Assembly (NCBI GenBank): GCA_030526265.1
Contig: JAUNDE010000014.1
Coordinates: 1 to 46,568, forward strand
DNA length: 46,568 nt
Source: Eubacteriales bacterium
GTDB taxonomy: Bacteria; Bacillota; Clostridia; Lachnospirales; Lachnospiraceae
Direction of reading: 5' to 3'
Part shown: one piece after another, positions 1-46,568 of the stretch
Numbering within the stretch: the stretch's first letter is position 1
Layout of the letters: every line of letters starts with the position of its first letter
The notes under the pieces: generated by a model
Database searches by the model: none
The model's input: only the letters and a program-made list of their open reading frames with translations
Told to the model about the DNA's origin: nothing
Translations under genes and position numbers: made by a program

Positions 1-270
1 TTCATTGCCATCAGCGATGGCGGTGTCATAATATCAACATTTGAATTCCAGCATGGCGAGAGTTTTTTCAAGTTGTTTTATTTCCTCTTTGATGGTAACC
101 TTTCGATGCTCAAATAATTCTTTCCGTTTTGTATAACTGGAGGGATCTTCTGTAACCCATGCAAAGAATTGTTTTATATCCTTAATTTCAAAACCTGATT
201 GTTTTAAGCACTCGATTACCAGGATTGCTTCAAGAATGAACCCTACAATTTCAAATTTGAGGAGGAACAT
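1..270 (-). pseudogene. MerR-family regulator remnant with in-frame UGA
   Basis: The readable part (270 down to 36) matches the dimerisation half of MerR-family regulators: IECLKQSGFEIKDIKQFF, then an acidic/basic coiled coil ending LEFKC. The N-terminal winged-helix DNA-binding half is absent; similarity begins only at about residue 16, so the first residues are probably junction sequence. At 34-36 the frame meets UGA, but it stays open beyond it to the window edge and reads YYDTAIADGNE, the usual continuation of the family motif KCWYYDTA. The stop therefore sits where Trp is expected (UGG to UGA). Loss of the DNA-binding half plus the nonsense codon make this a decayed gene. Confidence 0.75.
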
Positions 271-276
271 AATTGA

Positions 277-483
277 ATGATAGTATTGGATATTTTATCT
301 TGGTTACCTGCAAAAGAAATGAGTTTAGAGCAATTAGAACATATTTTTGAGGAATATTATACTGGGACATATAAGGGAGAATATATTATTCCTCATTTCA
401 GTTTAGTAAATAACTCAAACTTCCCACACCAAGAAGGTGCGAAGTCCATTTGGGTATGGGAAGTGTTAGTAATATATTGTTAG
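277..483 (+). pseudogene. Unidentified short reading frame, probably truncated
   Basis: A 68-codon frame starts 11 bases after a good GAGGAGG site (259-265) and reads MIVLDILSWLPAKEMSLEQL, with protein-like composition for about 45 codons. It then runs into the repeat at 421-474, so the last 20 residues are repeat-encoded. I do not recognise the family. The likeliest reading is the 5' part of a gene cut by the repeat; it could also be chance. Confidence 0.3.
421..475 (+). repeat. Roughly 55-bp repeat, copy A
   Basis: Starts TTCCCACACCAAGAAGGTGC and ends near TGTTAGTAA. It matches 3041-3095 in the same orientation with a few substitutions and one single-base indel. It contains an inner hairpin (CACC-AAGAA-GGTG) inside an outer TTCCCA/TGGGAA pairing. 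With copy B it brackets the SorC/SDR/aldolase cassette. No transposase lies nearby. Confidence 0.75.
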
Positions 484-515
484 TGAAATAAAGAGAGTAG
501 AAATGGTTATATATG

Positions 516-1172
516 TTATATAATCAACTGTTCTGTGCCGTGGGCTTCTTTCCAGGCTGCTTTGAAGTCTTCAGCTGCTTTAATTCCATTGGCGTCAGTA
601 ATATATTTCTCAAACAGATCGGTGCTTAGGGTTACTTTGCGGATTCCACCAATCAGGACTTCGTTGACTTGAGAAACGCTTTTGAAACTTGCGCCAAATA
701 CGATGCAGCTTACATTTTGAGCAACAAAAGCTTTATGTATATCTAATGCAGTTTGCACACCATCAAAACCGGCATTATCGATACGGCTGATGTAAGGAGC
801 AACTTCTTTGGCACCGCTATATGCAGCAGAGAGAGCTTGTTGAACAGAATACACGGCGGTTGCCAGCGTACGAATACCGCTTTGATTCAAAGACCTGATT
901 GCGATGAAGCCTTCCGGTGTGGCAGGAATTTTTACAGTGATATTTTTTCGTAATGCTGCCAATTGGATGGCTTCTCTAATCATACCTTCATGATCAGTAG
1001 CAATCACTTCAAAATACAGTTCCTTGTCTTCTGGTACAGTGTCGATTACCTCGCGGATGCTGCTGTGATCTTTGATGATTATGGTCGGGTTACAGGTGAT
1101 TCCTTTTAAGTTGAAATTTGAAATATAATGTTTGATTAGATTCGTGTTTGCACAATCGATATAAAAATCCAT
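516..1172 (-). CDS. Fructose-6-phosphate aldolase / transaldolase-like protein
   Basis: A 218-residue protein of the small transaldolase (FSA/TalC/MipB) class, the usual length for that group. It opens MDFYIDCANTNLI, then GITCNPTIII, matching the family FIDTA...GVTTNPS signature. The Schiff-base lysine is expected in VKIPATPEGF (about residues 80-88). Such enzymes cleave or form fructose-6-phosphate (dihydroxyacetone plus glyceraldehyde-3-phosphate) or transfer a dihydroxyacetone unit in the cytoplasm. The start has an AAGGAGG site 5 bases upstream. It is last in a three-gene operon, 13 bases after the SDR gene. Coupling to a polyol-phosphate dehydrogenase suggests breakdown of a sugar alcohol through fructose-6-phosphate; the exact substrate is inference. 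Confidence 0.85.
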   Translation of the reverse strand: MDFYIDCANTNLIKHYISNFNLKGITCNPTIIIKDHSSIREVIDTVPEDKELYFEVIATDHEGMIREAIQLAALRKNITVKIPATPEGFIAIRSLNQSGIRTLATAVYSVQQALSAAYSGAKEVAPYISRIDNAGFDGVQTALDIHKAFVAQNVSCIVFGASFKSVSQVNEVLIGGIRKVTLSTDLFEKYITDANGIKAAEDFKAAWKEAHGTEQLII

Positions 1173-1185
1173 GATTGATTCCTCC

Positions 1186-1974
1186 TTATCCTCTTGATTT
1201 TCCTCCGGAGATGTTTACAATAGTTCCGGTAATATAAGATGCGTCATCTGATCCCAGAAAAGCTACCAGATTAGCAATTTCATTTAAATATCCGGGACGT
1301 CCTAACGGGATAGAGGATGCATAGTCAGGTGTCAGGTGATCTACGGTAGTATGGCGTACATACGCAAGAGCCTGATTGAATGCATCGGACCGGATGTCTG
1401 TTTTTTCAATAATGCCTGGAGCAAGCGCAACGACGCGGATTCCTTTCGAGCCAAGCTCTTTTGCCCAGGAGCGTGTCAGTGCGTTGATGGCGCCTTTGGT
1501 CGCAGCATAGAGACTCTGACCTGCTGAGCCTTCCATGCCGGCTTCGCTGGACATATTGACGATAACACCTTTAATATTATTTTCCAGAAACTGTTTTACC
1601 ACAGCCTGTGTGCAGAGGACAGTTCCTTTAACGTTGATATCAAATAGAAACTGAAAGGATGCTTCATCGATTTCGTATTGGGACTCGTCCGCGCAGGTAT
1701 CCGCTAAAAGCTGAGGACGGGCAACGCCGGCATTATTGATCAGAATATCAATTTTTCCGTAATTATCTATGATTTTCTGAATAGCATTGTTAACTTGTTC
1801 CTTATTGCTGATATCACAGGTTATGTGATCGATTCCTTCCGGATCTCTGCCTTCTTTGGAGTGAATATCCATGCTAATCACGGATGCAGAAAGGCTGTTT
1901 AATTTGTTTACGATAGCCTTGCCGATGCCAGCTTCTCCGCCGGTTACTAGAGCAACTTTATCTTTGTAATCCAT
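1186..1974 (-). CDS. SDR oxidoreductase, sorbitol-6-phosphate 2-dehydrogenase-like
   Basis: Classical short-chain dehydrogenase of 262 residues. Visible motifs: nucleotide-binding TGGEAGIGK (about 12-20), NNAG (about 87-90), catalytic Ser in NMSSEAG and the Tyr-Lys pair in SLYAATKGA, and the C-terminal NISGGKSRG typical of clostridial sorbitol-6-phosphate dehydrogenases. The start at 1974 is preferred over an in-frame ATG 15 bases upstream because AGGAGG lies 6 bases before it; the regulator's TAA ends one base upstream. A clear paralogue sharing the same C-terminus is encoded at 12050-12850 in the true glucitol operon, so this copy may act on a related polyol phosphate. It should reduce or oxidise the substrate with NAD(P). 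Confidence 0.85.
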   Translation of the reverse strand: MDYKDKVALVTGGEAGIGKAIVNKLNSLSASVISMDIHSKEGRDPEGIDHITCDISNKEQVNNAIQKIIDNYGKIDILINNAGVARPQLLADTCADESQYEIDEASFQFLFDINVKGTVLCTQAVVKQFLENNIKGVIVNMSSEAGMEGSAGQSLYAATKGAINALTRSWAKELGSKGIRVVALAPGIIEKTDIRSDAFNQALAYVRHTTVDHLTPDYASSIPLGRPGYLNEIANLVAFLGSDDASYITGTIVNISGGKSRG

Positions 1975-1975
1975 T

Positions 1976-2929
1976 TTAATCCTCCTCAATAATTAATGTT
2001 TTTGCGGTCGCTGCGTCAGTGATCAGTACATTGGCAAGGTGAGTACGACAAACTGCACGGATAGCAGAAGCTTTTTCTTCGCCAGTTACAACGGCGACGC
2101 GATGCCTGATTTGTTTCAGGTCTTCCATGGAAATTCCAAGAATTCGATTTGTTATCTCGTTTGGAATGAAAGTACCTGCCATATCAAAAGGATGTCCCAT
2201 AATTTCACCAATTGCTCCTTTTTCTTTTAATTCTCGAATCAGGTTTTTCTTATCCGGATCCACGGCGCTCATGGAAGAGTGTTCATCAATGGTTCCAATT
2301 CCGAAAACAGCAACGTCACAATGTCTTCCTTTTTCCATGATTTCCTGAATTGCCGGTTCATTTAATAAAATATCCCGTACTTTTTCACTGTGAACATACA
2401 TAGGAGCAGGAAAAGGGAAACTGCTTCCCTTTAAAAGCTGTGCAAAACTGTTCGCAAGAAGTGAAGAGTAACACAGATGTAAATCACCAAGATTTGCAGC
2501 GGTAGGGGTATCAGTTCCAATCAGTGGAATAATATTTACGTCAGAGAACTTCATATCTCGCTGATATTCGTTTTCCGCAAATGAGTTCACGATAGCCTTT
2601 ATAGTGCGTCCCCAGGTAATGCCGACAGACATGTGGGATTTTATGGAACGTGCAAGATATAGCGCAGCTTCTTTTGGAACATTCTCATCAGTGATTATTA
2701 CTTCTTCCAGGCCATAGCGGCTTTCCAGTTCAGACTCCCATCGGAGGTATTCTTCGTTCGGAAAATCAAAGACAATCCGCACATATCCCTGCTGCAGTGC
2801 ATTTTGAAGAGCGCGGCCAATTGTTGCACGTGATGTATTAAGCTGTACTGCAATCTGTGCCTGTGATAGACCTTGTTCATAATACAAATGAGCAGCTTTT
2901 GCAATAAAATGTTGAGTTAGTGTTGACAT
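1976..2929 (-). CDS. SorC/DeoR(Bsu)-type sugar-phosphate-responsive regulator
   Basis: About 317 residues. An N-terminal helix-turn-helix (LYYEQGLSQAQIAVQLNTSRATIGRAL, residues about 13-39) is followed by a SorC effector domain (FGIGTIDEHSSM, GAIGEIMGHPFD, VVTGEEKASAIRA). Family members bind phosphorylated sugars and repress or activate catabolic operons. I chose the start at 2929 (MSTLTQHF, AGAGG site just upstream); an ATG at 2962 would place the operator-like palindrome 2946-2963 over its own start codon. First gene of the operon with the SDR and aldolase, hence likely their local regulator. Confidence 0.88.
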   Translation of the reverse strand: MSTLTQHFIAKAAHLYYEQGLSQAQIAVQLNTSRATIGRALQNALQQGYVRIVFDFPNEEYLRWESELESRYGLEEVIITDENVPKEAALYLARSIKSHMSVGITWGRTIKAIVNSFAENEYQRDMKFSDVNIIPLIGTDTPTAANLGDLHLCYSSLLANSFAQLLKGSSFPFPAPMYVHSEKVRDILLNEPAIQEIMEKGRHCDVAVFGIGTIDEHSSMSAVDPDKKNLIRELKEKGAIGEIMGHPFDMAGTFIPNEITNRILGISMEDLKQIRHRVAVVTGEEKASAIRAVCRTHLANVLITDAATAKTLIIEED

Positions 2930-2945
2930 AGAGGACCTCTTTCTG

Positions 2946-2963
2946 GTTGAGCAATTGCTCAAC
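2946..2963. promoter_or_regulatory. 18-bp perfect palindrome, candidate SorC-family operator
   Basis: GTTGAGCAATTGCTCAAC is self-complementary over its full 18 bases and lies 17 bases upstream of the chosen regulator start. SorC-family proteins recognise inverted repeats of this general TGAnCA..TGnTCA form, so autoregulation of the operon is the natural inference. No second copy was noticed in the window. Confidence 0.6.
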
Positions 2964-3040
2964 TGTTGATTATTTGCCTTGGCTTACAGACATTATATAC
3001 AGAGAAAGCAAAAAGTCAAGATGTTTTTTAGTACTCAGAT

Positions 3041-3095
3041 TTCCCACACCAATAAGATGCGAAGTCCATTTTTGTTATGGGAATTTTTAGTAACT
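3041..3095 (+). repeat. Roughly 55-bp repeat, copy B
   Basis: Same orientation as 421-475: TTCCCACACCAATAAGATGC, then GAAGTCCATTT and TATGGGAA, ending TTTTTAGTAA. The inner hairpin is weaker here (GATG for GGTG). It lies between the SorC promoter region and the thiamine promoter. Confidence 0.75.
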
Positions 3096-3133
3096 AATAT
3101 GACCTTCAATATCAAATTGGGATAAAAAAGTGC

Positions 3134-3162
3134 TTGAATAGCTTTGTCGAAAGGTATACAAT
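3134..3162 (+). promoter_or_regulatory. Sigma-A-type promoter of the thiamine operon
   Basis: TTGAAT (3134-3139), 17-base spacer, TACAAT (3157-3162). Transcription would begin just before the riboswitch at about 3174. Confidence 0.6.
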
Positions 3163-3173
3163 AAATGAGAATA

Positions 3174-3263
3174 AAAACAGGGGAGCTTGTGTTGACAGGC
3201 TGAGAGGAAGGAATCACCTTCGACCCTTTAACCTGATGCGGATAATGCCGCCGTAGGAAGTCA
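3174..3263 (+). promoter_or_regulatory. TPP (THI-box) riboswitch
   Basis: The conserved THI-element blocks occur in order: AGGGGAGC (about 3178-3186), GGCTGAGAGGAAGG, GACCCTTTAACCTGATGCGG (3222-3241) and ATAATGCCGCCGTAGGAAGT. They form the two-arm thiamine pyrophosphate sensor. It precedes a terminator hairpin and thiE, so thiamine pyrophosphate should switch off the operon by premature termination. Confidence 0.95.
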
Positions 3264-3280
3264 TCACGCAGCGATTTTTT

Positions 3281-3316
3281 ACAGGAGGCATCCAGAAAGG
3301 TGTCTCCTGTATTTTG
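3281..3316 (+). terminator. Expression-platform terminator of the TPP riboswitch
   Basis: ACAGGAGGCATC (3281-3292) pairs with GGTGTCTCCTGT (3299-3310) over 12 pairs including two G-U wobbles, with a 6-base loop, followed by ATTTTGTT. The T-tract is short, so termination may be partial. Confidence 0.7.
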
Positions 3317-3352
3317 TTATGAAAGAATTATAATTAGCCGGAGGAGTTCAAT

Positions 3353-4012
3353 ATGAGATTTTCGAAAGAAGAAATAAGACATAGTATGCTTTTGTATGCG
3401 GTGACGGACAGGTCATGGCTGAAAGAAAACGAAAGCCTTGCATCAGTATGCGAGAAAGTACTGAAAAATGGTGCAACATTTCTGCAGGTTCGCGAAAAAG
3501 ATCTGGACGATGCATCTTTTGAGAAAGAGGCGAGAGAATTGCAGCAGCTCTGTACTTCATATCATATTCCGTTTGTGGTAAATGACAGTGTGGAAATAGC
3601 GATGGCAATTGATGCAGATGGCGTTCATGTCGGTCAGTCAGATATTAAGGGAAGAGATATTCGAAGCATGATCGGAGGAGACAAAATTCTGGGTATCTCA
3701 GCAGGCACAGTGGAGGAAGCGGTTGCCGCGGAAAAAGCCGGTGCAGACTACATCGGTGTAGGTGCTGTCTTTCATACCAGTACGAAAAAGAATGCCAGAA
3801 ATCTTACTGTTGAAAAGCTGAAGGAAATCAGCGATTCTGTATCGATTCCGGTCGTGGCTATTGGCGGAATCGGACGTTCCAACCTGATGGAGCTGAGCGG
3901 AAGCGGAGTGGACGGCGTCGCTGTTGTGTCTGCTATTTTCGCAGCCGAAGATCCGGGAAAAGCGACCGCTGAGTTACTGGCACTGTCAGACAGGATGGTC
4001 CATCATGGATAA
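3353..4012 (+). CDS. thiE: Thiamine-phosphate synthase
   Basis: A 219-residue TIM-barrel protein. It joins HMP pyrophosphate to hydroxyethylthiazole phosphate to give thiamine phosphate. Visible family motifs: LYAVTDRSWL at the N-terminus, LQVREKDLD (about 43-51), VNDSVEIAMAIDADGVHVGQSD (pyrophosphate and Mg binding, about 81-102), GISAGTVEEA, GADYIGVGAVFHTSTKK and AIGGIGRSN near the C-terminus. A GGAGGAG site precedes the ATG. First gene after the TPP riboswitch; its last codons overlap the HAD gene by 8 bases, implying translational coupling. Confidence 0.95.
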   Translation: MRFSKEEIRHSMLLYAVTDRSWLKENESLASVCEKVLKNGATFLQVREKDLDDASFEKEARELQQLCTSYHIPFVVNDSVEIAMAIDADGVHVGQSDIKGRDIRSMIGGDKILGISAGTVEEAVAAEKAGADYIGVGAVFHTSTKKNARNLTVEKLKEISDSVSIPVVAIGGIGRSNLMELSGSGVDGVAVVSAIFAAEDPGKATAELLALSDRMVHHG

Positions 4013-4658
4013 GAAATTCGCGATTTTTGATCTGGATGGAACGCTGGTGGATTCGATGGTGTATTGGGAAAATCTTGCGAAGGAGTACCTGAACAGCAAG
4101 GGTGTTTTCGAGATTCCGGATTCGATTTCTGAACAGATTGTTACGATGACAATGACGGAATCTGCATCTTTGTTTCAAAAGGAATTTGATCTGGATGGAA
4201 TACCGGATGTGATCGCAGATGAAATGAATGAGATGATGAATGAACATTATCGTCATGATATTCCGCTGAAAGAAGGAGTTAAGGAGTATCTGATGCGGTT
4301 GAAAGATTCGGGAGTGGTCATGTGTGTGGCTTCTGCGACGGATGTTCCACTTGTACAGTCATGTCTTTCAAGGCTAGGAATCCTGGATCATTTTTCATTT
4401 CTGCTTTCGTGTGAGATGGTAGGGAGAGGAAAGAACAGTCCGGATATCTATCTGGAAGCTGCAAAAAGGCTGGGAGCATTACCGGAGGATATCGCGGTAT
4501 ATGAGGATGCCTTATATGCTGCAAGAACTGCAAAAACAGGCGGGTTCCATGTGATCGGTGTTTATGATGACAGCGAACAGGATTGTTTTGATGAACTGGA
4601 AATGATTTCGGATCATGTCATTCGTTCATGGAAAGAGGAGATTGACTTAATGATATAA
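4005..4658 (+). CDS. HAD-superfamily phosphatase in the thiamine operon
   Basis: About 217 residues. Motif I is FDLDGTLVDS (about 7-16, nucleophile Asp and the +2 Asp), motif II lies in CVASATD (about 105-111), Lys in GRGKNSPD, and motif III is YEDALYAA: subfamily IA with a helical cap. The start at 4005 overlaps the thiE stop; a longer in-frame extension would run deep inside thiE and is not family sequence. Being between thiE and thiD, under the TPP riboswitch, it probably dephosphorylates a thiamine-related phosphate, for example thiamine phosphate or HMP phosphate. The substrate is not readable from sequence. Confidence 0.85.
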   Translation: MDKKFAIFDLDGTLVDSMVYWENLAKEYLNSKGVFEIPDSISEQIVTMTMTESASLFQKEFDLDGIPDVIADEMNEMMNEHYRHDIPLKEGVKEYLMRLKDSGVVMCVASATDVPLVQSCLSRLGILDHFSFLLSCEMVGRGKNSPDIYLEAAKRLGALPEDIAVYEDALYAARTAKTGGFHVIGVYDDSEQDCFDELEMISDHVIRSWKEEIDLMI

Positions 4659-4763
4659 AGGTAGAAGAAATATCAGCAATGCTGATTTTCGAGCGGTACA
4701 TTGGGGGCACCACCTTATGCCGCTATAGAAAACAATGTTGAATACAGAAAGGAGATTATAACT

Positions 4764-5576
4764 ATGAACTTAAAAACAACATTGACCATTGCAGGAAGTG
4801 ACTGCAGTGGAGGCGCCGGTATTCAGGCTGATCTGAAAACGATGACGATGAATGGTGTTTATGCGATGAGTGTGATTACAGCTCTCACAGCACAGAACAC
4901 AACCGGTGTAAGAGCAATTCAGGAATCGACTCCTAAATTTGTGAAACAACAGATTGACGCTGTATTTGAGGATATTTATCCGGATGCTGTAAAAATCGGA
5001 ATGGTATCTTCAAGCGAGTTGATCCGTGAAATTGCGGAAAGACTGAGATTTTATAATGCGAAGAATGTAGTCGTTGACCCTGTTATGGTGGCGACCTCCG
5101 GGTCTTCATTGATGGCGAATGATGCAGTGGAGACGATGGTAAGTGAACTGTTTCCGATCGCGTCTCTTGTAACGCCAAATGTTCCGGAAGCACAGGTTCT
5201 CTCCGGGCTTACGGTAGAAACAAAAGAAGATATGGTGGCAGCAGCGAAGAAAATCGGTGACACATACCACTGTGCAGTGCTGCTTAAGGGCGGTCACAGT
5301 GTGAATGATGCGAATGACCTGCTGTATGCAGACGGAGAAGCCGTATGGTTTGAAGGAAAGCGCATCGATAATCCGAATACACATGGCACGGGCTGTACGT
5401 TGTCCAGCGCGATCGCATCGAACCTTGCAAAAGGATTTAATCTTACAGAGTCTGTCCAGAGAGCAAAGGATTATATTTCAGGGGCACTGGCAGCCATGCT
5501 GGATCTCGGACATGGTTCCGGCCCGATGAATCACGCATTTGATTTACAGGGAAATTATGCAAAGGAGGCGGAGTAA
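4764..5576 (+). CDS. thiD: Hydroxymethylpyrimidine/phosphomethylpyrimidine kinase
   Basis: About 270 residues, ribokinase fold. Opens MNLKTTLTIAGSDCSGGAGIQADLK with the HMP-binding and GGAGIQAD signature; VKIGMVSS, VVDPVMVATSG, TPNVPEA and the catalytic NTHGTGCTLSSAIAS (anion hole and Asp/Cys region) follow. It phosphorylates HMP twice to HMP pyrophosphate for ThiE. Start chosen at 4764 with AAAGGAG 10 bases upstream. The 105-base gap after the HAD gene contains an imperfect stem-loop (about 4692-4724) but no obvious terminator. It ends one base before cytX. Confidence 0.95.
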   Translation: MNLKTTLTIAGSDCSGGAGIQADLKTMTMNGVYAMSVITALTAQNTTGVRAIQESTPKFVKQQIDAVFEDIYPDAVKIGMVSSSELIREIAERLRFYNAKNVVVDPVMVATSGSSLMANDAVETMVSELFPIASLVTPNVPEAQVLSGLTVETKEDMVAAAKKIGDTYHCAVLLKGGHSVNDANDLLYADGEAVWFEGKRIDNPNTHGTGCTLSSAIASNLAKGFNLTESVQRAKDYISGALAAMLDLGHGSGPMNHAFDLQGNYAKEAE

Positions 5577-5577
5577 T

Positions 5578-6741
5578 ATGGAAGAAAAGCGTACTTCCGT
5601 CTTTGAGAACGGACTGATCTGGTTTGGGGCGGCTGTCTCCATTGCAGAAATCTTAACCGGAACCTATTTTGCCCCTCTTGGCTTTTCAAAAGGTCTGCTT
5701 GCCGTACTCATCGGTCATGTCATAGGATGTATCATGTTATTCCTTGCAGGTCTGATCGGCGGCAAGGTTCGAAAAAGCGCGATGGAAACTGCAAAAATGA
5801 GCTTTGGTTCGAAAGGTGCATTGCTCTTTTCAGTATTGAATATTATTCAGCTTGTAGGCTGGACAGCAATTATGATCTATGACGGAGCTTTGGCTGTAAA
5901 TGGAATCTTTGCGGTTGGCAACTGGATCTGGTGTATCGTAATCGGTGCGCTGATTACTTTATGGATCATGATCGGAATTAAAAATCTCGGCAAAGTAAAC
6001 ACCGTTGCCATGACAGCGCTGTTTATTCTCACGATCGTTCTGAGCTTTGTTATTTTCGGAAAGGGAGCGATGCAGAATGTTACAGGTGAGGGAATGACAT
6101 TCGGCGCGGCAGTGGAGCTTTCTGTTGCAATGCCGCTTTCGTGGCTGCCGCTTATCAGTGATTATACAAGAGAAGCAAAGGAGCCTGTTAAAGCGACCGC
6201 GGTCAGCGCGATTACATACGGTATTGTCAGCTGCTGGATGTACGTCATCGGAATGGGGGCAGCGATCTTTACCGGAGAGTCTGATATTGCGCAGATTCTT
6301 GTTAAGGCAGGACTTGGTGTTGCAGGCCTTTTGATCATTGTATTTTCTACTGTTACCACAACCTTCCTTGATGCATACTCTGCAGGTATTTCCAGTGAGT
6401 CACTGTCTGAACAGATCAATGGAAAATGGGTTGCAGTCGCAGTGACGGCAGTCGGCACGGTCGGTGCAATCTTCCTGCCGCTTGCAGACATTACAGATTT
6501 CCTGTATTTCATCGGATCGGTATTTGCACCTATGATCGCGATCCAGATCGCAGATTTCTTTGTCCTGAAAAATGAAGAAGAGACGCGTGCGTTCAGTGTT
6601 CAGAATCTGATCATCTGGCTGATTGGTTTTGTGATCTACAGATGGCTGATGGGAGTCGATATCGTAGTCGGAAATACATTGCCGGATATGATCATCACGA
6701 TCATTCTTTGTGTAGTGGTCGGTAAGGTTCGAAAGAAATAA
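5578..6741 (+). CDS. cytX: CytX-type hydroxymethylpyrimidine permease (NCS1 family)
   Basis: About 387 residues, 10-12 hydrophobic segments. Starts NGLIWFGAAVSIAEILTGTYFAPLGF, characteristic of CytX within the nucleobase:cation symporter-1 family. CytX is a predicted importer of the pyrimidine moiety of thiamine and is commonly found with TPP riboswitches. The ATG at 5578 follows GGAGGCGGAG within the thiD 3' end. With thiD and thiE it makes a salvage set: import HMP, phosphorylate, condense. No thiC or thiazole gene is seen in this window. Confidence 0.88.
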   Translation: MEEKRTSVFENGLIWFGAAVSIAEILTGTYFAPLGFSKGLLAVLIGHVIGCIMLFLAGLIGGKVRKSAMETAKMSFGSKGALLFSVLNIIQLVGWTAIMIYDGALAVNGIFAVGNWIWCIVIGALITLWIMIGIKNLGKVNTVAMTALFILTIVLSFVIFGKGAMQNVTGEGMTFGAAVELSVAMPLSWLPLISDYTREAKEPVKATAVSAITYGIVSCWMYVIGMGAAIFTGESDIAQILVKAGLGVAGLLIIVFSTVTTTFLDAYSAGISSESLSEQINGKWVAVAVTAVGTVGAIFLPLADITDFLYFIGSVFAPMIAIQIADFFVLKNEEETRAFSVQNLIIWLIGFVIYRWLMGVDIVVGNTLPDMIITIILCVVVGKVRKK

Positions 6742-6779
6742 TGACAGAAGAGTTTTTGAAACAATCGTTTTTGATAGAT

Positions 6780-6811
6780 AAGTGGACAGATGTGCTCTGT
6801 CCACTTTTTAA
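6780..6811 (+). terminator. Terminator after cytX
   Basis: AAGTGGACAG (6780-6789), 7-base loop, CTGTCCACTT (6797-6806), then TTTAAAA. The T-run favours plus-strand termination of the thiamine operon; the hairpin also sits at the 3' end of the opposing recombinase gene. The same stem recurs at 8949-8978. Confidence 0.85.
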
Positions 6812-8658
6812 AAAAATGTTTTGGTTTTCAAGATTTCTTCTTTTGATTTGACAATATGATAAGGCTTATGCGAATTGGATGTCTCTTCCAGAATTTCCAT
6901 TTCTTTCATAAGCCTTATGTAAGGTATAATACTTTTGTCTGTTTTTTGAAATCCCAGAGCGGTGATATTTTCTGATAAATATCTGGCAGAAGTATAACCA
7001 TGCTCGTATTCTGCGATGAGTTTCATGATATTTGAGATGATCGTATTTTCCCGACGGTTCATTTCGGAGACAGGGCTCATATGGATCAAATTCGACAAAC
7101 CATATTTTAATGTGATTTCCGGCATTCCATCTTTATCCACGTCAATCCGCTCAATCAGAAGTTCGATATCTCTTCGGTCAATCGTTTCTTGGCTGATGAG
7201 TTTATCTATGGTGCTCAGAGCATTCTCTGCCTGTTCTTTTTCATCCAATCGTTCAAAGCAGATTTCATCCAGTTCTTTTAACTGCATTTCCAGATCATGA
7301 ATCTGAGTCATCATATCGCATTGCAGAGATGCATAGGTTTCATTTATTAATGCTTCGTTTTCCGCAGAAGCAGAGAGATCCTTTATTTTCTGAGCGAACA
7401 GCACTTTTAACTGAAGCTTTTTTTCTTCGATCACAGAGAGAAGTTCCTGTCTTTTTTCCTCCGGCGTTTCTTTTAAATCAAAATCTTTCAGATCATAGCT
7501 TTCGATGACTTCACAGAAAGCATTGCGGCACATCCTGATATAGGCGAGGATATCTTGTATCAGATCCTTTTCCTCGATCAAATGAGCTTTGGCACAATAT
7601 GCTTTCCCTTTGGTGTTATAAGTGGAACAAATATAATATTTTCGCTCTTTATTCGAACTCTTTCGTCTTATCGGTGTGAGCTGTCTGCCGCAGTCTTTAC
7701 AGAAGAGACAGCTTCCGAATGGATTTGGAATTTCTGATTCCGACCACTGCCCGCGGTTTCCTCTGTAATGCGACTGAGTACGCTTTTGTTTTAACTCCTG
7801 CACGAGAGAGAAAGAGACCTTATCAATGATCGCAGGATGATGATTTTCAAAAACATACTGATCTTCCTTCGGGACACGTTTATCTTTTCCATGAACCGTA
7901 TTTCTTGCCCGCTTTTTCAGACGGAGAGTCCCGATATAAAAATCATTATCGAGAAGATCTTTCACCATGCTGTCGGTCCACTTTGTGGTAATCGTTCTTT
8001 TGCTTATCCGTCCTTCTTCCAGATTTCGTTCATGTTGGATCATGGATGGGGTAGGAGCAGCGTGATCCGTCAGGTGGTTTGCGATTTTCCGATATCCCAA
8101 ACCGGAAATATAAAGTTCATAAATAATCTTTACAGTGTCGGCTTCTTTGGGAACAATTTCCAGAATCGTTCTGTCTGATGCATTTCTGCGATAACCAAAA
8201 GGAGGGTTCGTCATCAAAGTACCTTCTTTTTGTCTGGCGTGGATCGCGCGCCTGATCTTTTTGCTTGTATCTTTTACATAGCGCTCGTTGAACCATGTCT
8301 GAATCCCGATCATATCGTCACCGGAATTGTTCGAATCATAATGATCGTCAATGACGATCAGATGTTTTCCCCGTTCCTGAAATTCATCGAGAAGGAGCAG
8401 CACCCTGGCATTATGCCTTCCGAGGCGGGAGAAGTCCTTGACGTACACGGTATCAATATCTTTGTCAAGATCCGCCATCATCTGCCGGAAGCCGGGTCTG
8501 TCGAAGATGTAGCCGGAAATGCCGTCATCTTCATACCAGCGATCAATGATTACGCCCTGACTGGACGCGTATTGGCTAATGATCAGTTTTTGATTTTCTA
8601 TAGAGACGTAGTTTTTATGATCATCGTCTCTGGAAAGACGGACATATCCTGCGTTCAT
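6808..8658 (-). CDS. Large serine recombinase (TnpX/TndX-like)
   Basis: A 616-residue site-specific recombinase. The N-terminal resolvase domain has YVRLSRDDD with nucleophile Ser at about residue 9, then YEDDGISGYIFDRPGFRQMM and VKDFSRLGRHNARV (catalytic Arg region). A Recombinase domain (PPFGYRR...GYRKIANHL), a zinc-ribbon (CLFCKDCGRQL...YYICSTYN...YCAKAHLIEE), a long coiled coil (about 400-500) and a C-terminal tail follow. All parts look intact. AAAGGAGA precedes the ATG by 5 bases. It probably forms an operon with the 59-aa gene upstream. No cargo boundaries were identified, so it is either the remnant driver of a mobile element or a domesticated recombinase. Confidence 0.93.
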   Translation of the reverse strand: MNAGYVRLSRDDDHKNYVSIENQKLIISQYASSQGVIIDRWYEDDGISGYIFDRPGFRQMMADLDKDIDTVYVKDFSRLGRHNARVLLLLDEFQERGKHLIVIDDHYDSNNSGDDMIGIQTWFNERYVKDTSKKIRRAIHARQKEGTLMTNPPFGYRRNASDRTILEIVPKEADTVKIIYELYISGLGYRKIANHLTDHAAPTPSMIQHERNLEEGRISKRTITTKWTDSMVKDLLDNDFYIGTLRLKKRARNTVHGKDKRVPKEDQYVFENHHPAIIDKVSFSLVQELKQKRTQSHYRGNRGQWSESEIPNPFGSCLFCKDCGRQLTPIRRKSSNKERKYYICSTYNTKGKAYCAKAHLIEEKDLIQDILAYIRMCRNAFCEVIESYDLKDFDLKETPEEKRQELLSVIEEKKLQLKVLFAQKIKDLSASAENEALINETYASLQCDMMTQIHDLEMQLKELDEICFERLDEKEQAENALSTIDKLISQETIDRRDIELLIERIDVDKDGMPEITLKYGLSNLIHMSPVSEMNRRENTIISNIMKLIAEYEHGYTSARYLSENITALGFQKTDKSIIPYIRLMKEMEILEETSNSHKPYHIVKSKEEILKTKTFF

Positions 8659-8724
8659 GAGCGTCTCCTTTATGAAAACTGAAATGATGAAAATTGGTAT
8701 CTGAAAGATTCTGGTATGAGACTA

Positions 8725-8904
8725 TTATTCTTCCCAGTGATTTTTTATCAGAGCTTTGAGACCTGTATGGATGTCTGCATCGGGCTTTCCATCAAAGAAT
8801 GTGACTACCCGGAAGCCGATTCTTATCAGATGTTCTTTTGCAAATTCATATTCTTCCTGCGTTGGGTAATCATTTCGCCAAAGATAATAGGTTGGCTTGT
8901 GCAA
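8725..8904 (-). CDS. 59-aa hypothetical protein upstream of the recombinase (TTG start)
   Basis: On the minus strand an open frame reads TTG (8902-8904), then HKPTYYLWRNDYPTQEEYEF and on through AKEHLIRIGFRVVTFFDGK, ending NHWEE before tandem TAA and TAG stops. An upstream in-frame stop precludes any ATG start; GGAAGG lies about 10 bases before the TTG. Composition is strongly protein-like: mixed charge, conserved-looking aromatic and GFRVV segments. It ends 66 bases before the recombinase start, on the same strand. I do not know its function; a recombination accessory or directionality role is only a guess from position. Confidence 0.6.
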   Translation of the reverse strand: MHKPTYYLWRNDYPTQEEYEFAKEHLIRIGFRVVTFFDGKPDADIHTGLKALIKNHWEE

Positions 8905-8948
8905 GGGTGAGGAATCCTTCCGTATTGGCTCTTATTTTTATGATATAA

Positions 8949-8982
8949 AAAGTGGACAGTTTTATGTCTGTCCACTTTAAAT
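8949..8982 (-). terminator. Terminator facing the recombinase unit
   Basis: AAAGTGGACAG (8949-8959), 8-base loop, CTGTCCACTTT (8968-8978). Read on the minus strand it is followed by a T-run, so it terminates transcripts coming from the DUF genes to the right. The stem is the same as at 6780-6806 with a different loop. Confidence 0.75.
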
Positions 8983-8994
8983 AATTCTGATTGA

Positions 8995-9831
8995 TCAGAT
9001 AATAAAAATCTTATCCAGAGTCTGATACTTCACTGCGTTGTCAATACGAACAGCGATATTTTTTATTTCATTACATAGATAATCATAGATTTTGCTATCC
9101 GATTCATCTATTCCCTGAAGCAGTCTGTGAACCATTTTTTTCAAAATGCACTCGATATCTGATATGGAATGAAGCGAAAATACTTCTGATAATTGTTCAT
9201 ATTCATCTTTCCGGAATCCAAAATCACGAAATGATTTACCGATCGCGATATGTCCGATCGTATTGATCAAAACAATGCTGGTGATATTTTCTATCATGTT
9301 CTCGTAATCAGGCACCATCTGCTTTATAACCGAGAGAATATAATTTCGATCAAAGAGACGGAGAAAACGCTGTTCGGTCTGAACGGAAGTGATAAATGTA
9401 TAAACCGCATCAACTCCTCATTTTAAGTGAATATCCTCCAGAATCGGATAATCTAATGTAAGAATGGTATCCTGTGGGAAAAATTTCGCATCATACCATT
9501 TTAAAAATTCCGGAATTCCTTTTTGCACGGTATCGCGCAGACAGATTATATTGTAGTCATCAAAGCAGGATGACATTTCATTGTGAATTTCCAGTATCTG
9601 TTTAGCCTTTTCAAATACGAGCTGCCTGCCTGTCTGATATTGTTCCATAATGGAAATGTCATTCCTGCATAACTGATTTGCTGCTGAATTATGATACTCA
9701 TTTAAGCAGAAAATGACACCATGCATCAGTCTCTGTGCATTTTCATATGTAATAGAAGTGTTGTCGCAGCCTGCATACTGTTTGGCCAGATCGGCAACGA
9801 TCGGTATCAGTTCTTCCATCTTATCATCCAT
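8995..9831 (-). pseudogene. DUF6179-like protein interrupted by in-frame UGA
   Basis: From ATG 9831 (GGAGGTAGGG just upstream) the frame runs 137 codons, MDDKMEELIPIVADLAKQ to ...YPILEDIHLK, then meets UGA at 9418-9420. It remains open in the same frame (GVDAVYTFITSVQTEQRFLR, then VPDYENMIENITSIVLINTI) to a stop at 8995. The two parts look like one polypeptide of about 277 residues. I relate it to the Lachnospiraceae DUF6179 family from memory; function unknown. It starts 4 bases after the DUF6323-like gene, implying one operon. No hairpin suggesting UGA recoding follows, so a nonsense mutation is likeliest. The downstream half alone might still be translated from the ATG at 9318. Confidence 0.65.
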
Positions 9832-9835
9832 TTCC

Positions 9836-10372
9836 CTACCTCCAGCAAAGGTCTCTAAGTACCTGCAAATACAATTCCCGGTCCCATCTCTGCACAATAT
9901 CTGCCTTGGAAAATTCACCTTTTCCCTTTGTGATGATATGGTTTCTGTAACCGGCCCGGATCGCCTCACTGAATATTTCCAGACAGGTACTTTCAAGATA
10001 ATCCAGATCTCCAAAACATGGATCCTCGAACTGTTCTCTCATAAAGTTCAGCAGTTCTTCATCAGAAATCTCATCATTCATTTCATTTTTATACTCAAAG
10101 AAGATCTCCTGAAGACGGATCAGAGTATCCAGGTAATTATCCTGTGATATGAAAGATGAATCGCAAAATGCATAAATGATCTGTGGGAGAATGCTATGTC
10201 CAAATTCAATCCTCCCGGTTTCTTTCAACGTATTCTTTTTTTCTGCAAGTAAAAGTTCTGTTTCTGTTTCAGACAACTGCAATCCATATTTCTCCGTATA
10301 TTGATTCGTTTCCTGAATCTGTTTTATCCACGTTTGCCGGTTCATAATATCCAGCCAGTTTTGTTCGCTCAT
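9836..10372 (-). CDS. DUF6323-like protein of unknown function
   Basis: About 178 residues, soluble, acidic, predicted mostly helical. It includes GRIEFGHSILPQIIYAFCDS, DEELLNFMREQFEDPCFGDL and LEIFSEAIRAGY. It resembles, as far as I recall, the DUF6323 family that commonly precedes a DUF6179 gene in Lachnospiraceae. Start chosen at 10372 because GGAGGTG lies 6 bases upstream; a longer frame would overlap the hairpin region and a truncated transporter gene. No catalytic motif is visible. Its operon partner is the interrupted DUF6179-like gene. Confidence 0.65.
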   Translation of the reverse strand: MSEQNWLDIMNRQTWIKQIQETNQYTEKYGLQLSETETELLLAEKKNTLKETGRIEFGHSILPQIIYAFCDSSFISQDNYLDTLIRLQEIFFEYKNEMNDEISDEELLNFMREQFEDPCFGDLDYLESTCLEIFSEAIRAGYRNHIITKGKGEFSKADIVQRWDRELYLQVLRDLCWR

Positions 10373-10430
10373 ACGCACACCTCCATCATTGGAAATGTAG
10401 TATAACCCTGCATGGGAAATAGTACCAGTC

Positions 10431-10459
10431 TTGATTTTTTCGCGATTTTGTGGTAATAT
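10431..10459 (+). promoter_or_regulatory. Plus-strand promoter-like sequence with no gene after it
   Basis: TTGATT (10431-10436), 17 bases, TAATAT (10454-10459). Transcription from it would enter the hairpin at 10469-10490 at once and otherwise run antisense to the broken transporter gene. Confidence 0.4.
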
Positions 10460-10468
10460 AACAGTGCG

Positions 10469-10496
10469 AGGAAGAGAAAAATCTCTTCCTTTTTTA
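10469..10496 (+). terminator. Orphan plus-strand terminator hairpin
   Basis: AGGAAGAGA (10469-10477), AAAA loop, TCTCTTCCT (10482-10490), then a run of Ts. It is oriented for plus-strand transcripts, yet no plus-strand gene ends here; minus-strand reading has no T-tract. It may be left from a deleted gene. Confidence 0.6.
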
Positions 10497-10508
10497 CATT
10501 GTATAGTG

Positions 10509-10994
10509 TCAAACACCCTTTCGACCGCCAAGCACATCTTTGCCTTTCAGGTCTTCCCACTTGAAATCCTTTACATCTTCCCTTGCGACAAGAAAATTTC
10601 CGGCGCGCTGTGTGAGCTGGGCAAAGTTGACGACATAGTCTGTGGCACCTTCATTGTATGTGTAAATCGATGCTTCCGATCCCATAAAGCCAATGTCGGC
10701 TTCGCCGGAGAGAACAGCGGTCATGGTCTTATCGGCGCCAAAACCAGTGACGAGGGTTAAGCGAATACCCTCCTCTTCAAAATAGCCGTTCTCAATAGCA
10801 ACATACATCGGGGCATAGAAAATGGAGTGGGCAACTTCATTTAATGTTACATTTTTCAATTCTGTCGGTTCAGTGTCGGTCTTTGAAGTATCTGTTTCCG
10901 CAGATTTGTCAGAGTCTGATGCGCCTGAACATCCAATGACAATGACAGACAGCATAGATACAGTAAGGAAGAGTGCTAAAAGTTTCTTTTTCAT
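10509..10994 (-). pseudogene. Truncated NitT/TauT-type (NMT1/THI5-like) substrate-binding lipoprotein
   Basis: Starts with a lipoprotein signal (MKKKLLALFLTVSMLSVIVI then GCSG, lipid-attachment Cys at about residue 22) and a Ser/Thr/Asp linker. Lobe I of a periplasmic-binding fold follows: FYAPMYVAIENGYFEEEG, GADKTMTAVLSGEADIGFMG. It stops at GKDVLGGRKGV after 161 residues, where relatives of about 330 continue GGRKGG plus lobe II. No permease or ATPase partner is adjacent. Family members import sulfonates, nitrate or thiamine precursors, so a former link to the nearby thiamine genes is possible. The cut lies about 140 bases from the DUF6323-like start. Confidence 0.8.
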
Positions 10995-11054
10995 AATAAT
11001 CCCCTTTCTTTTTTAGGCGTTATTAGTATATTCAAAGGGGAAAAAGAGGTGAAT

Positions 11055-11111
11055 GATGTCAGCTTAAGCTGACCAGAATCGCGCGCCAAGTCTCACGTGC
11101 GTTCGACTTGA
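11055..11111 (+). repeat. 57-bp perfect direct repeat, copy 1
   Basis: Identical over 57 bases and in the same orientation to 21021-21077. It contains a 16-bp palindrome, GTCAGCTTAAGCTGAC, then AGAATCGCGCGC and a CAAGTC...GACTTG hairpin. The left arm pairing with AGAATCGCGCGC, present next to copy 2, is missing here, so this copy looks like the right half of a larger element. It overlaps the last codons of the 72-aa gene. Confidence 0.9.
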
Positions 11112-11311
11112 TCTGGAAGTTCTGGCGGCCTGAATTTATATAATGATTCATATGCTTCTAACTCTGCTTTGGAAGTAAGTCCTGCAGGGATCAGACCGGT
11201 ACAGTCTGTAGTGGAGGCTGCATTTGAAAGATAGTCATAAGAGTCGATGATATCCTCATTTTTTATATGTTTGTTCTTCTTTTGTAAAGACTCATTTTCA
11301 TTTGAAAGCAT
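11093..11311 (-). CDS. 72-aa hypothetical protein with SYDYLSNAAS..DCTGLIP motif
   Basis: ATG at 11311 has AAAGGAGA 9 bases upstream. The sequence is charged at the N-terminus, then SYDYLSNAASTTDCTGLIPA and KAELEAYESLYKFRPP. The SYDYLSNAAS...DCTGLIP core looks like a motif seen in small Lachnospiraceae proteins of unknown role, though I cannot name a family. The last few residues (VERT) are encoded by the 57-bp repeat, so the native C-terminus may have been altered. It is divergent from the YerC-like regulator. One Cys in a Gly/Thr-rich core makes a peptide-precursor role conceivable but unsupported. Confidence 0.6.
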   Translation of the reverse strand: MLSNENESLQKKNKHIKNEDIIDSYDYLSNAASTTDCTGLIPAGLTSKAELEAYESLYKFRPPELPDQVERT

Positions 11312-11477
11312 ATTATTTTTCTCCTTTTATGAAAAATGTTAAAATACATCAATATTATTTCGGAAAAGGAAACCTTTTATTCTCAAATGTTAAAATCTTG
11401 ATTTATTTTATAGACTTTAAAGATTTACTGTGGTAAAATGTTAACGAACAAATTTGAAGTTCATTTGGAGGTTTATA

Positions 11478-11777
11478 ATGAATAAAAAAATTAGAACTGA
11501 AGCAGTTGACTATCTTTTTGATGCAATTCTAAGCTTAAAGGATAAAGAAGAATGTTATACTTTCTTTGAAGACATATGTACCATCAATGAATTGCTTTCT
11601 TTATCACAGAGATTTGAAGTGGCAAAGATGTTAAGAGAGCAGAGAACCTATCTTGAGATCGCAGAAAAGACCGGAGCGTCGACTGCAACGATCAGCCGTG
11701 TGAATCGTTCCCTGAATTATGGAAATGACGGCTATGATATGGTGTTTGAGAGAATAAATAAAAAGGACAATCAATAG
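11478..11777 (+). CDS. yerC: YerC/YecD-family TrpR-like regulator
   Basis: A 99-residue TrpR-superfamily helix-turn-helix protein. RTEAVDYLFDAILSLKDKEE is followed by the DNA-binding core LLSLSQRFEVAKMLREQRTY and GASTATISRVNRSLNYG, diagnostic of YerC/YecD. The start at 11478 has TTGGAGG 6 bases upstream, better than the in-frame ATG at 11454. Its role in Firmicutes is little defined; unlike TrpR it is widely conserved and not tied to tryptophan genes. Monocistronic, closed by a terminator at 11805-11842. Confidence 0.9.
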   Translation: MNKKIRTEAVDYLFDAILSLKDKEECYTFFEDICTINELLSLSQRFEVAKMLREQRTYLEIAEKTGASTATISRVNRSLNYGNDGYDMVFERINKKDNQ

Positions 11778-11804
11778 TTTGCAGGATTTATAATATGTAA
11801 GCTT

Positions 11805-11842
11805 GCCCTCGTTACTGAATAAAAAGTAACGGGGGCTTTTTT
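11805..11842 (+). terminator. Terminator after yerC-like gene
   Basis: GCCCTCGTTAC (11805-11815) pairs with GTAACGGGGGC (11826-11836) with one G-U pair, then TTTTTT. Confidence 0.9.
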
Positions 11843-12049
11843 ATGCAGCAGGAAATTCCGGCAGATTTCCAATGAATGGAAAAATACTGACTTAATGTTT
11901 TTCAGGCAGAGATGAAAATGCATGACCAAATTGTTTGCACCGGCACTGAAATTAACAGCATTAAAGGATCGTACTTTTTTCCTTATGATGAGTGTACAAA
12001 GTCAGTCAGACATAATGACACAGAATCAAAATGAATGGAGGAAAGAGAA

Positions 12050-12850
12050 ATGAGTCAGAGTTGGTTAGGATTGGAAGACAAAGTCGTAATTGTTACAGGT
12101 GGTGCATCAGGTATTGGAAAGCATGTTGTTGACACTCTTGTAAAAGTTGGAGCGAATGCAGTTATCGTCGATATGAATGTTAATACCGGAGACGAGATCG
12201 ATGGTGCTTACTGTGTGCAGTGTAATGTGACAGATGCATCGAGTGTTCAGGCTATGGCAGATGCAGTTGTTGAAAAATACGGACGAATTGATGCACTGGT
12301 TAATAATGCCGGAATCAATCTTCCAAGATTACTGGTTGATGTAAAGGGAGAGAAACCTCAGTACGAACTGAATGATGATTCGTTCAATAAGATGTTTGCA
12401 GTAAATGTAAAAGGAGTATTTCTCTGTGCACAGGCTTGTGCGAAGCAGATGCTGAAACAGGGCAAAGGGGTTATCGTCAATATGTCATCTGAGTCCGGCA
12501 AAGAGGGCTCACAGGGACAGTCAGCATATTCAGCTACAAAGGGAGCTGTTGACAGCTTCACCCGTTCCTGGGCAAAAGAGCTTGGTAAATACAACATCAG
12601 AGTTTTGGCTTGTGCACCTGGAATTATGGAAGCAACAGGTCTTAGAACACCGGCGTACAATGAAGCACTTGCTTACACAAGAGGAGTAAAGCCGGAAGAT
12701 CTTTCTACAGATTATACAAAAGTAATCCCGATGGGAAGAGATGGAAAGCTGGACGAAGTTGGAGATCTGGTTGCATATATGGTTTCTGACCGTGCAAGTT
12801 ATATCGCAGGAACTACAATCAATATTTCCGGCGGAAAATCAAGAGGCTAG
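12050..12850 (+). CDS. srlD: Sorbitol-6-phosphate 2-dehydrogenase
   Basis: A 266-residue classical SDR converting imported sorbitol-6-phosphate to fructose-6-phosphate with NAD. Motifs: TGGASGIGK (about 17-25), NNAG, Ser in NMSSESG, Tyr/Lys in SAYSATKGA, C-terminal NISGGKSRG. The start at 12050 (MSQSWLGLEDK) is preferred because GGAGGAAAG lies just before it; an upstream in-frame ATG at 12035 overlaps that site. First gene of the glucitol PTS operon. The 200-base leader upstream holds no recognised gene or clear promoter. Paralogous to the SDR at 1186-1974. Confidence 0.92.
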   Translation: MSQSWLGLEDKVVIVTGGASGIGKHVVDTLVKVGANAVIVDMNVNTGDEIDGAYCVQCNVTDASSVQAMADAVVEKYGRIDALVNNAGINLPRLLVDVKGEKPQYELNDDSFNKMFAVNVKGVFLCAQACAKQMLKQGKGVIVNMSSESGKEGSQGQSAYSATKGAVDSFTRSWAKELGKYNIRVLACAPGIMEATGLRTPAYNEALAYTRGVKPEDLSTDYTKVIPMGRDGKLDEVGDLVAYMVSDRASYIAGTTINISGGKSRG

Positions 12851-12905
12851 ACATCATACACAGATTTGATATAAAAGTCGAATAACACAGAACGGAGGAA
12901 TACAT

Positions 12906-13352
12906 ATGTTGCGGTTAGCGATTGTTTTAGGTGTGGCATTTCTTTTACAGATTATCTTAAGTATGCTGCAGATGAAACATTTTTCAAATGAATTTGTAAA
13001 GCTTCATCGAAAAGGAAAAGTAGCCTGTGGAAGAAAGGCAGGAGGATTTCGAGCCGGAGCAATTGTAATGTTTTTGATTGATGATGATGGAATCATTCGG
13101 GAAGGGAAGAAGTTAGAAGGCGTTACTTTCCTGGCGAGAGTGAGACCGTTAAAAGGTTTTGAGGGAAGAGACATCCGTACCGTATCGGAAGCAGATGTTC
13201 CAAAAACTCATAAAAATTTAGGAAAAGCTGTGGCAGATGCGTCCTTAACATTTAAAAAGTATACAGCCGGAGAAATTATTCCGGAGCCATTATCACCATT
13301 TCAAAAGGTCGGAAGTTCTGTGGGAAACATATTTAAAGGTAAAGTCGCATAA
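12906..13352 (+). CDS. gutM: Glucitol operon activator GutM
   Basis: A 148-residue GutM-family protein: an N-terminal membrane segment (LAIVLGVAFLLQIILSM), then a basic cytoplasmic domain with GRKAGGFRAGAIVMFLIDDDG and FLARVRPLKGFEGRDI. In enterics GutM activates glucitol genes; in clostridia it is conserved between the dehydrogenase and the PTS genes. GGAGGAATAC precedes the ATG. Position is exactly that of known glucitol operons. Confidence 0.92.
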   Translation: MLRLAIVLGVAFLLQIILSMLQMKHFSNEFVKLHRKGKVACGRKAGGFRAGAIVMFLIDDDGIIREGKKLEGVTFLARVRPLKGFEGRDIRTVSEADVPKTHKNLGKAVADASLTFKKYTAGEIIPEPLSPFQKVGSSVGNIFKGKVA

Positions 13353-13390
13353 CGAAAGATTATGTGGTCGAAACAGAAAGGTGGAACATT

Positions 13391-13939
13391 ATGGAATTTA
13401 TTGTAAAAGCAGCATCAGGGTTTATGAATTTATTTACACTTGGTGGACAACAGTTTATGGATTGGGTAGTTGGTATCGTACCAACGATCGTCGTACTTTT
13501 GATTTTAATGAATGCAATCATTGCATTGGCAGGACAGAAGAGAGTAGACGCATTGGCAAGAGTTTGTACAAGCAACCCGGTACTTCGATATGCAGTGCTT
13601 CCTTGGGTGAGTGCTTTTATGCTTGGTAACCCAATGGCTCTTTCAATGGGGAAATTCATGCCGGAATTTTATAAACCATGTTATTATGCATCAGCAACTT
13701 ATCATTGCCATACGAACAGTGGTATTTTTCCACATATCAATGCGTCAGAGATTTTTATCTATCTCGGAATCGCAAATGGTATTACACAGTTAGGTCTTGA
13801 CACAACACCACTTGCAATTCGCTATTTACTTGTTGGTATCGTTTGTAACTTCATCTCAGGATGGGCTACAGAATTCACAACAAAATTTGTTGAAAAACAG
13901 CAGGGTGTTAAGTTGAGCAGAGAATTAAAAGCAAGCTAA
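13391..13939 (+). CDS. srlA: PTS glucitol/sorbitol transporter subunit IIC
   Basis: About 182 residues, several membrane spans ([21 protein letters not shown], then [15 protein letters not shown]). Conserved glucitol-IIC stretch: [42 protein letters not shown]. It forms part of the sorbitol translocation channel. Start at 13391 ([11 protein letters not shown]) follows AAAGGTGG; a 9-codon longer start lies upstream. Followed 35 bases later by the IIBC gene. Confidence 0.95.
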
Positions 13940-13974
13940 AAGGAAAAGAGATTAATATAGAGGAGGAAAAAGTC

Positions 13975-15000
13975 ATGTCCGAATATCGTTCGATTAAAGT
14001 AGAGAGAGGTAGTGGTGGATTTGGTGGACCATTGATCATCACACCAACAGAAAAAAGAAACAAAGTTATGTACATTACTGGTGGCGGTGCAGAACCAGAG
14101 TGTCTTGCAAAAATCGTTGAGCTTACAGGATTAACACCAGTAAATGGTTTCAAGACAAATTGTCCGGAAGAGGAACTTGCGCTTGTTATCATTGACTGTG
14201 GCGGAACACTTAGATGTGGAATCTACCCACAGAAAAGAATTCCTACAATTAACACAAATCCAGTTGGTAAATCTGGTCCTTTGGCACAGTTCATCAAAGA
14301 GGACATCTATGTTTCAGGTGTAACTTCCGCAGAGGTGTCACTGGCAGATGGATCAGAAGTTCAGGCTTCTGCACAGGAAAAAGTGGAAGATAAAGCCGAA
14401 GAACCGAAAAAAGAGGGAGTTAAATTCACTTCTGATATGAAGGTTTCTGAAACACTGGCTGCACAGGAAAAGAAAAGCATTGTTACAAAAGTTGGTCTTG
14501 CAGCAGGAAAGGTAGTAGCAACATTTAACCAGGCAGCACGTGATTCAATCCAGACAGTTATTACAACGATCCTTCCATTTATGGGCTTTGTTTCACTGTT
14601 GATTGGTATTATCAATGGATCAGGATTCGGTAATGCATTTGCATCCCTTTTAACACCACTTGCAGGAAATATTGTTGGTCTTTTGATCCTTGGTATTATC
14701 TGTTCCATCCCTGGATTGTCAGCACTGCTTGGACCTGGTGCTGTAATCGCACAGATTGTAGGAACTCTGATTGGAGCTGAAATCGGAAAAGGAAATATTC
14801 CTCCGCAGCTGGCACTTCCTGCATTGTTTGCAATCAACACACAGGGAGCATGTGACTTTATTCCAGTAGGTCTTGGACTCGCTGAGGCCGAAACTGAGAC
14901 TGTAGAAGTTGGTGTCGTATCAGTTATGTACTCACGTTTCGCTACTGGCTGGCTTAGAGTAGTCATCGCTTACCTTGCAAGCTTTGGGCTGTACGCATAA
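13975..15000 (+). CDS. srlE: PTS glucitol/sorbitol transporter subunit IIB/IIC
   Basis: A 341-residue protein. The N-terminal cytoplasmic IIB part (about 1-110: [51 protein letters not shown]) carries Cys residues, one of which is phosphorylated in the family. An Ala/Glu/Lys-rich linker (about 120-165) is followed by C-terminal membrane segments ([37 protein letters not shown]). It transfers phosphate from IIA to sorbitol during uptake. GAGGAGG lies before the ATG. Confidence 0.95.
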
Positions 15001-15032
15001 ACCCAATTTAGGCATAATTATTATTTAACAGC

Positions 15033-15068
15033 ATCAGGAATGTCAATGATGGGCCTGACATTCCTGAT
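15033..15068 (+). promoter_or_regulatory. Strong intercistronic stem-loop
   Basis: ATCAGGAATGTCA (15033-15045) and TGACATTCCTGAT (15056-15068) form a perfect 13-bp stem with a 10-base loop between srlE and srlB. No T-run follows, so it is more likely an mRNA-stabilising or processing element than a terminator. Confidence 0.7.
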
Positions 15069-15089
15069 CAGCTGTAAAAGGAGAAAAAA

Positions 15090-15446
15090 ATGAATGTTAT
15101 ATATAAAAATCAGATTAAGGCAATGGGATCAATGGTAACTGCATTTGAAGGAATGCTTCTTTTGTTTGGAGAAAGTGCTCCGGCAGAGCTGAAGGATTTC
15201 TGCTATTCCGTAGAAGTTCATCCGATTCATGGAACAATTGCAGCAGGACAGACACTTATGTTTGATGATCAGGAATATAAGATCACTGCAGTCGGAGAGG
15301 AAGCACCTCACACACTGGAAGGACTTGGGCACTGTACAATTAATTTCAGTGGACAGACAGAAGTTGAACTGCCGGGAACCATTTACGTAGAGAATAAGGC
15401 GATGCCAAAAGTATCAATTGGAACAATTTTGAAAATTGTTGAATAA
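15090..15446 (+). CDS. srlB: PTS glucitol/sorbitol transporter subunit IIA
   Basis: A 118-residue IIA-Gut protein, the family's normal length. FEGMLLLFGESAPAELKDFC precedes the His region VEVHPIHGTIAAGQTL (the phosphorylated His is one of the two His at about 44-47); GHCTINFSG and VELPGTIYVE complete the fold. It passes phosphate from HPr to IIB. AAAAGGAG site upstream. Last structural gene before the regulator's own promoter. Confidence 0.95.
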   Translation: MNVIYKNQIKAMGSMVTAFEGMLLLFGESAPAELKDFCYSVEVHPIHGTIAAGQTLMFDDQEYKITAVGEEAPHTLEGLGHCTINFSGQTEVELPGTIYVENKAMPKVSIGTILKIVE

Positions 15447-15451
15447 AGTAA

Positions 15452-15509
15452 TTGACTTGTTTCAAAAAATAAGTATAATTACTTTTATAAAAGGTTTTAT
15501 AAAAGTAAT
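15452..15509 (+). promoter_or_regulatory. Promoter with overlapping 32-base inverted repeat
   Basis: TTGACT (15452-15457), 16 bases, TATAAT (15474-15479). A perfect 15-bp inverted repeat, ATTACTTTTATAAAA / TTTTATAAAAGTAAT (15478-15509), begins inside the -10 box and covers the expected start point. It could be an operator for the PRD regulator or another repressor. Confidence 0.6.
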
Positions 15510-15541
15510 GAATAAAAATAGGATGAAACGGAAGGTGCGAC

Positions 15542-17461
15542 ATGAAAAGTCTGTTCAACGACAATAGAAAAGCAAATATATTGATATTATTGCGTAGAAC
15601 GCAGGCAGCGTCCATGGAAATGTTAGTATCTGTTTTGAATGTCGGAGACAGAACGATCCGGAATGATATCAGGCAGATCAATGAGGAAATGGATGGCTGT
15701 GCAAGCATAGATAACATTAAGGGTAAATATATACTTCGCATCTTTCATGAAGAAAAATTTCGAAAAAAATTCAGTGAACTAATACAGGAAGATACATTGC
15801 TTAATTCACCAAAGAATCGTAGAGATTATATTTTTGCAAAATTGATGAGAGCGGAGGAAATGGTTCTCACAGATGAACTTGCATATGAGATGAATGTCGG
15901 GCGAACGACAATGGTAAGTGACCTGAAAAAGCTTCGCTCTGATGTGGAAGAATATAAGTTATCTGTTGTAGGTAAAACGAGCAAAGGAATTTGTCTAAAT
16001 GGAGCAGAGATAGATATTCGCAAATATGTGATTGAAAATAACTACGACTTTTGCTATAAAGATTACCCAATGGATGGTGACATCGTTGAAATCATAGACA
16101 GCACGTTAAAAAAATGCGCATTTGAGAAAAAGGTTGTAGAGTCCGTGAGAAAGTTTACAACGTTAATGCTGGATCGCTTTCTCACCGGGCATTACATAGG
16201 GACACTGTTACCGGCTTACTATAATCTGACATCAAAACCGGAGTTTGCATTGATTAATGAAATGGTAGAGCAGATCTCAGGCATTCTCCATATGGATATT
16301 CCCGTGGAAGAAAGAATCTATATTTTCCTTCCGATTGTAGGGATGAGAACACCGACGGATATCAGGGATATGCACCAGATTGAGCTGGATGAGAATGTCC
16401 GTCCGCTAATGAGAGAAATTCTGTTAAGAATCAAAACGGACATGAACATTACGATCAAAAATGGTGAATTTACGGAAGAATTTCTTTATCATCTGATGTT
16501 TATGATTAACCGGTTGAAATTCCGCGTAAAGCTGAATAATCCATTGCTTGAAGATATCAAACATAAATATCCTCTGGCATGGCAGATGGCAGAGGTGGCG
16601 AAAGAAGTGATCCATGAATACTCTGGTCTGGAAGTATCAGAGGAAGAAAAGGGATATCTCGCATCTTATTTTGGAGTATTTCTGACACAGCAGGAGATGA
16701 ACAAAAATGTTCCGTTTTCCATTGCAGTTGTATGCGGAACCGGAAGAGTAACTGCGAGACTGGTCGCAGTACAGCTGAAAAAGATTTTGGATAATACGGC
16801 TGAAATGACATTTTTCTCAGATGAAAAGGTGAGTGAAGAAGTATTAAATCAGTTCGATCTTGTCATAACGACGGTGAATCTGGATTTTCCGTGTGACAGG
16901 CCGATCATACAGATTAATGAGATCTTTAACGAAAAGGAACTGCTCAATAAAATTGATAAAGTCAGATATTGGGATGAGGTTGAAGTTCCTTTAATGGATA
17001 ATAACTGGTTCGTTATGACGGGACTGTTGGATGAAAGCAGATTTTTCTATCTGAATGATGTGTCAACGTATGAAGAGGCTGTTGCAAAAATGGTGACTGA
17101 ATTGACAGAAAGCAATCAGCTCGATGAGGGCTTCTTTGAGAGACTATGTGAGAGGGAAAGCAAAGGTACGATGGTCTTTGACCGTTCGATTGCAATTCCG
17201 CACAGTATTCAGTATGTGGATGACCGAATCGTACTGGCAATCGGGGTGACAGATCAACCGCTCACGTATCACGGATATGAGATCAGTCTGATTTTCCTTC
17301 TGGGATTGCCGGACACAGTCAATGAAGAAGACAAGCTGCTCCTGAGAGTATATGATGAACTTATGACAATTGCAACCGATGAGGAATTAAAAAATAATAT
17401 TATGGAATCGAAAGAGTATTCAACGCTATTACGCGCGCTCTATCGTAATGTTGAAAATTGA
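15542..17461 (+). CDS. PRD-domain PTS-controlled transcriptional regulator (MtlR/LicR type)
   Basis: A 639-residue modular regulator. Two N-terminal HTH domains (ILLRRTQAASMEMLVSVLNVG and DELAYEMNVGRTTMVSDLKKL), two PRD domains (about 170-400) with phosphorylatable His, an EIIB-like domain with IAVVCGTGRVTARL (Cys at about 398), and a C-terminal EIIA-like domain with MVFDRSIAIPHSIQ (active His at about 559). Such activators are tuned by phosphorylation from HPr and cognate PTS subunits. Directly downstream of the glucitol PTS genes but with its own promoter, so most likely controls sorbitol use (a GutR/MtlR-like role). Confidence 0.9.
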   Translation: MKSLFNDNRKANILILLRRTQAASMEMLVSVLNVGDRTIRNDIRQINEEMDGCASIDNIKGKYILRIFHEEKFRKKFSELIQEDTLLNSPKNRRDYIFAKLMRAEEMVLTDELAYEMNVGRTTMVSDLKKLRSDVEEYKLSVVGKTSKGICLNGAEIDIRKYVIENNYDFCYKDYPMDGDIVEIIDSTLKKCAFEKKVVESVRKFTTLMLDRFLTGHYIGTLLPAYYNLTSKPEFALINEMVEQISGILHMDIPVEERIYIFLPIVGMRTPTDIRDMHQIELDENVRPLMREILLRIKTDMNITIKNGEFTEEFLYHLMFMINRLKFRVKLNNPLLEDIKHKYPLAWQMAEVAKEVIHEYSGLEVSEEEKGYLASYFGVFLTQQEMNKNVPFSIAVVCGTGRVTARLVAVQLKKILDNTAEMTFFSDEKVSEEVLNQFDLVITTVNLDFPCDRPIIQINEIFNEKELLNKIDKVRYWDEVEVPLMDNNWFVMTGLLDESRFFYLNDVSTYEEAVAKMVTELTESNQLDEGFFERLCERESKGTMVFDRSIAIPHSIQYVDDRIVLAIGVTDQPLTYHGYEISLIFLLGLPDTVNEEDKLLLRVYDELMTIATDEELKNNIMESKEYSTLLRALYRNVEN

Positions 17462-17490
17462 TAGTATCCTTCATTTTACACTTTTTTAGA

Positions 17491-17525
17491 ACGAGGGCAG
17501 GGACTGAACCCTGTCCTCGTTTTAC
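17491..17525 (+). terminator. Terminator after the PRD regulator
   Basis: ACGAGGGCAGGG (17491-17502), 6-base loop, CCCTGTCCTCGT (17509-17520), then TTTTA. Confidence 0.9.
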
Positions 17526-17633
17526 TTAATCGAGCTCATTTCGATAATGGTTGATGTTTTTTGTTTGAGATTAATCAAAAAAAGGAAGGTTACATTATGT
17601 ACCTCCTGAAACTGATTTCCTGAAACAGAGTGT

Positions 17634-17662
17634 TTGACGGTTTTTCAGAATATCGATATAAT
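17634..17662 (+). promoter_or_regulatory. Promoter of the LTA-synthase-like gene
   Basis: TTGACG (17634-17639), 17 bases, TATAAT (17657-17662), 40 bases before the start codon. Confidence 0.75.
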
Positions 17663-17702
17663 AGATTCTTAGAATAATACAAACAGAGTTTGAGGATGAC
17701 AC

Positions 17703-19664
17703 ATGAGAGCACATAAGATATCAATTTCATTACCCGTATTTTTTTCTCTGCTTCTGGTTTATCTGGAGGCAGTATTTCATATTTATGAATTTAGGTCACT
17801 GACAGGAGGGTTCTTCTTCACTGTGCTGTTTTCGGCAATGGGAGGAATCCTTCTTGGTGCGTTTGTGGGATTGTTCAGAGAGAATGTCTCATATATTATT
17901 ACGATTATTCTGACGCTGATTCTGTGCGTTTTCTTTTGCGTGGAAGTGATTTATCAGGCAGTTTTCCAGAATTTTCTTGCGTTATTCAGCATGCTTGGTG
18001 TGGCGGGGCAGGCATTTGATTTCTTGGATGTAATAGGAAAGAATATCATGCTTACCCTGACAGGAATTATTATTTTTATGCTTCCGCTTATTTTCCTTAT
18101 CATCGGCAGACATAAGAAATGGATTACATTCAGACAACATTCGGTGAAAGGATTTTGGCAAAGGGCAGGAGTGGCTGCTGAATGTTACCTGGCTGCAATT
18201 TTTATATTAAGCTTTATGAACCAGGAGCCTTATGGACTGAACGATATTTACTATCACAATGTTTCTACAGATCTGACTGTAGAGCAATTTGGCGTTGTGA
18301 CGATGAATCGTCTGGATGCCTTATATGCGATAGTCGGAAAACCCACACGCACATTACAGGCTGTTGAAGCAGTAGAGGAAATTCCGGAGCCAGAAGAGCC
18401 GGAGATTGATGTATCACCTAATGTGATGGATATTGATTTTGATGGAATTACAGCTTCTGCACCAAATGAATCGGTGGTACAGCTGACACAGTATTTTCAG
18501 TCACGGTCAGGGACGAGAAAGAATGAATATACGGGAATGTTTGCCGGGTATAATGTAATTTTTATTACCGCAGAAGGATTCTCGAAATATGTGATTGATA
18601 AAGAACGGACACCGACTCTATACAGGCTGAAGAATGAAGGATTTGTGTTTCATCATTACTATACGCCGGGATGGTATGGGAGCACATCTGCCGGAGAGTA
18701 TGCTAATCTGACGGGACTGCTGCCGTCGGATGGAATTGTTTCCATGAAGGTTGCCGGAGAACATCAAAATAATATGTATTTTACACTGGGACGTCAGTTG
18801 GAGAGGCTGGGATATACACTGAACGGATATCATAATAACAGCTATACCTATTACGGAAGAGATCAGTCACATACGAATATGGGTTATAACTGGTACGGAA
18901 CCGGCAACTGGTTCCAGCCGGAAACGAACGACAACGGGCAGGAGTACTGGCCGCAGTCGGATCTCCAGCTTATGCAGCAGAGTATGAGTCTGTACATGGA
19001 CAGTGAACCGTTTCATACATATTATATGACGGTAAGCGGTCATATGCTGTATGATGTGAACAGCAATCAGATGGCATACCGTAATTATGATATGGTAGCG
19101 GATCTGCCTTATTCTGAGACGGCCAAAGGATATCTTGCCAGTCAGATGGAGCTTGAGAAAGCAATGGAAGCTCTGGTTGGAGAGCTGGAAGCTCGGGGGA
19201 TTGCAGACCATACAGTGATCGTGCTGGGGGCAGATCATATTCCTTATGATGATAAACCGGTATGTGATGAACTGGCGGGACACGAGCTTGAACAGGCGAT
19301 TGAATGGTATGAGAACGACCTGATCATCTGGTCCGGCAGCATGGAAGAACCGATCGTAGTAGACAAATATTGTTATGATGTGGACATTTTGCCGACGGTT
19401 TCCAATCTTCTGGGGCTTTCCTATGACTCCAGACTGATGGTGGGCCAGGACATTCTGTCAGATTCAGAGCAGCTGGTATGCTTTCCGGATCGCAGCTTCA
19501 TATCCGGGAAATGTATATATAATGCTTCAAACGGAAGTGTAACTCCCCTGACAGACGAAGAAATCACTCAGGAATATCTGGATAACTTCTCTGCAATCGT
19601 ATATAACAAATTCAGCGTGTCCGAGATGATCTTGAATGAAGATTATTACCGGTATCTGGATTGA
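17703..19664 (+). CDS. LTA synthase family membrane phosphatase/sulfatase-fold enzyme
   Basis: A 653-residue protein: about five N-terminal membrane spans, then an extracellular alkaline-phosphatase-fold domain from about residue 280 (YNVIFITAEGFSKYVID, metal-binding Glu). The nucleophile Thr region is YGSTSAGEYANLTG (about 322-335); VSGHMLYDVNSN and IVLGADHIPYDD (metal-binding Asp-His) follow. LtaS proteins polymerise glycerol-phosphate from phosphatidylglycerol onto the cell envelope; this branch may alternatively transfer glycerol phosphate or phosphoethanolamine to glycans. Own promoter; followed by the ROK gene without a clear terminator. Confidence 0.85.
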   Translation: MRAHKISISLPVFFSLLLVYLEAVFHIYEFRSLTGGFFFTVLFSAMGGILLGAFVGLFRENVSYIITIILTLILCVFFCVEVIYQAVFQNFLALFSMLGVAGQAFDFLDVIGKNIMLTLTGIIIFMLPLIFLIIGRHKKWITFRQHSVKGFWQRAGVAAECYLAAIFILSFMNQEPYGLNDIYYHNVSTDLTVEQFGVVTMNRLDALYAIVGKPTRTLQAVEAVEEIPEPEEPEIDVSPNVMDIDFDGITASAPNESVVQLTQYFQSRSGTRKNEYTGMFAGYNVIFITAEGFSKYVIDKERTPTLYRLKNEGFVFHHYYTPGWYGSTSAGEYANLTGLLPSDGIVSMKVAGEHQNNMYFTLGRQLERLGYTLNGYHNNSYTYYGRDQSHTNMGYNWYGTGNWFQPETNDNGQEYWPQSDLQLMQQSMSLYMDSEPFHTYYMTVSGHMLYDVNSNQMAYRNYDMVADLPYSETAKGYLASQMELEKAMEALVGELEARGIADHTVIVLGADHIPYDDKPVCDELAGHELEQAIEWYENDLIIWSGSMEEPIVVDKYCYDVDILPTVSNLLGLSYDSRLMVGQDILSDSEQLVCFPDRSFISGKCIYNASNGSVTPLTDEEITQEYLDNFSAIVYNKFSVSEMILNEDYYRYLD

Positions 19665-19741
19665 GTTGCAAATAAATGAGAAATGGAGTAAAATCTTTTG
19701 TAAAAGAATTTATAAAAGCAAATAGAATATATGGAGACATT

Positions 19742-20842
19742 ATGAAAAAAGAAAAAATGTATAACGCTATCCTCGGAATACTTCGTGAAAATGGATTTCT
19801 CACAAGGCAGGAAATAGCGAAAAAACTGAAGATCAGTATGCCGACGGCATTACAGTATACAAATGAATTACTGCAAATGGAATTGATCATGGAATCCGGA
19901 GAAATAGAATCAACAGGCGGGAGAAAGGCAAAGATCCTTTCGGTGAACCAAAATATTGCATACAGTGTTGGAATTGAAATCGGAATTCATCATGTGACAT
20001 TTGTATTGCTTGGATATATGGGGACAGTGCTGTGCGAAGAACGCTGTGGATTGATCTTTCAGGATGAGAGAGACTGGTATCGTTCATTTCAGGAAAAATT
20101 CAAGCAATTCACTGAAAAATACGCAATTGAGACAGAAAGAATATTGTGCGGGGGCATTTCGTTCCCTGGTATTATTGATGAAGAGAAAAATATGATCCTT
20201 CGTTCTCATATATTGAATGTTGAATTTGTCGCATTGGACCGTTTTCAGAACGCATTTCCATTTCCAATCATGGTAGTGAATGATGCAAATTGTGCCGCTA
20301 TGACAGAAACAAGAACGCACAAAATGGATTATATCTATATTTCGTTGAATGAATCTGTTGGAGGGGGCATCATTCGGAGTGGAAAGATCCATTACGGACA
20401 ATCACTTCAGGCCGGAGAGATCGGTCATGTTATTTTGGTCCCTGGTGGCAAAAAGTGCTATTGTGGCAAAAAAGGATGTGCAGATGCATATCTTTCTTCG
20501 AAAGTGTTGTGTGAGAATGAGACAAACCTGTCTGATTTCTTTGAAAAGCTGAAGTCCGGTGAAGAATCCGTTTGCAAAAAATGGAATCAATATCTCAACA
20601 ACCTTGCGATTTTGATCACAAATATGAAAATGGTTCAGGATACAGATATTATCGTTGGCGGTGAAGTGGGAATGTATATGGGTGAGTATGTTGATGAACT
20701 TATGGAAAAGGTTCAGGAATATGATATGTTTGCAAGAAACATAGATTATGTGTTTACCTGTGATGTTCAAAAGCATGTCTGTGCGATCGGAGCCGGATGG
20801 ATCGCCTTGCAGAGACATTATGGTGATGTGATTCATCTGTAA
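19742..20842 (+). CDS. ROK-family transcriptional regulator
   Basis: About 366 residues. N-terminal winged helix (LTRQEIAKKLKISMPTALQY), then a ROK domain: ISFPGIIDEEKN, VVNDANCAAMTE, VGGGIIRSGKIHYGQSLQAG, and the zinc-binding GHVILVPGGKKCYCGKKGC. The sugar-kinase phosphate loop DxGxT is degraded (SVGIEIGIHH), so it should bind rather than phosphorylate a sugar. Start at 19742 has GGAGA 6 bases upstream. Its target is unknown; the flanking LTA-synthase-like gene is the nearest candidate. Confidence 0.85.
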   Translation: MKKEKMYNAILGILRENGFLTRQEIAKKLKISMPTALQYTNELLQMELIMESGEIESTGGRKAKILSVNQNIAYSVGIEIGIHHVTFVLLGYMGTVLCEERCGLIFQDERDWYRSFQEKFKQFTEKYAIETERILCGGISFPGIIDEEKNMILRSHILNVEFVALDRFQNAFPFPIMVVNDANCAAMTETRTHKMDYIYISLNESVGGGIIRSGKIHYGQSLQAGEIGHVILVPGGKKCYCGKKGCADAYLSSKVLCENETNLSDFFEKLKSGEESVCKKWNQYLNNLAILITNMKMVQDTDIIVGGEVGMYMGEYVDELMEKVQEYDMFARNIDYVFTCDVQKHVCAIGAGWIALQRHYGDVIHL

Positions 20843-20893
20843 ACAATTCTTCCTTCTGGTAGTTATGTGAAATGAATCCGAGAGTAAAATATG

Positions 20894-21077
20894 TTTATCT
20901 CAGTCGAAGAAGACTCCCACTTCTATAAGTGGTGAGTAATAAGAAATTTGTCTCAGTGGGAGTTCAATCTCCGACTGAGATAAACGCTCCGCGAGGATGC
21001 GCAGCGATTCTGAGGAGAAAGATGTCAGCTTAAGCTGACCAGAATCGCGCGCCAAGTCTCACGTGCGTTCGACTTGA
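20894..21077 (+). other. Structured non-coding element ending in the 57-bp repeat (copy 2)
   Basis: A nested set of pairings. TTTATCTCAGTCG (20894-20906) pairs with CGACTGAGATAAA (20972-20984), 13 bp perfect. Inside it ACTCCCACT (20913-20921) pairs with AGTGGGAGT (20955-20963), competing with a CCACTT/AAGTGG hairpin (20917-20932). Next, GCGCAGCGATTCTG (20999-21012) pairs with CAGAATCGCGCGC (21040-21052) with one bulge around the palindrome at 21024-21039. Last, CAAGTC/GACTTG (21053-21076). The last 57 bases are identical to 11055-11111. No gene in it. It could be the orphan end of an IS200/IS605-type element or an unclassified RNA. Confidence 0.65.
21021..21077 (+). repeat. 57-bp perfect direct repeat, copy 2
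   Basis: Identical to 11055-11111 and in the same orientation; the two copies bracket the yerC, glucitol, LTA-synthase-like and ROK block of about 10 kb. Confidence 0.9.
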
Positions 21078-21118
21078 ATATCAGGACAGTGAAAAATAAA
21101 TAATGGAGATGAAAACGC

Positions 21119-22054
21119 TTGAGAATATACAATATTTTGAAAAAGATACAAACCGAAATGATTTCTGTGCTGCTGCTCGTAATAACTCTGACAGGATGCG
21201 GTCAGAATACTGATACGCAAAAGGAGGAGCAGAATTCCTGGACGAATAAGAGTCAGGAAATTCAGATGGACGCTGGTGTCAATGTTGATAGTCTGGAAGA
21301 TATACCGGAATATGACGGAGAGAACTTTGTTACAGTCAATGATAATCATCCGGATTTTACGGACGAAGAGATGACGACAGAGCCTTTTGAAGAATACAGT
21401 CCCCTGGATTCACTTGGCAGATGTGGTTCTGCTTATGCAAATGTCTGCACAGATATTATGCCAACGGAAGAAAGGGAGGCCATTGGACTGGTGAAACCTT
21501 CCGGATGGCATACGGTAAAGTATAACGGTATTGTGGACGGTAATTATCTTTACAATCGCTGTCATCTGATCGGTTATCAGCTTTCCGGAGAGAATTCAAA
21601 CAATGAGAACCTGATCACAGGAACGAGATGGATGAATGTTCAGGGAATGCTCCCGTTTGAAAACATGGTCGCTGAGTATGTGGAGGAAACCGATAACCAT
21701 GTATTGTATAGAGTTACCCCTGTTTTTGAAGGAGACAATCTTGTGGCAGACGGTGTTCAGATGGAAGCGAAATCAGTAGAAGATGACGGAGAAGCTATTT
21801 GTTTTAATGTATTTGTGTTTAATATTCAGCCCGGAATTGAAATCGACTATGAGACAGGAGACAGTCAGATCGCAGAAGAATATGGGGAAGAAGAGGACGG
21901 TGTTTATATTGCAAATGAAAACACAAAGAAATTTCATGAAGCAGACTGCTCCAGTGTTTCTCAGATTTCAGAAAAGAATAAAAAAGAATTACATGTAGGA
22001 CGTGAACAGTTGATTGAGAAGGGCTACACCCCATGTCAGAGATGTAACCCGTAA
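21119..22054 (+). CDS. Secreted DNA/RNA non-specific endonuclease lipoprotein
   Basis: 311 residues from a TTG start (GGAGA about 10 bases upstream; ATGs nearby are out of frame). Signal peptide with lipobox VITLTGCGQ (Cys at about 27), an acidic linker, then an EndA/NucA-like nuclease domain: GRCGSAYANV, GWHTVKYNGI, active-site NRCHLIGYQLSGENSNNENLITG with the metal-binding Asn, and FENMVAEYV. The C-terminus adds a small Cys/His module (FHEADCSSVSQI...YTPCQRCNP) resembling the Ada-like zinc-binding tail found on many Gram-positive exported nucleases. Likely degrades extracellular DNA at the cell surface. It converges on the ZIP gene, 3 bases apart. Confidence 0.88.
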   Translation: MRIYNILKKIQTEMISVLLLVITLTGCGQNTDTQKEEQNSWTNKSQEIQMDAGVNVDSLEDIPEYDGENFVTVNDNHPDFTDEEMTTEPFEEYSPLDSLGRCGSAYANVCTDIMPTEEREAIGLVKPSGWHTVKYNGIVDGNYLYNRCHLIGYQLSGENSNNENLITGTRWMNVQGMLPFENMVAEYVEETDNHVLYRVTPVFEGDNLVADGVQMEAKSVEDDGEAICFNVFVFNIQPGIEIDYETGDSQIAEEYGEEEDGVYIANENTKKFHEADCSSVSQISEKNKKELHVGREQLIEKGYTPCQRCNP

Positions 22055-22057
22055 AAT

Positions 22058-22840
22058 TTACCCGAGCGCAGTGTCGAGGGCGAGCATCAGTGTGAATCCG
22101 ACAGAAAAAGCGATGGTTCCAAAGTTGGAATGCTCGCCGGCTGACATCTCAGGGATGAGTTCTTCGACTACAACATAGATCATGGCACCTGCCGCGAAGC
22201 TTAAGAGATACGGGAGGACCGGAATGACATATGCCGACAACAGAATCGTGATCACAGCAGCCGCAGGTTCAACAATGCCTGATAACACACCATAAGTGAA
22301 GGCTTTTGTCTTGCTTTCACCCTGTGCCCTGAGTGGCATGGAAATGATCGCGCCTTCCGGGAAGTTCTGGATCGCGATGCCGATCGCAAGTGCCAGCGCA
22401 CCCATAAGAGAAATATCTGTTTTACCGCTTATCCATCCTGCTAATACGACACCAACGGCCATTCCTTCAGGAATGTTGTGAAGTGTGACAGCGAGAACGA
22501 GCATGGTTGATTTTTTGAGATTTGCTTTTAACCCTTCCGGTTCATCGTCATTTGTATGAAGATGAGGGATGGTTTTGTCTAGCAATAATAAGAATAGGAT
22601 TCCAAACCAGAATCCTGAGACTGCAGGGATAAATGAGAAAGTACCCATATGACCTGCCTGTTCCATAGCTGGGATCAGTAAGCTCCAGACAGAAGCAGCC
22701 ACCATGACGCCGGAGGCAAATCCATTCAATCCTCTCTGGACGAGATCGCTTAATTGATTTTTCATAAAAAGCACACAGGAAGTGCCGAGAACAGTTCCCA
22801 GAAAAGGAAGTGTGATTCCGAAAATTAAATTGCTGTTCAA
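22058..22840 (-). CDS. ZIP-family divalent metal transporter
   Basis: A 260-residue membrane protein with eight predicted spans. A His/Asp-rich cytoplasmic loop (HLHTNDDEPEG) lies between spans III and IV; metal-site motifs are VTLHNIPEGMAVGV in span IV and IQNFPEGAIISMPL in span V, as in ZupT. It imports zinc, iron or manganese. The start is TTG at 22838-22840 with AAGGAG upstream. The leader carries an inverted repeat (22865-22880) that may bind a metal regulator. Confidence 0.92.
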   Translation of the reverse strand: MNSNLIFGITLPFLGTVLGTSCVLFMKNQLSDLVQRGLNGFASGVMVAASVWSLLIPAMEQAGHMGTFSFIPAVSGFWFGILFLLLLDKTIPHLHTNDDEPEGLKANLKKSTMLVLAVTLHNIPEGMAVGVVLAGWISGKTDISLMGALALAIGIAIQNFPEGAIISMPLRAQGESKTKAFTYGVLSGIVEPAAAVITILLSAYVIPVLPYLLSFAAGAMIYVVVEELIPEMSAGEHSNFGTIAFSVGFTLMLALDTALG

Positions 22841-22864
22841 ATGAAAACGCTCCTTTCAAATTGA

Positions 22865-22880
22865 GTTAGAAAAATCTAAC
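22865..22880. promoter_or_regulatory. Candidate metalloregulator operator
   Basis: GTTAGA-AAAA-TCTAAC, a perfect 6-bp inverted repeat in the ZIP leader, 25 bases upstream of its start codon. A TTGACA lies at 22914-22919 on the minus strand. The TTAG..CTAA form recalls DtxR/MntR-type sites; assignment is tentative. Confidence 0.4.
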
Positions 22881-23064
22881 AAAATACTAGCATGTTATAT
22901 GAAAGTATTCAAGTGTCAATCGATTCATACCATCTCCATTGACGGGGAACGGTTCATAGTCTAAAATTGCAGATAGAATATGGTTTTTACAGTCATATTC
23001 AGAGTAATCAGAAAGTATGAATTGATGAACAGGCATCGGCCGGTTTCAGCAAAAGGTGAAGAAG

Positions 23065-23901
23065 ATGGAGTATATCAGATTATCAAATGGAGTAGATGTA
23101 CCAGGTATTGGATTTGGGACATGGCAGGCACCGGAAAATGAAGTGACAAAGAACGCAGTAAAACTTGCACTTGAGACAGGATACCGTCATATTGATGCGG
23201 CTTCCAGATATTGTAATGAGCAGTGGGTCGGAGAAGGAATGAAAGAGTCCGGGGTGAAAAGAGAGGAGATCTTCCTGACTGGTAAGTTGTGGAATAATGC
23301 CCTGACGTATGATGATGCGATTCGGGAATTTGAAAAATCGATTACGGATCTGAAGACAGAGTATCTTGATCTTTACCTGATCCACTGGCCAAGACCGGTA
23401 GTATGTCGTGACACATATATTGAGAGAAATGTTCAGGTCTGGAAAGCAATGGAAGATCTGTATAAAGACGGAAAAATAAAGGCTATAGGTGTGAGTAATT
23501 TCAAAGTTCATCATATGGAAGAACTGATGGAGCGAACAGAGATTATGCCAATGGTCAACCAGATTGAATTTCACCCAGGCTTTACACAGCCGGAGGTGGT
23601 GGAGTTCTGTAAAAGAAATGAAATAGCAGTGGAAGCGTACAGTCCGCTGTCATTCGGCGGAGTATTCAAATGTCCGGAGCTTCTTCAGATTGCAAAAGAA
23701 GCAGGTGTAGACGTCGCAAAGCTTTGTTATAGATATGTTCTTCAAAAAGGAATCATTACGCTGACGAAGAGCGTCACACCAGAGAGAATTGTCGAAAATC
23801 GGAAGCTTGATTTTATCCTGAGCGATCAGGTGATGGCAAAGATTGACGCAGTCACAACCTGTGAAGGTCGCAAAAGAGACAGTGATAAGATGGATTTTTG
23901 A
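23065..23901 (+). CDS. Aldo/keto reductase
   Basis: A 278-residue TIM-barrel reductase (AKR5-like). The catalytic tetrad is visible: Asp and Tyr in HIDAASRYCNE (about 43-53), Lys in FLTGKLWN (about 75), His in YLIHWPRP (about 107). NADPH-binding GVSNF and SPLS motifs are present, as is LTKSVTPERIVEN at the C-terminal cofactor site. It reduces aldehydes or ketones; substrate unknown. ATG at 23065 follows AAAAGGTGA; a GTG at 23056 would overlap that site. Closed by a GC-rich terminator. Confidence 0.92.
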   Translation: MEYIRLSNGVDVPGIGFGTWQAPENEVTKNAVKLALETGYRHIDAASRYCNEQWVGEGMKESGVKREEIFLTGKLWNNALTYDDAIREFEKSITDLKTEYLDLYLIHWPRPVVCRDTYIERNVQVWKAMEDLYKDGKIKAIGVSNFKVHHMEELMERTEIMPMVNQIEFHPGFTQPEVVEFCKRNEIAVEAYSPLSFGGVFKCPELLQIAKEAGVDVAKLCYRYVLQKGIITLTKSVTPERIVENRKLDFILSDQVMAKIDAVTTCEGRKRDSDKMDF

Positions 23902-23919
23902 ATGAGAAGATAATGGCGT

Positions 23920-23950
23920 GACCCCGGCCAGTATGACCGGGGTCTGTTCT
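23920..23950 (+). terminator. Terminator after the aldo/keto reductase
   Basis: GACCCCGG (23920-23927), 9-base loop, CCGGGGTC (23937-23944), followed by TGTTCT; a weak T-tract but a strong stem. Confidence 0.75.
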
Positions 23951-23954
23951 GTGA

Positions 23955-24035
23955 ATAGATTTATTTTTTTCAGTTTTTTTATCTTCCAGTTTCGGCATAT
24001 CATCGATCAGCTTTTGCTTATTTGTCTTATCTATA
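23955..24035 (-). pseudogene. 3'-end fragment of a DUF1836 gene
   Basis: On the minus strand the sequence reads DKTNKQKLIDDMPKLEDKK, matching the C-terminus of the intact DUF1836 protein at 30876-31487 (KKQVIEKLIDDMPKPESNKK). The DNA core at 23989-24015 equals 30899-30925 with a single mismatch. No start codon or N-terminal part is present. The fragment lies just left of the AT-rich island, in the same orientation as the intact gene on its right. Confidence 0.75.
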
Positions 24036-24063
24036 ATTACGCTCTTTTATTACGTTTATCTAT

Positions 24064-24092
24064 TTGACTTATCATTTTAATAATAATACAAT
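24064..24092 (+). promoter_or_regulatory. Promoter of the AT-rich island operon
   Basis: TTGACT (24064-24069), 17 bases, TACAAT (24087-24092), 41 bases before the first gene. An ATAC-N7-GTAT inverted repeat (about 24095-24109) follows and could be an operator. Confidence 0.65.
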
Positions 24093-24132
24093 TTATACGG
24101 TTATTGTATCGAAAAAACAGGAAATATCAGCT

Positions 24133-24564
24133 ATGGACTTAACAACTCAAGCAGTAGAAGTATGTGAACAATATAGAAGAAAAGGGTTTGCTTGTTCGGA
24201 ATCTGTATTTCGGGCACTTACCGATATTTATAATCTGAAAGTACCTATGGATACATATCAGGTGATCAGTGTGTTTGCCGGCGGTGGTATTGATGATGGT
24301 CGCTGTGGAGTCGTTGAAGCAGGTCTTTTCGTCATTTCTATTCTTTTTAAAAAGGGGAAGCTTTCCAGAGCATATTCATTAGAAGAATTATCTGTTCAAC
24401 TTCATCAGGAGTTTGTTGATTATTATGGCGGTTATAATTGTAGGGATATATTTTATCCTTTATACGAAGAACATAAGCGCTCGTTAAAAGGTGAAGCTGA
24501 TTTTTTTTGTGCATTTCACGATGGAATAACAATTATTACATCCTTTATAGAATCGAAGATATAA
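24133..24564 (+). CDS. C_GCAxxG_C_C-family small redox-type protein (first copy)
   Basis: About 143 residues from the ATG at 24133 (AGGA upstream); longer in-frame starts fall in the promoter. Cys pattern of the C_GCAxxG_C_C family: GFACSESVFRAL (about 20-31), FAGGGIDDGRCGVVEAGLF (about 55-75), YYGGYNCRDIF, and a final Cys in FFCAFHDG. The family is presumed redox-active or metal-binding and is often next to sulfur or selenium genes; no reaction is established. First gene of the island operon, directly before the binding-protein gene, so it may process or protect the imported compound. Confidence 0.7.
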   Translation: MDLTTQAVEVCEQYRRKGFACSESVFRALTDIYNLKVPMDTYQVISVFAGGGIDDGRCGVVEAGLFVISILFKKGKLSRAYSLEELSVQLHQEFVDYYGGYNCRDIFYPLYEEHKRSLKGEADFFCAFHDGITIITSFIESKI

Positions 24565-24588
24565 AGGGTATAAAGAAAAGGAGAAATT

Positions 24589-25494
24589 ATGAAAAAAAGA
24601 GTATTGAGTATGGTTCTTTGTGGTGTCATGGCTATTAGTATGCTTACAGCATGTTCAGGCAGTTCAAAGAGTGAGGAAAGCAGTGAAGAAAAAGGAACTG
24701 TTGTAATGGGTGGAAAGTCTTTCACAGAGGCTTATCTCTTGAGTGAAATCTATTCACTTGCTTTAGAGGATAATGGATATACTGTTGAAAAGGTGTATGA
24801 TATGAACACAGATACAATTACACCTGCTATCCAGAATGATGAAATTGACATGTATCCAGAATACATCGGAACAGCTTTGACAGATATACTTGGTGCCGAA
24901 CTTGAAACAGACGTTGATGTAATGTATGAAACTGTATCTAGTCAGTTTTCTGAGAAATGGAATATTAAATGGCTTGATCTGACTACAATGGAAGACAAGG
25001 TAGTTATGGTTATGCGTGCTGACAGAGCAGAAGAGTTAGGCGTTAAAACACTTACAGATCTTCAGAAGGTGGCAGATCAGCTTATTCTTGGAGATGGTGT
25101 TAATTTCGCAGAGAGAGAAGATGACCTTCTGAGATTAAATAGTATTTTTGGAGAATTTGCATTTGAAGTTAAGAATGTAGATTACTCTCTTGCATACTCA
25201 TGTCTTGAGGATGGATCAGTGGATGTAATTCCAGGATTATCAACAGATCCACAGCTTCTTGGAGATACTTATGTAGTTATTGAAGAAGATCGCCCTGTAT
25301 GGCCACCACAGTATGTTGCTCCAATCGTAAGACAGGAAATTTTAGATAAGTATCCGGAAATTGAAGATATTTGTAATAATGTTTCAAAGAATATTTCTAC
25401 AGATTCTATGATTGAGATGTTGGATAAAGTAGTTAACGGCGGAGAAGAATATGAAGACGTTGCTAAGGACTTTTATGAGAACAATTGCAAATAA
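24589..25494 (+). CDS. OpuC/OsmF-type quaternary-amine ABC substrate-binding lipoprotein
   Basis: 301 residues: lipoprotein signal ending MLTACSGSS (Cys at about 22), Ser/Glu linker, then the OpuAC fold. The family signatures GKSFTEAYLLSEIYS (canonical xKNFTEQyiLgE) and IDMYPEYIGTALTDILG are present, as is VIPGLSTDPQLL, but the usual glycine-betaine stretch is replaced by unusual segments (GDGVNFAERED). An osmoprotectant-type ligand (choline, betaine, carnitine) or a related sulfur betaine such as ergothioneine is possible; the ligand cannot be read here. Partner permeases and ATPase lie downstream. Confidence 0.88.
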   Translation: MKKRVLSMVLCGVMAISMLTACSGSSKSEESSEEKGTVVMGGKSFTEAYLLSEIYSLALEDNGYTVEKVYDMNTDTITPAIQNDEIDMYPEYIGTALTDILGAELETDVDVMYETVSSQFSEKWNIKWLDLTTMEDKVVMVMRADRAEELGVKTLTDLQKVADQLILGDGVNFAEREDDLLRLNSIFGEFAFEVKNVDYSLAYSCLEDGSVDVIPGLSTDPQLLGDTYVVIEEDRPVWPPQYVAPIVRQEILDKYPEIEDICNNVSKNISTDSMIEMLDKVVNGGEEYEDVAKDFYENNCK

Positions 25495-25502
25495 TCATAA
25501 AT

Positions 25503-25949
25503 ATGAATGAGAAATCCGAAAAAATTTATTACTTGAATCATAATATTCGGGAATATAAAAAGGAGGGGTATCCTTGTGGACCTGCAAGCCTTAAAGCCTT
25601 GGCAGAGACATATGGGGTATCCCTTTGTCTTGAATTAGAATATCAGGGTTTGATTTTTACTAATGGAGGCTATGTAAAGGATCGATGTGCCTTTTTTCAG
25701 TCTGCTGCAGTTATCATAGGTCTCTGGCTTGGCAGAACTGATCCTTCAGTAAAAAGAGATGCCTATAGACAAGCTATGGGAATACTGTCGGAGACATTTT
25801 CTAAAAATGTAGGAAGTTATCTATGTCAAAATATTTCTGAATGCTCTGATTTTCAAAATGAAGAATGCCTTGAATCACTTTCCCAGACTGTGATTGAATC
25901 GCTTGATTATATTCTTGAAAATATCGTAAGAAGACAAAGCACAAACTAG
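25503..25949 (+). CDS. C_GCAxxG_C_C-like small cysteine protein (second, divergent copy)
   Basis: About 148 residues. Cys occur at positions resembling the first gene of the operon: EGYPCGPASLKALAETYG, FTNGGYVKDRCAFFQSAAV, YLCQNISECSDFQNEECLES. It is clearly diverged, with a longer acidic C-terminus and extra Cys. No good ribosome site is seen and it starts 8 bases after the binding-protein stop, so coupling is likely. Sandwiched between binding protein and permease, it may be specific to this transport system. Function unknown. Confidence 0.6.
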   Translation: MNEKSEKIYYLNHNIREYKKEGYPCGPASLKALAETYGVSLCLELEYQGLIFTNGGYVKDRCAFFQSAAVIIGLWLGRTDPSVKRDAYRQAMGILSETFSKNVGSYLCQNISECSDFQNEECLESLSQTVIESLDYILENIVRRQSTN

Positions 25950-25957
25950 GAGGATAT

Positions 25958-26596
25958 ATGATTTCAGATATGATACAATATGCCATCAAAGACTCCGATA
26001 GATATATAATGTTGATCGAGCAACATTTGCTTATGGATGCTGTAGCATTATTTATATGCGTTATCATAGGCGTTCCTGTCGGGTATTTGTGTGCAAAGAA
26101 AGAAAAAATATCAGTTCCGGTTACTGCGATCGCAACATTGTTTATGATGATTCCCAGTTTGGCACTTTTCGCTATTTTACAGCCGATCTTTGGAATGGGG
26201 GCTACTCCGGCTATGATTGCACTTATTCTTGGTGGAATCCCGCTTATTATCATAAACACAAGGTCTGGATATCTAAATGTGGACAAGAATGTTTGTGAAA
26301 ATGCATATGCGCTTGGAATGGAACACTGGAGGGTTTGTCTGATGGTAGAGACACCGCTGGCATTACCGTCTATTCTAAATGGACTACGAATCTCAGCAGT
26401 CTCTGTAATTGCCGGAACTGCAATCGCAACGTATATTGGCGCCGGAGGGCTTGGATTCTATATCGATATGGGTATTGGGACACGTAATTTTGCGGTATCC
26501 TATCTTGGGGCTTTTACGGTTGCATTTATCGCTGTGACTGTTGATTTTGTTCTTTCTATTTTACAGAAAAGACAGCTAAAGAAAGTAACATATTAA
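25958..26596 (+). CDS. OpuCB-type ABC permease
   Basis: 212 residues, about five membrane spans. The permease signature LRISAVSVIAGTAIATYIGAGGLG and the EAA-like loop ENAYALGMEHWRVCLMVETPLALPSILNGL place it with betaine/choline (ProW/OpuC) permeases. AGGAGG before the ATG. It probably pairs with the second permease at 27583-28212 as a heterodimer. Confidence 0.9.
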   Translation: MISDMIQYAIKDSDRYIMLIEQHLLMDAVALFICVIIGVPVGYLCAKKEKISVPVTAIATLFMMIPSLALFAILQPIFGMGATPAMIALILGGIPLIIINTRSGYLNVDKNVCENAYALGMEHWRVCLMVETPLALPSILNGLRISAVSVIAGTAIATYIGAGGLGFYIDMGIGTRNFAVSYLGAFTVAFIAVTVDFVLSILQKRQLKKVTY

Positions 26597-26615
26597 CTTT
26601 ACAAGGAGTAAAATA

Positions 26616-27572
26616 ATGACAGAAATTGCAATTGAATTCAAAAATGTAAGAAAGCGTTTTTCTGGAAATGAGTATGACTCGGTTTCAGATGTAAGCATTT
26701 CCATTGAACAGGGAAGTTTTATTACTATTCTCGGAACATCTGGGTCAGGAAAAACCACACTCTTAAAGATGGTAAACCGAATTCATGAATTAACCGATGG
26801 GGAGATCCTGTATTTTGGTGAAAATATAAACGATCTGAATGTCAATGATTATCGCAGAAAAATTGGCTATGTTATTCAGCAGAGTGGACTTCTTCCGCAC
26901 AAGACTGTAGAAGAAAATATAGCAATTGTTCCGAAGATGCTTAAATGGGACAAGCAAAAAATAGATAATCGAATCAAAGAATTGATGGATTTGGTTTGTC
27001 TGGATTATGATACTTATCGTAAGCGTTATCCAAGAAGCCTTTCTGGAGGAGAACAGCAGAGGGTTGGTATTGCCCGGGCACTTGCAACAAATCCGTCTGT
27101 TATGCTGATGGACGAGCCATTCGGTGCTATTGATGCCATTACTCGAAGTGTGCTTCAGAAAGAGATAAAATCTCTACAGAAGAAGTTGAAGAATACTGTT
27201 CTATTTGTAACACATGATGTATACGAAGCATTTTTGCTCGGAAAAAAGATAATTGTCATGGATGGCGGAAAGATTCAGCAGTTTGATACACCGTTTAATA
27301 TTATGATGCATCCAGCCAATGACTTTGTTAAGAAGCTTATTTTTACAGGGGACATCTATGATAAATTAAAAGTACTTACTATTGATAATGAATTAGAAGA
27401 GGCTACTCCGGAAGAAATCAAAGAGGGTATCCGGATCGAAGCGGACAAACATCTGAATGATGCGTTAGTTCTTTTTATAAAAAAAGAATGCAAGTATCTG
27501 ATCGTTGTGGACAATGATCAGGTTCTTGGAAAATTACCAATAGAAAAGTTACAGTCAATTATGGGTAAATAG
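26616..27572 (+). CDS. OpuCA-type ABC ATPase
   Basis: 318 residues. Walker A GTSGSGKTTL (about 39-48), Q-loop VIQQSGLLPHKTV, signature RSLSGGEQQRVGIARAL, Walker B VMLMDEPFGAID, switch His in LFVTHDV. The C-terminal extension ends in a short CBS-like stretch (CKYLIVVDNDQVLGKLPIEKL), shorter than the tandem CBS pair of true osmosensing OpuCA, so osmotic gating may be absent. Energises the importer. Confidence 0.92.
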   Translation: MTEIAIEFKNVRKRFSGNEYDSVSDVSISIEQGSFITILGTSGSGKTTLLKMVNRIHELTDGEILYFGENINDLNVNDYRRKIGYVIQQSGLLPHKTVEENIAIVPKMLKWDKQKIDNRIKELMDLVCLDYDTYRKRYPRSLSGGEQQRVGIARALATNPSVMLMDEPFGAIDAITRSVLQKEIKSLQKKLKNTVLFVTHDVYEAFLLGKKIIVMDGGKIQQFDTPFNIMMHPANDFVKKLIFTGDIYDKLKVLTIDNELEEATPEEIKEGIRIEADKHLNDALVLFIKKECKYLIVVDNDQVLGKLPIEKLQSIMGK

Positions 27573-27582
27573 TGAGGAGATC

Positions 27583-28212
27583 ATGGATTATTTAATCAGT
27601 CATTATGATGCTGTTCTGGAATGTGTTCTGGAACACGTCGAATTAACAGTTTTAACACTTTTGATTTCATTTATTATAGCATTCCCTATCGGAGTGCTGA
27701 TTTCAAAATGTAAAATAATGTCAGGACCAATTAACGGGATCTTCAATACCATATATGCCATTCCATCGATCGCGCTCTTTGGATTTCTTATTCCGTATAC
27801 CGGAATTGGAACAGGAACAGCGATTACGGCATTTGTTGTATACAACCAGTATATGCTGATAAAAAGTGTAGAAGCAGGTTTTGATTCCATAAGTCCTACT
27901 ATTCATGAGATTGGCAAAGGTCTTGGCTATAACAAATTATATTTTTTCTTTTCAGTAGAACTGCCGCTTGCACTTCCATCTATAGTAAATGGATTGAAAC
28001 TTGCAACGATTGGGACTGTTACAGGGTCTACATTGGGTGCAACAATAGGAGCAGGTGGATTAGGCGTTTTGATTTTTCGAGGTCTTAAAATGAGGCATTG
28101 GAATAAAGTCATTATTGGAACTGTTTTGTGTACGATTCTGGCATTTGCTTCCTCGATCTTATTGCAGGCAATTGAAAATAGAGTAAGAAAAAGAGCGCAG
28201 GGTGAGCTGTAA
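27583..28212 (+). CDS. OpuCD-type ABC permease
   Basis: 209 residues, about five to six spans. LLISFIIAFPIGVLISKCK, FNTIYAIPSIALFGFLIPYTGIG, the loop IHEIGKGLGYNKLYFFFSVELPLALPSIVNGL and TGSTLGATIGAGGLG match OpuCB/OpuCD permeases. GTGAGGAG upstream. Its TAA overlaps the ATG of the MFS gene by one base (TAATG), showing translational coupling. Confidence 0.9.
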   Translation: MDYLISHYDAVLECVLEHVELTVLTLLISFIIAFPIGVLISKCKIMSGPINGIFNTIYAIPSIALFGFLIPYTGIGTGTAITAFVVYNQYMLIKSVEAGFDSISPTIHEIGKGLGYNKLYFFFSVELPLALPSIVNGLKLATIGTVTGSTLGATIGAGGLGVLIFRGLKMRHWNKVIIGTVLCTILAFASSILLQAIENRVRKRAQGEL

Positions 28213-29429
28213 TGAAAGTGAAACAGAAAAAAAATAATGCTCTTGGTATGATTGTAACCTTAGCATGCGCTAATACCGCTTTATATGGGCTCCCCTTTAT
28301 GAGAAGCCAGTTTTATGATATTATGCGGGATGCATTACATCTTACCAATACGCAGCTTAGTACGCTGTTTAGTATTTTTGGCGCTGTTTCTATGGGATCT
28401 TATCTTGTGGGAGGGGTTCTTGCAGATTACATTTCTGTCAAAAAGATATTGTTAATTGCTTTGCTCGTATCCGGAGTATTACATCTGTCTGTTATTGCAG
28501 TACCCAGTTATATTATACTTTGCTTTATCTTTGGAATTATGGCGGTGACATCCGTTTTGATGTTTTATCCATCATCTATGAAAGTTTTGAATTCATTGAG
28601 TGAAGAGAAAAAGGGATCAATATTTGGAAATTATATCGTGGTTATCGATATTCTTGGTATTCTGATTGTCGGAATAGGTCTTTTATTTCTTATGATGACT
28701 AAGAATAATACATTTGTATTCAAAAGCATTGTAGCATTGTATGGAGTGATCCATTTTATTGCAGCATTTTTTTTGAACAGACTCTTTAATGAACAAGAAT
28801 ACTGTGATAGGGCTAGAAGGATCAAACTTTCGGAAATTTCGGGTATAATAAAGAATAAAGCTACCTGGGGAGTAGTTGTCATCTTTTTTTGTAACTACTT
28901 AATGATAGGGGCACTTACTTATGTGATTCCATTTCTTTCACAGATGTATCATATGGATGAAACTTCTACACTTATTATATCTATTGTCAGAGTAAATATT
29001 CTTGCTATTTTTGCGGCCTACTTTGGTGGTAAGATTGTCGATAAAACAGGATCTGCCATCTGTGTTAGTAAGGTTACCTTTATTATTAGCAGTTTATTTG
29101 CGATTCTTATTATTGGAAGTTTTCATATCAATGTTCCATTGTGGATTATCATCTTTTCGGTTATGATTATTTCCACTCTGGTTAACGCAGCAAAATCAAT
29201 TAACATGATTACGATATCGGAAATTCAAATACCGCAAACCTGCATGGGTACGGCAATTGGAATTATTACTTTTTTTGGTTATTCACCAGATGCATTCTAC
29301 TTTTCTTTTGCAGGATTTGCTATTGACCAGTGGGGGAAACTTGGGTTTGAAATTATCTTTCTCTCATTATTAGTTTGTGGAATTATTGGGGGGATAGCAT
29401 GTAAATTGCTGGAAAGGAACAAATTATAA
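28212..29429 (+). CDS. MFS transporter coupled to the ABC importer
   Basis: 405 residues, 12 predicted spans. Major-facilitator motif A-like GGVLADYISVKKILL between spans 2 and 3, and a second GGKIVDKTGSAICVSK between spans 8 and 9. Overlaps the preceding permease stop by one base, so expressed with it. It could export a product of the imported compound or serve as a second importer. Substrate unknown; visibly AT-rich like its neighbours. Confidence 0.85.
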   Translation: MKVKQKKNNALGMIVTLACANTALYGLPFMRSQFYDIMRDALHLTNTQLSTLFSIFGAVSMGSYLVGGVLADYISVKKILLIALLVSGVLHLSVIAVPSYIILCFIFGIMAVTSVLMFYPSSMKVLNSLSEEKKGSIFGNYIVVIDILGILIVGIGLLFLMMTKNNTFVFKSIVALYGVIHFIAAFFLNRLFNEQEYCDRARRIKLSEISGIIKNKATWGVVVIFFCNYLMIGALTYVIPFLSQMYHMDETSTLIISIVRVNILAIFAAYFGGKIVDKTGSAICVSKVTFIISSLFAILIIGSFHINVPLWIIIFSVMIISTLVNAAKSINMITISEIQIPQTCMGTAIGIITFFGYSPDAFYFSFAGFAIDQWGKLGFEIIFLSLLVCGIIGGIACKLLERNKL

Positions 29430-29433
29430 AGAT

Positions 29434-30708
29434 ATGAATATAAAAAAAATCGATACGAATACCGTACACTTTGCTCTTAAATCTGATGATTGGGTGGTGG
29501 TTGATACTAGAAACTCTAACTCTTTTATTGGTTGGTGTATGGAGAGTGAAAAGAAAAAAGGGCATATAAAAGGTGCTACTGACTTTGCGGCGGAATGGAT
29601 CACATTTCCATTTATCAGTGCATGGTCAACTAAGGAAGAAAGAATCAGAAATATAGAAAATAAGTTCAAAGATAAAAAGTTTTTGCCTGACATGAAGATT
29701 ATACTTTATGACACAAATGGGACTGATGCTGAAGTTGTGGCTCAGTATTTTTTCGAGAGAGGACTTCAAAATCTATATTATTATAACTTTAATGATTGGG
29801 ATGGAGATACAACCTGTGTTGATCATTATGAAAAAATGGTTCCGGTTCAATGGGTAAAAAATGTTATTGATGGTAAAAAAACAGAGTTCTATGATGGAGG
29901 TCGATATAAAATATTTGAAGTCTCTGAGACGGAAGAACCCTGCAAAGAGTTCCTGGAAGGTCACATTCCGGGAAGTACTCATATCTGGGTCAACGAATTT
30001 CAGAAATTTCCTGAACAGTGCATGGCATCCGATGATGTTTTGGAGGAATTCGCTCGCAATAACGGAATTACAGTAGATACAACGGTTATTATTTATGCTA
30101 TGGGGTATACTGGAGCCAGCCACCTTCTGGCGCTCGTTCTTGAATACATGGGAGTGAAGAATATTCATTGTATCAATGGAAGTAGTCATCAGTGGCTTCA
30201 ACAGAATTATCCTGTAGAAACAGGATTTGCTGCAAAACAACCGGTAGAGTCTTTTGGAGCAAAGATTCCAGGAAATAAAAACATTGTAGTTAAGATTGAA
30301 GAGGCAAGGGAAATAATGCTTGAAACGCATTCTGACCAATTGGTAGATATGCGTTCATGGGAAGAGTATACCGGGGTTACGTCAGGCTATGATTATGTTG
30401 AACGAGCTGGAAGAATTCCCAATACTCTGTGGTGTTTTAAAGAACACTGGTATCTTAACCCGGATGAAACGATGGGAAATCCGGAAGAAATGGTTGATCA
30501 TTGGAAAGAGTGCGGAATTGATTTAAATAAGAGAAATGTATTCTTTTGTGGTGCAGGTGCTTGGTGAGCTTCTACTATTGTGCAGCAAGGTGTTGCTGCA
30601 GGGAAGAATGTTGCTTTCTTTGATGGCGGATGGTGCCAGTGGCAGATGGATCCTGATAACCCAGTTGAAATAGGGATTCCTGAACAGTACAAGGAATATG
30701 ACAAATGA
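29434..30708 (+). CDS. Triple-rhodanese sulfurtransferase (YnjE-like) with in-frame UGA, possible selenoprotein
   Basis: Three rhodanese domains. Domain 1 (about 15-125) has VVVDTRNSNSFIGW and an active loop without Cys (YDTNGTDAEV). Domain 2 (about 150-265) has EGHIPGSTHIW and Ala where Cys is expected (YAMGYTGAS). Domain 3 (about 290-424) has LVDMRSWEEYTG and a catalytic Cys372 in FFCGAGAW. Codon 378 (30565-30567) is UGA; the frame continues ASTIVQQGVAAGKNVAFFDG and GWCQWQ to a natural UGA at 30706. A hairpin suited to a SECIS lies at 30581-30600. Only domain 3 could be active, as in E. coli YnjE. If UGA is not read through, the protein is truncated and probably inactive. No strong ribosome site; AAGGA lies about 15 bases upstream. 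Confidence 0.75.
30569..30606 (+). promoter_or_regulatory. Candidate bacterial SECIS hairpin
   Basis: TGCAGCAA (30581-30588) and TTGCTGCA (30593-30600) form a perfect 8-bp stem with loop GGTG; below an internal loop, CTTC (30569-30572) pairs with GAAG (30603-30606). The apical loop begins after 21 intervening bases from the UGA and starts with G, fitting the published bacterial SECIS pattern (loop 16-37 bases from UGA, G among the first loop bases). Chance remains possible, as the stem lies in coding sequence. Confidence 0.45.
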
Positions 30709-30747
30709 GATAATAAAGAAAAATGGAATTAGAAAACAGATAAAGTT

Positions 30748-30780
30748 GGTCATGGAGCATATGCACCATGACCGTTTTTA
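30748..30780 (+). terminator. Terminator closing the island operon
   Basis: GGTCATGG (30748-30755), 10-base loop, CCATGACC (30766-30773), then GTTTTTA. Confidence 0.88.
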
Positions 30781-30875
30781 AGTGTAGGTATTTATTCTGA
30801 ATACAAATGCAGTAAGAAAACCTGAACGAAAGATTAATTGGATCTTTAATCAGTTTGATTCATATTTAAATGATT

Positions 30876-31487
30876 CTATTTTTTCTTATTCGATTCTGGT
30901 TTCGGCATGTCATCGATCAGCTTTTCAATGACCTGTTTCTTCACATAGACATCAAAGGCCAGGCTGCAGATGAATGCAAATTTCTGAAGCATTTCTTTGT
31001 TTTCATCCTCAGGTATATCAGCAAATGTTTTCAAAGAATCTCTGTAAATTCTGGTCATGTCTTTTGCTACGGAACCAAAACGTGATTTTTGAAGATTGCA
31101 GACTTCTTCGTATATTTCTGTAATAGAAAAATCTTCGTGATTACCGAAATAATCCTTTGTGAGAGGATACAGTAATGTTTCAATATCTTTGATCGAGAGT
31201 AAGTTCTTAAAATAGTAGATAAAAATCAAAACAAGAAGATGTTCCTGAGAATATTTTTTCTTTACCGGCGGAGGCAGAAGATTATTCTTCGTATAATTGT
31301 TGATCATTGTTTTGGTGAGGATCTTATCATCCTGAAATCGCTTGGTAGAGGATAATCCTTCTTCCATGAATGTTGTCACCTGATCCATATATAAATCGAT
31401 ATTCGGAATATCTTCCGGTTTGATGTAATCAATGCTGTAGATATATTTTAATATGCTGTTCAACATATCTTTTGTATCAATATCCAT
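30876..31487 (-). CDS. DUF1836 protein
   Basis: 203 residues. DUF1836 proteins are MerR-like helical regulators of unknown target. FQDDKILTKTMINNYTKNNLLPPPVKKKYSQEHLLVLIFIYYFKNLLSI (about 46-95) is the helix-turn-helix-like core; the C-terminus KKQVIEKLIDDMPKPESNKK is the part duplicated at 23955-24035. AAGGAGGTGACC precedes the ATG. The stop lies at the right edge of the AT-rich island, suggesting its 3' end served as an integration site. Confidence 0.88.
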   Translation of the reverse strand: MDIDTKDMLNSILKYIYSIDYIKPEDIPNIDLYMDQVTTFMEEGLSSTKRFQDDKILTKTMINNYTKNNLLPPPVKKKYSQEHLLVLIFIYYFKNLLSIKDIETLLYPLTKDYFGNHEDFSITEIYEEVCNLQKSRFGSVAKDMTRIYRDSLKTFADIPEDENKEMLQKFAFICSLAFDVYVKKQVIEKLIDDMPKPESNKKK

Positions 31488-31570
31488 GTGGTCACCTCCT
31501 TGACTTCTATATTATATAGTAATGAAAACCATATCGCAACAATTTTGTTGAAATGTAATCAGATGTGAAT

Positions 31571-31599
31571 TTGACTTTTGACTTTGAAATCGATACAAT
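31571..31599 (+). promoter_or_regulatory. Promoter of the ABC exporter pair
   Basis: TTGACT (31571-31576), 17 bases, TACAAT (31594-31599). A CAACAA-TT-TTGTTG inverted repeat (about 31537-31550) lies just upstream and may bind a regulator. Confidence 0.7.
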
Positions 31600-31650
31600 G
31601 AAAAAATGATCCCTTAGTTCGGAATGAACAGATTGGAGAGGAGAAAGAGT

Positions 31651-33396
31651 ATGTTCCGCGTTATTTTGAAAGAGGTAAAAGAATATAAACGTGCATCCAT
31701 TGTGACTCCTGTTTTTATGATTTTGGAAGTGCTGATGGAGATGGTGATTCCATTCCTGATGGCATCCATCATTGACGAGGGAGTGAACAAAGGAAATATC
31801 GAACACATTTACAGGGTGGGAGTGATTATGGTCGCTGCCGCTCTGTTCGGTCTGCTTGCCGGACTTGCAGGAGGTCGTTATGGCGCAAAGGCAAGTGCCG
31901 GACTTGCGAAAAACTTACGTGAGACGATTTTTAATAAAATTCAGACATTCTCGTTTGCGAATATCGATAAATTCAGTACCGCGGGACTGGTTACGCGTCT
32001 TACGACAGATATCACCAATATTCAGAATGCATATCAGATGGTTCTGCGTATGTCCATGAGAGCGCCGGCAAGTATTATCTGTGCGATGGCGATGGCATTT
32101 TTTATCAATGTAAAGCTTGCAACGATCTATCTGGTCTCAGTTTTGCTTCTTGGAGGTATTTTGTTCTTTCTTATCAGTAAAGTGACCAGATATTTCCAGA
32201 TGGCTTTTCCGAAATATGATGAATTGAATGCATCCGTGCAGGAGAATGTATCTGCAATCCGTGTTGTGAAAGCATATGTAAGAGAAGATGAAGAGACCGG
32301 AAAGTTCAGGCGTGCGAGTGAGAATATTTATAAAATATTTGTGAAAGCAGAGAATATTATTTCACTGAATGCACCGATTATGCAGACTACTGTTTACACG
32401 TGTATTCTGCTGATCAGCTGGATGGGAGCGAAGATGATTGCTTCATCGGCACTTACGACAGGAGAGTTAATGAGTCTGCTGGCATATTGTATGAATATTT
32501 TGATGAATCTCATGATGCTTTCCATGGTCTTTGTCATGCTGTCCATGAGTATGGCATCGATTCGCCGAATCAGTGAAGTGCTGGAGGAAGAGAGTACGAT
32601 CCATAATCCGGAACATCCGATTATGGATGTTCCTGATGGAAGTATCGAGTTTAAAGAAGTGGATTTTTCTTATAATCAGGCGTCCGCACCTGCGCTGCTG
32701 GCGATTGATCTCAAGATTCTATCCGGCGAAACGATCGGAGTGATCGGAGGAACAGGAAGCGCGAAAACAACACTCGTGAATCTGATCAGCCGCCTGTATG
32801 ATGTGACGGCAGGCGAGGTACTTGTCGGAGGACATAACGTAAAAGACTATGATATGGAAGTGCTGAGAAACCAGGTTTCTGTTGTGCTTCAGAACAATGT
32901 GCTGTTCTCAGGGACAATTCTTGACAATCTTCGATGGGGCGACAGTGAAGCAACACCGGAAGAATGCAGGAGAGCATGTGAGCTTGCATGTGCACATGAA
33001 TTTATCGAGAAGTTTCCTGACGGATATGACACATATATTGAACAGGGTGGAACGAATGTATCAGGAGGACAGAAACAGAGACTTTGCATTGCGAGAGCGC
33101 TGCTGAAGAAGCCGAAGATCCTCATTCTTGATGACAGTACGAGTGCGGTAGACACAGCAACCGATGCGAAGATCAGAAGAGCATTTCGCGAGGAAATTCC
33201 AAACACGACAAAAATTATTATCGCGCAGCGTATTTCGAGTATACAGGATGCAGACAGGATCATTGTCATGGAAGACGGATGTGTGGACGGATTCGGAACG
33301 CATGAGGAATTATTAAAATCAAATCAGATCTATCGCGAGGTCTACGAATCTCAGACAAAAGGCGGCGGAGATTTTGATGAGAAGGCAGGTGAATAG
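31651..33396 (+). CDS. Heterodimeric ABC exporter, subunit with degenerate catalytic site
   Basis: About 581 residues: six-span exporter domain, then an ATPase domain. Walker A is GGTGSAKTTL (Ala in place of the usual Gly before Lys), signature NVSGGQKQRLCIARAL, and Walker B ILILDDSTSAVDT has Asp instead of the catalytic Glu. This is the hallmark of the non-canonical half of heterodimeric exporters such as TM287/288 or BmrCD. Start at 31651 follows GGAGAGGAGAAAG; an in-frame ATG at 31624 precedes it. Ends 2 bases before its partner. Likely a drug or lipid exporter. Confidence 0.92.
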   Translation: MFRVILKEVKEYKRASIVTPVFMILEVLMEMVIPFLMASIIDEGVNKGNIEHIYRVGVIMVAAALFGLLAGLAGGRYGAKASAGLAKNLRETIFNKIQTFSFANIDKFSTAGLVTRLTTDITNIQNAYQMVLRMSMRAPASIICAMAMAFFINVKLATIYLVSVLLLGGILFFLISKVTRYFQMAFPKYDELNASVQENVSAIRVVKAYVREDEETGKFRRASENIYKIFVKAENIISLNAPIMQTTVYTCILLISWMGAKMIASSALTTGELMSLLAYCMNILMNLMMLSMVFVMLSMSMASIRRISEVLEEESTIHNPEHPIMDVPDGSIEFKEVDFSYNQASAPALLAIDLKILSGETIGVIGGTGSAKTTLVNLISRLYDVTAGEVLVGGHNVKDYDMEVLRNQVSVVLQNNVLFSGTILDNLRWGDSEATPEECRRACELACAHEFIEKFPDGYDTYIEQGGTNVSGGQKQRLCIARALLKKPKILILDDSTSAVDTATDAKIRRAFREEIPNTTKIIIAQRISSIQDADRIIVMEDGCVDGFGTHEELLKSNQIYREVYESQTKGGGDFDEKAGE

Positions 33397-33398
33397 AT

Positions 33399-35297
33399 AT
33401 GGCAAATCCAAGACAGACGAGAGGGATGAAACCGAATGTGAAAAATCCCGGAAAATTATTCAAAAGAATGATGGCTTATATATTCCGTAACTATAAGGTT
33501 CATTTCTTTGTTGTTGTGATCCTGATCTTCGTTGGTGTTCTGGCAAATGTTCAGGGGACTCTTTTTATGCAGAAGCTGATCGATGATTATATTACGCCGT
33601 ATCTGCTTACCGATCATCCGAACTTTGCACCGCTTGCCCGGGCGATTGCAAAAGTTGCCGGATTTTACGCATGCGGTGTCATTTCTGTTTTTATCTATAA
33701 TCGGATCATGGTAGTTGTGACACAGGGAACATTAAGAAATCTGAGAAATGATCTGTTTACGCACATGGAAAAGCTTCCGATCCGATTCTTTGATACGCAT
33801 GCACATGGCGATATCATGTCTGTGTATACAAACGATATCGATACGCTCAGACAGATGATCAGTCAGAGTATTCCGCAGTTTCTGAACAGCGGCATTACGA
33901 TCGTCAGTGTGCTGATCAGTATGATCATTTTGAGTGTTCCTCTTACCATTCTCACGCTTCTGATGGTTGGAGTCATGTTGTTCTGTACGGGAAAGGCTAC
34001 CGGACAGAGCAGTAAATATTTTGTGAAACAGCAGCAGAATCTCGGCAGAGTCAATGGTTATATCGAAGAGATGATGAATGGACAGAAGGTCGTGAAAGTA
34101 TTCTGTCATGAGGAACAGAGCAAAGCAGAGTTTAAACAGTTGAATGATCAGTTGTTTGAGAGTGCAGACAAGGCTAATACATTTGCAAATATCCTTGGTC
34201 CGATCAATGCACAGCTTGGTAATGTAAGCTATGTTTTGTGTGCGATTGTTGGAGGTATTCTGGCACTGAATGGTATCGGCGGCTTTACACTTGGAGGGCT
34301 TGCAAGTTTCCTGACTTTTAACAAAAGCTTCAGTATGCCGATCAATCAGATCAGTATGCAGTTCAATTACATTATCATGGCGATGGCTGGTGCGGAGCGT
34401 ATTTTTTCGCTTCTGGATGAAGAAGTCGAAACAGATGATGGCTATGTAACCCTTGTCAATGCGAAAGAAGCAGATGGTAAACTTGTTCCGACAGAGGAAC
34501 GAACAGGACGCTGGGCATGGAAACATACACACCGATCTGATGGAACAACCGATTATGTAGAAGTAAAGGGAAATGTTGTCTTCGATGATGTGGATTTTGG
34601 ATATACCGATGAAAAGATCGTGCTTCATAATATCAAGTTATATGCGAACCCGGGACAGAAGATCGCGTTTGTAGGTTCAACCGGAGCGGGAAAGACAACG
34701 ATCACAAATCTGATCAACCGATTCTACGATATTCAGGACGGCAAGATCCGATACGACGGTATTAATATCAATAAGATCAAAAAATCAGATCTCAGAAGAT
34801 CCCTTGGAATCGTTCTTCAGGATACACATCTGTTTACCGGAACAGTGATGGAAAATATCCGGTTCGGAAAGCTCGGCGCGACAGATGAGGAAGTGATCAG
34901 TGCCGCAAAGCTTGCAAACGCAGACGGATTTATCAGAAGACTCCCGGATGGATATGACACAATGCTTACCGGCGACGGGGCAAACTTAAGCCAGGGGCAG
35001 AGACAGCTTCTGTCTATCGCCAGAGCTGCCATTGCAGATCCGCCGGTACTGATCCTTGATGAGGCGACCAGCTCGATCGATACACGAACAGAGCGTATCG
35101 TGCAGGAAGGAATGGACCGTCTGATGGCAGGAAGAACGACCTTCGTGATCGCACATCGCCTGTCAACAGTCAGGAATTCCGACTGTATCATGGTGCTTGA
35201 GCAGGGACGTATCATTGAGCGTGGAACGCATGATGAGTTGATAGAAGAAAAAGGTAAATATTACCAGTTATATACAGGAAATGCAATCAGTGCATAA
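33399..35297 (+). CDS. Heterodimeric ABC exporter, canonical subunit
   Basis: 632 residues. Six spans (FFVVVILIFVGVLANVQGTLF etc.), a long extracellular or inter-domain insert before the ATPase (about 350-390), then Walker A GSTGAGKTTI, signature NLSQGQRQLLSIARAA, Walker B VLILDEATSSIDTRTE with catalytic Glu, and His in VIAHRLST. It completes the asymmetric dimer with the preceding subunit: one degenerate and one competent ATP site. Its 3' end lies in the leader of pcrA. Confidence 0.93.
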   Translation: MANPRQTRGMKPNVKNPGKLFKRMMAYIFRNYKVHFFVVVILIFVGVLANVQGTLFMQKLIDDYITPYLLTDHPNFAPLARAIAKVAGFYACGVISVFIYNRIMVVVTQGTLRNLRNDLFTHMEKLPIRFFDTHAHGDIMSVYTNDIDTLRQMISQSIPQFLNSGITIVSVLISMIILSVPLTILTLLMVGVMLFCTGKATGQSSKYFVKQQQNLGRVNGYIEEMMNGQKVVKVFCHEEQSKAEFKQLNDQLFESADKANTFANILGPINAQLGNVSYVLCAIVGGILALNGIGGFTLGGLASFLTFNKSFSMPINQISMQFNYIIMAMAGAERIFSLLDEEVETDDGYVTLVNAKEADGKLVPTEERTGRWAWKHTHRSDGTTDYVEVKGNVVFDDVDFGYTDEKIVLHNIKLYANPGQKIAFVGSTGAGKTTITNLINRFYDIQDGKIRYDGININKIKKSDLRRSLGIVLQDTHLFTGTVMENIRFGKLGATDEEVISAAKLANADGFIRRLPDGYDTMLTGDGANLSQGQRQLLSIARAAIADPPVLILDEATSSIDTRTERIVQEGMDRLMAGRTTFVIAHRLSTVRNSDCIMVLEQGRIIERGTHDELIEEKGKYYQLYTGNAISA

Positions 35298-35319
35298 TAA
35301 TGAATTCGGAGGAAAAAGA

Positions 35320-37554
35320 GTGACGAATTTAGGCATGTTAAATACACCGCAGCGGGAAGCTGTGTGTCATACAGAAGGACCGCTTCTTATTTTGGCAGGA
35401 GCCGGTTCGGGAAAAACAAGAGTATTGACGCACAGGATCGCTTATCTGATCGAAGAGATGGGAGTGAACCCGTGGAATATACTGGCGATCACATTTACGA
35501 ATAAGGCAGCAGGAGAAATGCGCGAACGTGTAGACCGTATTGTTGGATATGGGGCAGAGAGTATATGGGTGAGCACGTTTCATTCCACCTGTGTCCGTAT
35601 TTTGAGAAGATATATTGATCGACTGGGATATGATACAAACTTCACGATATACGATACAGATGATCAGAAAACTTTAATGAAAGATATCTGTAAGCATTTA
35701 CAGATTGACACGAAAGTTTTTCGCGAGAGAAATCTTCTCGCGACCATCTCATCCGCGAAAAACGAGATGATCGGGACAGAAGAATACCGTCTTCGTGCAG
35801 AAGGAGATTATGGAAGAAGAAAAATCGCTTCTGTTTATGAAGAATATGAGAAACAGATGAAGGCGAACAATGCGCTTGATTTTGACGATCTTCTTGTTAA
35901 GACAGTGCAGCTGTTTCTCACACAGCCGGACGTTCTTGAGTATTACCAGGATCGTTTCCGTTATATTATGGTCGATGAGTATCAGGATACAAATACGGTG
36001 CAGTTTCGCTTTGTCAGTCTGCTGGCTGCAAAATACCGGAATCTCTGTGTAGTAGGTGACGATGATCAGTCCATCTACAAATTCCGTGGGGCAAACATCA
36101 AAAATATTCTTGATTTTGAGAATGTATTTCAGGATGCAAAAGTGATCAAGCTGGAGCAGAATTATCGTTCTACAGGAACGATCCTGAATGCGGCAAATGC
36201 CGTGATCCGCAACAATGTCGGAAGAAAATCAAAAACACTCTGGACAGAGAATGGCGAAGGCGAAAAGATCAGGCTCAGGCAGTTTGATTCCGGGTTTGAT
36301 GAGGCAGAGTATATCGTCGATGATATCAAAGCTCATGTGAACAACGGGGAAGGAAATTATAATGATTTTGCGATCCTCTACCGGACGAATGCACAGTCCC
36401 GTCTGTTTGAGGAAAAATTTGTGACAGCAAATATTCCATATAAGATCGTCGGGGGAATCAACTTCTATTCCCGTAAGGAGATCAAAGATATCCTTGCATA
36501 TTTGAGGACAATCGACAATGCAAAGGATGATATTGCGGTGCGAAGGATCATCAATGTGCCAAAACGAGGTATTGGCCTTACAAGTGTGAACCGTGTGCAG
36601 GATTATGCACTTTCCAGAGAAATCGGATTCTATGATGCACTTCGTGGAGTCGATGCAATCCCGAATATAGGAAGAGGTGTATCGAGACTGGAATCATTTG
36701 TAGCTTTGATTGAGCATTTTAAGATGGAGGCAAAGGAGAAGCTCATCTCAGAGCTTGTGGATATGATTCTGGAAGAAACTGGGTATCTGGAGGAACTGAA
36801 GAGCGAAGGCGAAGTAGAGGCTGAGAGCCGGATGGAGAACATCGAGGAGTTTAAGAATAAGATCATTGCTTATGAAGAGCACTGTGCAGACCAGGGTGAT
36901 CCGATTACATTGAATGGTTTCCTTGAAGAAGTTGCTCTTGTAGCAGATATTGACAGTCTGGAAGAGGACAGTGATTATGTTGTACTCATGACACTTCACA
37001 GTGCGAAGGGGCTTGAGTTCCCATATGTATATCTCGCAGGAATGGAAGATGGAATTTTTCCGAGTTATATGACAGTCACTTCTGATGATCCGACAGAGGT
37101 GGAGGAAGAGAGAAGACTTTGCTATGTGGGAATCACAAGGGCAAAGCAGGAACTTACACTTACCTGTGCGAGACGCCGTATGGTTCGCGGGGAGATGCAG
37201 TACAATAAACTGTCACGTTTCTTAAAAGAAATTCCGCTTGATCTTCTGTCAAATGGTGAAGTGTTCAAACGAGAGAAGCCTGATGCAGAGGAAAAGAATG
37301 TTTATCGTCAGGCAAAACAGCTGTTTCGTACGAAAGCATTCCAGACGAAGCCGGTGCAGCAGTTTAAAGTATCCGGTGGCCATGGACCGGGATATGATGT
37401 GGGAGACCGTGTACATCATATGAAGTTTGGAAATGGACTTGTGACAAATATCGTCGAAGGCGGAAGAGACTACGAGGTGACGGTAGAATTTGACAATGTC
37501 GGCGTGAAAAAGATGTTTGCAACATTTGCAAAACTTAAGAAAATCGAAGAGTAA
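35320..37554 (+). CDS. pcrA: ATP-dependent DNA helicase PcrA
   Basis: About 744 residues, UvrD/PcrA class, 3'-5' helicase for repair and rolling-circle replication. Motifs in order: LNTPQREAV (Q-motif), AGAGSGKTRVL (I), FTNKAAGEMRER (Ia), DEYQDTN (II), GDDDQSIYKFRGA (III), LEQNYRST (IV), TLHSAKGLEFPYVYLAGMEDGIFP (V), ERRLCYVGITRAK (VI). The C-terminal Tudor-like domain VGDRVHHMKFGNGLVTNI binds RNA polymerase in relatives. Start set at GTG 35320, 6 bases after CGGAGGA; an ATG at 35281 lies inside the exporter gene. Confidence 0.95.
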   Translation: MTNLGMLNTPQREAVCHTEGPLLILAGAGSGKTRVLTHRIAYLIEEMGVNPWNILAITFTNKAAGEMRERVDRIVGYGAESIWVSTFHSTCVRILRRYIDRLGYDTNFTIYDTDDQKTLMKDICKHLQIDTKVFRERNLLATISSAKNEMIGTEEYRLRAEGDYGRRKIASVYEEYEKQMKANNALDFDDLLVKTVQLFLTQPDVLEYYQDRFRYIMVDEYQDTNTVQFRFVSLLAAKYRNLCVVGDDDQSIYKFRGANIKNILDFENVFQDAKVIKLEQNYRSTGTILNAANAVIRNNVGRKSKTLWTENGEGEKIRLRQFDSGFDEAEYIVDDIKAHVNNGEGNYNDFAILYRTNAQSRLFEEKFVTANIPYKIVGGINFYSRKEIKDILAYLRTIDNAKDDIAVRRIINVPKRGIGLTSVNRVQDYALSREIGFYDALRGVDAIPNIGRGVSRLESFVALIEHFKMEAKEKLISELVDMILEETGYLEELKSEGEVEAESRMENIEEFKNKIIAYEEHCADQGDPITLNGFLEEVALVADIDSLEEDSDYVVLMTLHSAKGLEFPYVYLAGMEDGIFPSYMTVTSDDPTEVEEERRLCYVGITRAKQELTLTCARRRMVRGEMQYNKLSRFLKEIPLDLLSNGEVFKREKPDAEEKNVYRQAKQLFRTKAFQTKPVQQFKVSGGHGPGYDVGDRVHHMKFGNGLVTNIVEGGRDYEVTVEFDNVGVKKMFATFAKLKKIEE

Positions 37555-37561
37555 GATATAT

Positions 37562-37597
37562 AAAACGCAGTGAGAGATGATCCACTGCGTTTTCTTG
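37562..37597 (+). terminator. Terminator after pcrA
   Basis: AAAACGCAGTG (37562-37572), 10-base loop, CACTGCGTTTT (37583-37593), then CTTG. The T-run is part of the stem. Confidence 0.85.
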
Positions 37598-37672
37598 TAT
37601 AACAGGAAAATCCTTTGGAATCTCTTGTTACATATAACACACTATGTGAGACGATGCGAAGCTCACGGCAAG

Positions 37673-38095
37673 TTATAGTGATATCCGGTCTATGACGTCT
37701 GCTGCTTTTAAAGCACATTCCATAATATATCGCGTCTCTTCCGGTAATTTATCGAGCGGTGCACCTTCATAAGGCAAACCGGTGAGGAACGATTGCGATA
37801 ATTGATAAAGTGGAGATTGGAGCTCATCGGATTCTTCGATATAAGCATCTCCCTGCGCTTCCATATCAACCGTGTCTTGATGTTTTCCCAGTGCCATGAC
37901 ATTTAGCATTTCAAGAATAATGGCGAAGTGCTCATCGTCCCATGCGGACAGATACATACATTTGCAAATACCTTTATTAAAAAATGGCTTGTCCGAGAAA
38001 CAGTCCAAAAGCTCCTTCATCCTTGTAAGATGTAATGAATTCTGAAATAATGACTGGCTTTCTAAATCTTTTATGCATTGATGCTTAAAACTCAT
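37673..38095 (-). CDS. Hypothetical soluble protein, about 140 aa
   Basis: MSFKHQCIKDLESQSLFQNS starts 7 bases after TTGGAGGG, which favours 38095 over an upstream in-frame ATG. Helical, with several Cys and acidic stretches (GDAYIEESDELQSPLYQL, RYIMECALKAADVIDRISL). I do not recognise the family. Single gene between the pcrA terminator and a region of remnants; no operon partner. Confidence 0.65.
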   Translation of the reverse strand: MSFKHQCIKDLESQSLFQNSLHLTRMKELLDCFSDKPFFNKGICKCMYLSAWDDEHFAIILEMLNVMALGKHQDTVDMEAQGDAYIEESDELQSPLYQLSQSFLTGLPYEGAPLDKLPEETRYIMECALKAADVIDRISL

Positions 38096-38260
38096 AGCTA
38101 CACCCTCCAACATACTCAATCCTTATAGTATATTGTAAAATAAATTGGGTAAAATTTCATCCGGAAATTATGTCTGAAGTATATTTTTTTATAATATTTT
38201 CTGAGAGGAGCACTTTATTTTCACAACGGTATCAATGTATGTTATGATAAATTAGTATGA

Positions 38261-38380
38261 AAGAGCTATTATATTATTTTCAGGGATTCGAAAGAAACAA
38301 TCAGCTTTGGTATTGGTCTTGCAATTGCTTTCGGTTTTTTACTTGTTGAGATTGCAACGCGATATATCAGATGGAGATAA
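38261..38380 (+). pseudogene. Remnant of a membrane-protein C-terminus
   Basis: After a stop at 38258-38260 the frame reads KSYYIIFRDSKETISFGIGL and AIAFGFLLVEIATRYIRWR before TAA: one hydrophobic helix with a positive-inside end. There is no start codon, so it looks like the last part of a lost membrane protein. It overlaps the leader of the LacX-like gene. Confidence 0.35.
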
Positions 38381-38401
38381 ATGAAAGAGAGGAAGTAGAA
38401 A

Positions 38402-39292
38402 ATGGCGGATATTATCATGAAAAATGAAACATTGGAAATTGGTATTCATTTACACGGTGCAGAACTGAAATCTCTGCGCAAACTCAGCACGGATACAGAG
38501 TATCTGTGGTGTGCAGATCCGGTATACTGGAACCGGACATCGCCGGTGTTGTTCCCTTTCGTGGGCGGTGTGAAGAATGGAATTTACCGTCATGAAGGGA
38601 AAGTATACCGGATCGGGCAGCATGGATTTGCCAGAGACAGAGAGTTTACACTTCTTAACCAGACAGAGGATACGGCATGGTTTGTACTGGAGGATGATGA
38701 GGAGAGCAGGAAGATCTATCCATTTGCTTTCCGTTTGGAAATTGGTTATCAGTTGCTGAAAGATGGCGTTAAGGTGATGTGGAAAGTGAAGAATCCGGCA
38801 GAGGAAGTGATGTATTTTTCCATCGGAGCACATCCGGCATTCAACTGTCCATTGAGGCAGGGAGAAAAGCAGACCGAATATCAGATCTGTCTGCAGGATA
38901 AAGAAGGAAAAGTTTTGAATGAATTTGAGAACACGATCTTCGGACAGGGCGGAACAGTGACTCTTCGTCATGAGACAGTGAAACTTGAAGATGGAATCCT
39001 GCCAATCACCGAGACACTTTTCGACAATGACGCAAAGGTGATCGAGAACGGACAGGTACAGCGAGTGGTGCTTCTGGATGGAAGCGGAGAAGAGTACCTT
39101 GCGGTAGAATTCGATGCCCCGTTAGTTGGCATCTGGTCGCCGCCGAAGAAGCAGGCTCCGTTTGTCTGCATTGAGCCGTGGTATGGAAGATGTGACAGCG
39201 AAGTGTTTGACGGTGAGTTAAAAGATCGTGAATGGGAGCAGGTGCTTCAGCCGGGAGAAGAATTCCGGGCAGAGTATAAGATTGTGGTATAG
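38402..39292 (+). CDS. Aldose 1-epimerase family protein (LacX-like)
   Basis: 296 residues, galactose-mutarotase superfamily. HLHGAELKSLRKLSTDTEYLW and WNRTSPVLFPFVGGVKNGIY carry the substrate-binding Arg; RIGQHGFARDREF and SIGAHPAFNCPL carry the His pair of the active site; FVCIEPWYGRCD includes the catalytic Glu. It interconverts anomers of free or phosphorylated sugars. AGAGAGGAAG precedes the ATG. Monocistronic by appearance. Confidence 0.9.
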   Translation: MADIIMKNETLEIGIHLHGAELKSLRKLSTDTEYLWCADPVYWNRTSPVLFPFVGGVKNGIYRHEGKVYRIGQHGFARDREFTLLNQTEDTAWFVLEDDEESRKIYPFAFRLEIGYQLLKDGVKVMWKVKNPAEEVMYFSIGAHPAFNCPLRQGEKQTEYQICLQDKEGKVLNEFENTIFGQGGTVTLRHETVKLEDGILPITETLFDNDAKVIENGQVQRVVLLDGSGEEYLAVEFDAPLVGIWSPPKKQAPFVCIEPWYGRCDSEVFDGELKDREWEQVLQPGEEFRAEYKIVV

Positions 39293-39461
39293 GTGAGATG
39301 CTAAATGACCGTGTGCGCAATGAAATCACCTATTACTTGTGTCTGTCGGCAAAAAAAATGTAGTAATCCAGAATAGATAATGATATAATACCAGTAAGTA
39401 AAATCGTAAAGGAAGGAAACGAGTATTTTTCCTGTGAAATGATAATGAAAGGAGCAGAAGC

Positions 39462-39719
39462 ATGAACATTAATAAAAGTAAAATCGAAGAGATTTTGGCA
39501 GCTTCAAAGTTAAATGAATTAATCAATAAAAAAGAGGAAGAAGAGAAACAGTGCAAAGCTATTCTTATCGTACTGGCGATCATCGGAGTGATTGCAGCAG
39601 TTGCAGGAATTGCTTATGCAGTATATTGTTTTGTTACACCGGATTATCTTGAAGACTTCGAGGATGATTTTGAAGATGATTTCGATGATGACTTCTTCAC
39701 TGATGAGGATGAAGAATAG
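39462..39719 (+). CDS. Small membrane protein with poly-acidic tail
   Basis: 85 residues: a charged helical N-terminus (MNINKSKIEEILAASKLNEL then INKKEEEEKQC), one transmembrane helix (ILIVLAIIGVIAAVAGIAYAVYCF, about 35-58) and a C-terminus made almost only of Asp, Glu and Phe. AAAGGAG lies 9 bases upstream and a terminator follows directly, supporting a real gene. Similar small proteins occur in Lachnospiraceae; function unknown. The tail could bind cations or a partner protein at the membrane. Confidence 0.75.
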   Translation: MNINKSKIEEILAASKLNELINKKEEEEKQCKAILIVLAIIGVIAAVAGIAYAVYCFVTPDYLEDFEDDFEDDFDDDFFTDEDEE

Positions 39720-39735
39720 GATCTGATTTCTGAAG

Positions 39736-39764
39736 GCAGAGCTGAAAGGCTCTGCTTTTTTTGT
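39736..39764 (+). terminator. Terminator after the small membrane protein
   Basis: GCAGAGC (39736-39742), 6-base loop, GCTCTGC (39749-39755), then TTTTTTTG. Confidence 0.9.
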
Positions 39765-39859
39765 TTCACAGAATTTTAAAACTTCTAACAAATTTTGGTC
39801 ATAAAACAGATGATAAAATGACTCCAGCATATCAAGTTAAAACAGGAGGATGAACACGT

Positions 39860-41467
39860 ATGTATATTTTGAAGAATGCATGGAGGAGCATTACCCGTTC
39901 AAAGGGGAGAAATTTGCTGATCGGTATTATCATCTTTGTGATTGCAGTTTCTTCCTGTGTAGCATTGTCAATTCAGGAAGCTGCGAAGCAGGCGAAGGAA
40001 AGTAGCATGGAGCAGCTTGAGATAACCGGACAGATTACCATGAACCGGCAACAGATGATGGCAGGGAGAGGAAGCCGGGAAGAGATGAAAGATGCTCTGG
40101 CAGATATGGAAATGATGTCACTGGAAGAGATGAAAGAATATGCTCAGTCTGAATATGTGAAGAGCTTCTATTATACGATATCTGCGTCTGTGAACGGAGG
40201 AGATGATATTGAGGCAGTAGATGTCAGTGGAACGGTATCAGACACAGAATCATCAGAAATTGCCGGTGATGTCAGAATGCAGACAGATGCTGCTATGCCA
40301 GAGGGCGGTGATATGGGCCGCGGACGGATGGGAGAACAGGGAGATTTTACGATAACAGGTTATAGTTCTGATGAAGCAATGCTTAGTTTTCTCAATGGCG
40401 GCAGCCGTGTCGTGGATGGGGAAATGTTCCCTGAGAATGATACCGGGTACCAGTGTATTATCAGCAGTGAACTGGCAACCTATAATGAACTTGAAACAGG
40501 TGATACGATCACTCTGACGAATCCAAATAACGAAGAAGAGAGCTATACATTTACCATCAGCGGTATCTATGAAAGTACGGAAACATCGGATTCAGCTGGA
40601 AACATGATGAGAAATTTCTCAGCAGCCTATGATACAGCAAACCAGATATATACCAGTTATGAGAATTTAAAGGATATTGCAGATACTTCAGAAACATCTG
40701 CAGTGGTGTCAACGGATGAGACTACCGGAATGGAGATGTCAACAGCACTTAGAACGCAGGAAAATGGTACGTATACCTTTGCAGATATAGAAGATTATGA
40801 GAAGTTCAAGGAAGAAACAGATGAGCAATTGGGAGATTATTATACTGTCACTTCAAATGATGTGTCTGCCTATGAACAGAGCCTCCTTCCACTGGAAAAT
40901 CTGAGCAGGTACGCAGCGTACTTCCATGCAGTAGTGTTGATTATTGGCGGAATCATCCTTGTCGTGCTCAATATTTTCAACATTCGTGAGCGTAAATATG
41001 AGATTGGAGTTCTTGCTGCTATTGGAATGAAAAAAGGAAAGATCGGAATTCAATTCGTGACAGAACTTCTGTGCGTTACGTTCCTTTCTATTTTCATCGG
41101 AGCCGGAGCCGGTGCGGCTGTGTCCGTTCCAGTTACGAATCAGCTGCTGGAGCAGCAGATCGAGAGCAGTGCAAATGCGAGGGAAGAACAGATACAGAGC
41201 TTTGGCAGAGAAATGGGAAGTATGCCGGGTGGCGGTTTTAAAGGTGGCGAAATGCTTGATGAAAGTGCTCAGGAAGAAAAAGAATTTGGTGAAGGGTCAG
41301 CGTTGACTGTAAGAAATTATATCAGTCAAGTGGATTCTGCAACGAACTTCCGTGTCATTGTTCAGCTTATTTTAATTGGAATCCTGTTAACCATCGTATC
41401 CGGATGTGTCGCAATCGTATTTATTCTGCGTTATGACCCGTTGAGAATACTAAGCAACAGAGATTAG
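39860..41467 (+). CDS. FtsX/MacB-like ABC permease
   Basis: 535 residues. N-terminal span (LLIGIIIFVIAVSSCVALSI), a large extracellular domain (about 45-350) rich in Met, Gly and acids (MAGRGSREEMKDALADMEMM), then three C-terminal spans with the FtsX signature (VLLIIGGIILVVLNIFNIRERKYEIGVLAAIGMKKGKIG). GAGGATGAACACGT site before the ATG. With the ATPase 14 bases downstream it forms a MacB-type unit, usually exporting peptides or sensing envelope stress rather than importing. Confidence 0.9.
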   Translation: MYILKNAWRSITRSKGRNLLIGIIIFVIAVSSCVALSIQEAAKQAKESSMEQLEITGQITMNRQQMMAGRGSREEMKDALADMEMMSLEEMKEYAQSEYVKSFYYTISASVNGGDDIEAVDVSGTVSDTESSEIAGDVRMQTDAAMPEGGDMGRGRMGEQGDFTITGYSSDEAMLSFLNGGSRVVDGEMFPENDTGYQCIISSELATYNELETGDTITLTNPNNEEESYTFTISGIYESTETSDSAGNMMRNFSAAYDTANQIYTSYENLKDIADTSETSAVVSTDETTGMEMSTALRTQENGTYTFADIEDYEKFKEETDEQLGDYYTVTSNDVSAYEQSLLPLENLSRYAAYFHAVVLIIGGIILVVLNIFNIRERKYEIGVLAAIGMKKGKIGIQFVTELLCVTFLSIFIGAGAGAAVSVPVTNQLLEQQIESSANAREEQIQSFGREMGSMPGGGFKGGEMLDESAQEEKEFGEGSALTVRNYISQVDSATNFRVIVQLILIGILLTIVSGCVAIVFILRYDPLRILSNRD

Positions 41468-41481
41468 GGGAGGAAAAGACA

Positions 41482-42135
41482 ATGAGTGTATTAAAATTAG
41501 ATCATGTAAGCTTTGCGTACGAAAATGGGAGTGCATGCGTACTGAAAAATCTCTCCTATGAATTTGAGAAGGGAAGAATGTACAGTATCGTTGGCCGTTC
41601 GGGAGCAGGAAAAACAACACTTCTTTCTCTGCTGTCTGGTCTGGCAGTACCTACAGAGGGAACGATTTATCTGGAGGATAAGGACATTAAACAGATTGAT
41701 AAATATGAATATCGGAGCCGTTATGTCGGAGTGATCTTTCAGAGTTTCAATCTTCTGCCTAAACTGACTGCAGTGGAGAATGTGATGCTTTCCATTGATA
41801 TTGCAGGTAAAAAATCTGGAAATAAGGAAGCCCATGCAATGGAGCTTTTGAAAGAAATGGGGCTCAGTGAGGATGAAAGCAGGAGAAGGGTGCTGAAGCT
41901 GTCTGGAGGACAGCAGCAGAGAGTTGCGATTGCAAGAGCGCTTTCTTATGAGCCGGAGATTATCCTGGCAGATGAACCGACCGGGAACCTTGACAGAGAG
42001 ACGCAGTGGGAGATTATGGATATTTTTAAACGACTTGCTCACGAAGAACAGAAATGTGTAATACTGGTGACACATTCGCCTGAGGTGGCAAAGGCATCAG
42101 ATGAGATATTTGAATTAGGAACGGGTGTTTTTTGA
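41482..42135 (+). CDS. MacB/LolD-type ABC ATPase
   Basis: 217 residues: Walker A GRSGAGKTTL (about 38-47), Q-loop VIFQSFNLLPKLTA, signature LKLSGGQQQRVAIARAL, Walker B IILADEPTGNLD, His in ILVTHSPE. Partner of the FtsX-like permease. GGGGAGG before the start. The stop codon UGA lies in the loop of a 12-bp hairpin. Confidence 0.93.
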   Translation: MSVLKLDHVSFAYENGSACVLKNLSYEFEKGRMYSIVGRSGAGKTTLLSLLSGLAVPTEGTIYLEDKDIKQIDKYEYRSRYVGVIFQSFNLLPKLTAVENVMLSIDIAGKKSGNKEAHAMELLKEMGLSEDESRRRVLKLSGGQQQRVAIARALSYEPEIILADEPTGNLDRETQWEIMDIFKRLAHEEQKCVILVTHSPEVAKASDEIFELGTGVF

Positions 42136-42152
42136 AACCCGTTCCTAATTTG
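42115..42152 (+). terminator. Hairpin overlapping the ATPase stop codon
   Basis: TTAGGAACGGGT (42115-42126) pairs perfectly with ACCCGTTCCTAA (42137-42148); the UGA stop (42133-42135) is in the 10-base loop. Followed by TTTG only, so termination efficiency is uncertain. Confidence 0.6.
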
Positions 42153-42179
42153 AATCTGTCATATGAGAAACAGATTCAG

Positions 42180-42302
42180 ATGAAGTCTGAGAAAATCAAG
42201 GCAATACTGGATGAAGCTTTTGGTAAATGTGCTCAATATACTGTACATGATTCTTATGGAAATTGCCTTTTGAAATGTAAAAGAAAAAGTATTAGAATAT
42301 AA
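42180..42302 (+). other. Orphan 40-codon reading frame
   Basis: MKSEKIKAILDEAFGKCAQY, then TVHDSYGNCLLKCKRKSIRI. It lacks a ribosome site and begins within an open stretch continuing from the ATPase region. Possibly the tail of a lost gene; no family recognised. Confidence 0.2.
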
Positions 42303-42311
42303 ATAACAGCG

Positions 42312-42362
42312 AGCAGCATTGATGCGTAAGACCAGTTGCGCATTTGTGCTGCTCATATTATT
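42312..42362 (+). terminator. Compound stem-loop before the CarD-like gene
   Basis: GAGCAGCA (from about 42312) pairs with TGCTGCTC (to about 42354), with an inner ATGCG/CGCAT pairing, followed by ATATTATTTTTA. It looks like a terminator for whatever is transcribed from 42150 onward, or a leader structure of the CarD-like gene. Confidence 0.5.
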
Positions 42363-42409
42363 TTTACACAGTTACAAAGATGGTTAAGAAGTAGCAGGGA
42401 GATGGTTTT

Positions 42410-42925
42410 GTGAAATATGAAATTGGAGATTTTGTCAGCAAGTCTTATACTGGAATATGCAGGGTAGAGGATGTTCTGCATTTGGATATCAATGGTGCAA
42501 AAAGTGACAAATTATATTATTTGTTAATACCGATCGATAGCAGGACGGATAAAATCTATGTTCCGGTTTCCGCTACTGATATGAACCTGAGATTATGTAT
42601 GACATCGGAAGAGGCATGGGAATTCATTAAACGAATTCCTGAAATTGAGGCAACCTGGATCAGTAATGAGAAAATGCGGGAACAGAAATACAAAGAAATA
42701 ATAAAATCGAACAATCCGGAGGCATTGGTCTCAGTCATAAAAATGATTTATCAGAGAAAAAAAGAAAGGGTTGAACAGGGAAAAAAGGGAACAGCGGCTG
42801 ATGAAAAATATTTTCAGATGGCAGAGAAACTGTTGCATGCGGAACTTGGAGTGGCTCTTGGAAAATCAAAGCAGGAAATCTGCCAGCTGATTACAGATTA
42901 TATTGAAAAAAAAGTAGAGTATTAA
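42410..42925 (+). CDS. CarD/CdnL-family transcription factor
   Basis: 171 residues from a GTG start (GGGAGATGG upstream). N-terminal RNA-polymerase-interacting Tudor-like domain: YEIGDFVSKSYTGICRVEDV and KLYYLLIPIDSRTDKIYVPVS. The C-terminal helical domain ends GVALGKSKQEICQLITDYIE. CarD proteins bind the polymerase beta subunit and stabilise open promoter complexes. It is followed by a gap with a weak stem-loop (about 42949-42995). Confidence 0.88.
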   Translation: MKYEIGDFVSKSYTGICRVEDVLHLDINGAKSDKLYYLLIPIDSRTDKIYVPVSATDMNLRLCMTSEEAWEFIKRIPEIEATWISNEKMREQKYKEIIKSNNPEALVSVIKMIYQRKKERVEQGKKGTAADEKYFQMAEKLLHAELGVALGKSKQEICQLITDYIEKKVEY

Positions 42926-43019
42926 TTATATAGACTAAAACAAAAGCGTGTAGCCCATGGCGTAAATCCAGCATTCGTCAGGTTATGCGCTATTTTTATG
43001 CAAAGGAAAGGTGAAGAAT

Positions 43020-44423
43020 ATGGAACATTCAAATCAATTTTTAGGAACCGAAAGTATAGGAAAACTCATGAGGAAATATGCAGTTCCCTGTATTATTTCG
43101 CTTCTTGTCGGGGCACTTTACAACATTGTTGACCAGATTTTTATTGCAAATGCCAGTTATCTTGGCTCTTATGGAAATGCAGCTAATACGGTAGTTTTTC
43201 CTTTGACTGTGGTAGCACTTGCGATCGCGGTTATGATCGGAGATGGCTGTTGTGCTTTTGTCAGCATCAGTCTGGGCAAAAAGGAAATTCACACAGCAAA
43301 GAAAAGCGTAGGAAACTCTGTGATTTTGATGATCGTCTGTGGAGTAATTCTAACAGCCTTTTATCTGGCTTTTTCAGAACAGATTATTACTGTATTTGGG
43401 GGCACTGTGAATGCGGAAACCTATCATCATTCCAGAGAATATTTCTTTTATATCTCTCTTGGGATTCCGTTTTATATGTTTGGCCAGGCAATGAACCCGG
43501 TGATACGTGCAGATGGAAATCCGAAATTTGCCATGGTTTCCACGCTTTTGGGAGCTGTTGTGAATATCATTCTTGATCCGGTTTTCATTTTTGTATTTCA
43601 ATGGGGAATGATGGGAGCTGCAGTTGCAACAGTTATCGGGCAGATTGTAACCGCCATCCTGGCAGTCTGGTATCTGATGCATATGAAGGCAATTAAGCCG
43701 GAGAAAGGAGATTATTGTCTTGCAGGAAGCATATGTAAAAAAACACTGATTCTGGGAATTACCAGTTTTCTGTCTCAGATCAGTCTGGTGGCTGCGATGG
43801 CTGCCATTAACAATATGATCCGAAAATATGGAGCTCTTGACCCCGTATTTGGTCAGGAACAGTATGCCCAGATTCCGATGGCGGTCGTTGGAATTGTCAT
43901 GAAATTCTTCCAGATCGTGATTTCTATCGTAGTTGGAATGGCAGCAGGATGCATCCCGATTGTGGGATTTAATATGGGAGCAGGAAAAAAGCAGCGTGTA
44001 AAGGAACTGTTTATAAAATTATTGACTGCGGAAGCGCTGGTTGGCTTTGTGTCTTTGATTCTGGTGGAATTTTTCCCAAAACAGCTGATTGGTATTTTTG
44101 GTGCCGCGAATGAGAGTGTTTATTATACGGAATTTGCGGTCAAAGCATTCCGGATTTATCTTTGTCTGATGGTTTTTGCCTGTGTGAATAAGGCATGTTT
44201 TATTTTCCTTCAGGCTATGGGGAAAGCATTGGCATCTACGATGCTGTCATTGATCCGGGAAGTTGTATTTGGTGTTGGATTTGCACTGTTGCTTCCCCTT
44301 ATCTGGGGATTGGATGGGGTGCTGTATTCTATGCCGGCATCTGATCTGCTTACCTTTATTGTTGCTGCGTTATTAATTATCGGAACTTATAAAGAATTGA
44401 ATCGGAAAGAGGAGGAAAGGTAA
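43020..44423 (+). CDS. MATE-family efflux transporter
   Basis: About 467 residues, 12 spans. The N-terminus FLGTESIGKLMRKYAVPCIISLLVGALYNIVDQIFIA is typical of the clostridial MepA/NorM-like MATE subgroup; the second half repeats the fold (GITSFLSQISLVAAMAAINNM). Exports cationic compounds using Na or H gradients. Start at the ATG 43020 rather than the GTG at 43011, which lies in the AAAGGAAAGGTG site. It ends 2 bases before the kinase-like gene. Confidence 0.92.
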   Translation: MEHSNQFLGTESIGKLMRKYAVPCIISLLVGALYNIVDQIFIANASYLGSYGNAANTVVFPLTVVALAIAVMIGDGCCAFVSISLGKKEIHTAKKSVGNSVILMIVCGVILTAFYLAFSEQIITVFGGTVNAETYHHSREYFFYISLGIPFYMFGQAMNPVIRADGNPKFAMVSTLLGAVVNIILDPVFIFVFQWGMMGAAVATVIGQIVTAILAVWYLMHMKAIKPEKGDYCLAGSICKKTLILGITSFLSQISLVAAMAAINNMIRKYGALDPVFGQEQYAQIPMAVVGIVMKFFQIVISIVVGMAAGCIPIVGFNMGAGKKQRVKELFIKLLTAEALVGFVSLILVEFFPKQLIGIFGAANESVYYTEFAVKAFRIYLCLMVFACVNKACFIFLQAMGKALASTMLSLIREVVFGVGFALLLPLIWGLDGVLYSMPASDLLTFIVAALLIIGTYKELNRKEEER

Positions 44424-44425
44424 TT

Positions 44426-45004
44426 ATGAAGAACAGAATCATTACAATCAGTCGTGAATTTGGAAGCGGCGGACGCACCATAGGAAAGCAGACTGCAGAA
44501 AAACTGGAAATTCCATGTTACGATGCGGAATTGATTCATAAGATGGCTGTGGAAAGTGGATTTAGTGAAGACTATGTAAAAGAATCTGGAGAAGAAGCTC
44601 CGGGAGGATTTTTGACGAATGCTTTTACAACCCGCGCTTTTGGACCTACAAATGGGGATCTTTTATGGGAAATACAGTATAAGATCATAACGGAACTTGC
44701 AGAAAAAAGTTCATGTGTAATCGTAGGAAGATGTGCAGATTATATTTTAAGAGACAAAGCAGATTGCCTTAATGTATTTATTCATGCAAATAAGAAATTT
44801 CGTGCAAAAAGACTTGTTGATGTTTATGGAGAACGTGATATTTCTCCGGAACAGCGCCTCAGGGATAAAGATAAACGACGGGAAGCTTATCACCGTTTTT
44901 ACACAGGTATGAAATGGGGATATGCTGAAAATTATCATGTAACATTAGACAGCGGTGTACTTGGTATAGAGAAATGCGTGAATCTCATTACTCAATTGTA
45001 CTAA
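44426..45004 (+). CDS. Cytidylate kinase-like family protein
   Basis: 192 residues, AAA_26/CMK-like P-loop protein: ITISREFGSGGRTIGKQTAEKL (phosphate loop at about 8-22), CYDAELIHKMA, SSCVIVGRCADYIL (Walker B region), and a lid rich in Arg/Lys (RLRDKDKRREAYHRFYTGMKWG). Such proteins are common beside MATE genes in Lachnospiraceae; the true substrate is not established. GAGGAGGAAAGG precedes the ATG and the gap to MATE is 2 bases, so co-transcribed. Confidence 0.88.
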   Translation: MKNRIITISREFGSGGRTIGKQTAEKLEIPCYDAELIHKMAVESGFSEDYVKESGEEAPGGFLTNAFTTRAFGPTNGDLLWEIQYKIITELAEKSSCVIVGRCADYILRDKADCLNVFIHANKKFRAKRLVDVYGERDISPEQRLRDKDKRREAYHRFYTGMKWGYAENYHVTLDSGVLGIEKCVNLITQLY

Positions 45005-45185
45005 TAGATCATTCATAGAATATGTGATTCAGAATATACAGAGATTGTAAGCATTCCTTGTGAAAAGATGTACGATAAAGTGTTTGGAAACGATTAAGAA
45101 AAGGTTTCCCCAAAAGCGGAAGTATGTTATTTTATATAATGAAATTCAGATTATATAAATGAAAAAAGGATGGATCGATATTACA

Positions 45186-46553
45186 ATGAAAAAAGGACAG
45201 ATTTTGCAGGGAATCATAGAGAAAGTCGAATTCCCGAATAAAGGAATTGTACGTGTTGAAGGGGAAGATAAGCCTGTGATCGTAAAGAATGGAATCGCAG
45301 GACAGAAAGTCGAACTCTCTGTAAATAAAATCAGAAAAGGGAAAGCAGAAGGAAGAATTCTGAATGTACTGGAACCGGCAGCAGATGAATGTGAGTCCCC
45401 GTGTCCACATTTTGGAGCTTGTGGTGGATGTACGTATCAGAATCTGCCTTATGAGAAGCAGCTTCAGATGAAATCACAGCAGGTGAAAGAGATGATGGAT
45501 GAGGCTGTGAATGGGGACTATATCTGGGAGGGTGTAAGCCCAAGCCCTGTACAGTCTGCATACCGCAATAAGATGGAATTTTCTTTTGGAGATGAATACA
45601 AGGATGGACCATTGTCTCTTGGAATGCATAAGAGAGGAAGTTTCCATGATATCGTCAATGTATCTGAATGTCAGATCGTAGATGAAGATTATAGAAAGAT
45701 TCTTACATGCACGCTGAACTGTGCGAGGGAGAGTGGGCTGCCTTACTATCATCGGATGAGACATACCGGATTTTTCCGTCACCTGCTTGTGAGAAAAGCG
45801 GTAAAGACAGGGGAGATCTTGGTTGATCTTGTTACGACAACGGAGTATGACAGCTTTGATTTTGCCGGATGGGTAAATGCATTGCTTGCTATTGAATTAG
45901 ATGGGAAGATTGCAGGGATTCTCCACACAAAGAATGACAGCGTTGCTGATGTAGTAAAGGATGAGGGGACGGAAGTTCTGCATGGACAAAGCTATTTTTA
46001 TGAAGAATTGCTCGGACTGAAATTCAAGATTACTCCATTCTCATTCTTCCAGACAAACTCACTTGGAGCAGAAGTATTGTATGAGAAAGCAAGAGAATAC
46101 ATTGGTGATACGAAGGATAAAGTAGTATTTGACCTGTACAGCGGAACAGGAACGATTGCACAGATTCTTGCTCCGGTAGCAGAAAAAGTAGTGGGTGTAG
46201 AAATCGTGGAAGAAGCGGTGGAAGCTGCGAAAGAAAATGCTGCTTTGAATGGTCTTTCCAATTGTACTTTCTGGGCAGGTGATGTACTGAAAGTGATCGA
46301 TGAGCTTGGAGAAGTGCCGGATCTGATCATGCTTGATCCGCCGAGAGACGGAGTGCATCCGAAGGCTCTCGAGAAGATCACGAATTTCGGTGTTCCGCGA
46401 ATGGTCTACATCGCATGTAAGCCGACAAGCCTTGCAAGAGATCTTGAGATGCTTCAGGGAAGAGGTTATAAGGTGGAGCGAATCGCATGCGTGGATTTAT
46501 TCCCGTCGACCTATCATGTGGAATGCGTCACATTGCTACAAAGGGTGAAGTAG
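45186..46553 (+). CDS. rlmD: 23S rRNA (uracil-5-)-methyltransferase RlmD
   Basis: About 455 residues. TRAM domain at the N-terminus (MKKGQILQGIIEKVEFPNKG), iron-sulfur Cys cluster CESPCPHFGACGGC (about 69-82), then the SAM-methyltransferase core: FFQTNSLGAEVLYE, VVFDLYSGTGTIAQIL, and DPPRDGVHPKALEKI; catalytic Cys in MVYIACKPTSLARDLEML. It methylates U1939-type positions of 23S rRNA with SAM. An in-frame ATG at 45159 (nine codons longer) has no ribosome site; 45186 matches the usual family start but its AGGA is distant, so the start is uncertain. Confidence 0.93.
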   Translation: MKKGQILQGIIEKVEFPNKGIVRVEGEDKPVIVKNGIAGQKVELSVNKIRKGKAEGRILNVLEPAADECESPCPHFGACGGCTYQNLPYEKQLQMKSQQVKEMMDEAVNGDYIWEGVSPSPVQSAYRNKMEFSFGDEYKDGPLSLGMHKRGSFHDIVNVSECQIVDEDYRKILTCTLNCARESGLPYYHRMRHTGFFRHLLVRKAVKTGEILVDLVTTTEYDSFDFAGWVNALLAIELDGKIAGILHTKNDSVADVVKDEGTEVLHGQSYFYEELLGLKFKITPFSFFQTNSLGAEVLYEKAREYIGDTKDKVVFDLYSGTGTIAQILAPVAEKVVGVEIVEEAVEAAKENAALNGLSNCTFWAGDVLKVIDELGEVPDLIMLDPPRDGVHPKALEKITNFGVPRMVYIACKPTSLARDLEMLQGRGYKVERIACVDLFPSTYHVECVTLLQRVK

Positions 46554-46568
46554 TAAAAATCCTTGATT

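Follow-up and report, generated by a model that had tools for sequence, protein, structure and literature searches.

Introduction

Triple-domain rhodaneses are represented by YnjE (PDB 2wlr/3ipo) and by the sulfurtransferases 6kvy and 6h98. In the part of the literature on rhodanese-fold proteins available to us, C-x5-R active-site loops are described beside C-x4-R/T loops, and CDC25 with phosphatase and arsenate-reductase chemistry (PMC10135228). Rhodanese domains also occur as selenoproteins: the available sections of a 2026 review give forms 1 to 5, with the motifs UxxS, UxxG, CxU, UxxG and UxxxxU (TsoB), where U is selenocysteine (Sec) (PMC13188914).

Here we describe a triple-rhodanese gene from a member of the Lachnospiraceae in which an in-frame UGA close to the catalytic Cys is likely to be read as Sec. 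The gene lies in a stretch of 46,568 nucleotides (contig JAUNDE010000014.1), the whole of which we refer to as the window. A phmmer search against the PDB with its product (hereafter the query) returned near full-length matches to 6kvy (E = 8.2e-56) and 2wlr (E = 7.2e-51). The entire case rests on one draft genome of 107 contigs.

Results

A triple-rhodanese gene with an in-frame UGA

The features of the locus are listed in Table 1. A Pfam search found three PF00581 stretches in the product (104.1 bits). The gene is the last of its operon, its ATG (29434) falling 4 nt past the stop of the MFS gene. By a simple pattern the query is without the lipobox-like motif that is present in 27 of 43 aligned rows. 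As read from the sequence, a loop Cys (C372) is present in domain 3 but not in domains 1 and 2.

According to the preliminary description, codon 378 is a UGA that lies six residues beyond Cys372, and the frame is open for 46 further sense codons that complete a rhodanese domain; both points are confirmed in the frame that begins at the ATG. The loop reads C-x5-U and the third rhodanese domain is complete at the final stop. The 46 codons beyond the UGA are conserved relative to the best-scoring homologue, L035 (e.g., FDGGWCQW..DNPVEIGIPEQYKEY), so that the gene presents an in-frame UGA followed by conserved coding sequence. The other window genes that end in TGA (4 of the 36 listed) have just 0–5 open codons beyond it. 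A terminator-like hairpin follows the full-length stop; it was not listed by a simple terminator scan.

Table 1. Coordinates of the rhodanese gene, its elements and the operon that it closes (window positions).
Feature	Position	Strand	Remarks
Redox protein of C_GCAxxG_C_C type (Cys form; lacks an in-frame UGA)	24064..24564	+	PF09719 50.5 bits, TIGR01909 48.7 bits, both over cut-off
OpuAC-type substrate-binding protein	24589..25494	+	PF04069 150.3 bits
Second, diverged C_GCAxxG_C_C protein	25485..25949	+	PF09719 27.5 bits, cut-off 27
ABC permease	25958..26596	+	PF00528
ABC ATPase, ProV-like	26616..27572	+	TIGR01186 285 bits, below cut-off 326.6
ABC permease	27583..28212	+	PF00528
MFS transporter	28212..29429	+	PF07690
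Triple-rhodanese gene	29434..30708	+	probably cytoplasmic; reading through UGA 378 gives 424 codons plus stop
Cys334 codon	30433..30435	+	Cys in query and L035 only, among 43 aligned rows
Catalytic Cys372 codon	30547..30549	+	aligned with rhodanese loop Cys
In-frame UGA, codon 378, proposed Sec	30565..30567	+	aligns with active-site loop Arg (most rows) or Gly (L035)
SECIS-like hairpin	30569..30606	+	upper stem 30581-30600, 8 bp; loop GGUG 30589-30592; weak lower stem
Cys401 codon (GGWC)	30634..30636	+	Cys in query and L035 only, among 43 aligned rows
Final UGA stop of rhodanese gene	30706..30708	+	reading frame
Terminator-like hairpin with T-run, 3′ of full-length stop	30741..30780	+	fold of 30731-30790, -22.6 kcal/mol

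The genome can decode UGA as selenocysteine

A search for selA, selB, selC and selD, suggested in the preliminary description, found the machinery present in the same genome. The genes selA (603.5 bits), selB (359.7) and tRNA-Sec (64.4) all score over their cut-offs, and selD (TIGR00476) and prdB (TIGR04483) are each interrupted by an in-frame UGA of their own. The genome can decode UGA as Sec, and the UGA of the rhodanese gene lies within seven codons of the catalytic Cys.

On one contig of this genome (G000, C24, 55000-80886; L097, L145) yedF, selD, selA, selB and tRNA-Sec are clustered. The same stretch contains a cysteine desulfurase family gene, yedE (a putative selenium transporter) and a D-proline reductase cluster with prdB, together with prdA-, prdC- and LysR-like genes named by eye. 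All seven examined genomes with a triple-rhodanese homologue (G000, G001, G002, G315, G452, G1112 and G1209) have selA over cut-off; the family might be linked to selenium use, the tally covering only genomes that carry a homologue.

A SECIS-like hairpin follows the UGA

Limits published for bacterial SECIS (bSECIS) elements in a figure legend are a loop of 3–9 nt, a stem of 4–16 bp, a G in the first two loop positions, a spacing of 16–37 nt and an MFE of at most -7.5 (PMC13188914, Fig. 2 legend). The hairpin after UGA 378 falls within every one of them: positions 30581-30588 pair with 30593-30600, the stem begins 13 nt and the loop 21 nt after the UGA, and the stem-loop energy is -11.1. CUUC (30569-30572) and GAAG (30603-30606) can close the hairpin as a lower stem. 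The perfect 8-bp stem, GGTG loop, both distances and bacterial SECIS geometry of the preliminary description are all borne out. The distance of 21 nt from UGA to loop recurs in prdB of the same genome; in selD it is 32–33 nt. Our filter counts unbroken stems only and finds both of these elements, although its sensitivity is limited, as two loci with a UGA at the catalytic Cys (L088 and L092, below) give no hit within the limits.

How often would such a hairpin arise by chance? Within 36 other window genes, listed by hand, 246 of 11545 codons are followed by a hairpin that lies inside the limits; the count falls to 44 at an energy of -11.1 or below, and to 8 when a G[G/U] loop is additionally required. 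Inside the rhodanese gene itself 21 of 424 codons qualify (three hairpins), and the chance rate per codon is 2–5%. Among 20000 random synonymous recodings of the stretch, 1.9% have an 8-bp stem with a G loop; an equally stable fold arises in 1.5% of 3000 recodings in one run and in 32 of 3000 in another (1.1–1.5%). By comparison, 662 of 5000 recodings (13%) fall within the bare limits: the local amino acids already favor a hairpin, which lowers the odds of Sec. Dinucleotide shuffling gave z = -1.56, with 14 of 200 shuffles folding as well.

The clearest of the hairpin tests is the positional control provided by homologues: at the matching codon none of 50 lies within the bSECIS limits, the best reaching -5.5 versus -11.1 in the query, although this partly reflects the homologues' differing amino acids. 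The preliminary description asked whether relatives conserve the stem, and none of the 50 keeps one. Residues 376–390 are among the 15 windows (of 15 residues each) with the lowest family likeness relative to 23 homologues, as expected if RNA structure constrains the sequence there; windows in residues 60–80 are even less family-like. Taken together, the hairpin moderately exceeds chance expectation.

Homologues examined carry Arg or Gly at the UGA position

The preliminary description reasoned that Cys or UGA at codon 378 of homologues would support Sec. Neither was found among the 39 and 50 homologues of two sets: the aligned codon is Arg in 36 and Gly in 3 of the first, and Arg in 49 and Gly in one (L035, GGA) of the second. 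Six rows are common to both sets. The count of 50 derives from 51 rows minus L165, in which the loop was not found; the pattern could score only Arg, Gly or stop at the site, and it fitted all remaining rows. The extra loop residue of the query was placed variably by MAFFT, so that the UGA pairs with either the loop Arg or the Ala that follows it, and the pairing with Arg was adopted on the basis of a W-x-A-S anchor shared with L035. In L049, L057 and L070, all near full-length, Gly replaces Arg in a loop of normal length (CGDSWGAA).

The wider search gave the same picture. Matches from 1986 genome look-ups (repeats included) contained no UGA at this codon, and genomes drawn from the same family, genus, order and class yielded one clade partner, L035. 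Single-sequence scans of genome contigs and viral contigs returned no relative. Plasmid records with a match numbered 114, two of which were read. An alignment scan gave 46 loci: none of 23, nor of 21 more distant ones, has a stop in the loop, and the matches of L137 and L138 miss the loop.

Several candidate UGA homologues were rejected. In L063 the TGA is upstream of the match proper; the match of L055 ends before the loop, which reads Arg. L088 (genome G445), L092 (G501) and L198 (G493), weak matches from the same order, have their UGA at the catalytic Cys rather than at codon 378: they read VFUQGGVRSA, PCUQLGARAA and AYUQAGVRAA, the assignment in L092 being by the U-x4-R motif alone. These three look like conventional rhodanese selenoproteins. 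L088 has 59 and L092 41 open codons after the UGA, and neither has a hairpin within the limits by the unbroken-stem filter.

L035 is the clade partner of the query

The best-scoring homologue, L035, comes from a genome of the same family (G315) that has selA. Its identity to the query (41%) is no higher than that of Arg-bearing rows (L100, 41%), and L100-like rows are equally near by path. In a tree of the query and 42 of the 51 loci, cut by length and by four exclusions by name, query and L035 form a clade with support of 100/98, both on long branches. The two are alike in the lengthened loop, in C334 and C401 and in operon type: L035 adjoins an OpuAC-type binding protein, plus two permeases and an ATPase read by eye. 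L035 also lacks a lipobox by the simple pattern. Where the query has UGA, however, L035 has Gly: its loop reads C-G-S-A-S-W-G, the last codon being GGA, one base from UGA, with no bSECIS-like hairpin at the matching codon. Sec was either gained from Gly in the query or lost to Gly in L035.

Near the ABC genes of L035 (L095, 4823-5752) is a gene for a 4Fe-4S ferredoxin-domain protein of 309 residues that contains a Cys-rich stretch; no counterpart was seen in the window operon.

The operon and its surroundings

The operon that ends in the rhodanese gene looks intact. It includes two proteins of C_GCAxxG_C_C type, a putative redox family that includes selenoproteins according to the available text of the review (PMC13188914); both carry Cys only. 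A reading of the operon as a Sec-assisted organometallic (SAO) system was rejected, as scores fall far under the family cut-offs (SaoP 50.8 and 47 of 295 bits; SaoA 170.6 of 360) and none is the best hit.

Elsewhere in the window, the minus strand at 10509-10994 encodes 161 residues that resemble the N-terminal part of an ABC substrate-binding lipoprotein (named by eye). This fragment ends abruptly, looks like a broken gene and lies ~2 kb from a large serine-recombinase-like gene (6808-8658).

Discussion

A probable selenoprotein and its rivals

We consider it likely that the gene encodes a triple-rhodanese selenoprotein, probably cytoplasmic, in which UGA 378 is read as Sec. This reading is favored because, set against the missing Cys homologues, the Sec-decoding machinery, the hairpin and the position of the UGA next to the catalytic Cys weigh more. 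The proposal of a new selenoprotein in the preliminary description stands insofar as the sel genes, the SECIS limits, the conserved downstream frame and the place of the gene at the close of an operon agree with it; homologues with Cys or UGA, which it named as a test, are what it lacks. Existence of Cys homologues is a usual but not an absolute criterion: GrdA is stated, in the portion of the source available to us, to be without known Cys homologues (PMC1794560).

The principal rival is that GGA or CGA has recently mutated to UGA, or that the draft assembly contains a base error; the protein would then end at Trp377 and the hairpin would be coincidental. The homologues speak for it: the best-scoring one has GGA and most others Arg codons, a single substitution turns GGA or CGA into UGA, and no homologue among those examined has Cys or UGA. 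SECIS-like hairpins, moreover, follow 2–5% of codons by chance and 13% of synonymous recodings, and the window does hold a gene fragment. Yet this UGA falls near a catalytic Cys in a Sec-decoding genome, it is followed by a hairpin with the spacing of prdB that is missing in 50 homologues, and the remaining frame and the operon look intact. We therefore regard mutation or error as unlikely, if by no means negligible.

Suppression of the UGA by another tRNA (inserting, for instance, Trp or Arg), which would yield selenium-free full-length protein in small amounts, would also account for the conserved frame beyond it; this we think very improbable, since UGA is a working stop here: it ends the rhodanese gene and four further genes of the window, which is also why a different genetic code was rejected. 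Least credible is a functional 377-residue protein using its incomplete third domain in binding: rhodanese domains that lack catalytic activity are regarded as modules for interaction (available part of PMC10135228), but the remainder of the domain would be lost right past the catalytic loop, though the lost part is still conserved.

A possible mechanism

Turning to the selenoprotein, from machinery, geometry and conservation we infer that SelB and tRNA-Sec of this genome would insert Sec at UGA 378, guided by the hairpin at 30581-30600. Domain 3 would be the active domain, its loop exceeding that of ordinary members by one residue (C-x5 versus C-x4) and carrying Sec in place of the loop Arg. 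Sec378 would then face the catalytic Cys, as the preliminary description proposed. The extra cysteines common to query and L035, along with the OpuC-type ABC operon, suggest a multi-thiol redox or thiophile-binding site. Cys372 and Sec378, perhaps with C334 and C401 of neighboring loops, could form a selenenylsulfide/thiol redox or thiophile-binding center that would replace a plain persulfide-transfer site; the proximity of these four residues, the redox chemistry and the substrate are inferred, and the substrate is probably taken up through the OpuC-type ABC transporter encoded in the operon.

A more specific scenario is rather doubtful but worth stating: the loop Arg was swapped for Sec, the catalytic Cys kept and two cysteines gained, and a C334/C372/U378/C401 chalcogen cluster would act, by reduction or cleavage, on a sulfonium-, arseno- or organometal-type betaine analogue imported via the OpuC-type transporter, Sec having been gained from Gly or Arg and not from Cys.

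Implications

One of the two main routes to finding selenoproteins depends on homologous proteins that pair Sec with Cys, and deep-Sep, a newer tool, likewise requires Sec or Cys homologues in its homology filter (available parts of PMC13188914 and PMC12013277). A Sec replacing Arg or Gly would escape both. If the selenoprotein reading is true, an active site with a catalytic Cys can acquire a neighboring Sec in place of a residue other than Cys, and the rhodanese fold has a wider chemistry.

Comparison with known systems

The query matches triple-domain rhodaneses over nearly its whole length and has three rhodanese domains as YnjE does, but not the C-x4-R active loop: 6kvy, the one entry shown aligned, has C-x4-R, whereas the query has C-x5-U plus C334 and C401. 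Rhodanese domains of the Cdc25/Acr2 type (C-x5-R; available part of PMC10135228) have a lengthened loop like that of the query; the query, however, is without Arg at the loop end, and the architecture differs, so that it shares the length and not the motif.

With the known rhodanese selenoproteins the query shares a rhodanese domain with a predicted Sec. Four of the five motifs start with Sec, whereas the query keeps Cys and has its sole Sec six residues on. It matches none of UxxS, UxxG, CxU and UxxxxU, and C-x5-U is absent from the forms given in the available sections of the review (PMC13188914); nor did a search of the literature available to us find a C-x5-U rhodanese motif. By our own reading of the TsoB motif as printed there, the second U, five residues past the first, may occupy the same Arg position. 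If the arrangement is real, what is new relative to these sources is a lengthened C-x5-U loop that keeps its catalytic Cys and has Sec where relatives have Arg or Gly.
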